From: Methanobacteriota archaeon
Lineage (GTDB): Archaea > Thermoplasmatota > DTKX01 > VGTL01
NCBI GenBank assembly: GCA_016874675.1
Contig: VGTL01000005.1
Location: forward strand, 1-64,000
DNA length: 64,000 nucleotides
Direction of reading: 5' to 3'
Part shown: positions 1 through 64,000 of the stretch, one piece after another
How the letters are laid out: every line of letters begins with the position of its first letter
How positions within the stretch are numbered: position 1 is the first letter of the stretch
The notes under the pieces: generated by a model
What the model was told of the DNA's origin: nothing
Seen by the model: the letters and a program-made list of their open reading frames with translations, nothing else
The model's database searches: none
Position numbers and translations under genes: made by a program

Positions 1-60
1 GGACACGGTGCCGTCCGTCCCTTTCTGCCTTGCTGCCCCGCATACGATCGGTGAGCTCGC

Positions 61-1992
61 ATGGCCCAGCTCCGCCTCGGCCGCATGACCCTCCACTGGT
101 GCGCGCGCTGCGGCGTGCCCCTAATCGAGAAGGTTCCCTGCGGGCTCTGCGGCGGGCCCCCGGCGCCGGTGGCGCTCACCCCGCCGGGGGACGCCCGGCC
201 GGCCTTCCCGTTCGACGTCGGGATGGTCCGCTCTATAGCGGAGGAGCGGTTCGGCCCGGGCGCCGGGAGCGTCCTCCTGCCGGACGGGGAGATCGTCCTG
301 CTCAACCGCATTCCCGACCTGGACCGGACGGACGAGGTCATAGCCGGCGGGGAGGTCCTGGCCAACCTGACCTGGGTGCTGGGAAAGGGGTTCGTCCTCC
401 AGCTCCGGATGGCCGGGGCCGGTCGGGTGTGGGAGGGGGCCGCCGGGAGCGGCCGGACCGGGGAGCTCCGCTCCTGGGTGGTCGCCGACCGGGGCGCCGT
501 GCCCTCCATCCTGGACGGCTCGAACCTGCTGGGGCCCGGCGTGACCGACTGCGCTCCCGGGATCGCCCCGGGAGACGAGGTCCTGGTGGTCGAGGAGACG
601 GGGAGCGGCAGGGCCCTGCTGGGTACCGGCATGGCCAGGATGTCCTCGGAGAGCATGGCCGCGCTGTCCAGGGGGAACGCGGTCAAGGTGAGGTGGGTCC
701 GCCAAAAGGACGCTCCCCCGACGGGGGCGCCCGCGACGGTCGCCCGCACCTGGGAGGATGCCCTCCGGGCCAACGAAAAGGCACTGGGGGGGCTCGTGTC
801 CCGGGCCGCGGATTTCATCCGGGAGGGCGTCTCCCGGCTGCAGAAGCCCGTCGCCGTGTCGTACAGCGGCGGGAAGGACAGCCTGGCGACGCTCCTGCTC
901 GTCCTGGACGCCGGCCTGCGGCCGAAGGTGCTCTTCGTCGACACCGGGCTCGAGTTCCCCGAGACGGTCGGAAACGCCCGGAGCACCGCCGCGCTCTTCG
1001 GGCTGGAGCTGCTCTCGGAGGAGGCCGGGGAGGCGTTCTGGGAGAACCTGCCCCGTTTCGGCCCGCCCGGGCGCGACGCCCGCTGGTGCTGCAAGTGCTG
1101 CAAGCTGGGCCCCGTCACCCGGCTGATAGCGAGGGAGTTCCCGGACGGCGTGCTGTCGTTCATCGGCCAGAGGCGCTACGAGTCGGAGGCGCGGGCCTCC
1201 AAGGGCCCGGTGTGGAAGAACCCCTGGGTCCCCGGACAGACCGGCGCGTCGCCCATCCAGGACTGGAGCTCGCTGCAGGTGTGGCTCTACATCTTTTCCA
1301 AAAAGGTCCCCCACAACCCCTGGTACGGGAGGGGACTGGACCGCATCGGGTGCTACCTTTGCCCGGCGACGAACCTTGCCGACCTGGAGCTCGTGCGAAG
1401 GGCCTTCCCCGGCTACGGGAGGTGGCAGGAGAGGCTGCGGGAGCTTCCGTCCCCCTGGCGGGATTACGGGCTTTGGAGGTGGAGGTGGCTTCCCCGGGGC
1501 GTCCGGGAGCACCTGGCGCAGAGGGGGATAGAGCCTGGGGAGGCACCGCGGTACCCGCCACGTCTTTCGCTGGAGGCGAAAGAGCCCGCGCCCGACGGAG
1601 GCGGCGTGCTGGCGGAGGGGAGGTTCTCCAGGGCGCTCGACCTGGAGAGGCTGGCCGGACGGCTGCGGGCGCTGGGCAAAACGGCCCTGGAGGGGGACCG
1701 GCTCTCAGTCGGGGAGTGGGCCGAGGTCGGCCGCGATGGGTCGGTCCGGGTCCGGGGCGCGGACGGGGCCCAGGCGCGCCAGCGCGTCGAGCTGCTCCGG
1801 GAGGCGGTCCTCCGTTCCGAGGAGTGCGCCGGCTGCGGCGTTTGCACCGGCAGGTGCAGGGAGGGCGCCGCCCGGGTCGAGAGGGGGCGGATGGTCATCG
1901 ACCCGGACAGATGCACCCAGTGCGGGGCGTGCCTGACCGGCCCGTGCCCGGTGGCGACATATTCGCCGGAGGCGCAGGAGGACGTTGGATAG
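61..1992 (+). CDS. PAPS reductase-family (adenine nucleotide alpha hydrolase-like) protein with C-terminal ferredoxin-type 4Fe-4S motifs
   Basis: SYSGGKDSLATLLL PP-loop motif; GCYLCPATNLADLE; C-terminal CAGCGVCTGRC and CTQCGACLTGPCP clusters. Confidence 0.85.
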   Translation: MAQLRLGRMTLHWCARCGVPLIEKVPCGLCGGPPAPVALTPPGDARPAFPFDVGMVRSIAEERFGPGAGSVLLPDGEIVLLNRIPDLDRTDEVIAGGEVLANLTWVLGKGFVLQLRMAGAGRVWEGAAGSGRTGELRSWVVADRGAVPSILDGSNLLGPGVTDCAPGIAPGDEVLVVEETGSGRALLGTGMARMSSESMAALSRGNAVKVRWVRQKDAPPTGAPATVARTWEDALRANEKALGGLVSRAADFIREGVSRLQKPVAVSYSGGKDSLATLLLVLDAGLRPKVLFVDTGLEFPETVGNARSTAALFGLELLSEEAGEAFWENLPRFGPPGRDARWCCKCCKLGPVTRLIAREFPDGVLSFIGQRRYESEARASKGPVWKNPWVPGQTGASPIQDWSSLQVWLYIFSKKVPHNPWYGRGLDRIGCYLCPATNLADLELVRRAFPGYGRWQERLRELPSPWRDYGLWRWRWLPRGVREHLAQRGIEPGEAPRYPPRLSLEAKEPAPDGGGVLAEGRFSRALDLERLAGRLRALGKTALEGDRLSVGEWAEVGRDGSVRVRGADGAQARQRVELLREAVLRSEECAGCGVCTGRCREGAARVERGRMVIDPDRCTQCGACLTGPCPVATYSPEAQEDVG

Positions 1993-2062
1993 GCGGCAAT
2001 GGGCGCCTTAGGCCAGAATCGGCATGGCCAGCGCAATCACGACGATGGCCGATACAATCGTC

Positions 2063-2113
2063 AGCCGGCACCCGGCGCCCAGCACCCGGCGCCCGGCACC
2101 CGGCGCCCGGTCG
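2063..2113. repeat. Heptanucleotide-type G/C repeat tract
   Basis: ggcacccggcgcccagcacccggcgcccggcacccggcgcccgg. Confidence 0.7.
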
Positions 2114-2956
2114 TCATATCGGCTTGGGCCCGAAGAACTGCGACCGGTAGTTCTCGGCCGCCTTGCGCTTCAGGATGCGCTCGGTGGCCTCCTTGTTGTC
2201 CATGGCGTAGCGGTCCTTGGGGTTGATCTTGAGGACGATCTCGTAGACCTTTATGGCCTCCTCGTGGCGCTTGAGGTCGTCCAGGGCGTTGGCCTTGTCG
2301 TTCAGGGCCGCGGTGTCCTTCGGGTTGAGCTCGACTATCCGGTCGTAGCACCTGATGGCGTCCTCGGTCCGGTTGAGGATGCGCAGCGTGAACCCCTTCC
2401 TCCGCCAGGCGTCGATGTTGTCGGGCCGCAGCTCTATGGCCCGGTCGAAGCAGGAGAGGGCCTCGTCGACCTTGCGGAGGCAGCGCAGCGACACGCCCCG
2501 CAACATCCAGACGGTGACGTCGCCGGGGTTGAGCTCGGCGCAACGGCGAAAGGCGGCCTCGGCGCGGTCGTAGGCGCCGGCGTTGTAGTGCTGCATGGCC
2601 AGCGCGTTGCAGGAGGTGAAGTCGTTGGGGAGCTCGGCCGGCGAGGACGCGGGCGAGGGCGCCCCGGCCGGTTTGACCGCCAGCGTCTGCATTATGGGCT
2701 TCCCGCCGGAGGGCGCGCCGGGCCTTGGGGCCGGCTGGGCCGGCGGACCGCCGGTGGGGACGCTGAGCGTCGCGCCCGGCTTCCGGTGCTCCCCGGGCGT
2801 GGTGCCCGCCGGAACGAAATCCATCTTCTCCTTCTGCGGCAGGAGCATCGTTGCATGCCGCCGGCGCTGCTCCTCGGCCGGGGAGAGCCGGCGGCAGCGG
2901 GCGCACAGCTGGTAACTGTCATGGTTCGGAGAGCGGCAGTAGGGGCATATCTTCAT
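2114..2956 (-). CDS. N-terminal zinc-ribbon plus TPR-repeat protein
   Basis: MKICPYCRSPNHDSYQLCARC zinc ribbon; repeated TPR signature (AYDRAEAAFRRCAELNPGD, ALSCFDRAIELRPDN, AIRCYDRIVELNPKD). Confidence 0.85.
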   Translation of the reverse strand: MKICPYCRSPNHDSYQLCARCRRLSPAEEQRRRHATMLLPQKEKMDFVPAGTTPGEHRKPGATLSVPTGGPPAQPAPRPGAPSGGKPIMQTLAVKPAGAPSPASSPAELPNDFTSCNALAMQHYNAGAYDRAEAAFRRCAELNPGDVTVWMLRGVSLRCLRKVDEALSCFDRAIELRPDNIDAWRRKGFTLRILNRTEDAIRCYDRIVELNPKDTAALNDKANALDDLKRHEEAIKVYEIVLKINPKDRYAMDNKEATERILKRKAAENYRSQFFGPKPI

Positions 2957-3023
2957 GGCGGTTTCGGCGCGAGATGGGGCCGACCCGATAAATAACTATC
3001 GATACGGATGTCGAGAATGGAAC

Positions 3024-3171
3024 GGCAGGGTGCAGGGTGCGGGGCGCCGGGCGCAGGGGGCAAGGGGCAGGGCCCAGGTTCCAGGGTTCAGGGTTCAGGG
3101 TTATGGGTCAGGGCGTGGAGGTCGTCGCTCCCCTGCACCCTGCCCCCCGGACCCTGCACCCTGTTCGCCGC
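3024..3171. repeat. Heptanucleotide repeat hairpin; overlaps 3' end of cyclophilin CDS
   Basis: 12 in-register heptamers 3029..3112 (GGTGCAG GGTGCGG GGCGCCG GGCGCAG GGGGCAA GGGGCAG GGCCCAG GTTCCAG GGTTCAG GGTTCAG GGTTATG GGTCAGG) and opposing ccctgcaccctgccccccggaccctgcaccctg. Confidence 0.85.
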
Positions 3172-3975
3172 CAGGCGGCGGCGTATGCGCAGGAGGCCGA
3201 TGGCGACGAGCGTTGCGCCCGCGGCGGCACCTCCGGCGCCCAGCGCCCAGGCGACGTCTTGTGTCAGGAGCGGCGCCCCGGACGCCGGGCCCGCCGTGGC
3301 GTTGGTGGCGTTGACCCACCGGCCGGGGGTGAACGTCAGGGAGGTCATGACGATGTCGTCCACGGGATGGTCCTTGAGGAGGGGCCGCTTGCTGCCGTAG
3401 GTCGGGCAGGCCGCTATCTTCTTGGCGAGCTCGAGCCCGCCCACGACCAGGCCGAACACGGCGTAGTTCCCGTCGAGAGAGTGCTGCGGCCCGTCGCAGA
3501 TGTAGAACTGGGAGGAGGCGGAGTCGGGGTCCTGGCTCCGGGCCATGCCGACGGCGCCGTCGATGTGGGTCAGCGTCCCGTTTATCTCCAGGGGGATCGT
3601 CTGGCCCGAGCCGCCCCAGCCGTCGTCGTAGGGATTGCTGTTCTTGCTGTTGGGGTCGCCCGTCTGCGCCACGAAGTCGTCGATGCAGCGGTGGAACTTG
3701 CACCCGTCGTAGAACTTGGTGGCGGTGAGCCTGATGAAGTTTCCCGTCGTTACCGGGGCGCCCTCCTCGTAGAGCATGATGGTGATGTTGCCCCCAAGGG
3801 AGTTCCAGGTCACGTCGATTTCCACCGTGGCGTTGACATAGCCCCCTCCGACCTCGCAGGACTCGTCCGTGCAGGGGGGCTCGGACGCGGCCGCGGGAAG
3901 GGCGGCGCCCGGCGCCAGGAGCAGGGCCAGTGCCAGCACGAGCGCGCGGCGGAGGGGCATCGGACGTTCTAGCAC
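3088..3975 (-). CDS. Secreted/membrane-anchored cyclophilin-type peptidyl-prolyl cis-trans isomerase
   Basis: Signal peptide; GNFIRLTATKFYDGCKFHRCIDDFVAQTGDP, SSQFYICDGPQHSLDGNYAVFGLVVGG cyclophilin core; C-terminal TM followed by a repeat-derived tail. Confidence 0.85.
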   Translation of the reverse strand: MLERPMPLRRALVLALALLLAPGAALPAAASEPPCTDESCEVGGGYVNATVEIDVTWNSLGGNITIMLYEEGAPVTTGNFIRLTATKFYDGCKFHRCIDDFVAQTGDPNSKNSNPYDDGWGGSGQTIPLEINGTLTHIDGAVGMARSQDPDSASSQFYICDGPQHSLDGNYAVFGLVVGGLELAKKIAACPTYGSKRPLLKDHPVDDIVMTSLTFTPGRWVNATNATAGPASGAPLLTQDVAWALGAGGAAAGATLVAIGLLRIRRRLAANRVQGPGGRVQGSDDLHALTHNPEP

Positions 3976-4067
3976 TTTCCGATTATTTAAATTCTATGAG
4001 GGGCAGAAAAACAAGGCGCCTTGAACAGAAAAACGTCGAAATTGTGACCAGGAACGAAAACGTCGCC

Positions 4068-5234
4068 TCACGGCAGGGGGGAGGGCGACAGGGGGACCGG
4101 CTCCTCCTCCCGCTTGCGGCGCGCCCTTGAAACGGCGGCCTGGGCGGCGGCCCCGACGATTGCCAGGACCATGAGGACATAGACCACGTAGGTCAAGACC
4201 GTCGGCTTGAGGAAGAAATCGAGAAGCTGCCTCCACCAGGGCGTCTCCGGGGGCTTGGGGGGTATGTAGTTCACCGTGGCCACGAGGGTCAGGGAGTTGG
4301 TCTGCCCGGTCTGGTTGCCGGGCGTGGTGACGCTGCCCGAGACCGTGACGGTCAGTGATGTCCCGTTGGCGGCGTCGCGGGGGCAGGAGACCACGAGGTT
4401 CACCGTGCGGGTGTAGTTGGCCGGGATGGTCAGGTTGGAGAGGGCCAGCTCCACGATCCACCCATTCTTGTCGGGTGTCGAGTTGGCAAGGTGCACCGAA
4501 ACCTGCGAGGTGCCGTTGTTGAAGACCGATATCCTGAAAGTCGCGGCCTCGTTGGGCTTGCACGGCTGGGTGACATTGTCGACGGAGAGTTTGACGTCTA
4601 TGATGTCCGCCCCGCTGGAGCCGCGGATGATGTAGTCCTTCCCGAAGCCGCTGTTGGGGCCCCGGTCCTCTATCCGCCGCTCGCTGTCGCCGAAGTTCCG
4701 GTTGTACACGGCGGCCCAGGTCTTGGTGAGATGGGTGCCGGCGGTCAGGTTGGAAAAGTGGGTCTTCTGGACCAGCCAGGAGATGAGGTGGTCGTTGGGG
4801 CTGTAGGTGCAGCCGCTGAGGGAGGCCATCTGGGTCTCGACCGTCGTGGTACCCTTGTACTCGACGGACCGGATCTCGTATTGGATTGTGAAGCCGAACG
4901 GGCCGTGCACCGGGACCCTGCAGACCACCGTGTAGTTGTCCCCGGCGACGCTGAAGTAGACCTGGTACTCCGTGGTCGGGGCGTTGGTGAGGTCGTTGGG
5001 GTTGGTGTAGGATTCCAGGGCGGTCAGGTTCAGGCTGACCTTGAAGCTGTCGTTGGTCTCCGTGTGGAAGAAGGCGGCGGTGAGGTCGCGCGAGTCCTTT
5101 CCGGAGGCGGAGTCGCCCTTGACGTCGGTCACCTCGGGCTGGGCCTCGGAGGCCGTCGCCGCGAAGGCGGCGAACAGGGCCGGAAGAACGAGCAGCCCTG
5201 CCAGTAACAGGCCGACCTTCCTGATGTCGCTCAC
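4068..5234 (-). CDS. Secreted protein with Ig-like/NEW3-like domain and C-terminal TM
   Basis: N-terminal signal peptide, NVTQPCKPNEAATFRISVFNNGTSQVSVHL beta-rich domain, C-terminal TM plus basic tail. Confidence 0.7.
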   Translation of the reverse strand: MSDIRKVGLLLAGLLVLPALFAAFAATASEAQPEVTDVKGDSASGKDSRDLTAAFFHTETNDSFKVSLNLTALESYTNPNDLTNAPTTEYQVYFSVAGDNYTVVCRVPVHGPFGFTIQYEIRSVEYKGTTTVETQMASLSGCTYSPNDHLISWLVQKTHFSNLTAGTHLTKTWAAVYNRNFGDSERRIEDRGPNSGFGKDYIIRGSSGADIIDVKLSVDNVTQPCKPNEAATFRISVFNNGTSQVSVHLANSTPDKNGWIVELALSNLTIPANYTRTVNLVVSCPRDAANGTSLTVTVSGSVTTPGNQTGQTNSLTLVATVNYIPPKPPETPWWRQLLDFFLKPTVLTYVVYVLMVLAIVGAAAQAAVSRARRKREEEPVPLSPSPLP

Positions 5235-5242
5235 CTTTACTA

Positions 5243-5254
5243 TGTAAATATATA
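5243..5254 (-). promoter_or_regulatory. Candidate TATA box for the 4068..5234 gene
   Basis: AT-rich tgtaaatatata immediately upstream of the minus-strand start in a GC-rich background. Confidence 0.35.
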
Positions 5255-5284
5255 GGCCCTATTTATGCCTATTTGTAATGATAT

Positions 5285-5540
5285 CAAGGCGCAAGGCGCA
5301 GGGCGCGAGGGACGAAGGCGCAAGGGGCGATGGCGCAGGGCGCAAGGGACGACCGTGAAAGGCCGGCAGCGGCCGGTCTTTTAGGCCGAGACGAGCGAAG
5401 CTCGCCTGCGGAAGGCAGAAAGGGAGGGCAGGAAGGCAGCAAGGGGACGACGGAAGATTGGAGGCACGTTCCCCGTTCCGTCCCTTGATGCCTTGATGCC
5501 CTGACGCCTCCCTTTCTCCCTTGTCGCCTTCCATCTCGCG
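5285..5540. repeat. Heptanucleotide repeat, two opposing tracts
   Basis: aaggcgc aaggcgc agggcgc gagggac ... and downstream gccttgatgccttgatgccctgacgcc. Confidence 0.75.
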
Positions 5541-5550
5541 CCCTGCGATC

Positions 5551-6399
5551 CTACGCCTTTTTCCTCCAGTGCCTGAACTCGCAGACCTCCATCCGGAACG
5601 GCTCGCCGGTCCCGAAGCACCGGGCCATCTCGATGACGACGGCCCGGAACTCGTCTTCGGAGAGCTGCGTCTTCATCACGTTCACCCAGTAGGCCGCCAC
5701 GACCAAGCGGCTCCCGTCGCCTGGCATTGGGTGGTCGTAGGTCAGGTCCCACGGGCGTCCCAGGTTCTGGATGTCGACCGCCACCCCCGTGTAGTGGCAC
5801 CGGAAGCTGTCCGTGGCCGGGTCGTATGCCTCCTTGAGCGCCTGGAGCTTGACCATGCTGAAGTCGGGGGCGTCCGCCATCTTGTGGCACCGGGCGCAGT
5901 AGAGGGTGTTGGGCACGGGAGGCTTCTCGCATATCGGGCACTCGTCTGCGCGCCAGGCCCGGAAGGGCGGGACGCCGGCAATGCGCGGCGGCTTGATGGG
6001 CGCGCGGTTCCAGTACCGGAACCTGAGGGCCTTCCTGTCGACCGCGGTCCCTTGCTGGAAACGGCGAGCCAGCGCGAGAACGGCCCTGCGGGCCTCGGTG
6101 TCCGTCAGGTCCGATATCATCGCGTTGTAAAACGAGCAGGAGACCTTGATCTTGCCGCGCTTTTTGGGAATGGGGTGGTGGAAGGTGAGGGCATCGGGCG
6201 CGTCCTGGTCGGTCTCGTTGAGAGGGATGTTCAGATATGTGCAGGTGAAGATGTCCCGCGCCGGGTCGTAGCGCGCCTTGAGCGTCTTGACGCGGGCGCG
6301 AATCTCCTTGCGCACGGAGCACCATTTGTGGCAACGGGCGCAGTAGCTGTGGCGCGCTGATATCGGCGGCTTCCTGCAGACCTGGCATTCTTCAGGCAT
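5551..6399 (-). CDS. Tandemly duplicated zinc-binding/HNH-like domain protein
   Basis: Two about 135-aa repeats each with CxxCxKPP...YCARCHK, LKxxYDPxxDxFxCxY, LTxxHPxP(K/G), RAV...ARxFxxG, FRxW. Confidence 0.75.
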   Translation of the reverse strand: MPEECQVCRKPPISARHSYCARCHKWCSVRKEIRARVKTLKARYDPARDIFTCTYLNIPLNETDQDAPDALTFHHPIPKKRGKIKVSCSFYNAMISDLTDTEARRAVLALARRFQQGTAVDRKALRFRYWNRAPIKPPRIAGVPPFRAWRADECPICEKPPVPNTLYCARCHKMADAPDFSMVKLQALKEAYDPATDSFRCHYTGVAVDIQNLGRPWDLTYDHPMPGDGSRLVVAAYWVNVMKTQLSEDEFRAVVIEMARCFGTGEPFRMEVCEFRHWRKKA

Positions 6400-6944
6400 G
6401 GCGAGACCAAGCGGTGGATGGGACCCTAGGGTATTTGGGGGTTTTGGGCGGCGGCAGGAGGTCGGTCGTCCGATGCTTGGACTGCACCATCGATCTCCTT
6501 GGCCGCCAACCCCCTGACTATTTTCCGCATTTTCTTCTCCCGGCCCATGCCAGCATAGAGGAACGCCTCGTCGCGCGAAGCCGGATTCGTCTCCGGCGGC
6601 TTAAGGTTTGACCAGTGGAAGGCCGGTATCAGGTTTATGATGGGCCAATGCCATCCGGTGCTGGAATTCGATGGTCGGGAAATGCGCCTCCTGCGGGAAG
6701 AGGAAGGGGATGAGGGATTGCCCCGCGCTCGGAAGGAGGATATGCCCGCGCGGCGGGATGGGGCATTGCCCAGTTCACGGCGGGGAAGCGGCGGGATGAG
6801 GCGGGGGGCGGTGGCGGGGATCGATTTTCCGGGGTATGGTATTGGATGAGGCCGGGCGGGAGGGGCGTAGATGTCCGCTGGCGGAGGCTGGGGCCGATAA
6901 ACGGTGGCCCCTTGAGATGACGCGCCACCGAGTGGGTCGAGGGG

Positions 6945-6992
6945 GCGCCTGCGATGCGAGCCCGTGGCTAGCCCGGGCTCGCGAGCAGGCGC
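6945..6992. other. Long intergenic hairpin
   Basis: GCGCCTGC/GCAGGCGC outer stem and GCGAGCCCG/CGGGCTCGC inner stem. Confidence 0.6.
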
Positions 6993-7138
6993 ACGAAACA
7001 GAAGGATTTGCGATGGCACGGAAACAATTCCGGGGCGACGGCCGAAGCTTCTTCCGCCCCAGCGGCCGGTTGCCGGCCCGGTTCCCGGCCTTCACGGAGC
7101 TTGCCCGGGGAATATTTTCCAGGCCTGAAGCCTACCAA

Positions 7139-7160
7139 GCCGGCGGCTTCGCCGCCGGGC
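7139..7160. other. TTCG-tetraloop hairpin in non-coding island
   Basis: GCCGGCGGC-TTCG-CCGCCGGGC; nearby GGCCGG-TTG-CCGGCC at 7064..7078. Confidence 0.5.
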
Positions 7161-7528
7161 AACTGTTTTTGGGGGCGGAAAGAAAAATGGAGGGTCGTGG
7201 GCGATGAGCGGAGGCTTTCGGACGGGGCGGGGAGATGCGGGCTGGGAGGTCGACACCGGTGGGAGATTGAGATCTGTTGCCGGAGACGGAGGACGGTCGA
7301 TGGAGGGTCGAGGGGGAGACGGGGAGGGTTTGGGCAAAAGCGGGGAAATGAGAATATATATTTATTTCTGTATCTTGAAAATACCTGGACCTTGCCTAAC
7401 GGTAAGAAGTTGAGCTCTATATTGACTATTTCCAAGGGGTATACCGGTGGTAGTCCTAAGATCGCTTTGTTTTACTATATCTACATCCATGGCTTGGCCG
7501 GTTTTATAATTGAAAATCCATATCAACC

Positions 7529-7593
7529 GGGCGCGGCGGCCCCGCCGGTTAAGACCGGCGGTATGTGCGGCTGCGGCCGCAGCCGCCGCGCCC
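7529..7593. other. Three-way-junction inverted repeat adjacent to TnpA remnant (possible IS end)
   Basis: GGGCGCGGCGG/CCGCCGCGCCC outer 11-bp stem enclosing CCGCCGGT-TAAG-ACCGGCGG and TGCGGC-TGCG-GCCGCA hairpins. Confidence 0.5.
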
Positions 7594-7605
7594 GTTTTTC
7601 TCGCT

Positions 7606-8027
7606 TCAGCAGGCGAACCTGTCCAGCTTCGTCTGGCCTGCCACGTCCATCGGCACCCGCGGCGCTCCTTGGTATGCCGGCGACCACATGTGTCCGCCCC
7701 AGAACCTCTCGCGTCGTAATTCCGGGAAGTCCCGAAGCACCTCCCTCGCGCACCGCCCTTTCAGGAGCTGGATTACCTTGGACAACGGCTTCCAGGCCCC
7801 CATTGAAATACCATATGGACATGATCCTTGTCTATTCCCATTTCCAGGATCTTCAGTCCCGTCTTTTCACTCCACGCCCTCTCCGTTTCCCTGAAGCTCT
7901 CCAGAGCTCTCGCCATCACTACCCCCTTTCCAAATATCTTGTGCCTGTACTTCACCGCGTAGTTCACATGCGCCACCTGCACTCCCAGGCTCGAGCTATA
8001 GCTCACCTTCTCGATTTTCATGACCAT
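7606..8027 (-). pseudogene. Frameshifted IS200/IS605-type Y1 transposase (TnpA)
   Basis: 84-aa ORF with VNYAVKYRHKIF...DKDHVHMVFQW followed in another frame by PLSKVIQLLKGRCAREVLRDFPELRRERFWGGHMWSPAY; frames meet at about 7800. Confidence 0.8.
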
Positions 8028-8192
8028 ATTCGCACCTCCGAAAAGTTTTTCCCCTTCGAGAGCTATCGCTCGCTTGCCTCACTCGTCGAGGGCGAGCGTG
8101 TAACCCTCGCCCCCGACATTTTCCTGGCAGGACAAAAAGGCTACTGCCGATTATGCCTGGCTGTCACGCCACCGGTTGAAACCGCAGACATT

Positions 8193-8275
8193 CCACCGCC
8201 TTCCTGAAACAGGCTCGCAAGCCTGGTTCAGGGACGAACGCGCTTCCATCAGGAAGCGCGGAGTTCAGGCGGTGG
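8193..8275. ncRNA. 83-nt three-way-junction element, copy 1 (RNA or structured DNA; strand unknown)
   Basis: CCACCGCCT...AGGCGGTGG outer stem; CCTGAA..AGGCT-CGCA-AGCCT..TTCAGG hairpin; GAAC-GCGCTTCC-ATCA-GGAAGCGC-GGA-GTTC hairpin. Confidence 0.55.
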
Positions 8276-8384
8276 ATTGTCTGGGGGACCGCAAACGAGC
8301 GCAGGGCGCTCGTTTCGGCCGAGAAGACCAGCAGGTCTTCTACGGAAACGAGCGGCGAGCAGCCCCGCCCGGAGGGCGGGCATG

Positions 8385-8467
8385 CCACCGGGTTCCACGG
8401 TTTGGCCCGGGGGCCAAATTGTGGAACGAACGCACAATCCGCAGATTGTGCGGAGTTCAGCCGGTGG
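8385..8467. ncRNA. 83-nt three-way-junction element, copy 2
   Basis: CCACCGG...CCGGTGG outer stem; TTCCAC..TTTGGCCC/GGGCCAAA..GTGGAA hairpin; GAAC-GCACAATC-CGCA-GATTGTGC-GGA-GTTC hairpin; same length and topology as copy 1 with different stem sequences. Confidence 0.55.
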
Positions 8468-8570
8468 TGCTGCGAGCCGGTCGTTTGACACCGGTGGAAA
8501 AGCCCCGGTGGGTTTTTATGACGGTGATTCGCCCGTTTTGTCCAAACTCATTATCAAGGGCCGGTCGTGG

Positions 8571-8699
8571 ACTCCTCCCTTGTCCCTTGCGCCTCCACCC
8601 TTGCGCCTCAAGCCTTGCGCCCTGCGCCTCCGCAGGCGGCCTTCAGGCCGCCAAGGCGAGGCGGCCCGAAGGGACGCCGGGTGCGCCTCGCGCCTTGTA
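8571..8699. repeat. Heptanucleotide repeat, two opposing tracts
   Basis: cccttgcgcctccacccttgcgcctcaagccttgcgccctgcgcc / aggcgaggcggcccgaaggg. Confidence 0.65.
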
Positions 8700-8700
8700 T

Positions 8701-11487
8701 TCAGTCCTTCCTGCGCCCCAGCGCCACGGCCGCCACCGCCGCCCCGGCCACGGCCGCCAGGACCCACACGGCCTCGAAGCCCGGCGTGAGCTTGGCGTTG
8801 ACCTTGACGTTCAGGTGTGAGGTCGCCGAGGCGGTGGCGTCCGACACCTTCAGGGTGATGTTGTGCTTTCCGGCCTTGAGCTTCGAGTAGTTGAACTCCA
8901 TCCCGGTGCCCAGGAGCTTGGTCCCCTCGTACCACTGGAAGACCAGCGGGTCGCCGTCGGGGTCCGAGCCCATCCCGATGAAGCTGATCCGCTTGCCCTC
9001 CTCGAACGCCGAGCCCTCCGGCGGGAAGGTTATCCGCACGTCCTCCGGGGCCCGGTTGACGTTGACCACCGTGACGTTCCACTGGGCCGTGACCTGGGTG
9101 ATGGTGTCGTTGACCGTGACCCGCACCACGAGGAGCTTGGAGCCCTCGAGGGTCGTCACGGTCTCATAGTCGGTTTCGAAGAGGTACTCCAGGCCCGGCG
9201 TCTGGTTGGTCGGGCCCACCGCCCAGCGCACCTTGAGCTGGGCCTGGGGGGTCTCCCGGTCCGAGGCGTCTATCTTGAACCGGACCGACTCGCCCTCGGA
9301 TATGGTCACCGACCAGTTGGCGGGGGCCAGCGGCCTGAGCGTCGGGGGTTCGTTGACCCAGAGCGTCTCGACCGTAAGCCTCATCACGCCCTTGAGCCCG
9401 TGGGAGCAGCTGACGTTGAACTCCAGGATCTCTATTCCGAAGAACCCGGCGCGGGGCGTGATGTTGGCCAGGCTGCCGGTGAGCCTCACGGTGTAGTTCT
9501 GGCTCGCCGAGACGTACTCGAATGTGAACGTGTCGCCGGGCAGGTTGGAGCTCACGTTGGAGGCGAGGTTGATTGTGACCCCCGGGCCGTCCTCGTCCAT
9601 AACGAGCCTGGGCGGGTCGGTGACCGTGAGCTTCTCGTTGATGATCTCGCGCACCTCGACCGTGACCATCACCGGGTCGGAGACGAGGACCTCGAGGTCG
9701 CTTGCGGTGAAGTACATGATCTCGGTGCCGACGAATCCAATGTTCGGGACGAACATCACGGCACCCGTGGGGTAGTACTGGTTCTCGATCTCCTTGGGGA
9801 AGGAGACCCGGATGTTCTCGTTGCCCGTGACGTTGTAGAACAACCGGTCGCCCGGGTCCGGGTCCCGGAACACGGAGGTCAGGTTGAGCTGGTCGAAGTC
9901 GGGCTTGCCCTTCTCGAGGACTATCGGGTCTATCTCGGACCTGATCACCTCGGGCCTGTGGTTTATCCCCCTCACCCAGACCTGCTTGACGTTCGTGGTC
10001 GTCGTCTCCCCGTACGGGTCAGTGGCGCTGATGTCCATGGAGAAGTAGCCGCGCCAGCCGCTTGCCGGTGTCATCGTCACGGTCCTCAGGGGGTCGTCGC
10101 CCACCGTGACCGTTATGTTGTCCTGCCAGCCGTCGAGCAGCGGGGTGACGGTGTAGGTCAGCGGGTCGTCCTCCGGGTCGTAGAAGACGTTGACCAGCCG
10201 GATGCTGGTGTCGCTGGTGTTCTCCCAGAAGGTGATGTTGGGCACCGAGGCGGCGAGCTGCGGGGGCGAGTTCGTGAAGACCTCCAGGTCGTATCCGCCG
10301 GCCCACCGCGTGAGGTTGAGCTGGACGTAGAAGTTGCCGGCCTCCAGCATGCGGGCGTTGGCGTTGGCCACCGGGTCCGCCAAATTGTCGGTGGGGTCGG
10401 GCGGCAGCTCGTTGAGGGCGTCGTGCAGCCTGATCCAGATGTCGGGGGTGCCGTCCTGGGGGTCGTACTGGGTGCTCTTGAGGGTGCAGTTGAAGGTCTG
10501 GCCCGCCAAGACATTTTCGACGAGCAGGAAATCGTCGGGGTCGATGCCCAGGGTCAGGTCGCCGCTGGTGTTGTACCAGTGCGCCTCCGTCTTCGTGAGG
10601 GCTGAGGCGAACTCCTTCATCCCGTTGTTGTCGGCGGCGCCCGGAAACAGGCTGACCTTGAGCGAGTACTGCCCGCCCCCGTGGTGGGCCCAGACCCTGA
10701 GGTAGTAGTCGCCGGCGGCGGCCGGCGAGAAGGTGAGGGTCTGGTTGAGGCCCGGGTCGGGCAGGATGTACCCCGCGAGGGGCTCGTGCCCTCCGCTGGC
10801 GTAGAGCATCAGCGAGAGCGCGCCGGCGGGCGGGGCGTCCAGGAAACCCTTGAGCACGTCCGTGGAGACCATCTCGGAGTGGTTGAGGTGAACCTTGAAG
10901 AAGTCGGAGTAATCGCTGGCGTTGTTGGCCGTGCCGGCCGTCGAGAAGGGCGTGTCGCTGGTCGGGAAGATGGGGGTGGCCTGCGCCGGGGAGTTGTCCC
11001 CGTCGGTGGTGAAGGCGGCCGTCCCCAGGGCGGTGGCGAGGGTGTAGTTGCACGGGCCGAGCTCGGGCAGGTAGATGTAGTAGTATCCGGAGACGGCCGC
11101 CGTGAAGCTCAGACGGAGTTCGCGGCCGGGGTCCTCGTAGAGGATCTCGAACCGGTTGGGGTCGAAGATCGTCAGGCGGGTGCCTCCGCCGGTGTGGGCT
11201 GTGAAGGTGACCGTCAGGGTGTCGGCCGTGGGGCCGCTTGCCAGGTTTATCTTGAAATAGTCGAGGTCGCCCTGGCCCACCCCGCCGTCGAACGTGACGG
11301 CGCCGGTGATGAGTGTGGCGTTGTTGAAGTCGTTGTTGGGCTCCGAGTCGTTGTTGGGGGTCGGCCCGCGCCCTGCGGCCGGAAAGGCCGGCGGGACCGA
11401 GGTCCCGCCCGCGGCGCCCGCCAGGGCGTAGAGCGAGCTCACCATCATCAGCCCGGCCACGAATATGCCTTTGGCCTTTCGTATCAT
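8701..11487 (-). CDS. Large secreted surface protein (pre-peptidase C-terminal-like and Ig/PKD/cadherin-like domains) with PGFE-type C-terminal anchor
   Basis: Signal peptide MIRKAKGIFVAGLMMVSSLYALAGAAGG; DSEPNNDFNNATLI; repeated beta-domains; C-terminus TPGFEAVWVLAAVAGAAVAAVALGRRKD. Start moved downstream of the longest ORF start. Confidence 0.8.
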   Translation of the reverse strand: MIRKAKGIFVAGLMMVSSLYALAGAAGGTSVPPAFPAAGRGPTPNNDSEPNNDFNNATLITGAVTFDGGVGQGDLDYFKINLASGPTADTLTVTFTAHTGGGTRLTIFDPNRFEILYEDPGRELRLSFTAAVSGYYYIYLPELGPCNYTLATALGTAAFTTDGDNSPAQATPIFPTSDTPFSTAGTANNASDYSDFFKVHLNHSEMVSTDVLKGFLDAPPAGALSLMLYASGGHEPLAGYILPDPGLNQTLTFSPAAAGDYYLRVWAHHGGGQYSLKVSLFPGAADNNGMKEFASALTKTEAHWYNTSGDLTLGIDPDDFLLVENVLAGQTFNCTLKSTQYDPQDGTPDIWIRLHDALNELPPDPTDNLADPVANANARMLEAGNFYVQLNLTRWAGGYDLEVFTNSPPQLAASVPNITFWENTSDTSIRLVNVFYDPEDDPLTYTVTPLLDGWQDNITVTVGDDPLRTVTMTPASGWRGYFSMDISATDPYGETTTTNVKQVWVRGINHRPEVIRSEIDPIVLEKGKPDFDQLNLTSVFRDPDPGDRLFYNVTGNENIRVSFPKEIENQYYPTGAVMFVPNIGFVGTEIMYFTASDLEVLVSDPVMVTVEVREIINEKLTVTDPPRLVMDEDGPGVTINLASNVSSNLPGDTFTFEYVSASQNYTVRLTGSLANITPRAGFFGIEILEFNVSCSHGLKGVMRLTVETLWVNEPPTLRPLAPANWSVTISEGESVRFKIDASDRETPQAQLKVRWAVGPTNQTPGLEYLFETDYETVTTLEGSKLLVVRVTVNDTITQVTAQWNVTVVNVNRAPEDVRITFPPEGSAFEEGKRISFIGMGSDPDGDPLVFQWYEGTKLLGTGMEFNYSKLKAGKHNITLKVSDATASATSHLNVKVNAKLTPGFEAVWVLAAVAGAAVAAVALGRRKD

Positions 11488-11521
11488 GGGATTACCACCT
11501 CTTGCAACGGAAACGTCTGGT

Positions 11522-13138
11522 TTAATCTTTGCCCTTCCGGCTGTTGTCCTTTTCGGTGCGGCCGCAGCCCGGCGCATCCTCCCTGGGAGGCCGCCACAGC
11601 ACGATCGCCGCGGCCGCGACCGCGGCGGCGACGACCAGCACCCCCGCCACGGCCCACGGGAACTGCTGGGAGGGCCCGGTCCCTCCGGAGCCGGTGCCCG
11701 GGAAGTCGTCCCCGGGGGTGCCCGGGTCGGGGCCCCGGACGCGCCTTGCGATGACGGAGGGGTTGCCGCCCTTGTGGCCGACGCCCTCCTGGTCGTAGGA
11801 TATCCAGGTGCAGTAGAGGCTGCCGTTCCACGAGTGGAGCCGGGGGGTCTCGTCGTCGCCCCGGTTGTGGTCCCCGGCGATGGTGCCGTTGTCCCCCGCC
11901 GGGCTGACCTGGATCATCGGGCCCCACGCCGTGCCGTCGAAGGAGCGCAGCATGATGTCGTAGTCCTCGCCGCCGTCGTTTATCCGGGTGTTGTTGGAGG
12001 CCCAGGCGATGTGGAGCGAGCCGTTCCAGGCCTTGATGTCCGGCGCCTTGTCCTGGCCGGTGGTGGCGGCCGCGTCGGAGTCGCCTGGAGGGTTCACCTC
12101 GAAGGGCTCCGACCAACCCGAGGCCCCGTCCGTGCTGCTCACCAGGATGTCGTAGTCCCTCCCGGACTTGGCGATGGCGTCGGCGCTCTGCCAGGCGCAG
12201 TACAGGCGGTCGCCGAGAACGGCAAGGCGCGCGTTCATGTTCTGGCGCTTGAGCGGCGAACCCTCCACGGCCGGGTTGACGCGGCCGGGGGCCGACCAGG
12301 AGGCGCCGTCCCAGCTGATCACCAGGATGTCCATGTCGTCGCCTTCGCTCGTGTTGGTCTGGAAGGATACCCAGAGGCGGTCCTTGTAGACCGCGACCGA
12401 AGGGACTCCCAGGACGCTGCCGTTCCCCGCGGCGGCCACGGAGGGGGAGCCCCAGGCCGCCCCGTCGTAGGTCCGGTAGACGATGTCGCGGGTGTGGAGC
12501 CTGGGCGTGCTCCCGGCCTGCTCGTCCACCGGCACCTGGTCCCAAACGAAATGGAGGGTCTCGCGGAAGGTGATGCTCCGGCACTCCGTGTCCGAAACGT
12601 TCACGTCGTTGCGCTCGCTTATCACGCGCGCCGGCTGCTCGAGGGGCGGGTCCCAGAAGCTCCCGTCGAAGACGCGCAATATGATGTCGTAGTCCATCTT
12701 GGCGTCGTCGTCCTTGATGGACGGCTCCACGGCCTCCATCGTGACGTAGAGCTTGCCCTTGTAGACGGAGGCGTAGGGGCCGTGCACCCCGTGGCCGTTG
12801 ACATCCTGCGACCCGGGCACCAGGCTCACGGGGGTCGACCAGTCCGAGACGTTCCCCGTACGGGCGGGCCCGTTGCCCACGCTGGCGTTCAGTATGCTGT
12901 AGTAGATGTCGCTGCGCCGGCCGGGCTGGTCCATGCCGACGTCCCTGAGCTCGGTCCGGTACTGGTAGATGCACCAGAGGCTCCCGCCGTAGTCGATGAG
13001 GAGCGGCTCCCGGCCCTTGCCCTTGATGACCTCGAGAGTCGTGTCCCAGTAGCCCGGGATCTTTCCCTGGACCGGGGGAACGGCCACGACAATGACCAGC
13101 GCCGCCGCCAGCGCGGCGGCCATCCATTGGCCCCTCAT
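11522..13138 (-). CDS. Secreted BNR/sialidase-like beta-propeller protein with C-terminal TM
   Basis: Repeats of the type LHIAWASNNT...DYDIMLRSFDGTAWG, LYCAWQSADA...DYDILVSSTDGASGWS; C-terminal TM. Confidence 0.7.
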   Translation of the reverse strand: MRGQWMAAALAAALVIVVAVPPVQGKIPGYWDTTLEVIKGKGREPLLIDYGGSLWCIYQYRTELRDVGMDQPGRRSDIYYSILNASVGNGPARTGNVSDWSTPVSLVPGSQDVNGHGVHGPYASVYKGKLYVTMEAVEPSIKDDDAKMDYDIILRVFDGSFWDPPLEQPARVISERNDVNVSDTECRSITFRETLHFVWDQVPVDEQAGSTPRLHTRDIVYRTYDGAAWGSPSVAAAGNGSVLGVPSVAVYKDRLWVSFQTNTSEGDDMDILVISWDGASWSAPGRVNPAVEGSPLKRQNMNARLAVLGDRLYCAWQSADAIAKSGRDYDILVSSTDGASGWSEPFEVNPPGDSDAAATTGQDKAPDIKAWNGSLHIAWASNNTRINDGGEDYDIMLRSFDGTAWGPMIQVSPAGDNGTIAGDHNRGDDETPRLHSWNGSLYCTWISYDQEGVGHKGGNPSVIARRVRGPDPGTPGDDFPGTGSGGTGPSQQFPWAVAGVLVVAAAVAAAAIVLWRPPREDAPGCGRTEKDNSRKGKD

Positions 13139-13142
13139 GCCC

Positions 13143-15443
13143 TCACTCCTCCTCCTCCACGAGCTTCACCTTGGGGCCGGGGGCCGGGGGCCTCCGGAGC
13201 CGCACCGCGGCGGCTGCGCCCGCCAGGATCAGTATGAGGCCCAGTCCCAGCGCCAGGAGGAGCAGGCCCTGGTCGGAGGCGCCGGTCCCCACGGACACCC
13301 TCCTCTCGCCCGTCGCGTCCTGGATGCCTGCCGATGAGACGAGGACCTTCACGGTGTGGTCCCCGGAGGGGAACGTCCAGGTCAGGGTGGCGTTGCGGGA
13401 CGTGCCGGCCGGTATCTGGTCCAGGTTCCGCGTGGCGGCGGTCTTTCCGTCGATGATGAAGCTGACCACGACGTCCAGGGCCGTGGCGTTGCCGGTGTTG
13501 GCGATCGGGACCACGATGTCGACCTTCCTGCCCTCCACCCGCTCCCCGGCGAACGATATCTCTCCCACGGAGAGCTTGGCGAGCCGGACCTCCGGCCCCA
13601 GTATAGTGAGGGAGACCGCGAGGCGGTTGTTGGTCTCGTTGGACTCGGCCACGGCGTTGCCGTAGTCGACGGTCGCCTCCAGCGTGTAGATGCCCGGCGC
13701 GAAGCGGGCGGTGTCACCGGAGACGTTCACCGTGGCGGTCCGGCCGGCGGCCACGGGCGGCACCGCCACCGGCGCTTCCGAGAACCAGAGCGTCATGTCG
13801 GCCGAGGATTCGAGCGTCACCATGACCGTGCTGGCGCTGGCGTCCAGGTCGCCGGCGTTCTCCACGACCACGCCGACCGTCAGGAGGTCGCCCGCCCGGG
13901 GCGGCTGCGCCGGCAGCCGTATCTCCGAGACCCGCAGGTCGGGGCTGGGCGATGGCGCGGCCACCGTGACGGAGCCCTTGAGCAGGTTGTTTTCCGGCCG
14001 GGTGTCGTGGTCCGGGGGCCCGGCGAGGACCCTAAGCTCGTAGTCGTACACGCCCGGTATCAGGCCGGAGGTGGACCACCCGAGCGTGGCGTTCATCACG
14101 CCCCCGGCGGCGATGGTCATGAGGGGGAGCCGGTCGGCCTCGGTGCCGCCGACGGAGAGCGTCAGGTTGGCGGAGCCGCACCTCAGGCTCCCGCGGTTCC
14201 GGACGGAGACGGTGAAGGCCACCGCGTCCCCCTTCCGGGGCCCGGCCGGCGATATCGAGAGGTCCTCCAGCGAGAGGTCTACCTCTCCGGCCAATGTCAG
14301 GTTCCAAAGCCGGCTGTTGTTGGTGCGGTTGGTGTCGGTGAACGAGTATCCCGGGTCGACCACCACCCTCATGACGTTGAAGCCGGAGTCCGTGCCGGTG
14401 GTGTTCCAGTCGATGTCCACGCTGGCCGATGCCCCGGGCCCCAGCGGGGGGACCGGGCCCGACGCCACGGGCTCCAGTTCGTAGCCGCGGTAGAGCCCCA
14501 CGGCGCACCCGGGGGAGGAGCCATTGCCGGCGTTATGGAGCTCGACCGTGACCACGACGGTGTCGCCGACCTTGGGGGAGGGCGGCGAAAAGTCCAGCCC
14601 CAGGACGGCCAGGTCGGCCACCTTCTTCCCCAGCACCACCGGGATCGTCAGGTTGTTGTCGGCCGTGTCCAGCTCGGTGTGGTGGTTGGTCGCCCAGCGC
14701 GGGTTGACGAAGACCAGGATGTCGTAGCTGCCCGGCGGGAGGGCGCGGGCGTCCCACACGTTGGAGGCGTTCTGGGACCCGGAGGCGTTCAGGTCCTTGA
14801 GGGTGACGAAGCCCGCAAGGGGCGTGGTGGTGTCGTTGAGGTAGAAGAACACGTCCACGAAGCGCGAGGCGGCGTCGCCGTGGTTTTGGACGGCCACCGT
14901 CACGGTGATGTTGTCCCCGGCCGCCGGGGGCGAGGGGTCGAACCACACCCCGTCGGGCGAGACCGAGAGGTCGGGGAACCGCTGGGGCAGAAACGAGATG
15001 TTCTGCTCCAGCCGGTTGTTGGTCTCGTTGTCCTCGGCCACCCGGTCCTCGAGGTCCAAAACCACCAGGATGGTGTAGTTCACGCCGCTGGCCAATCCCG
15101 CGGTGCCCCACCCTATGGAGACGTTGTAGCTTTCGCCGGCGGGAATCCCGCTGTAGGTCACGTTGCTCTCGGCCGGCTTCAGGGGCGTGCCGGTGTCGTT
15201 GAGGAAGAAGGTCACCGTGAAGTTCCCGTCGATGTCCGCGGTCCCCGCGTTCTCGACGGTCACGTTGGTGATGACCTCGTCCCCGACATGCGGCTCATCC
15301 GGGAGGTTCACCAGGCTGCCCGGCCGGAAGGCGAGGTCCGGCCCGGCCCTGGCCTGGCCGGCGGCGCCGGCGGGCGCCGCCAGTGGCCCGGCCGCGATCA
15401 ATGCTATCACTAGCATGCTCGCTATGCCTGTTCGGCCGTTCAT
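13143..15443 (-). CDS. CARDB-repeat surface protein with C-terminal TM
   Basis: Multiple PDLxVxxxxxxPxxPxxGDxxTVxVxVxNxGxxxA...NNRL units; signal peptide; C-terminal TM. Confidence 0.85.
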   Translation of the reverse strand: MNGRTGIASMLVIALIAAGPLAAPAGAAGQARAGPDLAFRPGSLVNLPDEPHVGDEVITNVTVENAGTADIDGNFTVTFFLNDTGTPLKPAESNVTYSGIPAGESYNVSIGWGTAGLASGVNYTILVVLDLEDRVAEDNETNNRLEQNISFLPQRFPDLSVSPDGVWFDPSPPAAGDNITVTVAVQNHGDAASRFVDVFFYLNDTTTPLAGFVTLKDLNASGSQNASNVWDARALPPGSYDILVFVNPRWATNHHTELDTADNNLTIPVVLGKKVADLAVLGLDFSPPSPKVGDTVVVTVELHNAGNGSSPGCAVGLYRGYELEPVASGPVPPLGPGASASVDIDWNTTGTDSGFNVMRVVVDPGYSFTDTNRTNNSRLWNLTLAGEVDLSLEDLSISPAGPRKGDAVAFTVSVRNRGSLRCGSANLTLSVGGTEADRLPLMTIAAGGVMNATLGWSTSGLIPGVYDYELRVLAGPPDHDTRPENNLLKGSVTVAAPSPSPDLRVSEIRLPAQPPRAGDLLTVGVVVENAGDLDASASTVMVTLESSADMTLWFSEAPVAVPPVAAGRTATVNVSGDTARFAPGIYTLEATVDYGNAVAESNETNNRLAVSLTILGPEVRLAKLSVGEISFAGERVEGRKVDIVVPIANTGNATALDVVVSFIIDGKTAATRNLDQIPAGTSRNATLTWTFPSGDHTVKVLVSSAGIQDATGERRVSVGTGASDQGLLLLALGLGLILILAGAAAAVRLRRPPAPGPKVKLVEEEE

Positions 15444-15492
15444 TTGCGTTGCCTCCGCTCGCGATCTGGCCTGGTAGGTGACCGGCCCCCGC

Positions 15493-18400
15493 TCAGGTCC
15501 TCCGCCGCCTGACCAGCACCAGCGAGGCCGCTCCCAGCGCCACGACCACGAGCAGGGGCTCGAAGCCGGGAAGGATGGAGGTGCCCTTGGTGACGGTCAC
15601 GGTCTCCTTGAGCTGGTTGTTGGCCTCGTCCGTCTCCACCAGCGTGTTGTCCGGGTCCACCCGGAAGGTGATGCTGTGACGGCCCTCCTGGGGCACCCAG
15701 GTGAACGTGGCGGTCTTGTTGGCGTTTGCGGGCATCCGGCTCAGGCGCTCGGTGCCCAGGATGGTCCCGCCCTCGTAGAACCGCACGGTCACGTTCTCCA
15801 CGTTGACCTCGCCCTTGTTGTACACCTTCACCGTCACGGTGGCGGCCTTGCCGGCGACCGGCCGCTTGGGGTTGTAGCTCAGGCCGCCCAGGTACAGGTC
15901 GGGCAGCATCATGTCCACCACGAACTTGACCTGGTCGGTGAGCCCGCTGTCGGAGGTGCCGGTCACCAGTATCTCCTGGGAGGTGCTGTTGGAGGACATC
16001 GGCAATCCGATGATGAGGTAGGTCTTGCCTATCTCCGTGGCGTTGAGGGTGATGCCCTCCACGGTGTCCAGATCGCTGTCCTTGAAGTCCATGGTCCATC
16101 CCTGCGGCAGGCGGCTCGCCGAGAAGAGTATCGTGTCGGGGCCGTTGCCGCGGTTTCTGGTCAGTATGGTGAAGTACACCGACTTGCCCGGGGACCCCTG
16201 CTGCTTGGAGAGCGTGGTGGTGAGGTCCAGGTCGTAGATGTGCTTCACGGTCGTGACGAGGTTGACCGGCCATATGTTGTTCGAGTTGTCCATGATGCTC
16301 ACGGCCAGGAGGTGGTCGCCCGCCAGCGCCTCGGTGGGCACGGTCACGACCGCCTCGAACGAGACCGACTGGGCCGCGTCCAGGTACAGGTCGGATATCT
16401 CGGCGGTCGCCCGGACGAACTTCATCTTCCAGTTGACGTCCATCTTGTTCACCGAGAGGGTCATCTCCTCCGGGCCGTTGCCGGCGTTCTGGACGGTCAG
16501 GGCGTAGGTCACCGTGGCGCCCGGGTCGGCCACCTGCCGGTCGGGATTGACCGCGACCAGGAGCTTGTGCACCTGGTTGACCAGCGTGGTGGTGGTGACG
16601 TCGTCGGTCATCGTGCGCTCCTCGTTGAAACCGACCACGCGAACCACGAGGCGGTCGCCGGCCTTGGCGTCCTGGGGCGCCGCCACGGTCAGATGCACCC
16701 CCTTGGTCTCGCCGCCGGCCACGCCCACCGCGTTGGCGTCCAGCTCGGCCTGCCAGGCGCCCGTGCCGCTGACTATCTCGAGTATGATAATGACCGTGCC
16801 CGCCATGTTCCCGATGTTGGACACGAAGACCTGGTAGGAGGTGGCGTTGCCCGGGTCCACGGCCTTCTCGGAGTCGGGGCAGGCGAGCTCTATGTAGATG
16901 CTGGGGCTGACCACCGTGTGGGTGGTTATGGAATCCTTCACGCTGGGGTTGCGGATGCTCTTGGCAAACAGCGTGACGACCCCCACCTCGTCGGCGATCG
17001 CGCTCGGCGGGGGCGTGACGGTCATGCGTATGTCCACGGTCCCCCCCGGCTTGAGGTTGAGGATGTCGCCCTTGTCGAGCGTCACCTCCCAGTCCATGAT
17101 TCCGAACGTGGTGAGATTTATGTCGAGCTTGATGTCGCCGATGTTCTGCAGCGTGGCGATGTACACCGTGGGGATGCCCGCCTGGGTCTGGTGCACCCTG
17201 TCGGTGCACTCGAGCTTCAGGCGCTCGTCCACGACGAGGTAGGTGCGGAACATCACCGTGCTGTTGCGCCTGGGGTTGCCCTCGGAGACCGCCACCACGC
17301 TGGTGTCGATGTAGTCGTTGGCCATGCCCTCGGGGGCGCCCGTGACCGAGACCTTCACCTTGCGGATCTCTTGGGACTTGAGCTCGAAGTCGACGACGTC
17401 CACCTTGACCTTCCAGCCGGTGTGGCCGTGGAAGTTGTTGGAGAGGTTGAGGTGCACCTTGTCGAGGAGCCCGCCGCTGTTGCGGATGCTGATGTTGGCG
17501 GTCTTGGTCTCGTTGGGGTGGACGTACATGACCTTGTACATCTCCTCGGGGGTCATGGTGGCCTCCACGCCGTAGTTGTAGGCGAACTTGTAGTATATCT
17601 CGTAGTTGCCGTCGCGCTGGTCCTTCCAGACGACGTGCAAATTGTCGTCCGGGTCCAATGCCACCTTGGGCTCCCGGGCGTTGCCGCTGGCGTCCTTCGT
17701 GAGGCAGATGGCCTTGTTGGGCAGGTTGGTGTCGTTCTCGGTGCCGGGCTCGATCTTGAGGTAGAATACCTGGTCGACGCCGTTTCTGGTGTCGGACCAG
17801 ATGGCGTAGGCGTTGCCGCGGCTGTCGCCGGCGATGAACGGGAAGCCCCGGCAGGTGGGGCTCGTGGTCAGGAGAATGCCCATCTCGTCGGAGCCGGAGG
17901 CGAGCTTGTTGCCGTTGTTGTCGAGCTTCATGTACTTGACGTTGCCGACCCCCTGGGGGCGGTCGTTCCAGATGATGTGGACGCCGCCGGTGCCGTCGCA
18001 GCCGACGTTCGGCGGGCCGTCGGTCCAGAAGCTGCCGGACCTGTAAAGGTAGGTCGGCGGGGCCTGGGGCAGGGGGTTGCCGTAGTTGTCGAGCTTGCCG
18101 TGGTAGACGCCCTGCGCGGTGTTGATGAACGTGGCGTGGATGTTGTTGTTCCAGTCGGTGGTCAGGGTGGAGCCCTCGCAGTACCAGCTCGCCTCGCTTA
18201 TGCGCACGCCGTCCTTGTCGATGGTGCCGTCGTTGAGGATGCGGGCGTAGGCTATGGCCTCGGCGCTGTAGCCGAAGCGGTAGTCCTCGTAGATGACGTG
18301 GGCTATGTCGTTGCGGCTGACCGCTATGGCGGGGTTGTGGGGGCTCTGGGCGCCGGAGGTCACCGTCTTCTGGGGCACCAGGTTGTTGCCGTTGGCGTCG

Positions 18401-18834
18401 TACTTGGCGTAGGCGACACCGAACCCGCCGGGCTCCATTACGATGTGGAAGTTGCTCTTCGAGTCTATGCCGATGGAGGGCGACACGAACCCGCTGTACT
18501 GCTCCGGGATGGTGCCGGAGGCTATCTGCTTCTCGCCGATGAGCTCGTTGCCCAGCCGGTCGATCTTCTTGTACATGTACTGGCCGGAGTAGGAGCCGCC
18601 CCTGAACCAGATGACGTGGGATATGCCCGCGCTATCGACCACTATCTGCGGTATCCGGTCCTCGGCGCCGTTGTCGGTCAGCCGGCGTTCGGTGGCCCAG
18701 TAGAGGCCGTCCGGGGTGGCCTCGTCGCGGGGGCCGGCGGGGCCCTCGGGCGCCTTGACCTGCGCGAACACCGGCACGGTGAGGACGCTAAGTCCGAAAA
18801 GCATCACGATAGCTATTGCTGCAACCCTCTTCAT
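15493..18834 (-). CDS. Large secreted protein: BNR-like N-terminal propeller, NEW3/CARDB C-terminal repeats, PGFE-type C-terminal anchor
   Basis: HVIWxD/HVVWKDQRDGNYEIYYK repeats, PDLYLGGLSYNPKRPVAGKAATVTVKVYNKGEVNVENVTVRFYEGG CARDB unit; C-terminus LPGFEPLLVVVALGAASLVLVRRRRT. Confidence 0.85.
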   Translation of the reverse strand: MKRVAAIAIVMLFGLSVLTVPVFAQVKAPEGPAGPRDEATPDGLYWATERRLTDNGAEDRIPQIVVDSAGISHVIWFRGGSYSGQYMYKKIDRLGNELIGEKQIASGTIPEQYSGFVSPSIGIDSKSNFHIVMEPGGFGVAYAKYDANGNNLVPQKTVTSGAQSPHNPAIAVSRNDIAHVIYEDYRFGYSAEAIAYARILNDGTIDKDGVRISEASWYCEGSTLTTDWNNNIHATFINTAQGVYHGKLDNYGNPLPQAPPTYLYRSGSFWTDGPPNVGCDGTGGVHIIWNDRPQGVGNVKYMKLDNNGNKLASGSDEMGILLTTSPTCRGFPFIAGDSRGNAYAIWSDTRNGVDQVFYLKIEPGTENDTNLPNKAICLTKDASGNAREPKVALDPDDNLHVVWKDQRDGNYEIYYKFAYNYGVEATMTPEEMYKVMYVHPNETKTANISIRNSGGLLDKVHLNLSNNFHGHTGWKVKVDVVDFELKSQEIRKVKVSVTGAPEGMANDYIDTSVVAVSEGNPRRNSTVMFRTYLVVDERLKLECTDRVHQTQAGIPTVYIATLQNIGDIKLDINLTTFGIMDWEVTLDKGDILNLKPGGTVDIRMTVTPPPSAIADEVGVVTLFAKSIRNPSVKDSITTHTVVSPSIYIELACPDSEKAVDPGNATSYQVFVSNIGNMAGTVIIILEIVSGTGAWQAELDANAVGVAGGETKGVHLTVAAPQDAKAGDRLVVRVVGFNEERTMTDDVTTTTLVNQVHKLLVAVNPDRQVADPGATVTYALTVQNAGNGPEEMTLSVNKMDVNWKMKFVRATAEISDLYLDAAQSVSFEAVVTVPTEALAGDHLLAVSIMDNSNNIWPVNLVTTVKHIYDLDLTTTLSKQQGSPGKSVYFTILTRNRGNGPDTILFSASRLPQGWTMDFKDSDLDTVEGITLNATEIGKTYLIIGLPMSSNSTSQEILVTGTSDSGLTDQVKFVVDMMLPDLYLGGLSYNPKRPVAGKAATVTVKVYNKGEVNVENVTVRFYEGGTILGTERLSRMPANANKTATFTWVPQEGRHSITFRVDPDNTLVETDEANNQLKETVTVTKGTSILPGFEPLLVVVALGAASLVLVRRRRT

Positions 18835-18990
18835 CCTACTGCCTCCTGATATACCATATGTTAGCGGAATACATTAAGGGCATAGGTTATAAAATAATAT
18901 CGGTTTGAGATTCTAATTGACATATAAGGATATTGGCGTACGAAGAATGCAACATGTTTAAAAGGGCCCACCCGATTCCGAGGCCGTCGG

Positions 18991-20277
18991 GTGTCGGAAA
19001 TGGTCGGGAGGGCTCTGGTAATCGGGGGGGGAGCCGCAGGGCTCCAGGCGGCCTGGGGGCTGGTCAATGCCGGGGTCGAGGTGGTCCTGGTGGAGAAGGG
19101 GGCTGTCCTGGGCGGCAACCTGTCGCACAACAAGTACCTGTTCCCCCTGCGAGAGGAGGCCTTCAAGGTGCTGGGGGAGAGGTACAGGGAGCTTGCAGGG
19201 TCCACCCTCTTTTGGCTCATGCTCGGGACGGAGGTCTCGGCGTTCTCCCGGAAGGAGGGCCGCTTCGAGGCCGGGCTGGCGAGGCGCCCGACATTCATCG
19301 ACCCGGCCCGGTGCAACCTCTGCGGCGACTGCGTGAAGGCCTGCCCGGTGGAGTACGACGACCCCGAATCGCCGGGCCTGGGCAGGCGGAAGGCGGTCCT
19401 TCGCCACGCCGGCATCCCGGAGGGGTATTCCATCGAGCGATCGCGGTGCCCGCCGGGATGCTCGGAGTGCGCCAAGGCCTGCGGGCCGGGAGCCGTCCGG
19501 CTGGACGAGGGGACCACCGAGACCCGGGAGAGGTTCGATTCCGTGATCGTGGCGACGGGCATCGTGCCCTACGACCTGCGGCGGCTGACCGAGCTCGGCT
19601 ACGGCCGCAGCCCCGACATAATCACCGGGCTCGAGTTCGAGATACTCCACCGGCCCGACGGGCCGTCGGGGGGGGATATCCTGCGGCCGTCGGACCGCCG
19701 GCGGCCGGCCACCGTGGCGATACTGACCTGCGTGGGCTCCCGGGACGAGAAGCACCGGCCCTACTGCTGCCAGGTGGGCTGCATGAACGCCCTGAACCAG
19801 GCCTTCACCGTAAAGGAGCGGCTGGGCGAGGACGCCGACGTGTTCGTCTGCTTCACCGACGTGCGGGCGCACGGAAAGTACTACGAGGAGTTCTACCGCC
19901 AGGTGCGCGGGATGCTCGTGAAGTTCATCCGCGGCAAGCCCTCCGAGGTGATGGTGGACCGCGACGGCTCGCTGAGCTTCGACATCTTCGACACCTCCAC
20001 CCACAAGCTGCTCAAGCTGCGGCCCGACCTGATAGTGCTGGAGCCGGCTCTCGTCAACGCCGCGCCCGACCTCGCCAAGCTACTGGGCGTCGAGCTGGAC
20101 CGCGAGGGCTTCTTCAGCCTGGACAGGGACTACTCCCTCCCCGTCAAGAGCTGCGTCCCCGGCATCTTCCTCGCCGGCACGGCGACCGGTCCCAAGGACG
20201 TCGTGAGCACCATGGCGAACGCCTCCGTGGCGGCGCTGGCGGCGGTCAGGTACATGAAAACGCCGCGCGGTCAGTGA
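18991..20277 (+). CDS. HdrA-like FAD-dependent iron-sulfur protein
   Basis: ALVIGGGAAGLQAAWGLVNAGVEVVLVEK Rossmann; CNLCGDCVKACPVEYD; ATVAILTCVGSRDEKHRPYCCQVGCMNAL. Confidence 0.85.
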   Translation: MSEMVGRALVIGGGAAGLQAAWGLVNAGVEVVLVEKGAVLGGNLSHNKYLFPLREEAFKVLGERYRELAGSTLFWLMLGTEVSAFSRKEGRFEAGLARRPTFIDPARCNLCGDCVKACPVEYDDPESPGLGRRKAVLRHAGIPEGYSIERSRCPPGCSECAKACGPGAVRLDEGTTETRERFDSVIVATGIVPYDLRRLTELGYGRSPDIITGLEFEILHRPDGPSGGDILRPSDRRRPATVAILTCVGSRDEKHRPYCCQVGCMNALNQAFTVKERLGEDADVFVCFTDVRAHGKYYEEFYRQVRGMLVKFIRGKPSEVMVDRDGSLSFDIFDTSTHKLLKLRPDLIVLEPALVNAAPDLAKLLGVELDREGFFSLDRDYSLPVKSCVPGIFLAGTATGPKDVVSTMANASVAALAAVRYMKTPRGQ

Positions 20278-20286
20278 GGGGGAGCG

Positions 20287-21423
20287 TCAGCCGAGCCCAA
20301 GCTGCCTTGAAATAACGAGTTTCTGTATCTCCGAGGTGCCCTCGCCGATCTCGGCGAGCTTGGCGTCGCGGGTGAGGCGCTCGACCGCGTGCTGGCGGGT
20401 GAGGCCGGCCGGGCCCATGAGCTGGACGCAGGCCATCCCGTTGCGCGAGGCGGTCTCCGAGGCGAAGAGCTTGGCCATGGCGCTCTCCCGGGTGTAGGGG
20501 AGCTTCCGGTCCTTGAGGTGGGCGCAGCGGTAGACCAGGAGCCGGGCCGCCTCGGTCTCGGTGGCGATGCGGGCCAGCTGGAACTGGGCCGCCTGGGAGC
20601 GGGCGAGCCGGGCGCCCTCCGGCTCGCGCAGGAAGCGCAGGCAGCCGTCGAGTATCCCCCGGGCCATGCCCAGCGAGAACGCGGCGATGCTTATGCGGCC
20701 GCCGTCGAGGTTGGCCAGCGCCTGCTTGAAGCCCTCCCCCTCCTTCCCCATCAGGTTCTCCCTCGGCACCGGTGCGTTGTCGAAGAAGAGCTCGGCCGTC
20801 GACGAGGCGCGCACGCCCAGCTTGTCCTCGAGCTCCCCCACGCGGAACCCCGGGGTGCCGCGCTCGACGATGAAAGCGCTGATGCCCCGGGTGCCCTTGG
20901 ACCTGTCGGTCGAGGCCATTATGACGAACGTCGAGGCGACGTTCCCGCTGGTTATGAAGAGCTTGCTCCCGTTGAGGATGTACCTGTCACCCTGCAGGAC
21001 GGCCGTGGTGGCGGTGCCTCCGGCGTCCGAGCCGGCGCCGGCCTCGGTCAGGCCCCAGGCGCTCATGCTTTGGCCGCTCGCGATGGGCGGGAGGTACTTT
21101 CTCTTCTGCTGCTCCGAGCCGAACATGGCGATGTGGGCGTTGCCCAGCGAGTTGTGGGCGGCCAGAAGCAGGCCGAACCCGCCGCACACGCGCGAGACCT
21201 CCTCGACGGCGATGACGTAGGACAGGGTGTCGGTGAAGGTGCCGCCGTACTCGCCGGGGACAGTGAGCCCCAGGAGGCCCAGCTCCGCCATCCCCTTGAC
21301 CACGTCCTCCGGGAACCCGGAGTGCCGGTCGTAGCGGTCGGCGACCGGGGCTATCCTCCGCTCGGCGAACTCGCGCACCCTGGCGCGCATCTCCTCCTGC
21401 GCGGCCGTCAGCCCGAAATCCAT
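20287..21423 (-). CDS. Acyl-CoA dehydrogenase
   Basis: MSAWGLTEAGAGSDAGGTAT, GNAHIAMFGSEQQKRKYLPPIASG, LTRDAKLAEIGEGTSEIQKLVISRQLG. Confidence 0.95.
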   Translation of the reverse strand: MDFGLTAAQEEMRARVREFAERRIAPVADRYDRHSGFPEDVVKGMAELGLLGLTVPGEYGGTFTDTLSYVIAVEEVSRVCGGFGLLLAAHNSLGNAHIAMFGSEQQKRKYLPPIASGQSMSAWGLTEAGAGSDAGGTATTAVLQGDRYILNGSKLFITSGNVASTFVIMASTDRSKGTRGISAFIVERGTPGFRVGELEDKLGVRASSTAELFFDNAPVPRENLMGKEGEGFKQALANLDGGRISIAAFSLGMARGILDGCLRFLREPEGARLARSQAAQFQLARIATETEAARLLVYRCAHLKDRKLPYTRESAMAKLFASETASRNGMACVQLMGPAGLTRQHAVERLTRDAKLAEIGEGTSEIQKLVISRQLGLG

Positions 21424-21532
21424 GGACGCCCCCGGCTCCAATCGCCCCGGCGGATATCAAGGTTTCCCATCATGGACCGTGACATGGCGTGTCACAGCCC
21501 CACAATTTGGAAATACGGATACGCGCATACGG

Positions 21533-22687
21533 ATGAGGGGTGTCCGGGTGGGCTATACCTTCTCCGCAAGGGCGGACTGTGTCGAGGAGTCGGGCATCCG
21601 GAAGATGCTGGGGCTGGCCAGGCCCGGCGCGATCAACCTGAGCATCGGGGAGCCCAACATCGAGCCCCCCGCCAATGTGCGGGCCGCCCTGAAGCGGGCG
21701 GTGGACGAGAACCGGAGCACCTACGGGCCTTCGGGCGGGATACCCGAGCTTCGCGAGGCCATCGCCGCCAAGCTCCGGCAGAACTGGAAGGAGGCGAGGA
21801 AGGAGAACGTCGTGGTCACGGTCGGTGCCAGCCAGGCCCTCTTCGCCATCGCCCATATCTTCTACGAGCGGGGGGACGAGGTCTTGGTCCCGGACCCGGG
21901 ATTCTTCCTGTACGGCGCGCACGCCCGGATCCACGGCGCCACTCCCGTGGCCTACCGGCTGCCCGCGGAGAACGGCCACCGGCCGACCGAGGAGGACCTC
22001 AAGGCCAAAATCCGTCCCAAGACCCGCGCCATCGTCATCAACTCGCCCTCCAACCCGACCGGGATGGCCTTCCGCAAGAGCGACACAAAGCTCGTGAGCG
22101 ACCTGGCGCGCGACCACGACCTTCTGGTCGTCTCCGACGAGGTCTACGACGAGCTCATGTTCGACCGCAGGCACGAGACCTTCCTTTGCGAGGCGGAGAA
22201 ACTGGTATACATCAACTCCTTCTCGAAGACCTATTCCACCACGGGCTGGCGCATGGGCTACGCCGCCGCCGCCGAGGAGGTCGCCAAGATGCTGTCGAAG
22301 ACCACCTACCACATGCTCGCCTGCCCCCCGACGACAACCCAGTACGCCGCTTTGGAGGCGTTGAAACCGGAGACGGACGGCTTCGTCAAGAAGATGGTCC
22401 AGGAGTTCCGCGAGCGCCGCGACCTGATGGTCAAGGGCCTGAACGCGATCGACGGCTTCAGGTGCCCGAACACCGACGGGACTATCTACGTGTTCCCGTC
22501 GTACAAGTTCAAGCTCTCGTCGGCCGACCTCGCCATGAAGCTCATCGAGTTCGGGGTCGTCACGGTGCCGGGCTTCAATTTCGGCGAGCTCGGAGAGGGC
22601 CACATACGCATCTGCCTGGGGGCCAGAAGGGCGGACCTGGAAGAGGCGCTGAAGCGGCTGGGGAAGGCGGCGGAAGCGCTGAAATAG
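21533..22687 (+). CDS. PLP-dependent aminotransferase class I/II
   Basis: INLSIGEPNIEPP, YGPSGGIPELREAIA, VSDEVYDELMFD, YINSFSKTYSTTGWRMGYA; start chosen at internal ATG. Confidence 0.9.
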   Translation: MRGVRVGYTFSARADCVEESGIRKMLGLARPGAINLSIGEPNIEPPANVRAALKRAVDENRSTYGPSGGIPELREAIAAKLRQNWKEARKENVVVTVGASQALFAIAHIFYERGDEVLVPDPGFFLYGAHARIHGATPVAYRLPAENGHRPTEEDLKAKIRPKTRAIVINSPSNPTGMAFRKSDTKLVSDLARDHDLLVVSDEVYDELMFDRRHETFLCEAEKLVYINSFSKTYSTTGWRMGYAAAAEEVAKMLSKTTYHMLACPPTTTQYAALEALKPETDGFVKKMVQEFRERRDLMVKGLNAIDGFRCPNTDGTIYVFPSYKFKLSSADLAMKLIEFGVVTVPGFNFGELGEGHIRICLGARRADLEEALKRLGKAAEALK

Positions 22688-22789
22688 GTGCACGCTTTGA
22701 AAGGGACGTACGGGACGTTCATTGCTATCGGATAAAGGGGACGTAAGGGACGTAAGGGTACGGACGCACGGAAAGACGCCGTGGACGAC

Positions 22790-23097
22790 CGGTATTGCGG
22801 CTGCCGTCGAGCCAGTCGCTGGACCAGATTATCTGGCGCGGAAAGACCCAGGAGCCCTTGCGGCTCTTCGTGGTCGGCAAGGCCTTCGTGTACTGGGCGT
22901 GCACCGGCTTGAGCTTCGAGTGGTCCGCCGTCGCCATCTTCATGACATTCTTGGCAAAGAAGTTGAAGTAGCGGATGAGGAAGCGACCGAGCGGGCCCCT
23001 GCCCCTCGTCGACGTAGTGCATCTTCCCCATCGGCAATTGTATGTAGTTCGACTTGAACGGGTACTCCTTGCGATCTATCCAGTCGGTCCCTGCCAT
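22790..23097 (-). pseudogene. Decayed alpha/beta hydrolase (haloalkane dehalogenase-like) remnant
   Basis: N-terminal KEYPFKSNYIQLPMGKMHYVDEGQGP then, in another frame, LGRFLIRYFNFFAKNVMKMATADHSKLKPVHAQYTKALPTTKSRKGSWVFPRQIIWSSDWL; catalytic core missing between. Confidence 0.65.
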
Positions 23098-23240
23098 GGC
23101 TTCCAGTCCTTCCGGTCCGAGCGGCGTAGTCCGTCGCGCCGCAAAGGGCCAACTCCCCCCCTGTATTTCAACCTTGACGATGGTCCGGCACCGCGATTAG
23201 TAAAGTCTATCAATCCCGTGGATGTTACGTTTTCCCGCAA

Positions 23241-24437
23241 ATGCCGCCTACGCCATATGTCAAACGGCCTATCATCAAGGACGACGCCGTCTTCAGTTTC
23301 AACTTCGTCCCCCCGGAGCTTCCGCACCGCGAGAAGCAGCTGTCGCAGCTGCACTCGCTCTTCGGCCAGGTGGTGCGCTCGGGCATCCCGCAGACCGCGT
23401 TCATCAGCGGCCCGGTCGGCACCGGCAAGACCGCCCTGGCCAAGCGCTTCTGCGCCGAGATCGAGGAGCAGGGCCGGCTCTGCAACCGAAACATCGTGGC
23501 GGAGCTCGTCAACTGCCGAAACCGCGACACGCCCCCGGAGATACTCCACCGCATCATCACCGCCCGCTTCCAGGAGCACCTGAAGGAGCGCGGCTTCTCG
23601 GTGGCCCAGCTTTTGGGCATCCTCCGGGGCAAGCTCGTCAAGGACCGGTGCCACCTCCTGGTGGTGCTGGACGAGGCCAACGCCCTGATAAAGCGCTCCG
23701 GCCCCGACCTCGTGTACAACCTCTCGCGGTTCGACGAGGACGCCGGCGGCGCGCAGGGGCTCGTGTCGCTCGTGCTCGTCTCCCAGCTCAACGTCTGGGA
23801 GTTCCTGGACCTGGCGACCGCCAGCACGTTCCGGCGCTCCAACACCGTGGCCCTGGGGCCCTACTCGAGGGACGAGCTCTTCGACATCCTGGCGATGCGG
23901 GCGAGGCTGGGGCTCCACGCCGGGACCTGGAGCGGGGAGGTCCTGGAGCTCGCCGCCCAGCTCGCCGCCAGCGAGGGCGGGGACGCCCGCCGGGCCATAG
24001 AGACGCTCCACGCCGCGGCCCGGCGCGCCCAGGACGAGGGACTGGATTCGATTCTGCCCGGTTTCATCGAGGGCGCCGCGGCGGCCCAGTCGGGCGGGCT
24101 GCCGCTGGAGCGCCTCGACGGGCTGGAGACCACCTCCCAGCTGGTGCTGCTCGCGGTCGCCCGCGCCGGGCGGAGGAAGGCCTTCGTCACCACGGGGGAG
24201 GCGGAGAAGGCCTACCACGTCGTCTGCGAGGAGAGGGGCGAGCGGCCCGTGGCCCACACCCAGTTCTGGAAGCACCTGCAGCTGCTCGAGGGCCACGGGA
24301 TAATAGACAAGGCCGTGGAGAAAGAAGGTCGTTCGGGCACGACCACCCGCATCTCGCCCCACGACATAAGCGCCGAGGGGCTCGAGCGGATGGTGCTTGC
24401 GCTGCTGGAGCGCCACGGGGGACGATCGCGGGGCTGA
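23241..24437 (+). CDS. cdc6: Orc1/Cdc6-type origin recognition AAA+ ATPase
   Basis: FISGPVGTGKTALAKRFC Walker A, LLVVLDEANAL Walker B, C-terminal winged helix. Confidence 0.9.
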   Translation: MPPTPYVKRPIIKDDAVFSFNFVPPELPHREKQLSQLHSLFGQVVRSGIPQTAFISGPVGTGKTALAKRFCAEIEEQGRLCNRNIVAELVNCRNRDTPPEILHRIITARFQEHLKERGFSVAQLLGILRGKLVKDRCHLLVVLDEANALIKRSGPDLVYNLSRFDEDAGGAQGLVSLVLVSQLNVWEFLDLATASTFRRSNTVALGPYSRDELFDILAMRARLGLHAGTWSGEVLELAAQLAASEGGDARRAIETLHAAARRAQDEGLDSILPGFIEGAAAAQSGGLPLERLDGLETTSQLVLLAVARAGRRKAFVTTGEAEKAYHVVCEERGERPVAHTQFWKHLQLLEGHGIIDKAVEKEGRSGTTTRISPHDISAEGLERMVLALLERHGGRSRG

Positions 24438-24639
24438 GCCCCCCGCCACGGTCGGGGGACGGACCCGGTGACCCGCAATTATATTGTTTTTTGATTCACA
24501 TCTTTTATCCGGCATGATAACACACCTGGAACGGACCCCGGCCGGCCTTTGGCGCCAGGTAACAGACCGGATTCGGAAAATCATTTATCCACGTCGCATC
24601 ATACCCCTTCTCACATCGGGAAAAAGGGTGGGTGCGCGA

Positions 24640-27600
24640 ATGGAGACGGGCGGTGCAACCGGGACCAAGAGCGCGGCCGGCGAGCCCGCCGAGCGGGAGA
24701 CGGGTGAGACCTCGATGCACGGTGACAACGGGACCGGCGCCGCCGGTCTGCCGAAAATGAACGTGACTCCCAACGCCAGGAACGTCTTGGAGAAGCGCTA
24801 CCTGCGCAGGGACAACGACGGCCGCGTGACGGAGACCCCCGAGGAGATGCTCTGGCGGGTGGCGCGCGCCATCGCCTCCGCGGAGGCGCTCTACGGCCGG
24901 TCCGGGGCCGAGATCGAGTGGCTGGCGTCGGATTTCTACGCCTTCATGGCCCGCATGGAGTTCGTCCCCAACAGCCCCACGCTCATGAACGCCGGACGGG
25001 AGCTCGGGCAGCTCAGCGCCTGCTTCGTCCTCCCCATCGAGGACTCGATGGAGAGCATCTTCGACGGCCTGAAGAACACGGCGCTCATCCACAAGAGCGG
25101 CGGCGGGACCGGGTTCTCGTTCTCGCGTCTTCGGCCGGCCCACGACCTCGTCGCCTCGACGAAGGGCGTCTCCTCCGGCCCGATATCCTTCATGGAGGTG
25201 TTCAACTCCGCCACCGAGGCCATCAAGCAGGGCGGCACGCGCCGGGGCGCCAACATGGGGTGCCTCCGGGTGGACCACCCCGACATACTGGAGTTCATCA
25301 CCTGCAAGCGGGACAGCGACCGGCTCAACAACTTCAACATCTCCGTGCTCGTCACGGACCGGTTCATGGACGCCCTCGACCGGGACGGGGAGTACGAACT
25401 GTACAACCCGCGCTCCAAGCGCGCCGAGAAGTGCTACTCGGCGCGCAAGGTCTTCGAGCTCATAGTCGACTCGGCCTGGCGCAACGGCGAGCCGGGCGTG
25501 ATATTCATCGACCGGATGAACGAGAAGAACCCGACGCCGGCGCTGGGGCAGATAGAGAGCACGAACCCGTGCGTGGCTGGCGACACCCTGGTCTACACCG
25601 GAGAAGGCCTGTGGCCGGCGGAGATGCTGGCAGCCGACCCGAGGCCCAACGCCCTCGACGTGACGGTGGACCCGCGCCTGAGCCCCGCGACGGGCAAATT
25701 GCCGGCGAGCAACCTCTTCCGGACCGGCAGGAAGACGGTTTTCCGGCTCAAGACCGCGGAGGGCTACTCGACACGGCTGACCGGTGACCATCGCGTGATG
25801 ACGGACCGCGGCTGGGTGGAAGCGAGAGACCTGACGCCGGGGGACAGGGTCCATATCCTGTCCCGGAAGGGCGGGTTCGGGTCGAAGGGCGACCTGGACA
25901 CCGGCCGCATCCTCGGCTGGCTCGTGGGCGACGGCACGGTCAAGTCGGACCGCGTCGTCCTGTCGTTCTTCGGCGAGGAAAAGAAGAATCTGGCCCCGAT
26001 GTTCGCCGGAATGGTCAACAAGAAGGTGGAGGGCCTGCAGAAGCCCGCCCGCGAGTACCAAGTCGGCGTGGTCGACGTCAAGGGCCGTGACGAAGCACGC
26101 GTCTCCTCGAAGCGCCTGCGCGATATAGCGGCCGAGTACGGCCTGCTCGAAAACAAGCACAGTATCCCGTTCCAGGTCCTGGCCGCATCCGAGGACTTCC
26201 AGCGCGGGTTCCTCCAGGCACTCTTCACGGCAGACGGGAGCGTGCAGGGCACGGAGAAGAAGGGCGTCAGCGTCCGGCTGGCCCAGAGCGATCTGGCCGT
26301 CCTCGAGCGCGTCCAGCAGATGCTCCTCAACTTCGGTATTGCATCGACACTGTACAAGGAGCGCCGGAAGGCGGCGCTCAAGGAATTGCCCGATGGAAAG
26401 GGCGGCTCCCGGAAGTACCCCTGCCGGCCCCAGCACGAGCTGGTCGTCTCCAGGGAGAACCTGGCGAGGTTCGCCTCGGAGATCGGTTTCCTCGGCGTCC
26501 GCAAGGGCGCCCGGCTTGAAAAGCACCTGGCCGGCGGAACCCGTGGCCCCTATTCAGAGCACTTCACCGCCTCGTTCTCCCGCCTCGAGCCCGAGGGCGA
26601 GGAGGACGTCTACGACCTCAGGGAGCCCCGGACGCACAGCTTCGTCGCCAACGGCATCGTGGTCCACAACTGCGGCGAGCAACCGCTCTTGCCCTACGAG
26701 TCGTGCAACCTCGGGTCCATCAACCTGGCCCGGATGGTCCGCTCCCGGGACGGCCACACGGAGGTGGACTGGGACAAGCTCCGCACCACGGTGCGCCTGG
26801 CCGTCCGCTTCCTGGACAACGTCATCGACGTCAACCGCTACCCGATAGACCTCATCGAGCGCAACACCAAGGGCAACCGCAAGATAGGGCTGGGCGTGAT
26901 GGGCTTTGCCGACCTCCTGTTCATGCTGGACATGCCCTACAACTCCGAGGAGGCCGTGGCGTTCGGCGGCCGGCTCATGCAGTTCCTCGACGACGAGGCC
27001 CTCAGGACGTCCCAGGAGCTCGGCAAGGAGAAGGGCAGCTTCCCCAACTTCGGAAAAAGCATCTACGCCGGGAGGATGGAGCACCTGCGCAACGCCACGC
27101 GCACGACGATCGCCCCCACCGGGACCATATCCATAATCGCGGGGTGCTCCAGCGGCATCGAGCCCCTGTTCGCGATAGTCTTCATCCGCAACGTCATGGA
27201 CAAGACCGAGCTCCCCGAGGTGAACCCGGTCTTCGAGCGGAGGGTGAGGGACCGCTCGCTGTACTCGGCGGACCTCATGAAGGACATAGCCGCCAGGGGG
27301 TCGCTCCACGAGGTCTTTTGCATCCCCGACGACCTCAAGCGCGTATTCGTCACCGCCCACGACATCAGCCCCCAGTGGCACATCAGGATGCAGGCGGCGT
27401 TCCAGCGGCACACCGACAACGCCGTGTCCAAGACGGTGAACTTCCCCCACGACGCCACGCCCCAGGACATCGAGGACGTGTACGTGTTGGCCTACGAGCT
27501 GGGCTGCAAGGGGGTGACGGTGTACCGGGACCGGAGCCGGGACGAGCAGGTGCTCAACATCGGCGAGGTCAAGCGCGGCGGGGCCGAGAAGGCGGCCGAG

Positions 27601-28116
27601 AGGGGCGGGATCACACCGAGGCCGAGGCCCTCCGAGACCACGGGCTCGACGCAGAAGGCCGGCACGGGCTGCGGCAACCTCTATATAACCATAAACAGCG
27701 ACGAGGCCGGCATGTGCGAGGTGTTCGCCACGATGGGCAAGTCGGGCGGCTGCGCCGCCTCGCAGATAGAGGCCATCGGGCGGCTGACCTCGCTGGCGCT
27801 GCGCGCCGGCGTTGACCCGGATTCGATAGTCCGGCAGCTCAAGGGAATCCGGTGCCCCTCGCCGCTTCTGGGCCGCGGGGGGATGACCTACTCGTGCGCC
27901 GACGCCATCGGCAAGGCAATAGACAAGGTCTCGCGCAAGGCCGGCAGCCCGGAGGCGGCGGAGGAGGTCCCGGCCGAGGTCACGCTGGACGCCTTCGCCA
28001 CCCACACCAACGGCCACAGCAACGTCGTGGGCGCCTGCCCCGACTGCGGCGGGCCCCTGCGCCACGAGGCGGGCTGCATGGTCTGCAAGTCCTGCGGGTA
28101 TTCGAAGTGCGGGTAA
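24640..28116 (+). CDS. nrdJ: Adenosylcobalamin-dependent (class II) ribonucleoside-diphosphate reductase containing an intein
   Basis: EFVPNSPTLMNAGRELGQLSACFVLPIEDS, NPC|GEQPLLPYESCNLGSINLARM, TIAPTGTISIIAGCSSGIEP; C-terminal CPDCGGPLRHEAGCMVCKSCGYSKCG. Confidence 0.95.
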   Translation: METGGATGTKSAAGEPAERETGETSMHGDNGTGAAGLPKMNVTPNARNVLEKRYLRRDNDGRVTETPEEMLWRVARAIASAEALYGRSGAEIEWLASDFYAFMARMEFVPNSPTLMNAGRELGQLSACFVLPIEDSMESIFDGLKNTALIHKSGGGTGFSFSRLRPAHDLVASTKGVSSGPISFMEVFNSATEAIKQGGTRRGANMGCLRVDHPDILEFITCKRDSDRLNNFNISVLVTDRFMDALDRDGEYELYNPRSKRAEKCYSARKVFELIVDSAWRNGEPGVIFIDRMNEKNPTPALGQIESTNPCVAGDTLVYTGEGLWPAEMLAADPRPNALDVTVDPRLSPATGKLPASNLFRTGRKTVFRLKTAEGYSTRLTGDHRVMTDRGWVEARDLTPGDRVHILSRKGGFGSKGDLDTGRILGWLVGDGTVKSDRVVLSFFGEEKKNLAPMFAGMVNKKVEGLQKPAREYQVGVVDVKGRDEARVSSKRLRDIAAEYGLLENKHSIPFQVLAASEDFQRGFLQALFTADGSVQGTEKKGVSVRLAQSDLAVLERVQQMLLNFGIASTLYKERRKAALKELPDGKGGSRKYPCRPQHELVVSRENLARFASEIGFLGVRKGARLEKHLAGGTRGPYSEHFTASFSRLEPEGEEDVYDLREPRTHSFVANGIVVHNCGEQPLLPYESCNLGSINLARMVRSRDGHTEVDWDKLRTTVRLAVRFLDNVIDVNRYPIDLIERNTKGNRKIGLGVMGFADLLFMLDMPYNSEEAVAFGGRLMQFLDDEALRTSQELGKEKGSFPNFGKSIYAGRMEHLRNATRTTIAPTGTISIIAGCSSGIEPLFAIVFIRNVMDKTELPEVNPVFERRVRDRSLYSADLMKDIAARGSLHEVFCIPDDLKRVFVTAHDISPQWHIRMQAAFQRHTDNAVSKTVNFPHDATPQDIEDVYVLAYELGCKGVTVYRDRSRDEQVLNIGEVKRGGAEKAAERGGITPRPRPSETTGSTQKAGTGCGNLYITINSDEAGMCEVFATMGKSGGCAASQIEAIGRLTSLALRAGVDPDSIVRQLKGIRCPSPLLGRGGMTYSCADAIGKAIDKVSRKAGSPEAAEEVPAEVTLDAFATHTNGHSNVVGACPDCGGPLRHEAGCMVCKSCGYSKCG
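25570..26670 (+). mobile_element. Intein (367 aa) with LAGLIDADG-type homing endonuclease, in nrdJ
   Basis: Begins CVAGDTLVYTGEG after ESTNP, ends FVANGIVVHN before Cys+1; ILGWLVGDG and FLQALFTADG motifs; exteins rejoin as NPCGEQPLLPYE. Confidence 0.93.
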
Positions 28117-28120
28117 TCGA

Positions 28121-28206
28121 TGCAGGGAAAGGGGCAAGGGGCACGGGGCAAGGGACGACGACGGGACGCCCCCATCCCCCATCCCACCGTCCCTTGACCC
28201 GTGCCC
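28121..28206. repeat. Heptanucleotide repeat hairpin between convergent genes
   Basis: gggcaaggggcacggggcaagggacgacgacggga / accgtcccttgacccgtgcccc. Confidence 0.7.
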
Positions 28207-28209
28207 CTC

Positions 28210-29439
28210 TCACTTCCCGAACTTCGCCTTGGACAGCTTCAGCGCCTCGACGCCCGGGAGCTTCTTGCCCAGGATGAACTCCTCGAGCGCACCGCCGCCG
28301 GTGGAGACGTAATCGAAGCGCTGCCGGAGGCCGAGCTTGTCGATGGCCGAGCCGGTGTGCCCGCCGCCGGCCACCCTGAACGCCCCCGAGGCGGCGATGG
28401 CCGTGAGCACCGCGGCGGTGCCCTGGTCGAACGGGGCCCTCTCGAAGAGCCCGGCCGGGCCGCTGACGAATACGGTCTTCGATTCGGAAATCAGCCTTGC
28501 GAACCTGGCCTGCGAGGCGGTGTCTATGTCCAGGAGGGGAAGGTCCACGGGCAGCTTGCCCAGCGGTGTCTCCCTGCGCTTGCCGCCCTCGTCGGCCGCG
28601 AACCCGTCGGGCAGGATGACCTTGGTGGGGTGCTTTTTCAGGATGTCGGCCGCCTGCTTGACGGAGTCGGGCTCCTTCGCCAGGAGCTCCTCCGTGGGCT
28701 TTCCGAGGTTTCTGCCCTGCGCCTTGAGGAACGCCATCGGGACGAGACCGGTCAGGATGACCCGGTCCGCTATCTTGTTGTCGAGGAGGTGGGATATGAG
28801 CGCGGTGGCGTCCGAGAACTTGGCCCCGCCCAGTATCACCGAAAACGGCCTCTGCGGGTCCTTGAACACGCGCGACATGGCGCTCACCTCGGCGTCCATC
28901 AGCACCCCGGCGGCGCCGGGCAAAACGAGGGGGAAGCCGACCAGCGAGGCCTGGGCCCGGTGGGCCGCGGCGAAGGCGTCGTTTACGAAGAACTGGGCGA
29001 GCGGGGCCAGGCCGGCCACGAGCTCGGACCGTGAGAGGTCCTCGGGGGTCTTCTTGGCGGTCTCGCCCTCCCAGCCGCGGACGTTGTCGAGCATCACGGC
29101 CTCGCCGGGCCTGAGGGCGCGGATGGCCGCCTTGGCCCTCTCCCCGAAGAGGTCGGGCACGAACTTGACGTCGAGCCCCAGCTCCCGGTTGAGCACCGCG
29201 ACATGCCTGTCCAGCGGGCAGAAGTCCCAGTCGCCCTTCTTGCCCTGGTGGGCGATGATGACCAGCCGGGCCTTGCGGTCCAGGAGCCTCCGGATGGTCG
29301 GCTCGATGGCCCGGATGCGCGCCGCGCTGCTTATTTCCAGCGTCTGCTTGTCCAAAGGCGAGTTCACGTCCACGCGGACAATGACGGTCTTGCCATCAAC
29401 GTCGAGGTCGTCTAATGTCAGGTAATCCTTCTGCGCCAT
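28210..29439 (-). CDS. pgk: Phosphoglycerate kinase
   Basis: VIVRVDVNSPLD, LVIIAHQGKKGDWD, ILGGAKFSDATALISHLLDN, VAGGGHTGSAIDKLG. Confidence 0.95.
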   Translation of the reverse strand: MAQKDYLTLDDLDVDGKTVIVRVDVNSPLDKQTLEISSAARIRAIEPTIRRLLDRKARLVIIAHQGKKGDWDFCPLDRHVAVLNRELGLDVKFVPDLFGERAKAAIRALRPGEAVMLDNVRGWEGETAKKTPEDLSRSELVAGLAPLAQFFVNDAFAAAHRAQASLVGFPLVLPGAAGVLMDAEVSAMSRVFKDPQRPFSVILGGAKFSDATALISHLLDNKIADRVILTGLVPMAFLKAQGRNLGKPTEELLAKEPDSVKQAADILKKHPTKVILPDGFAADEGGKRRETPLGKLPVDLPLLDIDTASQARFARLISESKTVFVSGPAGLFERAPFDQGTAAVLTAIAASGAFRVAGGGHTGSAIDKLGLRQRFDYVSTGGGALEEFILGKKLPGVEALKLSKAKFGK

Positions 29440-29534
29440 GACTTGTCCCCCCGGGTGCCCGTCCCGCCAGCGGAATGAGAGTATAAAAGCTTGGCGCGTT
29501 GCGTTGCGCGATGGGTCGGGTGGCGGCGTCGTTC

Positions 29535-30746
29535 TCAACGCCGCCTAACCTGGATGGCCCCGAGTATCTCGGCGGAGGGTATCTGCAGGTTGCCGGAGGA
29601 GGCCATCGGTATGACCGGCGGCGCGGGCCGCCGCTCCCGGGGCAGCGGCGGCGCCAGGCCGGCGCGCAGCTGCAGGGAGAATATCGCCATGGAGACGACC
29701 GTCATGCCGGCGGCAAGGTACATCATCGCCGTGTAGTTGCCGAACGCGCCGGACACCGCACCCCCGAGCAGCGGGCCGACTATGCCCGACAGGGCTATCG
29801 TCGAGCCCACGAGCCCGCTGGAGGTCGCGACCTCGGCGTTCCTCTCGGTGACGAACTTGAGGGCCCCGACGTACATGAACGACCACGAGAGGGCTATCAT
29901 GACCTGGGGGATGACCATGAGCCATATGCTGCTGGCCAGGGCGTAGGCCACGAAGGTGGCGCTGCTCAGGACCAGTCCGGCGAAAAAGGCCCTCACGCTG
30001 CCGACGCGGTCGAGGTTGTACATGACCACGAACTGCGTGAGGGCGTTGGCGGCGTAGAGGAGGCCTATCTGGAGGTTGTCCGCCCCGATGAGGTTGAGGT
30101 GGATGGGCAATGTCGCCCAGATGGCCGAGGCCCCCGTGTGGCGGATGAGCAGGGCGCTGTACACCGGCAGGTTGCGGCGGAGAATCCTTTTGGGGAAGAG
30201 CGGCACCGAGAGCCTCTGTTCCCCTATCAGCGGCAGGGTGAGGGCGAGCGCGAACGAGGCCGCGAACATGATGCCGCTGGCCAGGAAGACCTGCCAGTAG
30301 GCTGCGAGCGCCCCGGCGACGAAAGTCCCCACCCCCCAGCCGAGCGAGCCGAACGACACCGACTTTCCCATCTCCTGGCGCGAGAGGTAGACGTAGGCCA
30401 GGAGCGCCGGAGGGAATATCCCCCCGGCGAAGCCGACCATCAGGCGGGCCAGTGCCAGCTGCAGCGGGTCGGCGCAGAACGACTGGAGCGGGACGGCCAG
30501 CGCGGAAAGCGCCAGACCGACCAGCAGGAACAGGCGCTTCCCGTAGACGTCCGCCGCCCGCCCGAACACGTACTGCGAGAGGAACGTCGCCCCGGCGAAG
30601 AGCGATACGATGACCCCCACCGTGAAGTCGGAGGCGCCCATCACGGTCCTGGCCCAGAGGGGCACGAAGAGGGAGCTTGCGAACCCCCCGGCGTTGGTCA
30701 GGAGCTGTATGGCCTGGATGCGCACGATGGGTCCAACATCACTCAT
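29535..30746 (-). CDS. MFS transporter
   Basis: 12-TM-like hydrophobic pattern; GRAADVYGKRLFLLVGLALS; typical MFS loop. Confidence 0.85.
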   Translation of the reverse strand: MSDVGPIVRIQAIQLLTNAGGFASSLFVPLWARTVMGASDFTVGVIVSLFAGATFLSQYVFGRAADVYGKRLFLLVGLALSALAVPLQSFCADPLQLALARLMVGFAGGIFPPALLAYVYLSRQEMGKSVSFGSLGWGVGTFVAGALAAYWQVFLASGIMFAASFALALTLPLIGEQRLSVPLFPKRILRRNLPVYSALLIRHTGASAIWATLPIHLNLIGADNLQIGLLYAANALTQFVVMYNLDRVGSVRAFFAGLVLSSATFVAYALASSIWLMVIPQVMIALSWSFMYVGALKFVTERNAEVATSSGLVGSTIALSGIVGPLLGGAVSGAFGNYTAMMYLAAGMTVVSMAIFSLQLRAGLAPPLPRERRPAPPVIPMASSGNLQIPSAEILGAIQVRRR

Positions 30747-30770
30747 GATAAAATCGTTGCGGTGGGGGAT

Positions 30771-30916
30771 TCAGGGTGCGGGGTGCGGGGTGCAGGGAAC
30801 GAAGGGGCAGGGGGCAAGGGGCAAGGGAAACGAAGAACCGTCCATTGACCATTGACCCTCGACCCTTGACCCTCGACCTTTCGTTCCCCGCGCTCAGCAC
30901 CCAGCACCCCGCACCC
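30771..30916. repeat. Heptanucleotide repeat hairpin
   Basis: tcagggtgcggggtgcggggtgcaggg / cagcacccagcaccccgcaccctga. Confidence 0.8.
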
Positions 30917-30959
30917 TGAAAACATTAATAATCCCGCGACATAGTCCCGCGCGGAAAGG

Positions 30960-31769
30960 GTGAGCGCGATGGAGGCCAGGGAAATCGGCAGGCTGTTCGA
31001 GAAGGTGCGGGCCAACCGGCCGCTCGTGCACCACATCACGAACTACGTGACCGTCAACGACTGCGCCAACATCACGCTCTGCGCGGGCGCCGCGCCGGTG
31101 ATGTCCCACTCCCGCAGGGAGACCGGGGAGATGGTGGCGATGGCCGGGGCGCTCGTGCTCAACATCGGGACGCTCGACACGCGGCAGGTGGAGCAGATGC
31201 TCGCCGCCGGAAGGAAGGCCAACACCCAAGGCGTCCCCGTGGTGCTGGACCCGGTGGGCGCCGGGGCGACGAGGTTCCGGACCAAGACCTCCCTGCGCCT
31301 GCTACGGGAGCTCGAGGTCGCGGTGCTCAAGGGCAACGGCGGCGAGATCGCCTCCCTCGCCGGCGCGGGCGGGAAGGTGCGGGGGGTGGACTCCGACGGG
31401 GTGGGAGGAAAGCCCGAGCAGATAACCCGGGAGTACGCCTCGAGGCTCGGGACGGTGGTGGCGATGACCGGCCCGGCCGACTTTCTGTCCGACGGGAGAA
31501 GGACCCTTCGCGTCGACAACGGCCACCCGCTCATGGGCCGGTTCTCCGGCTCCGGGTGCATGGCCGCTTCGGTCACGGGGGCGTTCGCGGCGGTCTCCAA
31601 GGACCGCGTCGCCGCCACCGCCGCGGCGCTGGCCGCCTTCGGCGTCGCCGGGGAGAAGGCGGCGGTGCGAAACACCACGCCCTACGGCGTCCGCATGGCC
31701 ATCTTCGACGAGCTCTTCAATCTCTCCCCGGCGGAGCTCGCCGAGCGCGCGAGGGTGAGGAAGGTCTGA
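30960..31769 (+). CDS. thiM: Hydroxyethylthiazole kinase
   Basis: RPLVHHITNYVTVNDCANITLCAGAAPVMSH, VPVVLDPVGAGATRFRT, VLKGNGGEIASLAG, GRFSGSGCMAASVTGAF. Confidence 0.95.
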   Translation: MSAMEAREIGRLFEKVRANRPLVHHITNYVTVNDCANITLCAGAAPVMSHSRRETGEMVAMAGALVLNIGTLDTRQVEQMLAAGRKANTQGVPVVLDPVGAGATRFRTKTSLRLLRELEVAVLKGNGGEIASLAGAGGKVRGVDSDGVGGKPEQITREYASRLGTVVAMTGPADFLSDGRRTLRVDNGHPLMGRFSGSGCMAASVTGAFAAVSKDRVAATAAALAAFGVAGEKAAVRNTTPYGVRMAIFDELFNLSPAELAERARVRKV

Positions 31770-32428
31770 TGCCCCGAAGGAGCCGGACCGGGAGGGACTG
31801 GGGCCTCTACGTCGTGACGGACGAGGGGCTCTCCCGCGGGCTTTCTCACACCCAGATTGCCCATCAGGCCCTTGCGGGGGGCGCCGACGTCATCCAGCTG
31901 CGAGACAAGGGGCTGGACGGGCGCGCCCTCCTGGGTCAGGCGCTCGCGATCCGCGATCTGACGCGCAGGGCGGGGAAGCTCTTCATCGTGAACGACCGGC
32001 TGGACGTCGCCCTGGCCTCGGGCGCGGACGGAGTGCACCTGGGCCAGGAGGACCTGCCCCTGGCCGCGGCGCGCCCCATCGCCCCCCGCGGGTTCCTGAT
32101 AGGCGTCACGGTCCACGACGTCTGGGAGGCGCGGGAGGCCGAACGGGGCGGGGCGGACTACCTGGGCCTTTCACCCATCTTCGCCACCGGCTCCAAGAGC
32201 GACGCCGGGAAGGCCCGCGGGCTGGGCACGCTGCGCAAGGTCAGGAGGGCCGTTTCCGTCCCGGTGGTCGCAATCGGGGGCATCTCGCTTGCCAACGCGC
32301 GGGAGGTCCTGGAGGCCGGCGCGGACGGGCTGGCGGTGATATCGGCCGTGGTGAGCCAGCCCGACGTGGAGGAGGCGGCCCGGCGGCTCAAGGCCATCGT
32401 GACCGCTTTCCGGCGCGACTTCGGCTGA
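31769..32428 (+). CDS. thiE: Thiamine-phosphate synthase
   Basis: LYVVTDEGL, ADVIQLRDKGLDGRALLGQA, FIVNDRLDVALASGADGVHLGQEDLP, YLGLSPIFATGSKSDAG; ATG overlaps thiM stop. Confidence 0.95.
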   Translation: MPRRSRTGRDWGLYVVTDEGLSRGLSHTQIAHQALAGGADVIQLRDKGLDGRALLGQALAIRDLTRRAGKLFIVNDRLDVALASGADGVHLGQEDLPLAAARPIAPRGFLIGVTVHDVWEAREAERGGADYLGLSPIFATGSKSDAGKARGLGTLRKVRRAVSVPVVAIGGISLANAREVLEAGADGLAVISAVVSQPDVEEAARRLKAIVTAFRRDFG

Positions 32429-32450
32429 GGGCCGGACGGGGCGGCCCGGC

Positions 32451-32942
32451 TCACTCGGACTCGTCGGAACGGGGTCCGCCGGCCCCGGGCGGCGGTCGTC
32501 CGTCGTCCGGCGGGCCGGCCCGGCGGCCGCGGATTCGGCGGCGGAGCCTCTCCAGCAACGCCCGGTCCCCCGAGAGGGGGTATTCCCTCCCGCCGAATTT
32601 CAAGAAGAGCGCGTCGTATCCGGAGAGGTAATAGAGGGCCAGGAGCACCGCGCCCGCGCCCAGCACCGGAAGGAGCGCTATGCCGATGGTCCTGATGGTC
32701 GGGCTGTAGCGGTACCGGCGGCCCCAGCCGTCCAGCGTGATACCGTCGTAGGGCATCCGGACGCGGCGGTCCGCCTTTCGCAGGGTCAGGCGGGACCGGC
32801 CGATATTGAGCGAGAAGCCCGGCTCGCCGTCCACGGCCACGTCGATCGCGGCCAGGTCAGGTCCCCCCTTTCCGCGATCGCCTGCGCACGGCGACGAGGG
32901 CCGCGGCGCAGGCGACGAGCGCCACCAGCATCGCGCCCGCAA
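32451..32942 (-). CDS. Small membrane protein of unknown function (start uncertain, overlaps upstream gene)
   Basis: TIRTIGIALLPVLGAGAVLLALYYLSGYDALFLKFGGREYPLSGD; single TM. Confidence 0.45.
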   Translation of the reverse strand: MRARCWWRSSPAPRPSSPCAGDRGKGGPDLAAIDVAVDGEPGFSLNIGRSRLTLRKADRRVRMPYDGITLDGWGRRYRYSPTIRTIGIALLPVLGAGAVLLALYYLSGYDALFLKFGGREYPLSGDRALLERLRRRIRGRRAGPPDDGRPPPGAGGPRSDESE

Positions 32943-34677
32943 CGAGGGGCAGCGACGGTCCGGCCGGCTGCGGCCCGGGGGGGGCCCGGACCGTGAAGTT
33001 GAAGGTGAGGTTGTTGTTGGCCTCGTCGTTCTCCTCCAGCTCGTTGTCCGGGTCTATCCGCACCGTCACGGTGTGGGTGCCCGGGCGGGCCTTCCAGTCC
33101 TGCGCCCTGGCAAACGAGAACGACCGTCCCGCGACGGGGAAGAGCTCGGCCCGGTCCAGCGGCTCGCCGTCGAGCGTGAAGAGGACCGGGACCCGGTTGG
33201 AGGGCGACGGGCCGGTGTTATTGACCTTGCAGGAGATGGCCAGCCAGTCGCCCCCCCTCGGGAAGGGCGGGTCCAGGGTTATCTCCCGGATCACAAGATC
33301 GGACAGGACCGCCAGGCGGAGCGTCACGTTCGCGGTGCCGGCCGGGACGGCGGTCTCGCAGAAGATGTCCCTCCACTCCGCCCGCGCGGTTTTCGCAAAG
33401 CCCGCCCGCACCGTGTACGGATAGTGGTCCAGCCGTGTGCCGAAGTTGTCTATCGAGTACTCGGTCAGGAACGGGGCTTCGTAGGAGTTGTTGATGGATC
33501 TCACGATGGGGACAGGGTCTCCGAAAGCGTCGGTGACGTTGACGACCAGGTCCGGGGGCCACAGGTGCTCCGGGTTGGATAAAAACACCTGCAAATCGGA
33601 GGTCTTCTCGACGCGGCCCGCGCCGTTGGTGCCGCCGGCGCCGTCGTCGAAGAGGGTGTCGCCGGGGTCGACATCGGAGCCGTAGAGCGAAAGCCCGTAC
33701 TGGCTGTTGCCGTATATCCGGTTCCCCGAGAGGGTCCAGTTGGGGAGGGGGTCCGAACCGTACCTGTACAGTACCAATCCGTAGGTGGAATTGGCCAAAA
33801 CGCAATCGCGCAGGTGCAGGTTGCCTCTCGCCTCGAGGGCGAGCTGGCTACAATCATAAATGACGCAGCCTTCGACCACCGGCGTGTCATCGGGGTCGGT
33901 CGTGTAAAGCTCGATGCCTGTGCCGCAGTCCCGGATGGAGCAGCCGGTTATGAACGGGACGCCCGAGCTGGACTGAATCCCGGTGCCGTACCCCCGGATG
34001 GTGCAGCCTTCGATCCTGGTGTATCCGGAGAGCCTGATGGCCGGGAATGCCATGGAATGGCCCCAGAACGGGTCCCGCCCGTCCCGGCCGGACGCGTCGA
34101 TGGCGCAGCCCGACAGGACCGTCTCGTTGAGCGAGGCGGGGTTGAAGATGCTTGCTGGCGCCCCCGCGAATGTGCAGTTGTCGAACCTCACGGGCGAATC
34201 GCTGATGTACAGATAGCAGGTATCGAACGTGCAGTCCCGGAACAGGCCGGCGGAGGAGTTCAGGATCAACACGAGGTTCTCGAAGGAGCAGTTTCGGGCC
34301 TGGATCTGTTGCGGCTCGCCATTCCCGGTGATGTTGATGTATCCGCCGAAGCTGCCATGGAGATAGTGGCTCCGGTTGGAGGCGAGGAATCGCACCGGCC
34401 GCTCGGCCGTGCCGCGGACCTCAAAACCCCCGGCCATGGACAGGAAGAGCGGCTGGAAGGGCGAGGCGTCCAGGTCCGGCTCCAGGCTGATGTTCACCCC
34501 GGGGCCTATGACCAGGTCCACGGTCGCCGGGAGGGTCCTGTTGGCCAGCAGCGTCAGGTCCGTTTCCCAGAGCTCCGGCGTGGGAACCGCCCGGGCCGGC
34601 GGCTGCGCCTGGAAGACAAGCAGCAACGTCAGGAGGGCCGCGACGGTCCGTTTCATCCCGTCGGATTGCAACGTCAT
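32857..34677 (-). CDS. Secreted right-handed beta-helix (NosD-like) plus CARDB protein with C-terminal TM
   Basis: Signal peptide; repeated IxGCxIRxxxTGI/IxxCSFENLV units; CARDB-like LVIREITLDPPFPRGGDWLAISCKVNNTGPSPSNRVPV; C-terminal TM. Confidence 0.85.
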   Translation of the reverse strand: MTLQSDGMKRTVAALLTLLLVFQAQPPARAVPTPELWETDLTLLANRTLPATVDLVIGPGVNISLEPDLDASPFQPLFLSMAGGFEVRGTAERPVRFLASNRSHYLHGSFGGYINITGNGEPQQIQARNCSFENLVLILNSSAGLFRDCTFDTCYLYISDSPVRFDNCTFAGAPASIFNPASLNETVLSGCAIDASGRDGRDPFWGHSMAFPAIRLSGYTRIEGCTIRGYGTGIQSSSGVPFITGCSIRDCGTGIELYTTDPDDTPVVEGCVIYDCSQLALEARGNLHLRDCVLANSTYGLVLYRYGSDPLPNWTLSGNRIYGNSQYGLSLYGSDVDPGDTLFDDGAGGTNGAGRVEKTSDLQVFLSNPEHLWPPDLVVNVTDAFGDPVPIVRSINNSYEAPFLTEYSIDNFGTRLDHYPYTVRAGFAKTARAEWRDIFCETAVPAGTANVTLRLAVLSDLVIREITLDPPFPRGGDWLAISCKVNNTGPSPSNRVPVLFTLDGEPLDRAELFPVAGRSFSFARAQDWKARPGTHTVTVRIDPDNELEENDEANNNLTFNFTVRAPPGPQPAGPSLPLVAGAMLVALVACAAALVAVRRRSRKGGT

Positions 34678-34745
34678 GAGGGGTTAATAATATTGCCAGG
34701 CTCTGGTTTAAGTACCCCGAGGCCGATGAACGGGCGGGTGTCCCC

Positions 34746-35003
34746 GTGGAACTGCGAAACGAGCCCAGGGTGTACCAGCCGCCCTCGAACTCCGCCGGAC
34801 CGTGCCCCCGGTGCCGCTCCCCCATGGAGACCTTCGACGGCGCCGATGTCAAGGACCGCAACTACCGGGGCCGGCTGTGCACCCGTTGCCACTGGTTCAA
34901 GGGGACGCGCTCGATGGGCTACGGGATGAAGCGAGTGGGACCGCGCGCCGACGGGAACTACGACGAGCCCTTCGAGGGGAAGATACGGCCGCGGGAAAGA
35001 TGA
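34746..35003 (+). CDS. Small zinc-finger protein
   Basis: 85 aa with CPRC...LCTRCHW paired Cys motifs. Confidence 0.55.
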   Translation: MELRNEPRVYQPPSNSAGPCPRCRSPMETFDGADVKDRNYRGRLCTRCHWFKGTRSMGYGMKRVGPRADGNYDEPFEGKIRPRER

Positions 35004-35548
35004 GCGCCGAACGCCTGCGGTCCCAACCTCCCGCTCGCGCCGCCGGGTCCTACCTGTTGCTTCTGCGTCTTGGCGGCACCCGCGCGCTCGACGTCGGGAT
35101 GCTGGGGCGGGTGCGTTTCCCGGCCGGCAATTATGTGTACGCAGGTTCTGCAATGGGAGGCCTCGGGGCGCGGGTGAAGCGCCATTTCCGATCCTGCAAA
35201 AAGGTCAAATGGCACATCGACCGTCTGCTGGCCGTGGCAGAGCTTTCGGGCGCGGTCCTTTTCCCTTCGGAGCACCGGGAGGAGTGCCGGCTGGCACGCG
35301 CCGTGCTGGCGGTGCCAGGAACCCGGCCCGTCCCGGGCTTCGGGAGCTCGGACTGCCGCTGCATCGGCCACCTGGTCCATCTCGGCACCCTCTCGTTCGG
35401 TGAATTGCTCGGACGCCTGGACGGCAGGGGGCAGGGGGCAGGGGGCAGGGTGCGATGGCCCGATGGGAGCTCGACAGCCCCCCTGCACCTTGCCCCCCGC
35501 ACCCTGCACCCCGCACCCCGCACCCTGCCTGGGGAGGCATTGGATTGA
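35000..35548 (+). CDS. GIY-YIG-like (DUF123-type) nuclease domain protein with repeat-derived C-terminal tail
   Basis: GSYLLLLRL...FPAGNYVYAGSAMGGLGARVKRHFR...KVKWHIDRLL; tail DGRGQGAGGRVRW...LHLAPRTLHPAPRTLP encoded by intergenic-type repeats. Confidence 0.75.
   Translation: MSAERLRSQPPARAAGSYLLLLRLGGTRALDVGMLGRVRFPAGNYVYAGSAMGGLGARVKRHFRSCKKVKWHIDRLLAVAELSGAVLFPSEHREECRLARAVLAVPGTRPVPGFGSSDCRCIGHLVHLGTLSFGELLGRLDGRGQGAGGRVRWPDGSSTAPLHLAPRTLHPAPRTLPGEALD
35427..35531. repeat. Heptanucleotide repeat hairpin inside 3' end of GIY-YIG ORF
   Basis: ggcagggggcagggggcagggggcagggtgc / ctgcaccttgccccccgcaccctgcaccccgcaccccgcaccctgcc. Confidence 0.8.
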
Positions 35549-35550
35549 TC

Positions 35551-36393
35551 GTGCCCTTCGAAGGCCCGCTGGAGCTTGGGCACACGCTGGAGTGCGGCCA
35601 GGCGTTCCGGTGGAGGCCGGAGGGTGGGTGGTTCCTGGGGACGGTCGGGTCGACGGCGATGAAGGTCCGAAAGGTCCCGGGCGGCCTCGAGGTGCGGTCG
35701 TCCCCGGAGGTCTCCGGGGACCTCGTCCGTTCCTATTTCCGGCTCGACGACGACCTGGAGGCGATACTGCGGGAGATATCGGTCGACCGGCACATCCGCC
35801 GGGCCGTCGAGACGTACAGCGGTCTCCGGCTCCTCCGCCAGGAACCCTGGGAGTGCCTGGTCTCCTACGTGGCCTCCTCGGCCTCCAACATCCCCAAGAT
35901 AGCAAGATGCATCCGGAAGCTGTGCCGTCTCTACGGGGAGTGGCTCCGGATCGACGGCTTCGAGACCTGGGGCTTCCCTCGGCCGGAGAAGGTTGCAGCC
36001 GGGGGCGCCCGGGCCCTCAGGCGCTGCGAGCTGGGCTTTCGCGCGGACTACATCGCCGGCATCGCCCGGGAGCTGACCGATCCGGAGGGCCTGGGCCCGC
36101 TGACCCTGGAGGGGCTCCGGTCCCTGCGGGACGTCCCGGCGGACCGGGCCCGCCTCAAGCTCCTGGAGTTTTGCGGCGTGGGCGACAAGGTGGCCGACTG
36201 CGTCCTCCTTTTCTCATTGGACAAGCTCGATATGTTCCCGGTCGACCGGTGGGTGCAGAGGGTGGCCGAGAGGCTCTTCTTCCGGGGCCGGCGGCTCTCA
36301 CCGAAGAAGGTCCGCGAGTGGGGCCGGCGACATTACGGCCGTTACGCCGGCTACGCCCAGCAGTACCTCTTCCATTATATTCGCCATCTATGA
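35551..36393 (+). CDS. 8-oxoguanine DNA glycosylase (OGG1/HhH-GPD family)
   Basis: LGHTLECGQAFRWRPEGGWFLG, WECLVSYVASSASNIPKI, GVGDKVADCVLLFSLDKLDMFPVDRWV catalytic K/D; GTG (or TTG 35545) start. Confidence 0.85.
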   Translation: MPFEGPLELGHTLECGQAFRWRPEGGWFLGTVGSTAMKVRKVPGGLEVRSSPEVSGDLVRSYFRLDDDLEAILREISVDRHIRRAVETYSGLRLLRQEPWECLVSYVASSASNIPKIARCIRKLCRLYGEWLRIDGFETWGFPRPEKVAAGGARALRRCELGFRADYIAGIARELTDPEGLGPLTLEGLRSLRDVPADRARLKLLEFCGVGDKVADCVLLFSLDKLDMFPVDRWVQRVAERLFFRGRRLSPKKVREWGRRHYGRYAGYAQQYLFHYIRHL

Positions 36394-36452
36394 TTCGGGG
36401 TGCGGGGTGCGGCTGGCTCCCCGGCACCCGGCACCCGGCACCCTGTTCTTCC
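36392..36452. repeat. Heptanucleotide repeat hairpin
   Basis: tcggggtgcggggtgcgg / ccggcacccggcacccggcaccc. Confidence 0.7.
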
Positions 36453-36503
36453 ACCCCTTCGTTTCCGGTGGGCCGACACTTTCACTCACCCCCCCTCCTG
36501 AGG

Positions 36504-36512
36504 CATATATAT
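36504..36512 (+). promoter_or_regulatory. Candidate TATA box upstream of the 25-aa microprotein
   Basis: catatatat about 54 nt before ATG in GC-rich background. Confidence 0.4.
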
Positions 36513-36557
36513 CCCGGCCTCCATACAAAAGCCCAGAAGTGCAAAAGGTGAGCGAAA

Positions 36558-36635
36558 ATGGACCCCGATGCAGACGATGATTGCAGCTGGGAGGAAGTGT
36601 ACTCGTCCTACGGTTGCGACACCCATTACGACTGA
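36558..36635 (+). CDS. Candidate 25-aa acidic microprotein MDPDADDDCSWEEVYSSYGCDTHYD
   Basis: ATG preceded by aaaaGGTGagcgaaa and a TATA-like element; two Cys, terminal His; not in supplied ORF track because it is short. Confidence 0.45.
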   Translation: MDPDADDDCSWEEVYSSYGCDTHYD

Positions 36636-36807
36636 GAGCCTCACTATCATCGACCCATCCCGGAGGCAGGCCGGCCGGCGCCAGTTCCCTCTTGCCCCTT
36701 CCCCTTTTTTGGGGAAGGGTCCTCGAAGGGGCCGCCCGTCCGGTCGGGCGGCCCGGCGGGGAGTTCCAGGCCCCGCCGGCCCGGCCGGCCTGCCCTTAGA
36801 ACAGGGA

Positions 36808-36867
36808 GCGGGCAGCGGGGAGCAGTGGACGACTGGCGCCGTTCCGTCACCGCTCCCCGCTGCCCGC
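36808..36867 (+). repeat. 60-bp hairpin element, copy A
   Basis: GCGGGCAGCGGGGAGCAGTGGACGACTGGCGCCGTTCCGTCACCGCTCCCCGCTGCCCGC; inverted match to 39728..39787 with one mismatch. Confidence 0.9.
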
Positions 36868-36966
36868 TCCCCACTCCCTTTCCCCTGCCCCCTGACGCTT
36901 GCCCCTTGCCCCCCTCACGATTAACTATAATACCAGCCAAGCGCATCCCAGCCGGGGTGCTGGACC

Positions 36967-37317
36967 ATGTCCGACGGCGACAAGAGCATCATTCCGCTTA
37001 TCAAGAACATGACCGAGATCATCAATGCCGAGGACCTGGCGCTGGAGGCCGCGCGCGAGCTCATCAAGGACGAGATTAAGCGCGTCATCCGGGCCAAGCT
37101 CGATGAGAACCCGGCCCTTCGCAACGAGATCAAGGAGGCCATCTCGCTGTACCTTGAGTCGAAGGCCCGCCAGGCCTTCGCCATGGTCAAGCTGACCAAG
37201 TGCGGCGCAAAGCTGGGACTGGAGCTCATCCCGCCGGGCCTCAAGCAGGAGATGACCAGGGAGGTCGTCTCGGTCTTCCAGGAGGAGATAAACGCCATCC
37301 TGGCCAAGGGGCTTTGA
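36967..37317 (+). CDS. Conserved-looking small hypothetical protein (helical)
   Basis: 116-aa ORF MSDGDKSIIPLIKNMTEIINAEDLALEAARELIKDEIKRVIRAKL...; AT-rich promoter-like ttaactataata upstream. Confidence 0.65.
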   Translation: MSDGDKSIIPLIKNMTEIINAEDLALEAARELIKDEIKRVIRAKLDENPALRNEIKEAISLYLESKARQAFAMVKLTKCGAKLGLELIPPGLKQEMTREVVSVFQEEINAILAKGL

Positions 37318-37321
37318 AAAA

Positions 37322-37475
37322 ACAAGGCACGGGGCGCACGGCGCAAGGGTCATGGCGCGAGGGGAAAGGGGCCTGGGGGGTTGCGCTGTCCCCGCCACCC
37401 TTCCCCCTTGTCCCTTTTCCCTTGCGCCTTTCCCCTTGAGCCTTGCGCCCTGCGCCCCGCGCCTTCCTCCTTGCT
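37322..37475. repeat. Heptanucleotide repeat, opposing tracts
   Basis: aaggcacggggcgcacggcgcaaggg / cccttgcgcctttccccttgagccttgcgccctgcgccccgcgcc. Confidence 0.7.
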
Positions 37476-37611
37476 GGAAAAAGAGTTGAAGTTCCTACTA
37501 GGAATGTAAAAAAAGCCCGGGCCGGCGGCACGTCGCCTGCCGTGCCCAAGCTCGCGGCGGGGACCCGAAACGCCCCCGGGTTCCTTCCGAGAGAGATTTG
37601 GGAGAATCCGT

Positions 37612-37926
37612 TCAGCCGAAGAGCGCGCTGAGCCCGGCCGCGGCCTCTTCCTCAGACACGGTCTTCTCTTCCTTCTTCTCCTTCCTCTCCTCTTTCTTCT
37701 CCTCCTTCTTCGGCTCGGCTGCCGGCGCCGCGGCGGGTGCCACGGCCGCGGTGGCTATGGCCTTCGCTATGTCGACGCCCTGGAGCGCGGCCACGAGGGC
37801 CTTCGCCCGGGTCTGGTCGACGGCCACGCCAGCTGCCTTGAGCACCCCGGCGATGCCCTCCTCGGTGACGGGCTTGCCGGCGGCGTGCAGGAGGAGCGCG
37901 CTGTACACATACTCCATCTTTTTCAT
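37612..37926 (-). CDS. rpl12: Large ribosomal subunit protein P1/L12 (archaeal)
   Basis: [34 protein letters not shown]; charged [16 protein letters not shown] hinge; C-terminal [10 protein letters not shown]. Confidence 0.95.
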
Positions 37927-37978
37927 CCTCCTAGGGTCTCGTCCACTGTCTCTACGGTCTCACATCCACGGTTGATAG

Positions 37979-38839
37979 TCAGACTCCGGCCGCCGAGGAG
38001 AGGGCCCTCGCCTGGGCGCCGGCCCTCCCGATGAGCAGCTCTATGGTGTCCTTGGTCGGTATGCCGGCCTCCAAGGCCAGCCCCATGGCCTCCATCCGGG
38101 CCTTTGCTATGAGCGGCCGGATGGTGAAGGGGGTCGGGTAGGCGGATAACATCGCCAGCTTGAACGCCTGGGCCGCCGCCAGGCCCATCTCCCCCATTAT
38201 CTTGACCTCGTCGATGGCCAGGAGGTTCGCAGGGTAGACCGTCCCGGCCTCCCAGGCCGCCTGCAGGTCCAGCCCCACGACCAGCGGGTGGATCTCCAGC
38301 TTGGCGAGCATGGGCGCAAGCTCCCGGGGGATGCGGTCGCCCTTCCTCACCAGGGTCTTGTCCTTCTTGATGAGCACCTTGCCGCCCTCTATGCCGGCCG
38401 GGATGCCGGCCTTCTGCAGCTCGCCCACAATCGGGCCGGGCTTGAAGGAGGTCTCGCCCTCGCTGACCTTGATGTCGTCGGGCGCCAACTCGCCCCCCTT
38501 CGCGGGCGAGGGCATCTTGGTCGCCTCCATCTGCTTGAAGAGGAGGAAGGGGTTGAGGTCGGTCGCCACCAGGGCGGTCTGGGACTGGATGGCGCCCGCC
38601 AGGCCCTTGAGGCCTGGCTTTCCCTTCTCCATCTCCAAGAGCGCCAGCCGGAAGAGGTTGTTCTTCGAGACCACTATCTCGGCCTTGCCCCGGAGCATCC
38701 CGCGTATCTTCTGGAGCTGGGGGCCGGGGATGCCCGCCACCTTCGCGATGGCGATTATCTTGTGGTCCCGGATGAGCTGGTTGAGCCTCTGGAGCTGCTC
38801 CTTCTTTGCCGGTGCCACGTGTGCCTGCCGCTTTGCCAT
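37979..38839 (-). CDS. rpl10: Large ribosomal subunit protein L10/P0
   Basis: LNQLIRDHKIIAIAKVAGIPGPQLQKIRGMLRGKAEIVVSKNNLFRLAL; position between L1 and P1. Confidence 0.95.
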   Translation of the reverse strand: MAKRQAHVAPAKKEQLQRLNQLIRDHKIIAIAKVAGIPGPQLQKIRGMLRGKAEIVVSKNNLFRLALLEMEKGKPGLKGLAGAIQSQTALVATDLNPFLLFKQMEATKMPSPAKGGELAPDDIKVSEGETSFKPGPIVGELQKAGIPAGIEGGKVLIKKDKTLVRKGDRIPRELAPMLAKLEIHPLVVGLDLQAAWEAGTVYPANLLAIDEVKIMGEMGLAAAQAFKLAMLSAYPTPFTIRPLIAKARMEAMGLALEAGIPTKDTIELLIGRAGAQARALSSAAGV

Positions 38840-38849
38840 TCTCTCCACC

Positions 38850-39488
38850 TCACATGATCTTCATGGCCGGGCCCATCGTCGTCTTGACGAACACGGAGTG
38901 TATGTTGGCCGGGCCGCGCTCGAGCCTTGCGAGTATCCTCTTCATCACCGCGTCCACGTTGGCCGCCAGGTCCTCGGCGCTCATGTCGCGGGAGCCGACG
39001 GTCGCGTGGAAGGTCCGCCGGTCACGGCTCCGGACCTTCACCGAGTTCCGGACGGCGTTGAGCACGGGCGAGGGGTCGGAGCCGGGCGGGATGGGCCGGG
39101 GCATCTTCCCCCGCGGGGCGAGGACCTTGCCCAGCTTCTTGCCTATGGTGGGCATGAGCGGGGCCTCCGCCACGAAGTACTGGTGGCCCAGCGCCAGCTT
39201 GCGGGCGTCCCGCTTGTTGTCCGCGAGCTTGTCGATGTCCTCCGGGGTGAGGACCCGGTCGGCCACGTTCTTGGCCTTGGAGGTCATTTCGTTCGTGCCA
39301 AAGAGCGCCACCTTCACCCCCTTGCCGCGGCTCTTGGGCAGCGGGATGTCCTCGTCTATCCTGTTTTTGGGCACGGAGAGGTCCACGTCCTTGAGGTTGA
39401 TGCAGATCTCGACGCTCTCCTTGAACTTCCTGGGCTTGGCCCCCTCGAGAGCCTTCCGGATGCCTTCGAGTACCTTGTCTTCCGCCAT
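38850..39488 (-). CDS. rpl1: Large ribosomal subunit protein L1
   Basis: RKFKESVEICINLKDVDLSVPKNRIDEDIPLP, GKVLAPRGKMPRPIPP, NIHSVFVKTTMGPAMKI. Confidence 0.95.
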   Translation of the reverse strand: MAEDKVLEGIRKALEGAKPRKFKESVEICINLKDVDLSVPKNRIDEDIPLPKSRGKGVKVALFGTNEMTSKAKNVADRVLTPEDIDKLADNKRDARKLALGHQYFVAEAPLMPTIGKKLGKVLAPRGKMPRPIPPGSDPSPVLNAVRNSVKVRSRDRRTFHATVGSRDMSAEDLAANVDAVMKRILARLERGPANIHSVFVKTTMGPAMKIM

Positions 39489-39611
39489 GTGCTCACCCCT
39501 GTAGTGCCCGTTGAACACCTGTTCGAGGGTGGTCCCCTCTTCTACAGGGCAGTTATCGCCAGTGCAGCGTCCTCAAGCAGCTTCTACTAAATGAACGTTT
39601 CGGGGCAGCAG

Positions 39612-39731
39612 GCAGCGGGAGGGAAGGGGAGCGGGGAGCGGGCAGCGGGAGGGAAGGGGAGCGGGGAGCGGGCAGCGGGAGGGAAGGGGAGCGGGGAGCG
39701 GGCAGCGGGAGGGAAGGGGAGCGGGGAGCGG
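39612..39731. repeat. Tandem repeat, 4 exact 30-bp units
   Basis: (gcagcgggagggaaggggagcggggagcgg)x4. Confidence 0.9.
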
Positions 39732-39787
39732 GCAGCGGGGAGCGGTGACGGAACGGCGCCAGTCGTCCACCGCTCCCCGCTGCCCGC
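39728..39787 (-). repeat. 60-bp hairpin element, copy B (inverted relative to copy A)
   Basis: GCGGGCAGCGGGGAGCGGTGACGGAACGGCGCCAGTCGTCCACCGCTCCCCGCTGCCCGC; 20-bp perfect arms. Confidence 0.9.
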
Positions 39788-39800
39788 TGCCCGCCGCCCC

Positions 39801-40598
39801 TTATTTGACCACCATCACCGCCGACGGACAGCCCTTGAGCACCTGGTCCGTGACGGAGCCCGGGCCCTCCCGGCCGGCCTCCCCGCCCGAGCCGCCTATC
39901 ACGACGAGGCCGATGGCCCTCTCCTGGGCCAGCCGGATGACCTTCTCGGCCGGCTTTCCGAGCCGAAGATCCATGTCGACGGTGAGGCCCCTCTGGGCCA
40001 TATCGAGGTGCCACTCGAGTATCTTGGCGCCCGTCGGGCTCTCGGAGGGCGGCACCAGCCCCTCGTTTTTTATCTCCACGAGCCTCAGGCGCGCCCGGGC
40101 CCTGAGCGCTATCTCCCCGGCCACGTCGAGCGCCCGCTGCGAGCTCCGGGAGCCGTCGTAGGCGACCAGGAGCGTCTTCAGGGGCAGCAGGTTGCGCACG
40201 ACTATGACCGGGCTGCGGGCGTAGTGGCTCACCTTCTCGCTGACGCTGTCGACCAGAAAGTCTGGGATGTCCAGCACGCTCCGGCCGCCCATTATGACCA
40301 GGTCGCACTTCTCCGAGAGCACCGTGGCGCATATGCGGCCGGCGACCGGGCCCTCCAGGACCAGGGAGGTGGCGGCGATTCCCTTGCGGCGCAGCGCCCT
40401 TTCCGAGACATCGAGCACCTCGGCGGCCATCTCGCCGGGATTGGTGCCCACCTTCTCCTGGCGCGCGATCATCTCGGGCGATATTACATGGAGCAGGACG
40501 ATCTCGGAACCGAAGGCCTTGAAGAAGTACTCCGAGTAGAGAACCGCCTCGACCGACGGCCTCGAGCCGTCCACGGGCACCAGGATCCTTTGGAACAT
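39801..40598 (-). CDS. Tandem universal stress protein (UspA) domains
   Basis: ILVPVDGSRPSVEAVLYSEYFFKAFGSEIVLLHV...CDLVIMGGRS; second TLLVAYDGSRSSQRAL...IGLVVIGGSGGEAGREGPGSVTDQVLKGCPSAVMVV. Confidence 0.9.
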   Translation of the reverse strand: MFQRILVPVDGSRPSVEAVLYSEYFFKAFGSEIVLLHVISPEMIARQEKVGTNPGEMAAEVLDVSERALRRKGIAATSLVLEGPVAGRICATVLSEKCDLVIMGGRSVLDIPDFLVDSVSEKVSHYARSPVIVVRNLLPLKTLLVAYDGSRSSQRALDVAGEIALRARARLRLVEIKNEGLVPPSESPTGAKILEWHLDMAQRGLTVDMDLRLGKPAEKVIRLAQERAIGLVVIGGSGGEAGREGPGSVTDQVLKGCPSAVMVVK

Positions 40599-40654
40599 TG
40601 TCACCTGTCCGGCGCGGCGCCGGCTCCGTCCGTGGAGAGTGAGACCGGTGATGC

Positions 40655-41131
40655 TCAGCCCTTGAGCAGGCCGTCGTGCTTGCCCTCGTCTATCTCCCGC
40701 TGGACCTCGCGGGGGTCCTTGCCCTCGACGGTCACGCCCATGGAGACGCAGGCCCCGATGACCTCCTTCACGGCGTTGCGCAGGTTCCGGCCCAGAAGCG
40801 AATCCTGCTTCATGCGCGCGATCTTCCTGGCCTGCTCTATCGAGAGGTCCCCGACCTTGTCGGTCCTGGGCTTCCCGGAGCCCTTCTCGGCGCCCAGCTC
40901 CTTCAGGATGAGGGCGGAGGTCGGCGGCGTGCCGACCTCGACCGTGAAGCTGCGGTCCTTCTCGACCACTATCTTGACGGGCACCTTCATGCCCGTGAAG
41001 GCCCTGGTCTTCTCGTTGATGGCCGCCACCACCTGGATGACGTTCACCCCCAGGGGCCCCAGCACGGGGCCCAGCGGCTGGCCCGGCGTGGCCTTCCCGC
41101 CGTCCACGAGCACTTCCACCTTCTCGGCCAT
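40655..41131 (-). CDS. rpl11: Large ribosomal subunit protein L11
   Basis: [35 protein letters not shown]. Confidence 0.95.
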
Positions 41132-41159
41132 TGTGTCTGTCCTCCAGCTTGGAACCGGA

Positions 41160-41690
41160 CTACTTCTCCTCCTTCTCTATGACGCGCACGCAGTCCCCCT
41201 TCACCGTCACGGGGATGGATATGAGGGCCTCGAAGAGCTCGACTGTGATCTCCTCCTTGGCCTCGTCGATCTGCTGGACCCGGGCCTTCTCGCCCTTGAA
41301 GGGCCCCGACACCAGCTCCACTATGTCCCCCTCGACGATGCCCGCCACCAGGGGCTTGGGCGTCAGGAGGTGGGATATCTGGCCCATCGTGGTGCTGCCC
41401 TCGACGACGCCGCGCACCTTGGGGATGCCCTTGATGAGGTTCTTGAACTCGTCTATGTCGTCGGACTCGACCAGGAGGTACCCCCGGAGGGTCGCCGGCG
41501 AGAGAATCGATGAGACCTTGGCCCCCCGGCGCTTCACGCGCCCGGCGATGGCCTCGGCGACTATCTTCTCGTGGCCTATGGAGGTCTTGATGATGATTAT
41601 CTGGGGCTTTTCGCCCGGAGGGGCGTCCGGGTCCACCGGGGCCGCCGGCCTTTCGGGAGCCTTTGACGCGCTCTTGACAGTGTCGGCCAA
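41160..41690 (-). CDS. spt5: Transcription elongation factor Spt5 (NusG-like)
   Basis: [19 protein letters not shown]...[50 protein letters not shown]. Confidence 0.95.
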
Positions 41691-41706
41691 TCCATCATCC
41701 CCGGGT

Positions 41707-41946
41707 TCAGATTCCCAGAAGGCTGCGGAAGAAGGCCGGGCCGTTGTTCCAGATGAGGTAGATCAGGAACCCGAGCGCGCCGATGGTTATCGCCCCGATG
41801 CTGGTTATCTGGAGCGTGCGCTTGTACTCCTCGGCATCGGGCTTCTTGGCCATCTTGAGCACCCGGCCGTACTTGCCGCTGCCCAGGCCCTTGACGTAGC
41901 CCTCGGCCCACCTTTGCCCCTTCCAGGATATCTCCATTATGTCCAT
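41707..41946 (-). CDS. secE: Preprotein translocase subunit SecE/Sec61-gamma
   Basis: KMAKKPDAEEYKRTLQITSIGAITIGALGFLIYLI; canonical position next to spt5. Confidence 0.9.
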   Translation of the reverse strand: MDIMEISWKGQRWAEGYVKGLGSGKYGRVLKMAKKPDAEEYKRTLQITSIGAITIGALGFLIYLIWNNGPAFFRSLLGI

Positions 41947-41950
41947 CGGA

Positions 41951-43078
41951 CTATCTCCTTACGTAATCTATGCCGTGCGGCGCGGTGAGCTGGACGCGGC
42001 TGCCGGGCCCCAGGATCTGCCGGCTCCTCACGCCGGTCAGCACCACCATCACCCGCAGCGTGTGCTCGAGCGCCGGGTCCACCGCCGCACCCCAGATTAT
42101 CCGGGCGCCGGGGTTGATGCGGTTGTGCACCTCCTCGACGACTCGCTCGGCCTCCGACACGGTCATGTCCGGGCCCCCGGTCACGTTGACGAGGGCGCCC
42201 GAGGCGCCGCTCACGTCCACCTCTAGCAGGGGCGAGTTGATGGCCTCGTTCACCGCGTCCAGGGCGCGGTTGTCCTCCTCCGCCTCTCCCAGGCCTATCA
42301 TCGCGACGCCGCCGCCCTTGAGGATCGTCCGAAGATCGGCGAAGTCCAGATTGACCAGCCCGGGCTTGGTTATTATCTCGGAGATGCCCTTGATGGAGCG
42401 CATGAGCACCTCGTCGGCCACCTTGAAGGCGGCGTTGAGCGAAAGGCGCGGGACCAGCTCGAGCAGCTTGTCGTTGGGGACGACGATCACGGTGTCCGCA
42501 TTCGACCGAAGCTGCTCCAGGCCCCACTCGGCGTTCTCCATTCGGACCACGCCCTCCGCCCGGAAGGGCAGCGTGACGACGCCGATGACCAGGGCGCCCA
42601 GGTCCTTGGCGATCTTGGAGACGACCGAGGCAGAGCCGGTGCCGGTTCCCCCGCCCAGGCCGCAGGTCACGAAGCAGATGTCGGCGCCGTTGAGGGCGGC
42701 CTTGAGCTCTTCTTCGGACTCGCGGGCCGCCTCCTCCCCCACCTGGGGGAGAGCGCCGGCGCCCAGGCCGCGCGTCACGCGCCGGCCCAAAAGGATCTTT
42801 CGCGGGGAGTGGATGGCCAGAAGGTGCTGGGCGTCAGTGTTGGCCGCGTAGAGCTGCACGCCCGGGATGCCCGCCTCAACGATGCGGTTGATGGTGTTGC
42901 AGCCCGCGCCGCCGCACCCGATTATCTTGATGCAGGTGCGCAGTCCCTGGAGCACCTTCTCCAGTTCCTCGTCGTCCCGCCCCAGAGGCTCGGCCGGCGC
43001 CTCCGGTACCGGCGGTGCGGCCGTGGCGGGCCTCTCGCCCGGAGGCCTGGCCAGCATCTCCCTGATTATGGATTTCAT
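41951..43078 (-). CDS. ftsZ: Cell division protein FtsZ (paralog A)
   Basis: [58 protein letters not shown]. Confidence 0.95.
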
Positions 43079-43204
43079 GGTCTTCCCCTCCTTTCCGGCC
43101 CGCGCCCCCCGATGGTCCACCCTAGTTTATCGTCGCCTTTGGCGTCGCGGGCCACGCCTTCTCTCCAATCATGTTGGCATTTTAATACGTTTCGGTATCG
43201 GAAT

Positions 43205-43325
43205 CCGGGTGCCGGGTGCCGGGACGGATCCGGAATCTGGAGGATGGTTTCCGCTCGTTTCATTTTGCAGTCCGGCACCCGGCACCCTGCACCCTGCACC
43301 CGGCACCCGGCCCCCGGCACCCTGT
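43205..43325. repeat. Heptanucleotide repeat, opposing tracts, between ftsZ paralogs
   Basis: gggtgccgggtgccggg / ccggcacccggcaccctgcaccctgcacccggcacccggc. Confidence 0.75.
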
Positions 43326-43333
43326 CGTTGCGC

Positions 43334-44461
43334 CTACCTCACAAACTCCAGCCCCTTCGCGGCCGGGCCGGGGGACCACTGGAACTTGCTCTTGACGCCG
43401 GTGACGACCAGCATTACGCGCATGGTGTGCTCCAAAGCGGGGTCCACGGAGCAGCCCCAGATTATCCGGGCCATCGGGTTGATGCGGGCGCCCACTATCT
43501 CGGCGATCTTCTCCGCCTCGGTGACGGTCATGTCCGAGCCGCCCGAGACGCTGATGAGGGCCCCCGTGGCGCCGGCGACATCCACGTCGAGCAGGGGGGA
43601 GTTCAGCGCCTCCATGACGGCGTCGTTGGCCTTGGTGTCGCCCTCGCCCTCGCCCATGCCTATCATCGCCACGCCGCCGCCCTTGAGGATGGTCTTGAGG
43701 TCGGAGAAGTCGAGGTTGACGAGGCCGGGCCGGGTGATTATCTCGGCGATGCCCTTTATGGCCCGCATGAGCACCTCGTCGGCGACCTTGAAGGCGGCGT
43801 CCAGCGGCAGCCTGGGCACGAGCTGCAGGAGCTTGTCGTTGGGGACCACTATCACGGTGTCGCACTGCTTGGTCAGGCGGTCCAGGCCGTCGGCTGCGTT
43901 TTGCATTCGCATCGCGCCCTCGGCCTTGAAGGGCATGGTCACGACGCCTATCACGAGCGCGCCGGCGTCCCTGGCGAGCTTGGCGATGAAGGGCGCCGAG
44001 CCCGTCCCGGTGCCCCCGCCCATGCCGCAGGTGATGAAGGCGATGTCCGTGCCGTTCATCACGGGCTTGAGGTCGTCCTCGGCCTCCTTCGCCGCCTCCT
44101 CGCCTATCTGGGGTATCGCGCCCGCGCCCAGCCCGCGCGTGCACCTCCTGCCGAGGAGGAACTTGCGCGGGGCGTGGACCGTGAGCAGGTGCTTGGCGTC
44201 GGTGTTCATGGCGAACATCTCGGCGCCCACGATGCCGGCCTCGACGAGGCGGTTTATCGTGTTGGAGCCGCCGCCGCCGCAGCCGAAGACCTTTATCTTG
44301 ACCTTCATCCCCTGGAGTATCTCCTCGAGCTCGCTGTCGTCCGCTCCCGGCTCCATGCCCGCCGGGGGCGCTGCGGGCGCGGGCTGCGAGATGTCGGGTC
44401 CCCTTCGAGAAAGCGCGTCGGTAACGATCGATTTCACCGTGGCACACTCCGTTTGCCGCAA
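43334..44461 (-). CDS. ftsZ: Cell division protein FtsZ (paralog B); start may be GTG at 44437
   Basis: [62 protein letters not shown]. Confidence 0.95.
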   Translation of the reverse strand: MRQTECATVKSIVTDALSRRGPDISQPAPAAPPAGMEPGADDSELEEILQGMKVKIKVFGCGGGGSNTINRLVEAGIVGAEMFAMNTDAKHLLTVHAPRKFLLGRRCTRGLGAGAIPQIGEEAAKEAEDDLKPVMNGTDIAFITCGMGGGTGTGSAPFIAKLARDAGALVIGVVTMPFKAEGAMRMQNAADGLDRLTKQCDTVIVVPNDKLLQLVPRLPLDAAFKVADEVLMRAIKGIAEIITRPGLVNLDFSDLKTILKGGGVAMIGMGEGEGDTKANDAVMEALNSPLLDVDVAGATGALISVSGGSDMTVTEAEKIAEIVGARINPMARIIWGCSVDPALEHTMRVMLVVTGVKSKFQWSPGPAAKGLEFVR

Positions 44462-44483
44462 ACGACATGAACGATATGAGAAG

Positions 44484-44496
44484 ATTTATAATTAAC
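44484..44496 (-). promoter_or_regulatory. Candidate TATA box for the ftsZ/ribosomal block
   Basis: atttataattaac immediately upstream of ftsZ on the minus strand. Confidence 0.35.
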
Positions 44497-44500
44497 TCTA

Positions 44501-44650
44501 GGAAGGGGCAGCGGGCAGCGGGCAGCGGACGGAGCACAGGGTTCGGCGGGCAGGGGGAAGAACGGGGGTCCGGGGGTTGTTTTGCAGAAACAACAACCGA
44601 TTCCTCGCCCTTGATTCCCCACCCCGCACCCTGCACCCTGCACCGGGGTT
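44501..44650. repeat. Heptanucleotide repeat, opposing tracts
   Basis: gcagcgg gcagcgg gcagcgg ... cccaccccgcaccctgcaccctgcaccgggg. Confidence 0.65.
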
Positions 44651-44811
44651 CGTCCCGGCCGTTTCACGGTTTTTCACCTTTTTTTTCTGAATCGGCAAAT
44701 ATTGCGAACATCAATAATGGTGTGCGTGAAGAGCGCGGCGCCGCCCCGATGTCTGCATGGACCGGAAGGGCGCGCCCCGCCTTGCCTTTTGCGAAACCCC
44801 GGTGATGAACG

Positions 44812-45954
44812 ATGAACGCCAACCTGGGACAGCTCGCTTCCCTGCCTGCCTCCATCCATGACCTCCCGGAGCCCCGGCTCCGGGGCGCGCTGCCGGAGCC
44901 CCGCTCGAGGGGCCGGCGCATCCGCAGGATCTTCGAGGACTCCGAGGAAGCGCGCTACCCGGTGCTCAAGGTCTCTCCCGACGGCATCCTCCTTCATGCC
45001 AACCGGACCGGCCGGGAGCTCCTGGCCCCGCTGGGTTACGGCATCGGCCAGAACCTGCCCGAGCAGCTCTGCGGGCTGCTCCCGGAGGTGCTGCGCAGCG
45101 GCGTGGGCGAGGACATCGAGCTCCGGGCGGGCGAGGAGAGCTTCGTCTTCACGGTCATGCCGCGGCCGCTCGCGGGCCCCGAGGGCCCCGGACGCGTCGC
45201 CAGCGCGCCGGCGGAGGGGTCCCCGGAGAACCCCGGCGCCCTGCTCGACGAGCTGCCCATATTCTTCTACCGGACCCGGTTCAACGGGAACGCCGGAAAG
45301 GGCTGGGTGAGCCCCGGCGTCAAGCCCGTCACAGGGTTCGACGCGGAGCAGTACCTGTCCTCGCCGGGGTTTTGGGAGTCGCGGCTCCACCCGGAGGACT
45401 TCTGGCGGGTGCTCAGGGCATTCCGGAAGGCAGGCTCCGTCGGAGGCGTGTCGCTGGAATACCGCTGGAGGCGTGCGGACGGCACCTACGCCTGGTTCCT
45501 TGACCAGGCGGTGCTCGCCAACGGCCACGGCGGCAACGGGCGGGTGCTGGTCGGGGCCCGGATGGACATCACATCGCGCAAGGAGTCCGAGCTGTGGAGG
45601 CAGGAGGGCCACGATTTCATGGAGGCGCTCCTGGGCGCCGTGTCGGACGGGGTGTGCCTGATGGACGACAGCGCCAACTTCATCTTCATGAGCGGGCCCC
45701 TGGAGAGGCTCCTGGGCTACCGGAGGGAGGAGTGGGCGCGCGGGACCATGCCGGCCGCCGTCCACCCCGACGACCAGCGCAGGCTGGCCTCGGCCGTGCT
45801 GGCCGCGGCCGGTGGCAGGAAGGCCGGCTGCCGGGCGCGTTTCCGGACGAGGAGCGGGGCGTACGTCGAGTTCGCGGCTGCCCTCTCCCCGTTCTCCTGG
45901 AAGGGACGGCCCCTGGCACTGGCATCCCTGAGCTGCGTCAACCGGCAGGGCTGA
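44812..45954 (+). CDS. PAS-domain sensor protein (no recognisable kinase domain)
   Basis: Multiple PAS/PAC signatures: YPVLKVSPDGILLHANRTGRELL, VSLEYRWRRADGTYAWFLDQAV...VGARMDITSRKESE, SDGVCLMDDSANFIFMSGPLERLLGYRREE. Confidence 0.8.
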   Translation: MNANLGQLASLPASIHDLPEPRLRGALPEPRSRGRRIRRIFEDSEEARYPVLKVSPDGILLHANRTGRELLAPLGYGIGQNLPEQLCGLLPEVLRSGVGEDIELRAGEESFVFTVMPRPLAGPEGPGRVASAPAEGSPENPGALLDELPIFFYRTRFNGNAGKGWVSPGVKPVTGFDAEQYLSSPGFWESRLHPEDFWRVLRAFRKAGSVGGVSLEYRWRRADGTYAWFLDQAVLANGHGGNGRVLVGARMDITSRKESELWRQEGHDFMEALLGAVSDGVCLMDDSANFIFMSGPLERLLGYRREEWARGTMPAAVHPDDQRRLASAVLAAAGGRKAGCRARFRTRSGAYVEFAAALSPFSWKGRPLALASLSCVNRQG

Positions 45955-45964
45955 ACGAGGTCCG

Positions 45965-47242
45965 TTGAAGGGCACAGGTGGGTCGTCCGTCGCGGGCGTC
46001 ATAGGGTGTGGGGCATTGGCCGGGCAAAAGGTCTTGGTGGTCGAGGACGAGAGCGTCATTGCGCTCGACCTGCAGCGGCGGCTGGAGGGCCTGGGCTACA
46101 CCGTTACCGGGACGGCCGGGACGGCCGATTCGGCGATGAGGCTGGCCCGGGCGCTCCGCCCGGACATAGTTCTCGTGGACATCGTCCTGCGCGGCCCCGA
46201 GGACGGGATAGAGCTCTCCTCGAGGATGCAGGCCGAGCTCGACCTTCCGGTCGTGTACGTCACGGCCCACTCCGACGACAGGACGGTCGCCCGGGCCAAG
46301 GCCACCGGGCCCTACGGCTATGTCACAAAGCCGGTGGACGACCGCCAGCTCCAGATCGTCATAGAGATGGCGGTCTACAAGCACGCGTCCGAGAGGGCGC
46401 TGCGCGAGAGCGAGGAGCGTTTCCGCCAGCTCGCGGAGGCCTCCTCGGAGGGAATGCTGGTGCACGACCGCGGGGTAATAGTGGACCTCAACGCCTGCAT
46501 GGCCCGCATGCTGGGATGCGCTCCCGAAGACGTCGTCGGAAAGCCCCTCTCCGGGCTCCTCGATGGGACCGAGGGGGGTTTGCGGGACATCGCGGAGGTG
46601 TTCGGGGACGACGGGCCCACCGAGGCCGTGCTGCGAACCAAGGACGGAACGGCTTTCCCCGTCGAGGTGGCCGGCCGCTCCATGCCTTTCAGGGGCCGGA
46701 CCGTCCGCGTTTCGGCGGTCCGGGACATCACGCATCGCCGGGAGATGGAGAGGCTCGTCCGGGAGAGGGCCCGGAGCGAGCTCTACGGGTTCGTCGTATC
46801 GGCGCTCCCGCTCATCGCCCCCGGGGCGCTCCAGACCGTGCGCGAGGACCTGCTGCGGACATTCGGGGACCGGTTCGAGCGCTACTTCCGGCCCAGGTAC
46901 GAAGCCGAGGAGGCCCCGACGCCCGGTGCTGAAACGGCCGGGGCGCTGGAGGGGCACCTCCGGTGGGCAACGGAGCTCTTCTCCAACTTCGGCATCGCCG
47001 CCCGAGGCTCCTGCGCGGACGGGACCGGCGTCCTGGAGTTCCAAAGCTGCCCGTGGATAGACTACTCGAGAAAGAACCCGGTTTTCTGCGTGCTGTGCCA
47101 GACGATGGTGTCCCGGAGCTTCGCCTGGGCCTGCCGCAATGGCGCGGTGGGGGTCAGGGGGACAATCGCGGGCGGCGCCAAGACCTGCCGGTTCGAGCTG
47201 AGGCCGCCGGGCCGGAAAAAGGGGGGGGAGGCGGGCGATTGA
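45965..47242 (+). CDS. Response regulator receiver - PAS - MetOD1-like output domain
   Basis: KVLVVEDESVIALDLQRRLEGLG...DIVLVDIVL...PYGYVTKPVDD; PAS; C-terminal CPWIDYSRKNPVFCVLCQTM...RGTIAGGAKTCRFEL. Confidence 0.85.
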   Translation: MKGTGGSSVAGVIGCGALAGQKVLVVEDESVIALDLQRRLEGLGYTVTGTAGTADSAMRLARALRPDIVLVDIVLRGPEDGIELSSRMQAELDLPVVYVTAHSDDRTVARAKATGPYGYVTKPVDDRQLQIVIEMAVYKHASERALRESEERFRQLAEASSEGMLVHDRGVIVDLNACMARMLGCAPEDVVGKPLSGLLDGTEGGLRDIAEVFGDDGPTEAVLRTKDGTAFPVEVAGRSMPFRGRTVRVSAVRDITHRREMERLVRERARSELYGFVVSALPLIAPGALQTVREDLLRTFGDRFERYFRPRYEAEEAPTPGAETAGALEGHLRWATELFSNFGIAARGSCADGTGVLEFQSCPWIDYSRKNPVFCVLCQTMVSRSFAWACRNGAVGVRGTIAGGAKTCRFELRPPGRKKGGEAGD

Positions 47243-49818
47243 GGGGCGGGCGGCGCAGGCGCCCCGGCCCCGGGCCGCGCGCCCGGGCCGAGAGGGAGCT
47301 GGCCCTGCGCGACGCCCGGTTACGCGGGCTTGCGGACAGCGCCGGAGCCGGAGTCGCCCTCACGGACTTGGAGGGCCGCTTCACCTTCGTCAACCGGGCG
47401 CTATGCGAGCTCGCGGGCTGCGAGGAGGGCGAGCTGATCGGAAGGAACTTCGCGGACTTCCTCCACCCCGACGACCTCGGCCCCCTGATGGGGCTCTTCC
47501 TCAGGGGCCATGACGAGCCGGAGGCGCCGGCCCAAGTCGAGTTCCGGGTGGCCCGCAAGGACGGGACATTCCGCCACTGCTTCTCGGCCCCGACGGCGTT
47601 GATGCTGGACGGCGAGGTGACGGGGTTCGCGGCGATAGTGCTCGACGTAACCGACCGCAAGCTGGCCGAGGAGGAGCTGCGTAGAAGCGAAGCCCGCTTC
47701 GCCAAGATATTCTCCTCCAATCCGGCGGCGATGGCCATCACCCGCCTGGACGACGGCCGGCTCACCGACGTCAACGGGGCCTGGCAGAGGCTCACCGGTT
47801 TCTCCCAGGTGGAGGCCGTCGGCCGCACGCCGGTCGAGCTGGACATATGGGCCGATCCGGCCGAGAGGGAGCGTATGGTCGCCGATGTGCGCGAAAGGGG
47901 AAGCTGGCGCGGAGAGGTGAGTTTTCGGGACAGAACCGGCAGATCCCTGAACCTGCTCATGTCGGCGGAGCTCATCGAGCTCGGCGGGGAGCGCTTCCTG
48001 GCCACGATGGCCCAGGACATGACCGACATAAAGCTGGCGGAGGAGGCGCTGAGGTCCAGCGAGAGGCGGTTCCGGCTGCTTGCCGAGAACGCCGGGGACA
48101 TGATATACCGCGTACGGCTGCTGCCCAGGCTGGCCGTCGAGTACGTCAGCCCCTCCGCACTGGCCATCACGGGCTACTCGCCGGAGGAGTACTACGCCGA
48201 GCCCGTTTTGGGCTTCGGCCTCATACCTTTCGAGGGCCATCCGGAGCACGAGGGGGCCGCGTGGGCCCGCGATCTTGCGTCCGGGCCGCGCACGATGCGC
48301 TGGCAGCGCAAGGACGGCGGCACGGTCTGGCTGGAGCTCCTCAACCACCCGGTGCTCAACGCCGCCGGGCGGCTCGTCGCGATCGAGGGCGTCGCCCGCA
48401 ACGTCACCGAGCGGAAGCGGGCCGAGGACGCGCTCAGGGAGTCGGAGGAGAAGTTCCGGGACCTCGCGGAGCAGTCGCCCAACATGATCTTCATAAACTG
48501 CCGGGGCAAAGTGGTGTACGCCAACCGCCGGTGCGTGGAGCTGATGGGCTACAAAAGGGACGAGTTCTACGCCCCCGATTTCGACTTCTGGACCCTGGCG
48601 GCGCCCGAGTGCCGCAAGCTCGTCGCCGAAAAATACGGGGCGCACCTCAGCGGCCGGGAGGTGGCGCCCTACGAGTGCGCCTTCACGGCGAAGGCGGGGA
48701 GTCGCATCGACGCCATCCTGAGCACCAAGATAATAAACTACGGCGGCGAGCGGGCGCTTTTGGGCACCATCACCGACATCACCGAGCGCAAGGGGATCGA
48801 GCGGGCGCTTCGCGACAGCGAGGACCGCTACCGCCGCCTCTTCGAGAGCGCGCCCCAGGGCATCGTGACGCTCGATCTCGAAGGGACGGTGATGGACGTC
48901 AACCTCGCCGCCCTGAAGATGATGAACCTTCGCCGCGAGGAGGTCGTGGGGAGGCACCTGGCCGAAATATCGGGCGCCGCCGCCGACCTGCCAGCCCTCG
49001 CGGGGCAGCTCGCTAGGTTCCTGCAGGGGGAGGCGTTCGAGCGGCTGGAGGTGAGGATTCCGGCCCCCCAGGGCGACGTGTGGCAGGAGGTATTCCCGGC
49101 CATCGTGGAGAAGGACGGCGAGCCCCAGGGCATCCAGATAATGATGAGGGACATCACCGCGAGCAAGCTCGCCGACGAGAGCATCCGGGCGTCGCTCCGG
49201 GAGAAGGAGGTCCTGCTCAAGGAGATCCACCACCGGGTCAAGAACAACCTGCAGATAATCCACAGCCTTCTCAACATGCAGGCCCGCAAGGTCCGGGACG
49301 GCCGGGTGATCGAGGCCCTGCGCGAGAGCCAGAACCGCGTCCGCACGATGGCCCTCATCCACGAGCGGCTCTACCGGTCGACCGACCTCTCCGAGATCGA
49401 CATGAGGGAATACATCGGCCGCCTTGCCGGGGAGCTCCACCGGACGTATTCCCCCGCCTCCGGGAAGGTGGAGCTGGTGCTGGACCTCGAGGACGTGAAG
49501 CTGGGGATAGACAAGGCGATACCCTGCGGGTTCATCGTGAACGAGCTCGTGTCCAACTCGCTCAAGCACGCCTTCGCCGGCCGCGCCGGGGGGGAGCTGC
49601 TGCTGTCGCTGTCGCGGGATTCCGGTGGCGCCGTCCGCCTGGGAGTGCGCGACGACGGCCCGGGGCTGCCGGAGGGCCTGGACTTCCGGAGGACCGAGTC
49701 TCTGGGGCTGCAGCTGGTGTGCGCGCTTGTGGACCAGCTGCAGGGGACGATAGAGCGCGCTCCGGGAGCGGGCACCTCCTTCGTGGTGTCGTTCCGGCCG
49801 GACCTGGAGGAGGCCTGA
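47239..49818 (+). CDS. Multi-PAS histidine kinase (HisKA_2 family)
   Basis: About five PAS domains; LLKEIHHRVKNNLQIIHSLLNMQARKVRD, GFIVNELVSNSLKHAF, VRDDGPGLPEGLDF; TTG start overlapping upstream stop is inferred. Confidence 0.9.
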   Translation: MRGGRRRRPGPGPRARAERELALRDARLRGLADSAGAGVALTDLEGRFTFVNRALCELAGCEEGELIGRNFADFLHPDDLGPLMGLFLRGHDEPEAPAQVEFRVARKDGTFRHCFSAPTALMLDGEVTGFAAIVLDVTDRKLAEEELRRSEARFAKIFSSNPAAMAITRLDDGRLTDVNGAWQRLTGFSQVEAVGRTPVELDIWADPAERERMVADVRERGSWRGEVSFRDRTGRSLNLLMSAELIELGGERFLATMAQDMTDIKLAEEALRSSERRFRLLAENAGDMIYRVRLLPRLAVEYVSPSALAITGYSPEEYYAEPVLGFGLIPFEGHPEHEGAAWARDLASGPRTMRWQRKDGGTVWLELLNHPVLNAAGRLVAIEGVARNVTERKRAEDALRESEEKFRDLAEQSPNMIFINCRGKVVYANRRCVELMGYKRDEFYAPDFDFWTLAAPECRKLVAEKYGAHLSGREVAPYECAFTAKAGSRIDAILSTKIINYGGERALLGTITDITERKGIERALRDSEDRYRRLFESAPQGIVTLDLEGTVMDVNLAALKMMNLRREEVVGRHLAEISGAAADLPALAGQLARFLQGEAFERLEVRIPAPQGDVWQEVFPAIVEKDGEPQGIQIMMRDITASKLADESIRASLREKEVLLKEIHHRVKNNLQIIHSLLNMQARKVRDGRVIEALRESQNRVRTMALIHERLYRSTDLSEIDMREYIGRLAGELHRTYSPASGKVELVLDLEDVKLGIDKAIPCGFIVNELVSNSLKHAFAGRAGGELLLSLSRDSGGAVRLGVRDDGPGLPEGLDFRRTESLGLQLVCALVDQLQGTIERAPGAGTSFVVSFRPDLEEA

Positions 49819-49823
49819 CGGGC

Positions 49824-51287
49824 ATGGCCGGCGCTAGAATCCTGGTGGTGGAGGACGAGGCGATAGTGGCCCGGGACATCGGGTCGAGGGTGGTGGCCCT
49901 CGGGTACCAGGTCGCCGGCGTCGCCCACACCGCCGCGGACGCCGTGGCGCGGGCCGGGGAGCTCCGGCCGGACCTCGTTCTCATGGACATCCGGCTCGGG
50001 GGAAGGACGGACGGGATAGAGGCCGCTTGCGCCATCCGTGAGAGGTTCGACGTGCCCTCGGTGTTCCTGACCGCCTACGCCGACGACGAGACCCTCCGGC
50101 GCGCCCGGGCGACCGAGCCCTTCGGCTACCTCGTGAAGCCCTTCCAGGACCGGGAGCTCCACGCCACCATCGAGATGGCGCTCTACCGGCACCGGGCCGA
50201 GCGGGCCCTTCGCGCCTCCGAGCTACGGCTGCGCACGCTGGTCCAGCTGGCCCCCGACGCCATAGTCATGACCGATGTCTCGGGGGGCGTGGTCCTGTGG
50301 AACCGGGCGGCGGAGGCGATGTTCGGCTTCAGCGAGCGGGAGGTGGCGGGGCGGCCCCTCTCGGCCCTGCTCGACGCCGAGGGCGCCGGCCGGGGGGCCG
50401 CCGTGGCGGCCGAGCTCGCCCGGAAGGGGGGGCTGCGCAACTTGGAGATCCAGGTGGCCGGCCGCAGCGGCGAGCCCGTCCCGGTGGAGATGAGCGCCTC
50501 GGTGCTCCTGGACCAGCGCGGCCGCCCGGCGGGAACGGTCTCGATCTGGAGGGACGTCTCCGAGCGGCGGCGGGCTCGCCTGGAGATGATGAGCCGGCTC
50601 ATGACCCACGAGCTTTGGGAGGGGAACCTCTACCTCGTGAAGGAGGCCGCGCCGGTGCTGTCGCTGGAGTGCTTCCGGGAGCTCCTGCGGGCGGGCTACC
50701 GCGGGACGATGCTGTCGAGGAGCCCCGCGGCCGGGGCGCCGGTCGACGGCGCCCCGCAGTTCGAGCACCGCTGGATATCCCGTCGTGGCGGCGAGGGCTC
50801 GCTCCCGCCCGACCCGGCCGCGCTCGAGCGCTGGGTGGACGGCCTCCGGCGCAACCAGGCGCTGCTCATCGACCGGCTGGACTACCTCGTGTCGGAGGGC
50901 GGCTTCGAGGGCACGCTGCGGTTCGTCCACCGGCTGCGCGAGCTCGCCTACCTCCACGGCCACATAGTCGTCCTCTCGGTGGACCCCGAAACGCTTCCCC
51001 CGGGCGAGCTCCGGGCTTTCGAGAAGGAGTCCTCCGAGGTCCGGGCCCGCTCGGCGAAGGCCCTCCCGGAGGACCTCCTGGAGATCGTTCGCCTGGTGTA
51101 CCAGCTGAACGGCACGGGCATCAAGCCAACGATGAGGGAGATATGCTCCGAGCTCGGCCTGAGCCGGCCCACGGCGCGCAAGCGCCTGCGCAACCTGGTC
51201 CGCTCGGGCCACGTGCTCCTGGGCGCCCGCGGGAGGACGAAGGTGGTGGAGCTCTCGGAGAGGGGGCGCCGGGTGTTCCTGGGCTGA
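49824..51287 (+). CDS. Response regulator receiver - PAS - DUF835 - winged-helix protein
   Basis: RILVVEDEAIVARDIG; PAS; NLYLVKEAAPVLSLECFRELLRAGYRGTMLSRSP...LLIDRLDYLVSEGGFEGTLRFVHRLREL; PTMREICSELGLSRPTARKRLRNLVRSGHV. Confidence 0.88.
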   Translation: MAGARILVVEDEAIVARDIGSRVVALGYQVAGVAHTAADAVARAGELRPDLVLMDIRLGGRTDGIEAACAIRERFDVPSVFLTAYADDETLRRARATEPFGYLVKPFQDRELHATIEMALYRHRAERALRASELRLRTLVQLAPDAIVMTDVSGGVVLWNRAAEAMFGFSEREVAGRPLSALLDAEGAGRGAAVAAELARKGGLRNLEIQVAGRSGEPVPVEMSASVLLDQRGRPAGTVSIWRDVSERRRARLEMMSRLMTHELWEGNLYLVKEAAPVLSLECFRELLRAGYRGTMLSRSPAAGAPVDGAPQFEHRWISRRGGEGSLPPDPAALERWVDGLRRNQALLIDRLDYLVSEGGFEGTLRFVHRLRELAYLHGHIVVLSVDPETLPPGELRAFEKESSEVRARSAKALPEDLLEIVRLVYQLNGTGIKPTMREICSELGLSRPTARKRLRNLVRSGHVLLGARGRTKVVELSERGRRVFLG

Positions 51288-51314
51288 ATTTTCATATGCA
51301 TCTTTTTTCAATCA

Positions 51315-51438
51315 CGGCGCAAGGGAGGAGGCGCAGGGAACACGGGAGGAATCCTCGATAGTTCCCTTGATCCTTCCACCTTGCGCCCTGCGCCTTGCTC
51401 CGTCCCTTGCGCCCTGCGCCTTGCGCCCTGCGCCTTTT
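51315..51438. repeat. Heptanucleotide repeat hairpin
   Basis: ggcgcaagggaggaggcgcaggga / ccttgcgccctgcgccttgctccgtcccttgcgccctgcgccttgcgccctgcgcc. Confidence 0.75.
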
Positions 51439-51510
51439 TTCAGTGTCTTTCCACCCGGATTTCAACATCCATATATTCGCAGTACTGGCAATACGTGGCG
51501 CAGGGTGAAC

Positions 51511-52761
51511 ATGGGCGGCCGGGCGGGCCGGAGGGTGCGTGCGGCGAAGCGGGCCGGCGGGGCCAGGGTGCTCGTGGTGGAGGACGAGAACATCATAGCA
51601 CGGGACATCGCCCAGCGGCTGGAGGCGCTCGGCCACGAGGTCGTGGGCACGGAGGCCACCGGCGCCGGAGCCGTGGCGGCCGCGGGCCGGTCGGCGCCCG
51701 ACATCGTGCTCATGGACATCGTCCTGGACGGCCCCATGGACGGCATAGAGGCGGCCGGGCTCATCGCGGAGCTCTACGGCCTGCCCGTGGTGCTGCTCAC
51801 CGCGTTCGGCGACCGGGACACCCTGGAGCGCGCCCGCGCCTGCGGGCCGCAGGGCTACATCCTCAAGCCATTCGACGACCGGGAGCTAGAGATCACCCTG
51901 GAGATCGCCCTTGAGCGCCACTCCATCGAGCGGGCGGTCCGGGATAGCAGGGAGCGGTTCCGGATGCTCGCCGAGGCCTCCTTCGAGGGTGTGCTGGTGT
52001 ACCGCGGCGGGACGGTCCTGGACGCCAACGGCCGGCTGGCGAACCTCCTGGGCTGCGAGCCCCGGGAGCTGCCCGGCCGGAGGCTCTTCGACCTGGTCGA
52101 CCCGTCGTGCCACGACGGGATAGGGAAGCGAATCCTTGCCGGCGACGACTCGGCGTTCGAGCTGCGGATGCGCCGCTGGGACGGAACGACCTTCCCCGCC
52201 GAGGCGGTGGCCAGGCCTGTGGGCGGGGGGGTTCCTGGTACCAGGGTGATGGTCGTGCGGGACCTCACGCTGCAGAAGGAGGCCGAGCGGGCGCTCAGGC
52301 GGCGGGCGACCCGCGAGCTCTACGGCTTCGTGGTCTCCGCCCTGCCGCTCGTCACGTCAGGCGCACACCAGGAGGTCCGCGAGGACCTCATCAAGACCTT
52401 CTCGGACCGGTTCGACGCGTTCTTCAGGCCGGCGTTCGAAAGGGAGGCCGTCGACGGCGATGAGCCCCGGCCGCCCCTGGAAAGGTTCCTGGCCTGGTCA
52501 GCGGCGCTCTTCGCCGGCTTCGGGATGGACCCGGCGGTCTCGTCCGGCGACGGCTTCGGCGCCCTCGAGCTGCGCGCCTGCCCCTGGAGGGAGTGCTCGG
52601 CCTCCAACCCGGTCTTCTGCCTGCTCTGCCGCGCGATGGCCGCCCGCGGTTATGCCTGGGCGGTCCCCGGCGGCTCGGTGGGCCTGAAGGGCACCATAGC
52701 CGCCGGCCGCGACCGTTGCCGGCTGGAGTTCTGGCCCCACCCGGGGCGCAGGGGTGTCTGA
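51511..52761 (+). CDS. Response regulator receiver - PAS - MetOD1-like output domain (paralog of 45965..47242)
   Basis: RVLVVEDENIIARDIAQRLEALG; PAS; CPWRECSASNPVFCLLCRAMAARGYAW...LKGTIAAGRDRCRLEF. Confidence 0.87.
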   Translation: MGGRAGRRVRAAKRAGGARVLVVEDENIIARDIAQRLEALGHEVVGTEATGAGAVAAAGRSAPDIVLMDIVLDGPMDGIEAAGLIAELYGLPVVLLTAFGDRDTLERARACGPQGYILKPFDDRELEITLEIALERHSIERAVRDSRERFRMLAEASFEGVLVYRGGTVLDANGRLANLLGCEPRELPGRRLFDLVDPSCHDGIGKRILAGDDSAFELRMRRWDGTTFPAEAVARPVGGGVPGTRVMVVRDLTLQKEAERALRRRATRELYGFVVSALPLVTSGAHQEVREDLIKTFSDRFDAFFRPAFEREAVDGDEPRPPLERFLAWSAALFAGFGMDPAVSSGDGFGALELRACPWRECSASNPVFCLLCRAMAARGYAWAVPGGSVGLKGTIAAGRDRCRLEFWPHPGRRGV

Positions 52762-52872
52762 GGGCCCGCCGCGGCCTGCATTTCACTTCCTTTTCCTTTT
52801 CGGACTGGATGGCCAACCCGGACATCCGGCCCGCCACCGTCGAGGACTGCGGCGCCCAGGGACTGGTCTTCC

Positions 52873-53430
52873 TCAACTGCCCGTTCGAGGAGGCGGGCCG
52901 GGGGCCGGCGCCACGCCAGCCCGCCGGTCGGTGTCGGCAGGTTGGCGCCGCCCCGCCGGGTCGCCCGCCTCCTCGAAGACCCCCGCCGCCTCGCTCTTGA
53001 GCAGGGCGAGCTCCTTCTCCCCTATCGCCTGCGGGTTCAGGCCCAGAAGCAGGATGCCGCCCGTGCCCATCACCCGGTCGTTGAGGTACTGGACCAGCTT
53101 GAGCACCGTCTGGAACCCGGTCTTGGCCAACATGTACTCGAGGCCCTCGATTAGGACCAGGTAGTCCCTCGCCTCCCGCGTGAACCCGCCGATGGCGGTG
53201 CTCAGCGGCCCGAGCTCGCCCGGGTCGATGCAGTTCTCGCCCGGCACCTTCGAGGAGGTGAGCCAGATGAAGGGCGTCCTCTCCAGGCCGTAGAGCTCGC
53301 GCGCCTCGCGCGGGGGCCGCCGCGTGACCCAGAGGCCCGGGCGCGCCGCATCGCCCTCAGGCCTCCGTCTCGCCGGCCGAACGGGGCCTTTGCTCCCGCG
53401 CGGTCGCCGGCGTCCGAGAGGCTTCCTCAC
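52873..53430 (-). pseudogene. N-terminally truncated DUF835-domain copy
   Basis: GLWVTRRPPREARELYGLERTPFIWLTSSKVPGENCID...LVLIEGLEYMLAKTGFQTVLKLVQYLNDRVMGTGGILLL matches the C-terminal half of the neighbouring DUF835 protein; 5' end overlaps neighbour out of frame. Confidence 0.5.
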
Positions 53431-54622
53431 CGTCGTGCACCCCGGTCGCCTCGCTCCGCAGGAGAGCCAGCTCCTCCGGCTGGAAGGCGGCGGCGTCGAT
53501 GGATACGAGGAGCACCCCTCCGGAGCCCATGACCCGGTCGTTCACGTAGTGCACGAGGTTGAGGGCCCCTTTGAAGCCCACGTTGGAGCTTATGTACTCC
53601 AGTCCCTCGAAGAGAACGATGCCGTCCCGCGCCGCCGACAGGAAATCCAAGAGGGCCCGGCTCAGGCGGGATGTGTCGGCGGGCCCGATGCACAGCTCGC
53701 CCTCGACGCTTGCCGAGGTCAGCCACACGAAAGGCGTGGCGACCAGGCCGTATTCGCTGCGGCGGTCCTTCGGGCCCTGGCGCGTCACCCACAGCCCCTG
53801 GGCGCCGCCCCTCACCATCGAGGAGAAGGCCCGGCGGGCGGCGCGCCGGTCGCACTGGACATACAGGTGCATCGTCCCCGGCGCGAACCTCGGGCGGGGC
53901 GCCGGCCCCTGGACCCGCTCCTCGCGGCGCGGCACGATGAGCGGGCACTCCCTTATCACGGCGTAGGCGAGGGCGATGCCCGTCAGCGACTGGAAAAGGA
54001 GAGGCACCGCCACCCGGGGGAGGCCGGGCAGGGGCCACATCACGAGCGGGGCATCCAGCAGGGTCAGCGCCTGGAAGGCGAACATCAGCCCGAGCTCGCG
54101 GCGGGCGCCGGCCCGGCCGGACCTGATGAGCGCGGCCAGCACCGCCAGGGAGCAGGCCAGGTAGAACGTCCCGGCCGCAGCTATCACGGGCCCCAGTTCA
54201 CCGAAGTCCGCCTGGAAGGAGTCGCCGGACCTCATCGGCGACAGCCTCCCCGGAATGGCGACCGCGACCCCGGCGACGAGGGCCGTGATGAAGACCGCCG
54301 GGGACGAAACCAGCGCCGACAGCCACGCGGGCAGCCACCGGCGATCGTCCCGCCGGAAGAGGACAAGGAGGTGCAAGAGGAGGGCGGCGACCCAAATCGA
54401 CACCAGCTGGGGGGCGACGGCGACCGCGGTCATCGCCGCCGGGGGCACTTCCGCATAGGAGAGGAGGAACACGGCCGCAGTGAGCACCAGCAGGCCGAGC
54501 ACCGCCGAAGCCATGAGGCGGGCGGGAGCGGGCGCCGAGCGGGAGAGCCTCAGGAAGGCATAGAGCGAGAGCAGCATGGTCGTCCCCATGAATCCGATGA
54601 CGACCGGGGTGGCGGCAAGCAT
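53357..54622 (-). CDS. Multi-TM (about 7 TM) N-terminus plus DUF835 domain
   Basis: Hydrophobic N-terminal segments; GLWVTRQGPKDRRSEYGLVATPFVWLTSASVEGELCIGPADTSRL...IVLFEGLEYISSNVGFKGALNLVHYVNDRVM. Confidence 0.8.
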   Translation of the reverse strand: MLAATPVVIGFMGTTMLLSLYAFLRLSRSAPAPARLMASAVLGLLVLTAAVFLLSYAEVPPAAMTAVAVAPQLVSIWVAALLLHLLVLFRRDDRRWLPAWLSALVSSPAVFITALVAGVAVAIPGRLSPMRSGDSFQADFGELGPVIAAAGTFYLACSLAVLAALIRSGRAGARRELGLMFAFQALTLLDAPLVMWPLPGLPRVAVPLLFQSLTGIALAYAVIRECPLIVPRREERVQGPAPRPRFAPGTMHLYVQCDRRAARRAFSSMVRGGAQGLWVTRQGPKDRRSEYGLVATPFVWLTSASVEGELCIGPADTSRLSRALLDFLSAARDGIVLFEGLEYISSNVGFKGALNLVHYVNDRVMGSGGVLLVSIDAAAFQPEELALLRSEATGVHDGEEASRTPATAREQRPRSAGETEA

Positions 54623-54750
54623 CCCGCCCTATGAATCCGTCCAGCCCTCGGATATATTTTTTGTCTCGGATAGACAGGCGGACAGGGATTGCGGCCTCAT
54701 CCAGTGACCCGAATAGGAGGAGCCGGCCCTCCGCGTCGGGGCACTTCGCC

Positions 54751-55890
54751 TCAGGCCAGCTCGGCGGCCGGGCCGTCCCGCGGGAGCGGCCGGGCGCCCA
54801 GCCTGCGCAGGTCGCCGCGTTCCTCGTCGGTGAGGAGCTCCGAGCTCAAGAGCACCGCCATGGAGGTCCGTCCGGCGAGCTCCCGCACCTCCCCGAGGAC
54901 GTCCACCGTCCGGTAGTGTCCGGCGTTGGCCACGAGGTAGTCCACGTCCTCGATGAGGACCGCGCACCCGGGGCGCTGCTCCCCCATGTCGCGCAGGGTG
55001 TGCGAGAGGACACCGACGTCGCCCGGAGGGAGGCTGCGCTCGTAGGAGGACTGGGCGAGCCAGATGACCGGCACGCGCCCGAGCCCGGTCCGACGGCGCC
55101 ACGCCGCCGGGTGCGTCCGCGTGAAGGCCGCGCCCGGGGCGCCGTGGCGGACCGCGTCGATGAAGGCCGAGCGCGCCCGGGCCGCGTCAACGCTCCCGGA
55201 GTAATAGAGCCCCGGCTCGAGCGGCCTCCCGCCCGGGAGGGAGCCCTCCTCCCTCGGCTCCTCCGAGAAGGCCTTGTACCTGACCGTCGCCATGGTCAGG
55301 AGCGCCCCGGCTCCGGCGGCGGCGTAGGGCAGCGCCCGAAGGTCCAGTCCCGCCGCCGGCAGCGCCAGCCCGTAGACCGGCCCGAACCCGCAAAGGAGCA
55401 GGAAGGCGGCGAGGAACGTCGCCGGCTCGCTCCCGGAGAGAGAGCCCCATGCCCCCGTGAGCCCAAGGAGCGCCGCGGTGCCGCCCAGGAGCGCCAGCGC
55501 GAACCAGTTGATGGCCGGGTCGGCCGCCGGCACCCCCGCCGCGGCGGCGAAGGCGGCCATGAGGCCCGCCGGCAGGACTATTGCGGCCGCCAGCCGGTGG
55601 CGGTTCTCCGAAAGGCGCCTGCCCCCGGCATAGGAGAAAGTGAAGACCGCCAGGGCCGCCGGGACGAGCGGGACGCCGGCGGAGAGGGTCTCCCGGGCTC
55701 CCGGCGCGCCCGGCCATGTGGAGGCGGCGGCCTGGGCGGCGAGGAGCCCCAGGAGCGCCGCCAGCGCGTAACCGGTGCGGTTGCGCACGTTGCGCAGAAC
55801 GAGCGCCATCATGCCCAAGTCGGCGAACAAGGGCAGGAGCAGCCACTGCTCCAGAAGGTCCCCCACGGGCGAGAGCTCCTGCACGCTCAC
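54751..55890 (-). CDS. Multi-TM N-terminus plus DUF835-like domain
   Basis: GAAFTRTHPAAWRRRTGLGRVPVIWLAQSSYERSLPPGDVGVLSHTL...CAVLIEDVDYLVANAGHYRTVDVLGEV; GTG start overlapping upstream stop. Confidence 0.7.
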   Translation of the reverse strand: MSVQELSPVGDLLEQWLLLPLFADLGMMALVLRNVRNRTGYALAALLGLLAAQAAASTWPGAPGARETLSAGVPLVPAALAVFTFSYAGGRRLSENRHRLAAAIVLPAGLMAAFAAAAGVPAADPAINWFALALLGGTAALLGLTGAWGSLSGSEPATFLAAFLLLCGFGPVYGLALPAAGLDLRALPYAAAGAGALLTMATVRYKAFSEEPREEGSLPGGRPLEPGLYYSGSVDAARARSAFIDAVRHGAPGAAFTRTHPAAWRRRTGLGRVPVIWLAQSSYERSLPPGDVGVLSHTLRDMGEQRPGCAVLIEDVDYLVANAGHYRTVDVLGEVRELAGRTSMAVLLSSELLTDEERGDLRRLGARPLPRDGPAAELA

Positions 55891-56459
55891 TCCGTCCTGG
55901 AGAGCCCCAGGGGCCGGAACTCTATCACGCGCACGATCTCGGAGGGGTCCCAGCGTCCGTAGGCGGCCGCCCATCTTCTGCGGAACTCGTCGAGGGAGCC
56001 GGCGCCGTCGCGCGCCGCCTCCTCGTCGGTGAGCTGCCCGAGGCGCCGGCGGTAGACGTCCGTGACGAGAAGCCTCGCGAACGCCCGGTCGGACACCACC
56101 GAGAGCTTGGCGTCGTAGACGCTCCCGGCCCTCATCCTCGTCCTGCGCAGCGGGCGCACGGTGACTGTCTTGGCGCAGTACTGCACGAGCTTCACGTCAC
56201 CGGGCGGGAAGAGCAGCGTGCCGGCGGAGCGGCGGCCCCAGCCCAGGGAGCCGTTGGCCCACATGATGAGCTTGAGCGTCACGAACGTGACCGCTCCGCC
56301 GACGAATACCAGGGGCATGAAGCCCAGGCTGTAGAAGTTGGCGTGGCCCCAGAAGCCCACCACGAGCAGCATGGAGACCACGAACAGCGCGGCGTTGCGC
56401 ACCAGCGGGGAGCCGAGCCCCTTCTCCGCCACGGGTAGGGATTTGTCGGGGCGCATCAT
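55887..56459 (-). CDS. Membrane protein of unknown function (2 TM plus cytoplasmic domain)
   Basis: RNAALFVVSMLLVVGFWGHANFYSLGFMPLVFVGGAVTFVTLKLIMW; 4-nt overlap with downstream gene. Confidence 0.65.
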   Translation of the reverse strand: MMRPDKSLPVAEKGLGSPLVRNAALFVVSMLLVVGFWGHANFYSLGFMPLVFVGGAVTFVTLKLIMWANGSLGWGRRSAGTLLFPPGDVKLVQYCAKTVTVRPLRRTRMRAGSVYDAKLSVVSDRAFARLLVTDVYRRRLGQLTDEEAARDGAGSLDEFRRRWAAAYGRWDPSEIVRVIEFRPLGLSRTE

Positions 56460-56708
56460 ATTGGTTTCGTCTTGCGGAATGCATCGGTGGCGGCCGGAGC
56501 GCGCCGACGGAGGATGTCACTGGGCCCGGGCGAATTTTCGCCGACGGGTCACTGGGAGATGGCGCGTCTCCCCGGCGGTGACGCCCGTTCCCGACGGTGG
56601 ACGGCACCGCGCATCGGGCCCGCTGTCGGGGGCCGGGAGGTAAAGAATATATCCGGCGGTCGGCAATACCGATACGAAGAACGCAGCGAGACCCCACCGG
56701 AAAGGTCC

Positions 56709-57344
56709 ATGAGCATGCCTGAAGACGATTCCAAGGGAGCGCCAACGGCCGGGCTGGACGAGTTCCTGACCGGCGAGTTCTCCTCGGCCAGGCCGGGGGC
56801 GAGGTTCCTGTTCACCTGCCGCTTCACGAAGATACTGAAGCTCAACATCCTGCTGCTCCGGCTATTCCTTCAGGGCCGCGGGGAGAGGGGCATCTACGTC
56901 TCGATAGACCGCCCCCACGGCTACACCCAGCACAGCCTCAAGGCGCTGGGCGTGCCCCAGGACGGGCTCATCTACATCGACGCCATTTCCCGGCTCACCG
57001 GCCAGAGGGCCGAGGACAGCCAGGTGAGGTTTCTGGCCGACGGCTTCACCCTGCCCCTCCTGGACGACCTCTTCAGCCGGGCCTACCTCGCCGAGGGGGT
57101 CCAGAAGCACTTCGTCAAGATGGAGGAGCTGGGCTTCATCCTCCTGGACAACGTCCAGGTGATGACCCAGTACCTCCCGACGGAGAAGGCCAAACGGATC
57201 CTGGAGGGGCTCGGAGGCCTCGTCAGGCGGTACACGGCGATGAGGACCGTCTTCGTGGTTGACCCCGGCTCCAACCCCGAGCTGTGCGCGTTCCTCCGGG
57301 GGCGCTGCGACCGGGAGCTCCCGGTGAGGGAGGAGTGGCTGTGA
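56709..57344 (+). CDS. Degenerate KaiC/RecA-like protein lacking Walker A
   Basis: GARFLFTCRFTKILKLNILLLRLFLQGRGERGIYVSIDRPHGYTQHSLKALGV...FILLDNVQVM. Confidence 0.7.
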   Translation: MSMPEDDSKGAPTAGLDEFLTGEFSSARPGARFLFTCRFTKILKLNILLLRLFLQGRGERGIYVSIDRPHGYTQHSLKALGVPQDGLIYIDAISRLTGQRAEDSQVRFLADGFTLPLLDDLFSRAYLAEGVQKHFVKMEELGFILLDNVQVMTQYLPTEKAKRILEGLGGLVRRYTAMRTVFVVDPGSNPELCAFLRGRCDRELPVREEWL

Positions 57345-57901
57345 TGGCGTCCGCGGCCGCCTTCCGGGAGGCGGCCTCCGGTGCCGGGGGCGTCCTCGTG
57401 CTGGACGTAAAGTGCACCCAGATGACGCGGGTGCTCGTGGACATCCTCCGCCACCTGATAACCGAGCGGGAGGAGGCGGGCGTTGTCTTCTCGGTGGACC
57501 GGCCCTCGGCGTTCCTCAGCCGCCTGCTCGAGCACCAGGGCATCCCGCAGGACCGGCTGCTCTACCTGGACGCCGTGACCAACATCTCCGGCGAGAGCTT
57601 CGACCAGGAGGGCAAGCTCGAGCTCTTCAGCTCGCCCTTCTGCGTCAACCTCTTCTCGGAGTTCGTCTCCTGCCACTCCGAGAAGGTCGCCGGGGGCCGG
57701 AAGGGGTTCGTCGTGGTGGACAACCTCGGGGCGCTGCGGCCCTACATGACCAACCCCTGCGTGGAGCGGATCGTGGGCGCCCTCACGACGCTCGGCGGCG
57801 GCGACGCGGGGTTCAAGTCCATCTTCGTGATGGACAAGGGCTCCACGCCGGAGCTCTACGACATCGTCATGCGGCTGGGCGGCAGGGAGGTGCCGCTGTG
57901 A
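57344..57901 (+). CDS. Degenerate KaiC/RecA-like protein lacking Walker A
   Basis: GVLVLDVKCTQMTRVLVDILRHL...GVVFSVDRPSAFLSRLLEHQGI...KGFVVVDNLGALRPY; ATG overlaps upstream stop. Confidence 0.7.
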   Translation: MASAAAFREAASGAGGVLVLDVKCTQMTRVLVDILRHLITEREEAGVVFSVDRPSAFLSRLLEHQGIPQDRLLYLDAVTNISGESFDQEGKLELFSSPFCVNLFSEFVSCHSEKVAGGRKGFVVVDNLGALRPYMTNPCVERIVGALTTLGGGDAGFKSIFVMDKGSTPELYDIVMRLGGREVPL

Positions 57902-57925
57902 TGTGCGCAGGCTCACGGTCCAGAA

Positions 57926-57934
57926 GTTATTTAT
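57926..57934 (+). promoter_or_regulatory. Candidate TATA box for the KaiC-like ATPase gene
   Basis: gttatttat in the GC-rich 57902..58006 gap. Confidence 0.3.
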
Positions 57935-58006
57935 CCGCGGGTGGGATTAGGATGGCTGGTCTGTTTCGGTCGAAAGGGGCAATGGCTACTGGGCGACGGT
58001 GAGAAC

Positions 58007-58696
58007 ATGGTCGGGGAGACTCTCGAGAGGGTGAGGTCCGGGATAAACGGGATGGACGAGATGATGCAGGGCGGGTTCGCGTTCCCGTCCACCGTGCTCG
58101 TCGCGGGGAGCGCCGGCACCGGCAAGACGACGTTCGCGCTGCAGTTTCTGGCGCGCGGCGTCAAGGACGGCGAGCAGGGCATCTTCTTCACGACGCTCAG
58201 CGAGCCCACGCAGTGGATGCTCCGCTTCGTCACGCACTTCAGTTTCCTGGACAAGGACACCTTTGGCAAGCAGATACGGTACGTCGACCTGGGCCCGACG
58301 CTCCGCAAGGACCGGGACCCGGACAAGCTGCTCAAGTTCATCGACGACAACATCGCCGAGTACATGCCCCAGCGCATAGTCATCGACCCCATCTCCGTCA
58401 TAGGCAACATGATAAAGGGCGACTACCGCATGTTCCTCTACGACCTCGCCAACCACCTCAAGAACTGGAGGGCGGTGTCGATACTCACCGGGGAGGTGCT
58501 CCCCCAGGAGCCCTATCCCGTCGAGATATCCTACATCGTGGACACGGTCGTGCTGCTGTCGCTCGGGCTGACCTCGGAGGGCACCCGGCGCAAGTACCTG
58601 GAGATATTGAAGATGAGGGGCACGCAGCACACCACCGGCCAGCACCTCATGGACGTCTCCAGGGACGGCATTACCGTCACGGTCGGGCTCAAGTAG
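58007..58696 (+). CDS. KaiC-like RecA-superfamily ATPase
   Basis: RVRSGINGMDEMMQGGFAFPSTVLVAGSAGTGKTTFALQFLARGVKDGEQGIFFTTLSEP...RIVIDPISVI. Confidence 0.92.
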   Translation: MVGETLERVRSGINGMDEMMQGGFAFPSTVLVAGSAGTGKTTFALQFLARGVKDGEQGIFFTTLSEPTQWMLRFVTHFSFLDKDTFGKQIRYVDLGPTLRKDRDPDKLLKFIDDNIAEYMPQRIVIDPISVIGNMIKGDYRMFLYDLANHLKNWRAVSILTGEVLPQEPYPVEISYIVDTVVLLSLGLTSEGTRRKYLEILKMRGTQHTTGQHLMDVSRDGITVTVGLK

Positions 58697-58716
58697 CCGC
58701 TGTCCGGGGGTACCGC

Positions 58717-59316
58717 ATGACCCGGCAGAACGAGGCGGTGATGCAGCGGCTCAGGGGCGCGCTCGACTCCCCCCCCGCGGTCCGCAAGCTCCTGGTCACG
58801 ATGCGCGCCCAGTCCGTGACGAGGATGGACCTTGCGGTCGCCAAGATACTGATATCGGAGAGGAAGGAGCGCGGCATATACGTCACCATCGACCGCCCGG
58901 ACAAGCACGTGCTGACGATCCTCTCCAGGCACAACGTGGCCGGGCCCGGGGAGGCCTCCACGGAGATGGAGCCGGCCGGGAAGAGGCTCTTCATCGCCAA
59001 GGGCATCTTCTCCCCGGCGGTGTTCATCGGAGAGCTCCTGAACCGGATCCGGGACCCCCGCTCGGGCCCGCCCCTCGACGCCGAGCTCAGGGCGATGCGC
59101 TTCCTCTTGGTGGACAACCTCTCGTCGCTCGCGGCGTACAACGGCCCCAAGGGCATCGACGCCTGCTTCGGGCACGTGGCGATGATGCTCATGCAGTACC
59201 CCTCCATGCGCTTCATCGCCCTGGCCGGCCGCGACTCGCTGCCCGCCCTCGGCCCGGGCGCCACCGCCTTCTTCAACCTGGGGGTCGAGATACCCGACGA
59301 GTGGCTGATGGACTGA
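58717..59316 (+). CDS. Degenerate KaiC/RecA-like protein lacking Walker A
   Basis: KLLVTMRAQSVTRMDLAVAKILISERKERGIYVTIDRPDKHVLTILSRH...MRFLLVDNLSSLAAY. Confidence 0.65.
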   Translation: MTRQNEAVMQRLRGALDSPPAVRKLLVTMRAQSVTRMDLAVAKILISERKERGIYVTIDRPDKHVLTILSRHNVAGPGEASTEMEPAGKRLFIAKGIFSPAVFIGELLNRIRDPRSGPPLDAELRAMRFLLVDNLSSLAAYNGPKGIDACFGHVAMMLMQYPSMRFIALAGRDSLPALGPGATAFFNLGVEIPDEWLMD

Positions 59317-59374
59317 GGGCCGGGTCGGGCGGCCCCCCGGGGCCAGCCCGTGGACCGGCCCGGAGGTTGGTGGC

Positions 59375-60460
59375 ATGCAGGGGGACCGGACGCGCGCGCA
59401 GGCCTTGTTCGACCTCGGCGAGAGGGCCGAGCGCTCGGGCGACCCGGGCGGTGCCCTGGGATGGTACGACGCGGCCACCCGGGCAGATCCGGGGCATTCG
59501 GCGGCGTGGCAGAGGAGGTGCGGCCTGCTGCGCCGGCTGGACCGCGCCGAGGAGGCGCACGCCGCCGCGCAGGCCTTCGCCGCCGCGCTCCCGGGCGCCG
59601 CCGCCGCGCACGCCGAGGCCGGGATGTGCCTGATGGTCCTCCACCGCACCGATGAGGCCGTGGCGGCATTCGAGCGCGCGGTGAAAATCGACCCCGGCCT
59701 CCGGACCGCCTGGAGGAGCCTGGGCGTGGCCCTGGGCAAGCTGGGCCGGTTCGAGGAGGCGTTCCGCTGCTTCGACCGCGCCGAGGGAAGGGCGCCGGAG
59801 GCGCCGCCCCCGCCGGCGCGCCGCGACCCCGAGCTCGCCGCGGCGGTGCACGACCGCCTGGCGGCGCTCCAGGAGGCCGGCGGGGGCTTCACCCACATCT
59901 CCGCCGACGGCCCGTTCTCGTTCAAGGCCGCGTTGGCGGTGCTGGGTTTCCTGCTTTGCGACTACGACATGGACGGAGTGGTGGTGGCGGTCTCCCGGCC
60001 GGCGCAGATGTACCGGCAGGCCCTCTCCAGGAGGGCGGTCACCGCGCACCCGCCGCATTACATAGAGGTGGCGGCCTCTCCGCCCAAAGCGACGGACGAT
60101 GGGACGGCGGGCGGGGCCGGGGGCGACCGCGCCGGACCGACCGCCGGGGACGTCACGGTGCTTTCGGCCTTCGAGCCGGACCGCATCGCCGCCTCCGTGA
60201 GGGCCGCCCTCCAGAAGGTGGCGGCGCGCTACGGCGGCGAGGAGCACTTCGTCCTCATCGACGACCTGGCGGCGATGGAGTTCTACAACGGGGCCGACGT
60301 CGTGAGGAGGTTCTGCTCCGGCTTCTTCGGCGAGCTCTCCGGGCTGGGCATCTACACCTTCGCGGTTCTTCCCGACGGGAAGGCGCAACTTCTCGGTACG
60401 GCGCTTTCCGTGCCGCCGGCGAGGCTGCGCGTCGAGGGCCGGTGGCTCGCCGGGGCGTGA
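59375..60460 (+). CDS. TPR repeats plus degenerate KaiC/RecA-like domain
   Basis: GDPGGALGWYDAATRADPGHSAAWQRRC, TDEAVAAFERAVKIDPGLRTAWRSLG; FSFKAALAVLGFLLCDYDMDGVVVAVSRPAQMY...HFVLIDDLAAMEFY. Confidence 0.75.
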   Translation: MQGDRTRAQALFDLGERAERSGDPGGALGWYDAATRADPGHSAAWQRRCGLLRRLDRAEEAHAAAQAFAAALPGAAAAHAEAGMCLMVLHRTDEAVAAFERAVKIDPGLRTAWRSLGVALGKLGRFEEAFRCFDRAEGRAPEAPPPPARRDPELAAAVHDRLAALQEAGGGFTHISADGPFSFKAALAVLGFLLCDYDMDGVVVAVSRPAQMYRQALSRRAVTAHPPHYIEVAASPPKATDDGTAGGAGGDRAGPTAGDVTVLSAFEPDRIAASVRAALQKVAARYGGEEHFVLIDDLAAMEFYNGADVVRRFCSGFFGELSGLGIYTFAVLPDGKAQLLGTALSVPPARLRVEGRWLAGA

Positions 60461-60622
60461 GTGACCGGGATTGGTCCGACGGGAAACGCGCGGCAATCTG
60501 ACTGCCCGATGTCACTGGTGGGCGGGCAGTGCACCGGTAGCGGGGCCGCCTCGCGCGGCCGCGGCCGCTCGCGTCATGAGAGAAAAGCTATTAATACGGC
60601 GGCGTCGCATAGTACAATCGCA

Positions 60623-60844
60623 ATGCAGGAGATCGGTCCGAGGGACCTTCTGGGCCGTCCGGTCTGCGACGACAGGGGCGCCCCCCTGGGACACATCAAG
60701 GGCGTCCACCAGCTGCGCCTCGCCGGCGGCTTCGAGGAGGTCACGATACAGAACGGCCGGGGCCTGATCTTCGCCCGCATCGACGAGCTGTCCCCGTCGG
60801 GGGACGGGTTCGTGCTCGCCAACGGGTTCCACACCGTGGAGTGA
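60623..60844 (+). CDS. PRC-barrel-like small protein
   Basis: GPRDLLGRPVCDDRGAPLGHIKGVHQLRLAGGFEEVTIQNGRGLIFARIDEL. Confidence 0.55.
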   Translation: MQEIGPRDLLGRPVCDDRGAPLGHIKGVHQLRLAGGFEEVTIQNGRGLIFARIDELSPSGDGFVLANGFHTVE

Positions 60845-61006
60845 TGCCCCCGGCCGTACGATATCACGCGCACAACGGCGCCGCCCGCCTCGGCGCCGCT
60901 CAAAGCATCTTCCGGTCTGCTTCTGGGCGCCTCGCGGCGGCGCCCGGGCGGACGCCGTTGTGCCCGGTTTTTTCACATTCACGGCAGGAGTTTCACCTCG
61001 ATTCAA

Positions 61007-61133
61007 GGCGCAGGGCGCAAGGGACGACGAGAGGACAGAGGGCAGGGAACAGAGGACAGGGAACGGGGGGTCCCGTTTCTTCTGCCCTCTGTCCTCTGCC
61101 CTCTCGTCGTCCCTTGCGCCTTGCGCCTTTTTT
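61007..61133. repeat. Large heptanucleotide-repeat hairpin followed by T-run
   Basis: ggcgcagggcgcaagggacgacgagaggacagagggcag / ctgccctctgtcctctgccctctcgtcgtcccttgcgccttgcgcc then ttttttt. Confidence 0.85.
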
Positions 61134-61151
61134 TCCGCCCCCGGCACCGTC

Positions 61152-61209
61152 AGTGACCTGACCGGGCTTTGTTGCCGCGCAAGCGGCAATGATGACCGGA
61201 CAGGTCACT
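61152..61209. promoter_or_regulatory. Palindromic intergenic element with AGTGACCTG/CAGGTCACT arms and inner hairpin
   Basis: Arms 61152..61160 and 61201..61209; inner TTGCCGC-GCAA-GCGGCAA at 61172..61189. Confidence 0.5.
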
Positions 61210-61305
61210 TGGCGGATTCGCTGCGTGATCGCGCCCCGCCGAGAGGGGGACGGGGGCGGGCGCCGGTTCCACCGTCGGCGCCGGGGCGTTCGGCCCCCGA
61301 CGGAC

Positions 61306-61317
61306 AATATATTTATA
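61306..61317 (+). promoter_or_regulatory. Candidate TATA box for the NG-repeat surface protein
   Basis: aatatatttata in GC-rich intergenic sequence. Confidence 0.4.
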
Positions 61318-61420
61318 CGGGGCCCCCCTATATCATTATCCGTCAGAAACCCGTGACGGGTCGCCGGAGGTGTCGCCCCGGAAATGACCGCGACCGCTTC
61401 CGGCGGGCAGAGGTGGCAGG

Positions 61421-63796
61421 ATGGAAGGCGGGAAGAAGCGGGGCGGGTCCGATGACGGCGAACGCATCATCACCCCCGTGAGAACTCCGCCGCCCGCCCC
61501 GACGATGCCGCTCCGCAAGGTGCCCGAGCCCGAGAGGTGGGAGGCGGTCCCGGTCGGGCCTGAAGGGCCTCCGGCACCTTTGCCGACGGCGGAGGCGGTG
61601 CCGCCCTCCGAGATACCGGTCGCCGAGGCCGAGCTCGTCGATGCCGGGAAGGAGGCGCCGCGGCCCCGGATCGAGACCGCGGTGAGGAAGGTCCCCAGGA
61701 GGCCGAAGGCCCGTAAGCCCCTGCGGGCCGGGGATGGAGCACCCCGCCGCGCGGAGGCGGCCCTCAAGAACAGGGGGGGCCTGACCAACGGCAGGGGGCT
61801 GACCAACGGCAACGGCCTGGTCAACGGCCGCGGCCTCGCCGACGGCAAAGGCTTCGTCAACGGCCGGAGGCCCGGCATGGTCAACGGCCGCGGGCCCGCC
61901 AACGGCCGCGGCGCCGTCGACGGCAACGGGATGGCGCTCGACGAGCGGCCTTTGCCGAAACGCGCCCGGGCCGGCTGGGTGGCGGCGGCGGTCGTCGCGT
62001 CGCTCCTTCTGGCCTTCGCCGTCGGCTACCTCTTGCTGGCCTCGACCGAGAAGGGCGTCCGCGTCGACGGGGCGTTCTCGGACTGGTCGGGCGTCAAGCG
62101 GATCCCGGATTCGGCCGGCGACGCCACCAACCCGGAGACGGACATCACCGAGACGGCCGTCGCTGCGGACGGCACGTCGGTCTCGTTCTACGTGAGGACC
62201 GGCGACCGGATGCTCGGCGGGCGCCAGAACGGCGTGGACACAGTGTGCCTGTTCATCGACTCCGACCGGAGCGACGCCACGGGCTATTCCGCCGGCAGCG
62301 TCGGTGCCGAGTATGTCATCGTCGTTGACGGCTACGACGGGCGCGTGTCCGCCGCCGGCCTTTACAGGTTCCCGGCGGACGGCGGGCGGCCGGCCAACGA
62401 CTGGAACTCCCGGGCGGCCTCGGGCTCCGTGAGGGCGGCCGCCTCCGGGAACGAGCTCGAGGTCCAGTCGCCGCTTTCGGACCTGGGCGGGTCCGCGCGG
62501 CTGAACGTCCAGGCATACGTGAAGGACGGCGCCGGCTCCGAGGACTTCGGCCGCGTGATGTCGCCCGGCAAGAGCTCGCTTTCGGTCTCCTGGCGGCAGG
62601 CCGGGCCGGTCTCGGCCTCGCCGGGGCAGTCCGGCGTGGAGCTCCTCGGCGTGGAGCTCGTCTCCTCGGGCGGGGCCTCCACCGTCTCGTCGCTGCGGGC
62701 TTGGGCCAACCCGGGGACGACCTCGACCGACATCGGCCGGATGGCCCTCTTCACCTCCTCCGGGCAGGAGATTCCCGGGACGCAGGGCACCATCAACGGC
62801 GGCAGCGTCACCTTCCGCCCCCGGGACCCGCTCAAGGTGGGCGCCGGGGAGACGCTCACGCTCTCCGTGCGTACGGACCTCCCGTCGGACTCCCGCCAGG
62901 GGAGGGCGATCGGGCTCTCCATGCTCTCCCCCCAGGACGTCGGCGCAGACACCGGCGCGGTGACGGTCAATGCCGGGACCCTCCGGCCCACCTACGTCGG
63001 TTCGGGGCTGGCGCGCATCTCCATCGACGGGGCATTCTCCGACTGGGACGCGGTGCCGGCCCACCCCGACCCGAGGGGGGACGTCAGCGACCCGGACATC
63101 GACCTGGTCGATTTCAGGCTGACCAACGACTCGGGCTCGCTCTGCCTCATGGCCCGGGTGGACGGCCGGATGATGGGCGGGGAGAGCGTTCCCGAATCGA
63201 AGCTTCGGCCCTCCGGCGGCGGCGGTGGCGGCGGCGGGCCGGTGACGCTCCCGGTGCTCGCCGGCGAGGACGCCCTCTTCGTTTTCGTCGACACGGATGC
63301 GGACGCCGCCACGGGGTACTCGGGCGGGGGCCTTCCGGTGGGCGCGGAGCGGCTGGTCAGGGTGACCGGCCAGGGCGGGCGCATCACCGCGAGCAAGGTC
63401 CTGCCGTTCACCGGCGGCACGGACCGGCAGGCATGGAGCTGGGGCGCCGGCTCCGACGTGGTCGCGGCCACGGATCGGTCGGCCCTGGAGGCGGCGGTGG
63501 CGCTCGGCGAGCTCGGCTCTCCGGCGGGGAACATCGGCGTCTACTATTACACGACGGACTGGAGGTCGGCAAGGGACGGCGGCGACAGGCTGGGGCTGGA
63601 CCTGCGCGGCGGCGGGGGCCGGGCGTTGCCCGGGGAGCTCCAGCCCGCCCTCGACGAGACGGGGGCCCCCCGGAGCACCGGCGACGGCCCGCTCCACGCG
63701 CCCGAGTTCCGGGAGGTCCTGGTGCCGCTTCTGGGCGTCTCGGGCGCGTTCTTCCTGGTCAGGAGGACACGGCACCGGCGCCCCCGGAAGGCCTAG
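61421..63796 (+). CDS. Surface protein: cytoplasmic NG-rich repeat region, TM, two CBM9/DOMON-like domains, C-terminal TM
   Basis: GGLTNGRGLTNGNGLVNGRGLADGKGFVNGRRPGMVNGRGPANGRGAVDGNG; VAAAVVASLLLAFAVGYLLLAS; VDGAFSDWSGVKRIPDSAGD and IDGAFSDWDAVPAHPDPRGD. Confidence 0.8.
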   Translation: MEGGKKRGGSDDGERIITPVRTPPPAPTMPLRKVPEPERWEAVPVGPEGPPAPLPTAEAVPPSEIPVAEAELVDAGKEAPRPRIETAVRKVPRRPKARKPLRAGDGAPRRAEAALKNRGGLTNGRGLTNGNGLVNGRGLADGKGFVNGRRPGMVNGRGPANGRGAVDGNGMALDERPLPKRARAGWVAAAVVASLLLAFAVGYLLLASTEKGVRVDGAFSDWSGVKRIPDSAGDATNPETDITETAVAADGTSVSFYVRTGDRMLGGRQNGVDTVCLFIDSDRSDATGYSAGSVGAEYVIVVDGYDGRVSAAGLYRFPADGGRPANDWNSRAASGSVRAAASGNELEVQSPLSDLGGSARLNVQAYVKDGAGSEDFGRVMSPGKSSLSVSWRQAGPVSASPGQSGVELLGVELVSSGGASTVSSLRAWANPGTTSTDIGRMALFTSSGQEIPGTQGTINGGSVTFRPRDPLKVGAGETLTLSVRTDLPSDSRQGRAIGLSMLSPQDVGADTGAVTVNAGTLRPTYVGSGLARISIDGAFSDWDAVPAHPDPRGDVSDPDIDLVDFRLTNDSGSLCLMARVDGRMMGGESVPESKLRPSGGGGGGGGPVTLPVLAGEDALFVFVDTDADAATGYSGGGLPVGAERLVRVTGQGGRITASKVLPFTGGTDRQAWSWGAGSDVVAATDRSALEAAVALGELGSPAGNIGVYYYTTDWRSARDGGDRLGLDLRGGGGRALPGELQPALDETGAPRSTGDGPLHAPEFREVLVPLLGVSGAFFLVRRTRHRRPRKA

Positions 63797-63809
63797 GAGG
63801 CGATGGATA

Positions 63810-64000
63810 ATGGCCCTGTCCGCATGGCCCTTGCGGCTTTGGAGCGGGATGGCGCTCTCTGCCTCCGGGCTGGCCGGGGCGTTCGCAGGGCTGTACTGGG
63901 ACGCCCTCCGCGGCGCCGGGTTCTCGGCCGGGGACATCGGTGCGATGCAATGGCTGGCGATCGCCGGCGGCGTGGCGCTCTGCGCGGCGGGAGTCGCCCT
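63810..64000 (+). CDS. Membrane protein, truncated by window end
   Basis: MALSAWPLRLWSGMALSASGLAGAFAGLYWDALRGAGFSAGDIGAMQWLAIAGGVALCAAGVA; GGAGG upstream. Confidence 0.5.
   Translation, partial: MALSAWPLRLWSGMALSASGLAGAFAGLYWDALRGAGFSAGDIGAMQWLAIAGGVALCAAGVA

Follow-up and report, generated by a model that had tools for sequence, protein, structure and literature searches.

A candidate mobile palindromic repeat with branched ends beside a decayed IS200/IS605-type transposase gene in an archaeal genome

The window analysed here, a 64,000-nt stretch of DNA whose proteins match archaeal families, belongs to a MAG of 3.36 Mb (189 contigs, 94% complete; contigs of that genome are written as C followed by a number). 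At 7523-8027 on the minus strand it carries a decayed tnpA gene of the IS200/IS605 type (Y1, HUH), recognised by profile PF01797 and by frame reading. The N-terminal open reading frame matches PF01797 in Pfam at E 2e-8, and the remnant falls into two pieces read in different frames, one aligned to profile positions 7-64 and the other to 64-102 (profile length 121). Three-frame reading of the remnant places the HUH motif KDHVH in one frame and the remainder in another, and showed no YxxxQ motif. The genome holds only two tnpA loci, of which the second is an intact Y1 transposase gene on C71 with the motifs AEHVH and YIESQ; these resemble the class-1 motifs of IS200 transposases, unlike the REP-associated class (PMC6006769). 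A search of the 94% complete genome for TnpB (PF07282) gave no match. Just downstream of the tnpA remnant, at 7528-7594, folding predicts a T-shaped (three-way) palindrome, in which no sequence similarity to the elements described below was seen.

Of 293 genomes searched, this one alone encodes an HNH-like, zinc-ribbon-like protein family, duplicated to about ten copies, with members at 5551-6399 of the window (minus strand), at C71:1410-2252, on C122 (three), C102, C131 and C140, and as fragments on C4 and C45. Its match to Pfam HNH is sub-threshold (E 0.05), and each of the genome's two tnpA loci has a member nearby. A link between this family and the T-shaped structures was considered and set aside, as no tnpA lies near the two further loci that were translated (C122 and C102) and the genome has only two tnpA loci. 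At C4:41746-43546, an ATPase-like gene is flanked by fragments resembling the family, and a weak match to the three-way junction borders one of them, an arrangement that suggests a site of repeated insertion.

Directly upstream of the tnpA remnant, fold and alignment place two 83-nt three-way junctions on the plus strand, W1 at 8193-8275 and W2 at 8385-8467, where the first-pass annotation had described two elements of the same fold. Each has two arms: P2, a 15-bp stem (8201-8234 in W1, with loop CGCA and a single A-G mismatch; 8393-8426 in W2), and P3, with a GAAC/GTTC base and a GGA bulge (8236-8266 and 8428-8458). The outer stem reaches beyond the 83 nt, more weakly in W2 and clearly in W1, where the left branched hairpin occupies 8185-8283 on the plus strand by extension of the outer stem as CAGACA-T-TCCACCGCC / GGCGGTGGA-T-TGTCTG. 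Both elements are very stable as RNA, at -54.2 kcal/mol for W1 and -52.3 kcal/mol for W2 (shuffle z-scores of -8.8 and -7.1; 0 of 200 shuffles equally stable). When random 83-nt stretches of the window were folded as DNA, 10 of 4000 matched the weaker element, W2, and two of these sit at the structure near 7528. The surroundings (521 nt) fold as DNA into one large nested structure with a z-score of -15.9, and the region 8130-8543 is closed off as a whole by the long-range stem GGACAAAA/TTTTGTCC.

It had also been claimed that pairing is kept while the stems change, and this is borne out by the ungapped alignment of W1 and W2, a comparison of two paralogous copies within one genome, in which 98.5% of cells are paired and both partners have been replaced in 10 of the 34 pairs; with the 3' partner shifted by 1-3 columns, 30-46% are paired. 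A second stem count gave 94.7% of cells paired and two-sided change in 13 of 34 pairs, more than in 500 of 500 shuffles; here 19 changed cells were two-sided and about 5 one-sided. The linkers are indeed identical (CGAAC in 5 of 5 positions, GGAGTTCAG in 9 of 9). The stems do differ, though not almost completely as had been stated: about half of their positions differ, with strand identities of 7-8/15 in P2 and 4/8 in P3.

The three hairpins reported between the two elements are present, but the part at 8289-8345 is one copy of a separate repeat family and does not belong to the W1/W2 element. The unit of this companion repeat is a pair of inverted hairpins whose outer feet carry CCG(T/C)A (here CCGCA-stem-CGGCCG-stem-TACGG); the feet read CCGTAG or CCGCAG/CCGCAA, the AG lying inside the stem. 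The GTAG or GTGG tetranucleotide that marks the 5' foot of REP hairpins was looked for in W1 and W2 and not seen. A script, whose genome-wide counts cover 2.5 of 3.36 Mb, found the companion repeat at 14 places in those 2.5 Mb plus a partial contig and at none in Markov sequence, and a model of 13 copies places it at about 45 distinct sites in the genome (83 matches over both strands), with one weak match in 292 other genomes. The 13 copies have 97.8% of their cells paired, and 20 of the changes are two-sided against 2 one-sided, which shows that compensated palindromes are a general property of this genome's repeats. Also between the elements, immediately before W2, stands the hairpin CCCGCCC-GGA-GGGCGGG (8364-8380), of which a diverged version adjoins the C33 copy described below. 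Beyond W2, a hairpin with a T-run had been noted near 8485-8515; it lies at 8498-8517 on the plus strand, reads AAAAGCCC-CGGT-GGGTTTTT and is terminator-like. It is overlapped by a 38-nt plus-strand sequence (8513-8550) of which a second copy, 100% identical and with sharp ends, lies at C33:20622-20659. The genome also contains giant intergenic hairpins, formed where a GCAAG array precedes a CTTGC array by no more than 400 nt; in 2.5 Mb this order was counted 89 times and the reverse once. Several of these hairpins hold REPIN-like units in their loops, and a one-sided array of this kind lies at 8578-8629 of the window.

Convincing relatives of W1 and W2 were found in their own genome only. A covariance model of the two copies found a third near copy at C141:1392-1474 and weak ones at C142:3084-3157 and C4:43464-43546; across 390 genomes of the phylum it matched its own genome only, with nothing at E 0.01 in the 389 others. 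A second model, to which the C141 and C142 copies were added, recovers C142 at 2e-14 (itself a member of the model), adds C45:1170-1246 (E 4e-6), raises C4 to 2e-5 and gives weak matches in one other genome, G016. The tally for the 83-nt type is thus four clear and two weaker copies, all in one MAG. An exact-linker scan of about 85,000 GTDB species returned 37 matches in which full stems are absent; together with 13 matches in viral contigs, in which as in the GTDB species pairing is absent or partial, these were put down to chance. The right-end pattern described below was not found in viral contigs or GTDB species, and a distant DNA search of plasmids and phages gave no match. The observation that the elements match no nameable family agrees with an Rfam scan that gave no match at the curated gathering threshold and chance-level matches only when relaxed (E up to 5). 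Weak R2 matches in G005, G007, G008, G012 and G019 were taken as chance. A naive scan for T-shaped folds yielded 34 in 2.5 Mb against 5 in 0.84 Mb of Markov sequence; most are chance folds in GC-rich coding sequence, and the scan was given no evidential use.

The copies delimit a composite element, E1, at 8181-8489 on the plus strand, whose presumed role as a mobile unit rests on ends common to several places with differing flanks. The left end, TTGA(A/C)ACCG(C/T)AGACATTCC, is common to E1, C141 and C121; the right end, GGTGGTGCTGCGAGCCGGTCGTTTGACA (8463-8490, plus strand), recurs with few changes in E1, C141, C121 and C33, the last of which carries the right end only. TTGAA or TTGAC precedes the left boundary in 3 of 3 copies (TTGAA at 8176-8180, plus strand) and TTTGACA marks the right boundary in 4 of 4, and the flanks otherwise differ from site to site. 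Between these ends the content varies. In the window the left end leads into W1 and the right end closes W2, with the other hairpins between them; in C141 the ends enclose one pair of arms, whereas in C121 and C33 they enclose a mere loop of 3-4 nt, as CCACCGCC-TTC-GGCCGGTGG and CCACCAGC-TTCA-GTCGGTG. The arms are present in W1, W2, C141 and C142 and absent in C121 and C33, and since the ends are found both with and without them, the arms behave as a module. Joining the window flanks across 8181-8489 gives CCACCGGT-TGAA-ACCGGTGG, a fully paired 8-bp hairpin whose loop lies at TTGAA. Its arms (8169-8176 and 8490-8497, plus strand, read from the sequence) would represent a presumed target palindrome; the empty site, CCACCGGTTGAA joined to ACCGGTGG, is a reconstruction from these flanks rather than an observed site. 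On C142 the arms sit in an insertion of about 115-120 nt within a dehydrogenase pseudogene, of which an intact paralogue on the same contig has no insertion. Beside that arm module, within C142:3030-3157, the palindrome GCCGACCGCC-GGGA-GGCGGTCGGC starts with host gene sequence, GCCGACC. By simple gene prediction the end-bearing copies are all intergenic, one of them between convergent genes.

Taken together, these observations allow a model in which a composite palindromic DNA repeat, non-autonomous and in the style of REP/BIME or PATE elements, occupies 8181-8489 and is moved as single-stranded DNA by an IS200-type Y1 transposase. We assign this model a probability of roughly one half. The model proposes that the subterminal ends are branched, T-shaped hairpins, W1 on the left and W2 on the right, which would fold when the strand is exposed as single-stranded DNA, as in lagging-strand synthesis, and that an IS200/IS605-type transposase (Y1, HUH) would recognise the folded ends. 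At the left the enzyme would cut after TTGA(A/C) and at the right after TTTGAC, an excised circle would join GTCGTTTGAC to ACCGCAGAC, and the unit would be reinserted 3' to another TTGA(A/C). Mobile palindromic DNA would explain the modular copies, the defined ends, the insertion within a gene, the restriction to one genome and the neighbourhood of a tnpA gene, and IS200/IS605 elements, too, combine an invariant right end with a left target that varies. The hairpin restored by joining the flanks, the paired changes in the stems, the dispersed companion repeat and the intact tnpA on C71 also speak for the model. We infer single-strand transposition, the cleavage sites and the acting transposase from these features, and the link between E1 and a transposase follows from kind and neighbourhood, not from matching ends. 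However, several findings weigh against E1 as a mobile repeat: four end-bearing copies are few for a REP family, E1 is oriented opposite to the adjoining tnpA remnant, no E1-type ends were found near the intact tnpA on C71, and the C142 copy has no TTGA junction, its outer stem pairing instead with host gene sequence.

Known systems resemble E1 in part. REP, BIME and REPIN sequences are species-specific intergenic palindromes, often inverted doublets with paired changes, near a Y1 transposase gene (PMC2817692, PMC3116915, PMC6006769), and the companion repeat is REPIN-like in arrangement (PMC3116915), with CCGTAG-like outer feet and about 45 places in the genome. In contrast, W1 and W2 are branched, and their kind occupies 4-6 places, with four end-bearing copies only; the only two Y1 genes of the genome carry motifs like those of IS200-class transposases (DHVH; AEHVH with YIESQ), and neither is of the TnpA_REP class; and the host is an archaeon, while described REP families are mostly from Proteobacteria. 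Ends-only derivatives of IS200/IS605 elements (PATEs, MITE-like) have two folded subterminal ends, a constant right end and a short fixed target and are moved in trans (PMC7290912, PMC2806898), and ISDra2 inserts 3' of TTGAT (PMC2806898). E1 likewise has folded subterminal ends, and it appears to share the constant right end and insertion 3' to a short fixed target with no target duplication, as read from the sequences of few copies. However, each end described for such elements is a simple hairpin, some 20-25 nt long, whereas those of E1 are branched with two extra arms, and no parent IS with matching ends was found. The arm module P2+P3 is like the double-hairpin elements (DHEs) of fungal mitochondrial DNA, GC-rich adjacent hairpin pairs that are potentially mobile and mostly intergenic, sometimes within genes (PMC10085805), in form only, as DHEs are mitochondrial and share no known sequence with it. 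Two other candidates were rejected: a TnpB guide RNA (omega RNA), for which the genome has no PF07282 match, and an integron attC site. The boxes of attC read RYYYAAC ... GTTRRRY at the hairpin base, and on sequence reading CGAAC and GTTCAG misfit them.

The main rival holds that replication slippage and template switching both created and maintain the palindromes, through fold-back synthesis in which one arm is copied from the other and no transposase is involved. We regard this as rather unlikely, yet several observations speak for it. The outer stems of the C142 and C4 copies pair the element with neighbouring host gene sequence, the shared left end reads almost as the reverse complement of the right arm of W1, and two-sided changes far outnumber one-sided ones both in the second stem count (19 against about 5 cells) and in the companion repeat (20 against 2), as arm-to-arm copying would give. 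The C142 and C4 stems and the rarity of one-sided changes are well explained in this way. G016, a genome of the same phylum and another family, adds to this, parts of a mosaic multi-hairpin repeat being matched there 52 times: its hairpin modules occur with and without a middle hairpin, are followed at L230, L236 and L239 by CACGGAGTG or a near match, and differ between L230 and L239 by a further two-hairpin stretch inserted in one copy, and no Y1 transposase was detected in G016 at E<=0.001, which also tells against movement by Y1. The architecture is thus similar elsewhere in largely unrelated sequence, and the mover may differ. Template switching leaves unexplained, however, why the same ends recur at unrelated places bounded by TTGA(A/C) and TTTGACA, and why the companion repeat is dispersed in some 45 copies; it may have acted afterwards on the same repeats.

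A bolder proposal, which we consider unlikely, is that the P2+P3 arm module (CGAAC + GGAGTTCA) is itself mobile and settles in hairpin loops elsewhere, each insertion adding a branch to a growing, nested palindrome. Such hairpin-nesting mobile DNA would form an archaeal class of its own and might do without a classical transposase, in keeping with the similar mosaics of G016, where no Y1 transposase was detected.

The first-pass annotation had left open a novel structured RNA or DNA element, possibly IS-associated by position. The frameshifted Y1/IS200 tnpA does adjoin the cluster, and a DNA element or transposase substrate proves the better half of that alternative. A structured non-coding or cis-regulatory RNA, with W1 and W2 as paralogous three-way-junction RNAs, is improbable, and a new RNA family is not upheld. 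The fold itself is the sole point in its favour: very stable plus-strand folds with conserved linkers and paired changes, slightly better on the plus than on the minus strand in W1 and W2. The C141 and C142 copies, however, have no plus-strand preference as RNA, one-sided (G-U type) intermediates are few, and the arms are missing from two end-bearing copies. Nor does it have an Rfam match, a convincing homologue in the other phylum genomes or the linker scan, or a TnpB in the genome to use a guide RNA, and the copies behave as modular, dispersed DNA.

It is similarly doubtful that the cluster is just the upstream end region of a decayed IS together with the neighbouring tnpA, rather than an independent element. 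The position of the cluster directly upstream of tnpA, the T-shaped palindrome just downstream, the long-range stem around 8130-8543 and the recurrence of the outer 38 nt on C33 are consistent with such an end region; however, the same ends occur on C141, C121 and C33 away from either tnpA locus, and TTGA(A/C) and TTTGAC are read on the strand opposite tnpA. Least probable is a non-mobile intergenic structure maintained by the host, such as a transcription terminator or a chromosome-organising palindrome, which would suit the intergenic position of the end-bearing copies (one between convergent genes) and the T-run hairpin that follows, but not their mixed gene contexts (tandem, convergent and divergent), and which leaves the modular common-end copies and the arm-module copy within a gene unexplained.

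Branched hairpin-in-hairpin repeats of this kind seem little described in archaea. In bacteria much work has been done on REP-type palindromes and the transposases associated with them; on archaeal equivalents the papers considered here say little. The locus also carries a warning, in that compensated stems within one genome alone do not show a functional RNA. If the reading of E1 as a mobile palindromic repeat is true, such a branched, modular repeat, with its compensated stems, ISDra2-like junction pattern and nesting within other hairpins, would provide a natural test case for how single-strand transposases read shape rather than sequence, and for the evolution of palindromes by transposition versus template switching.
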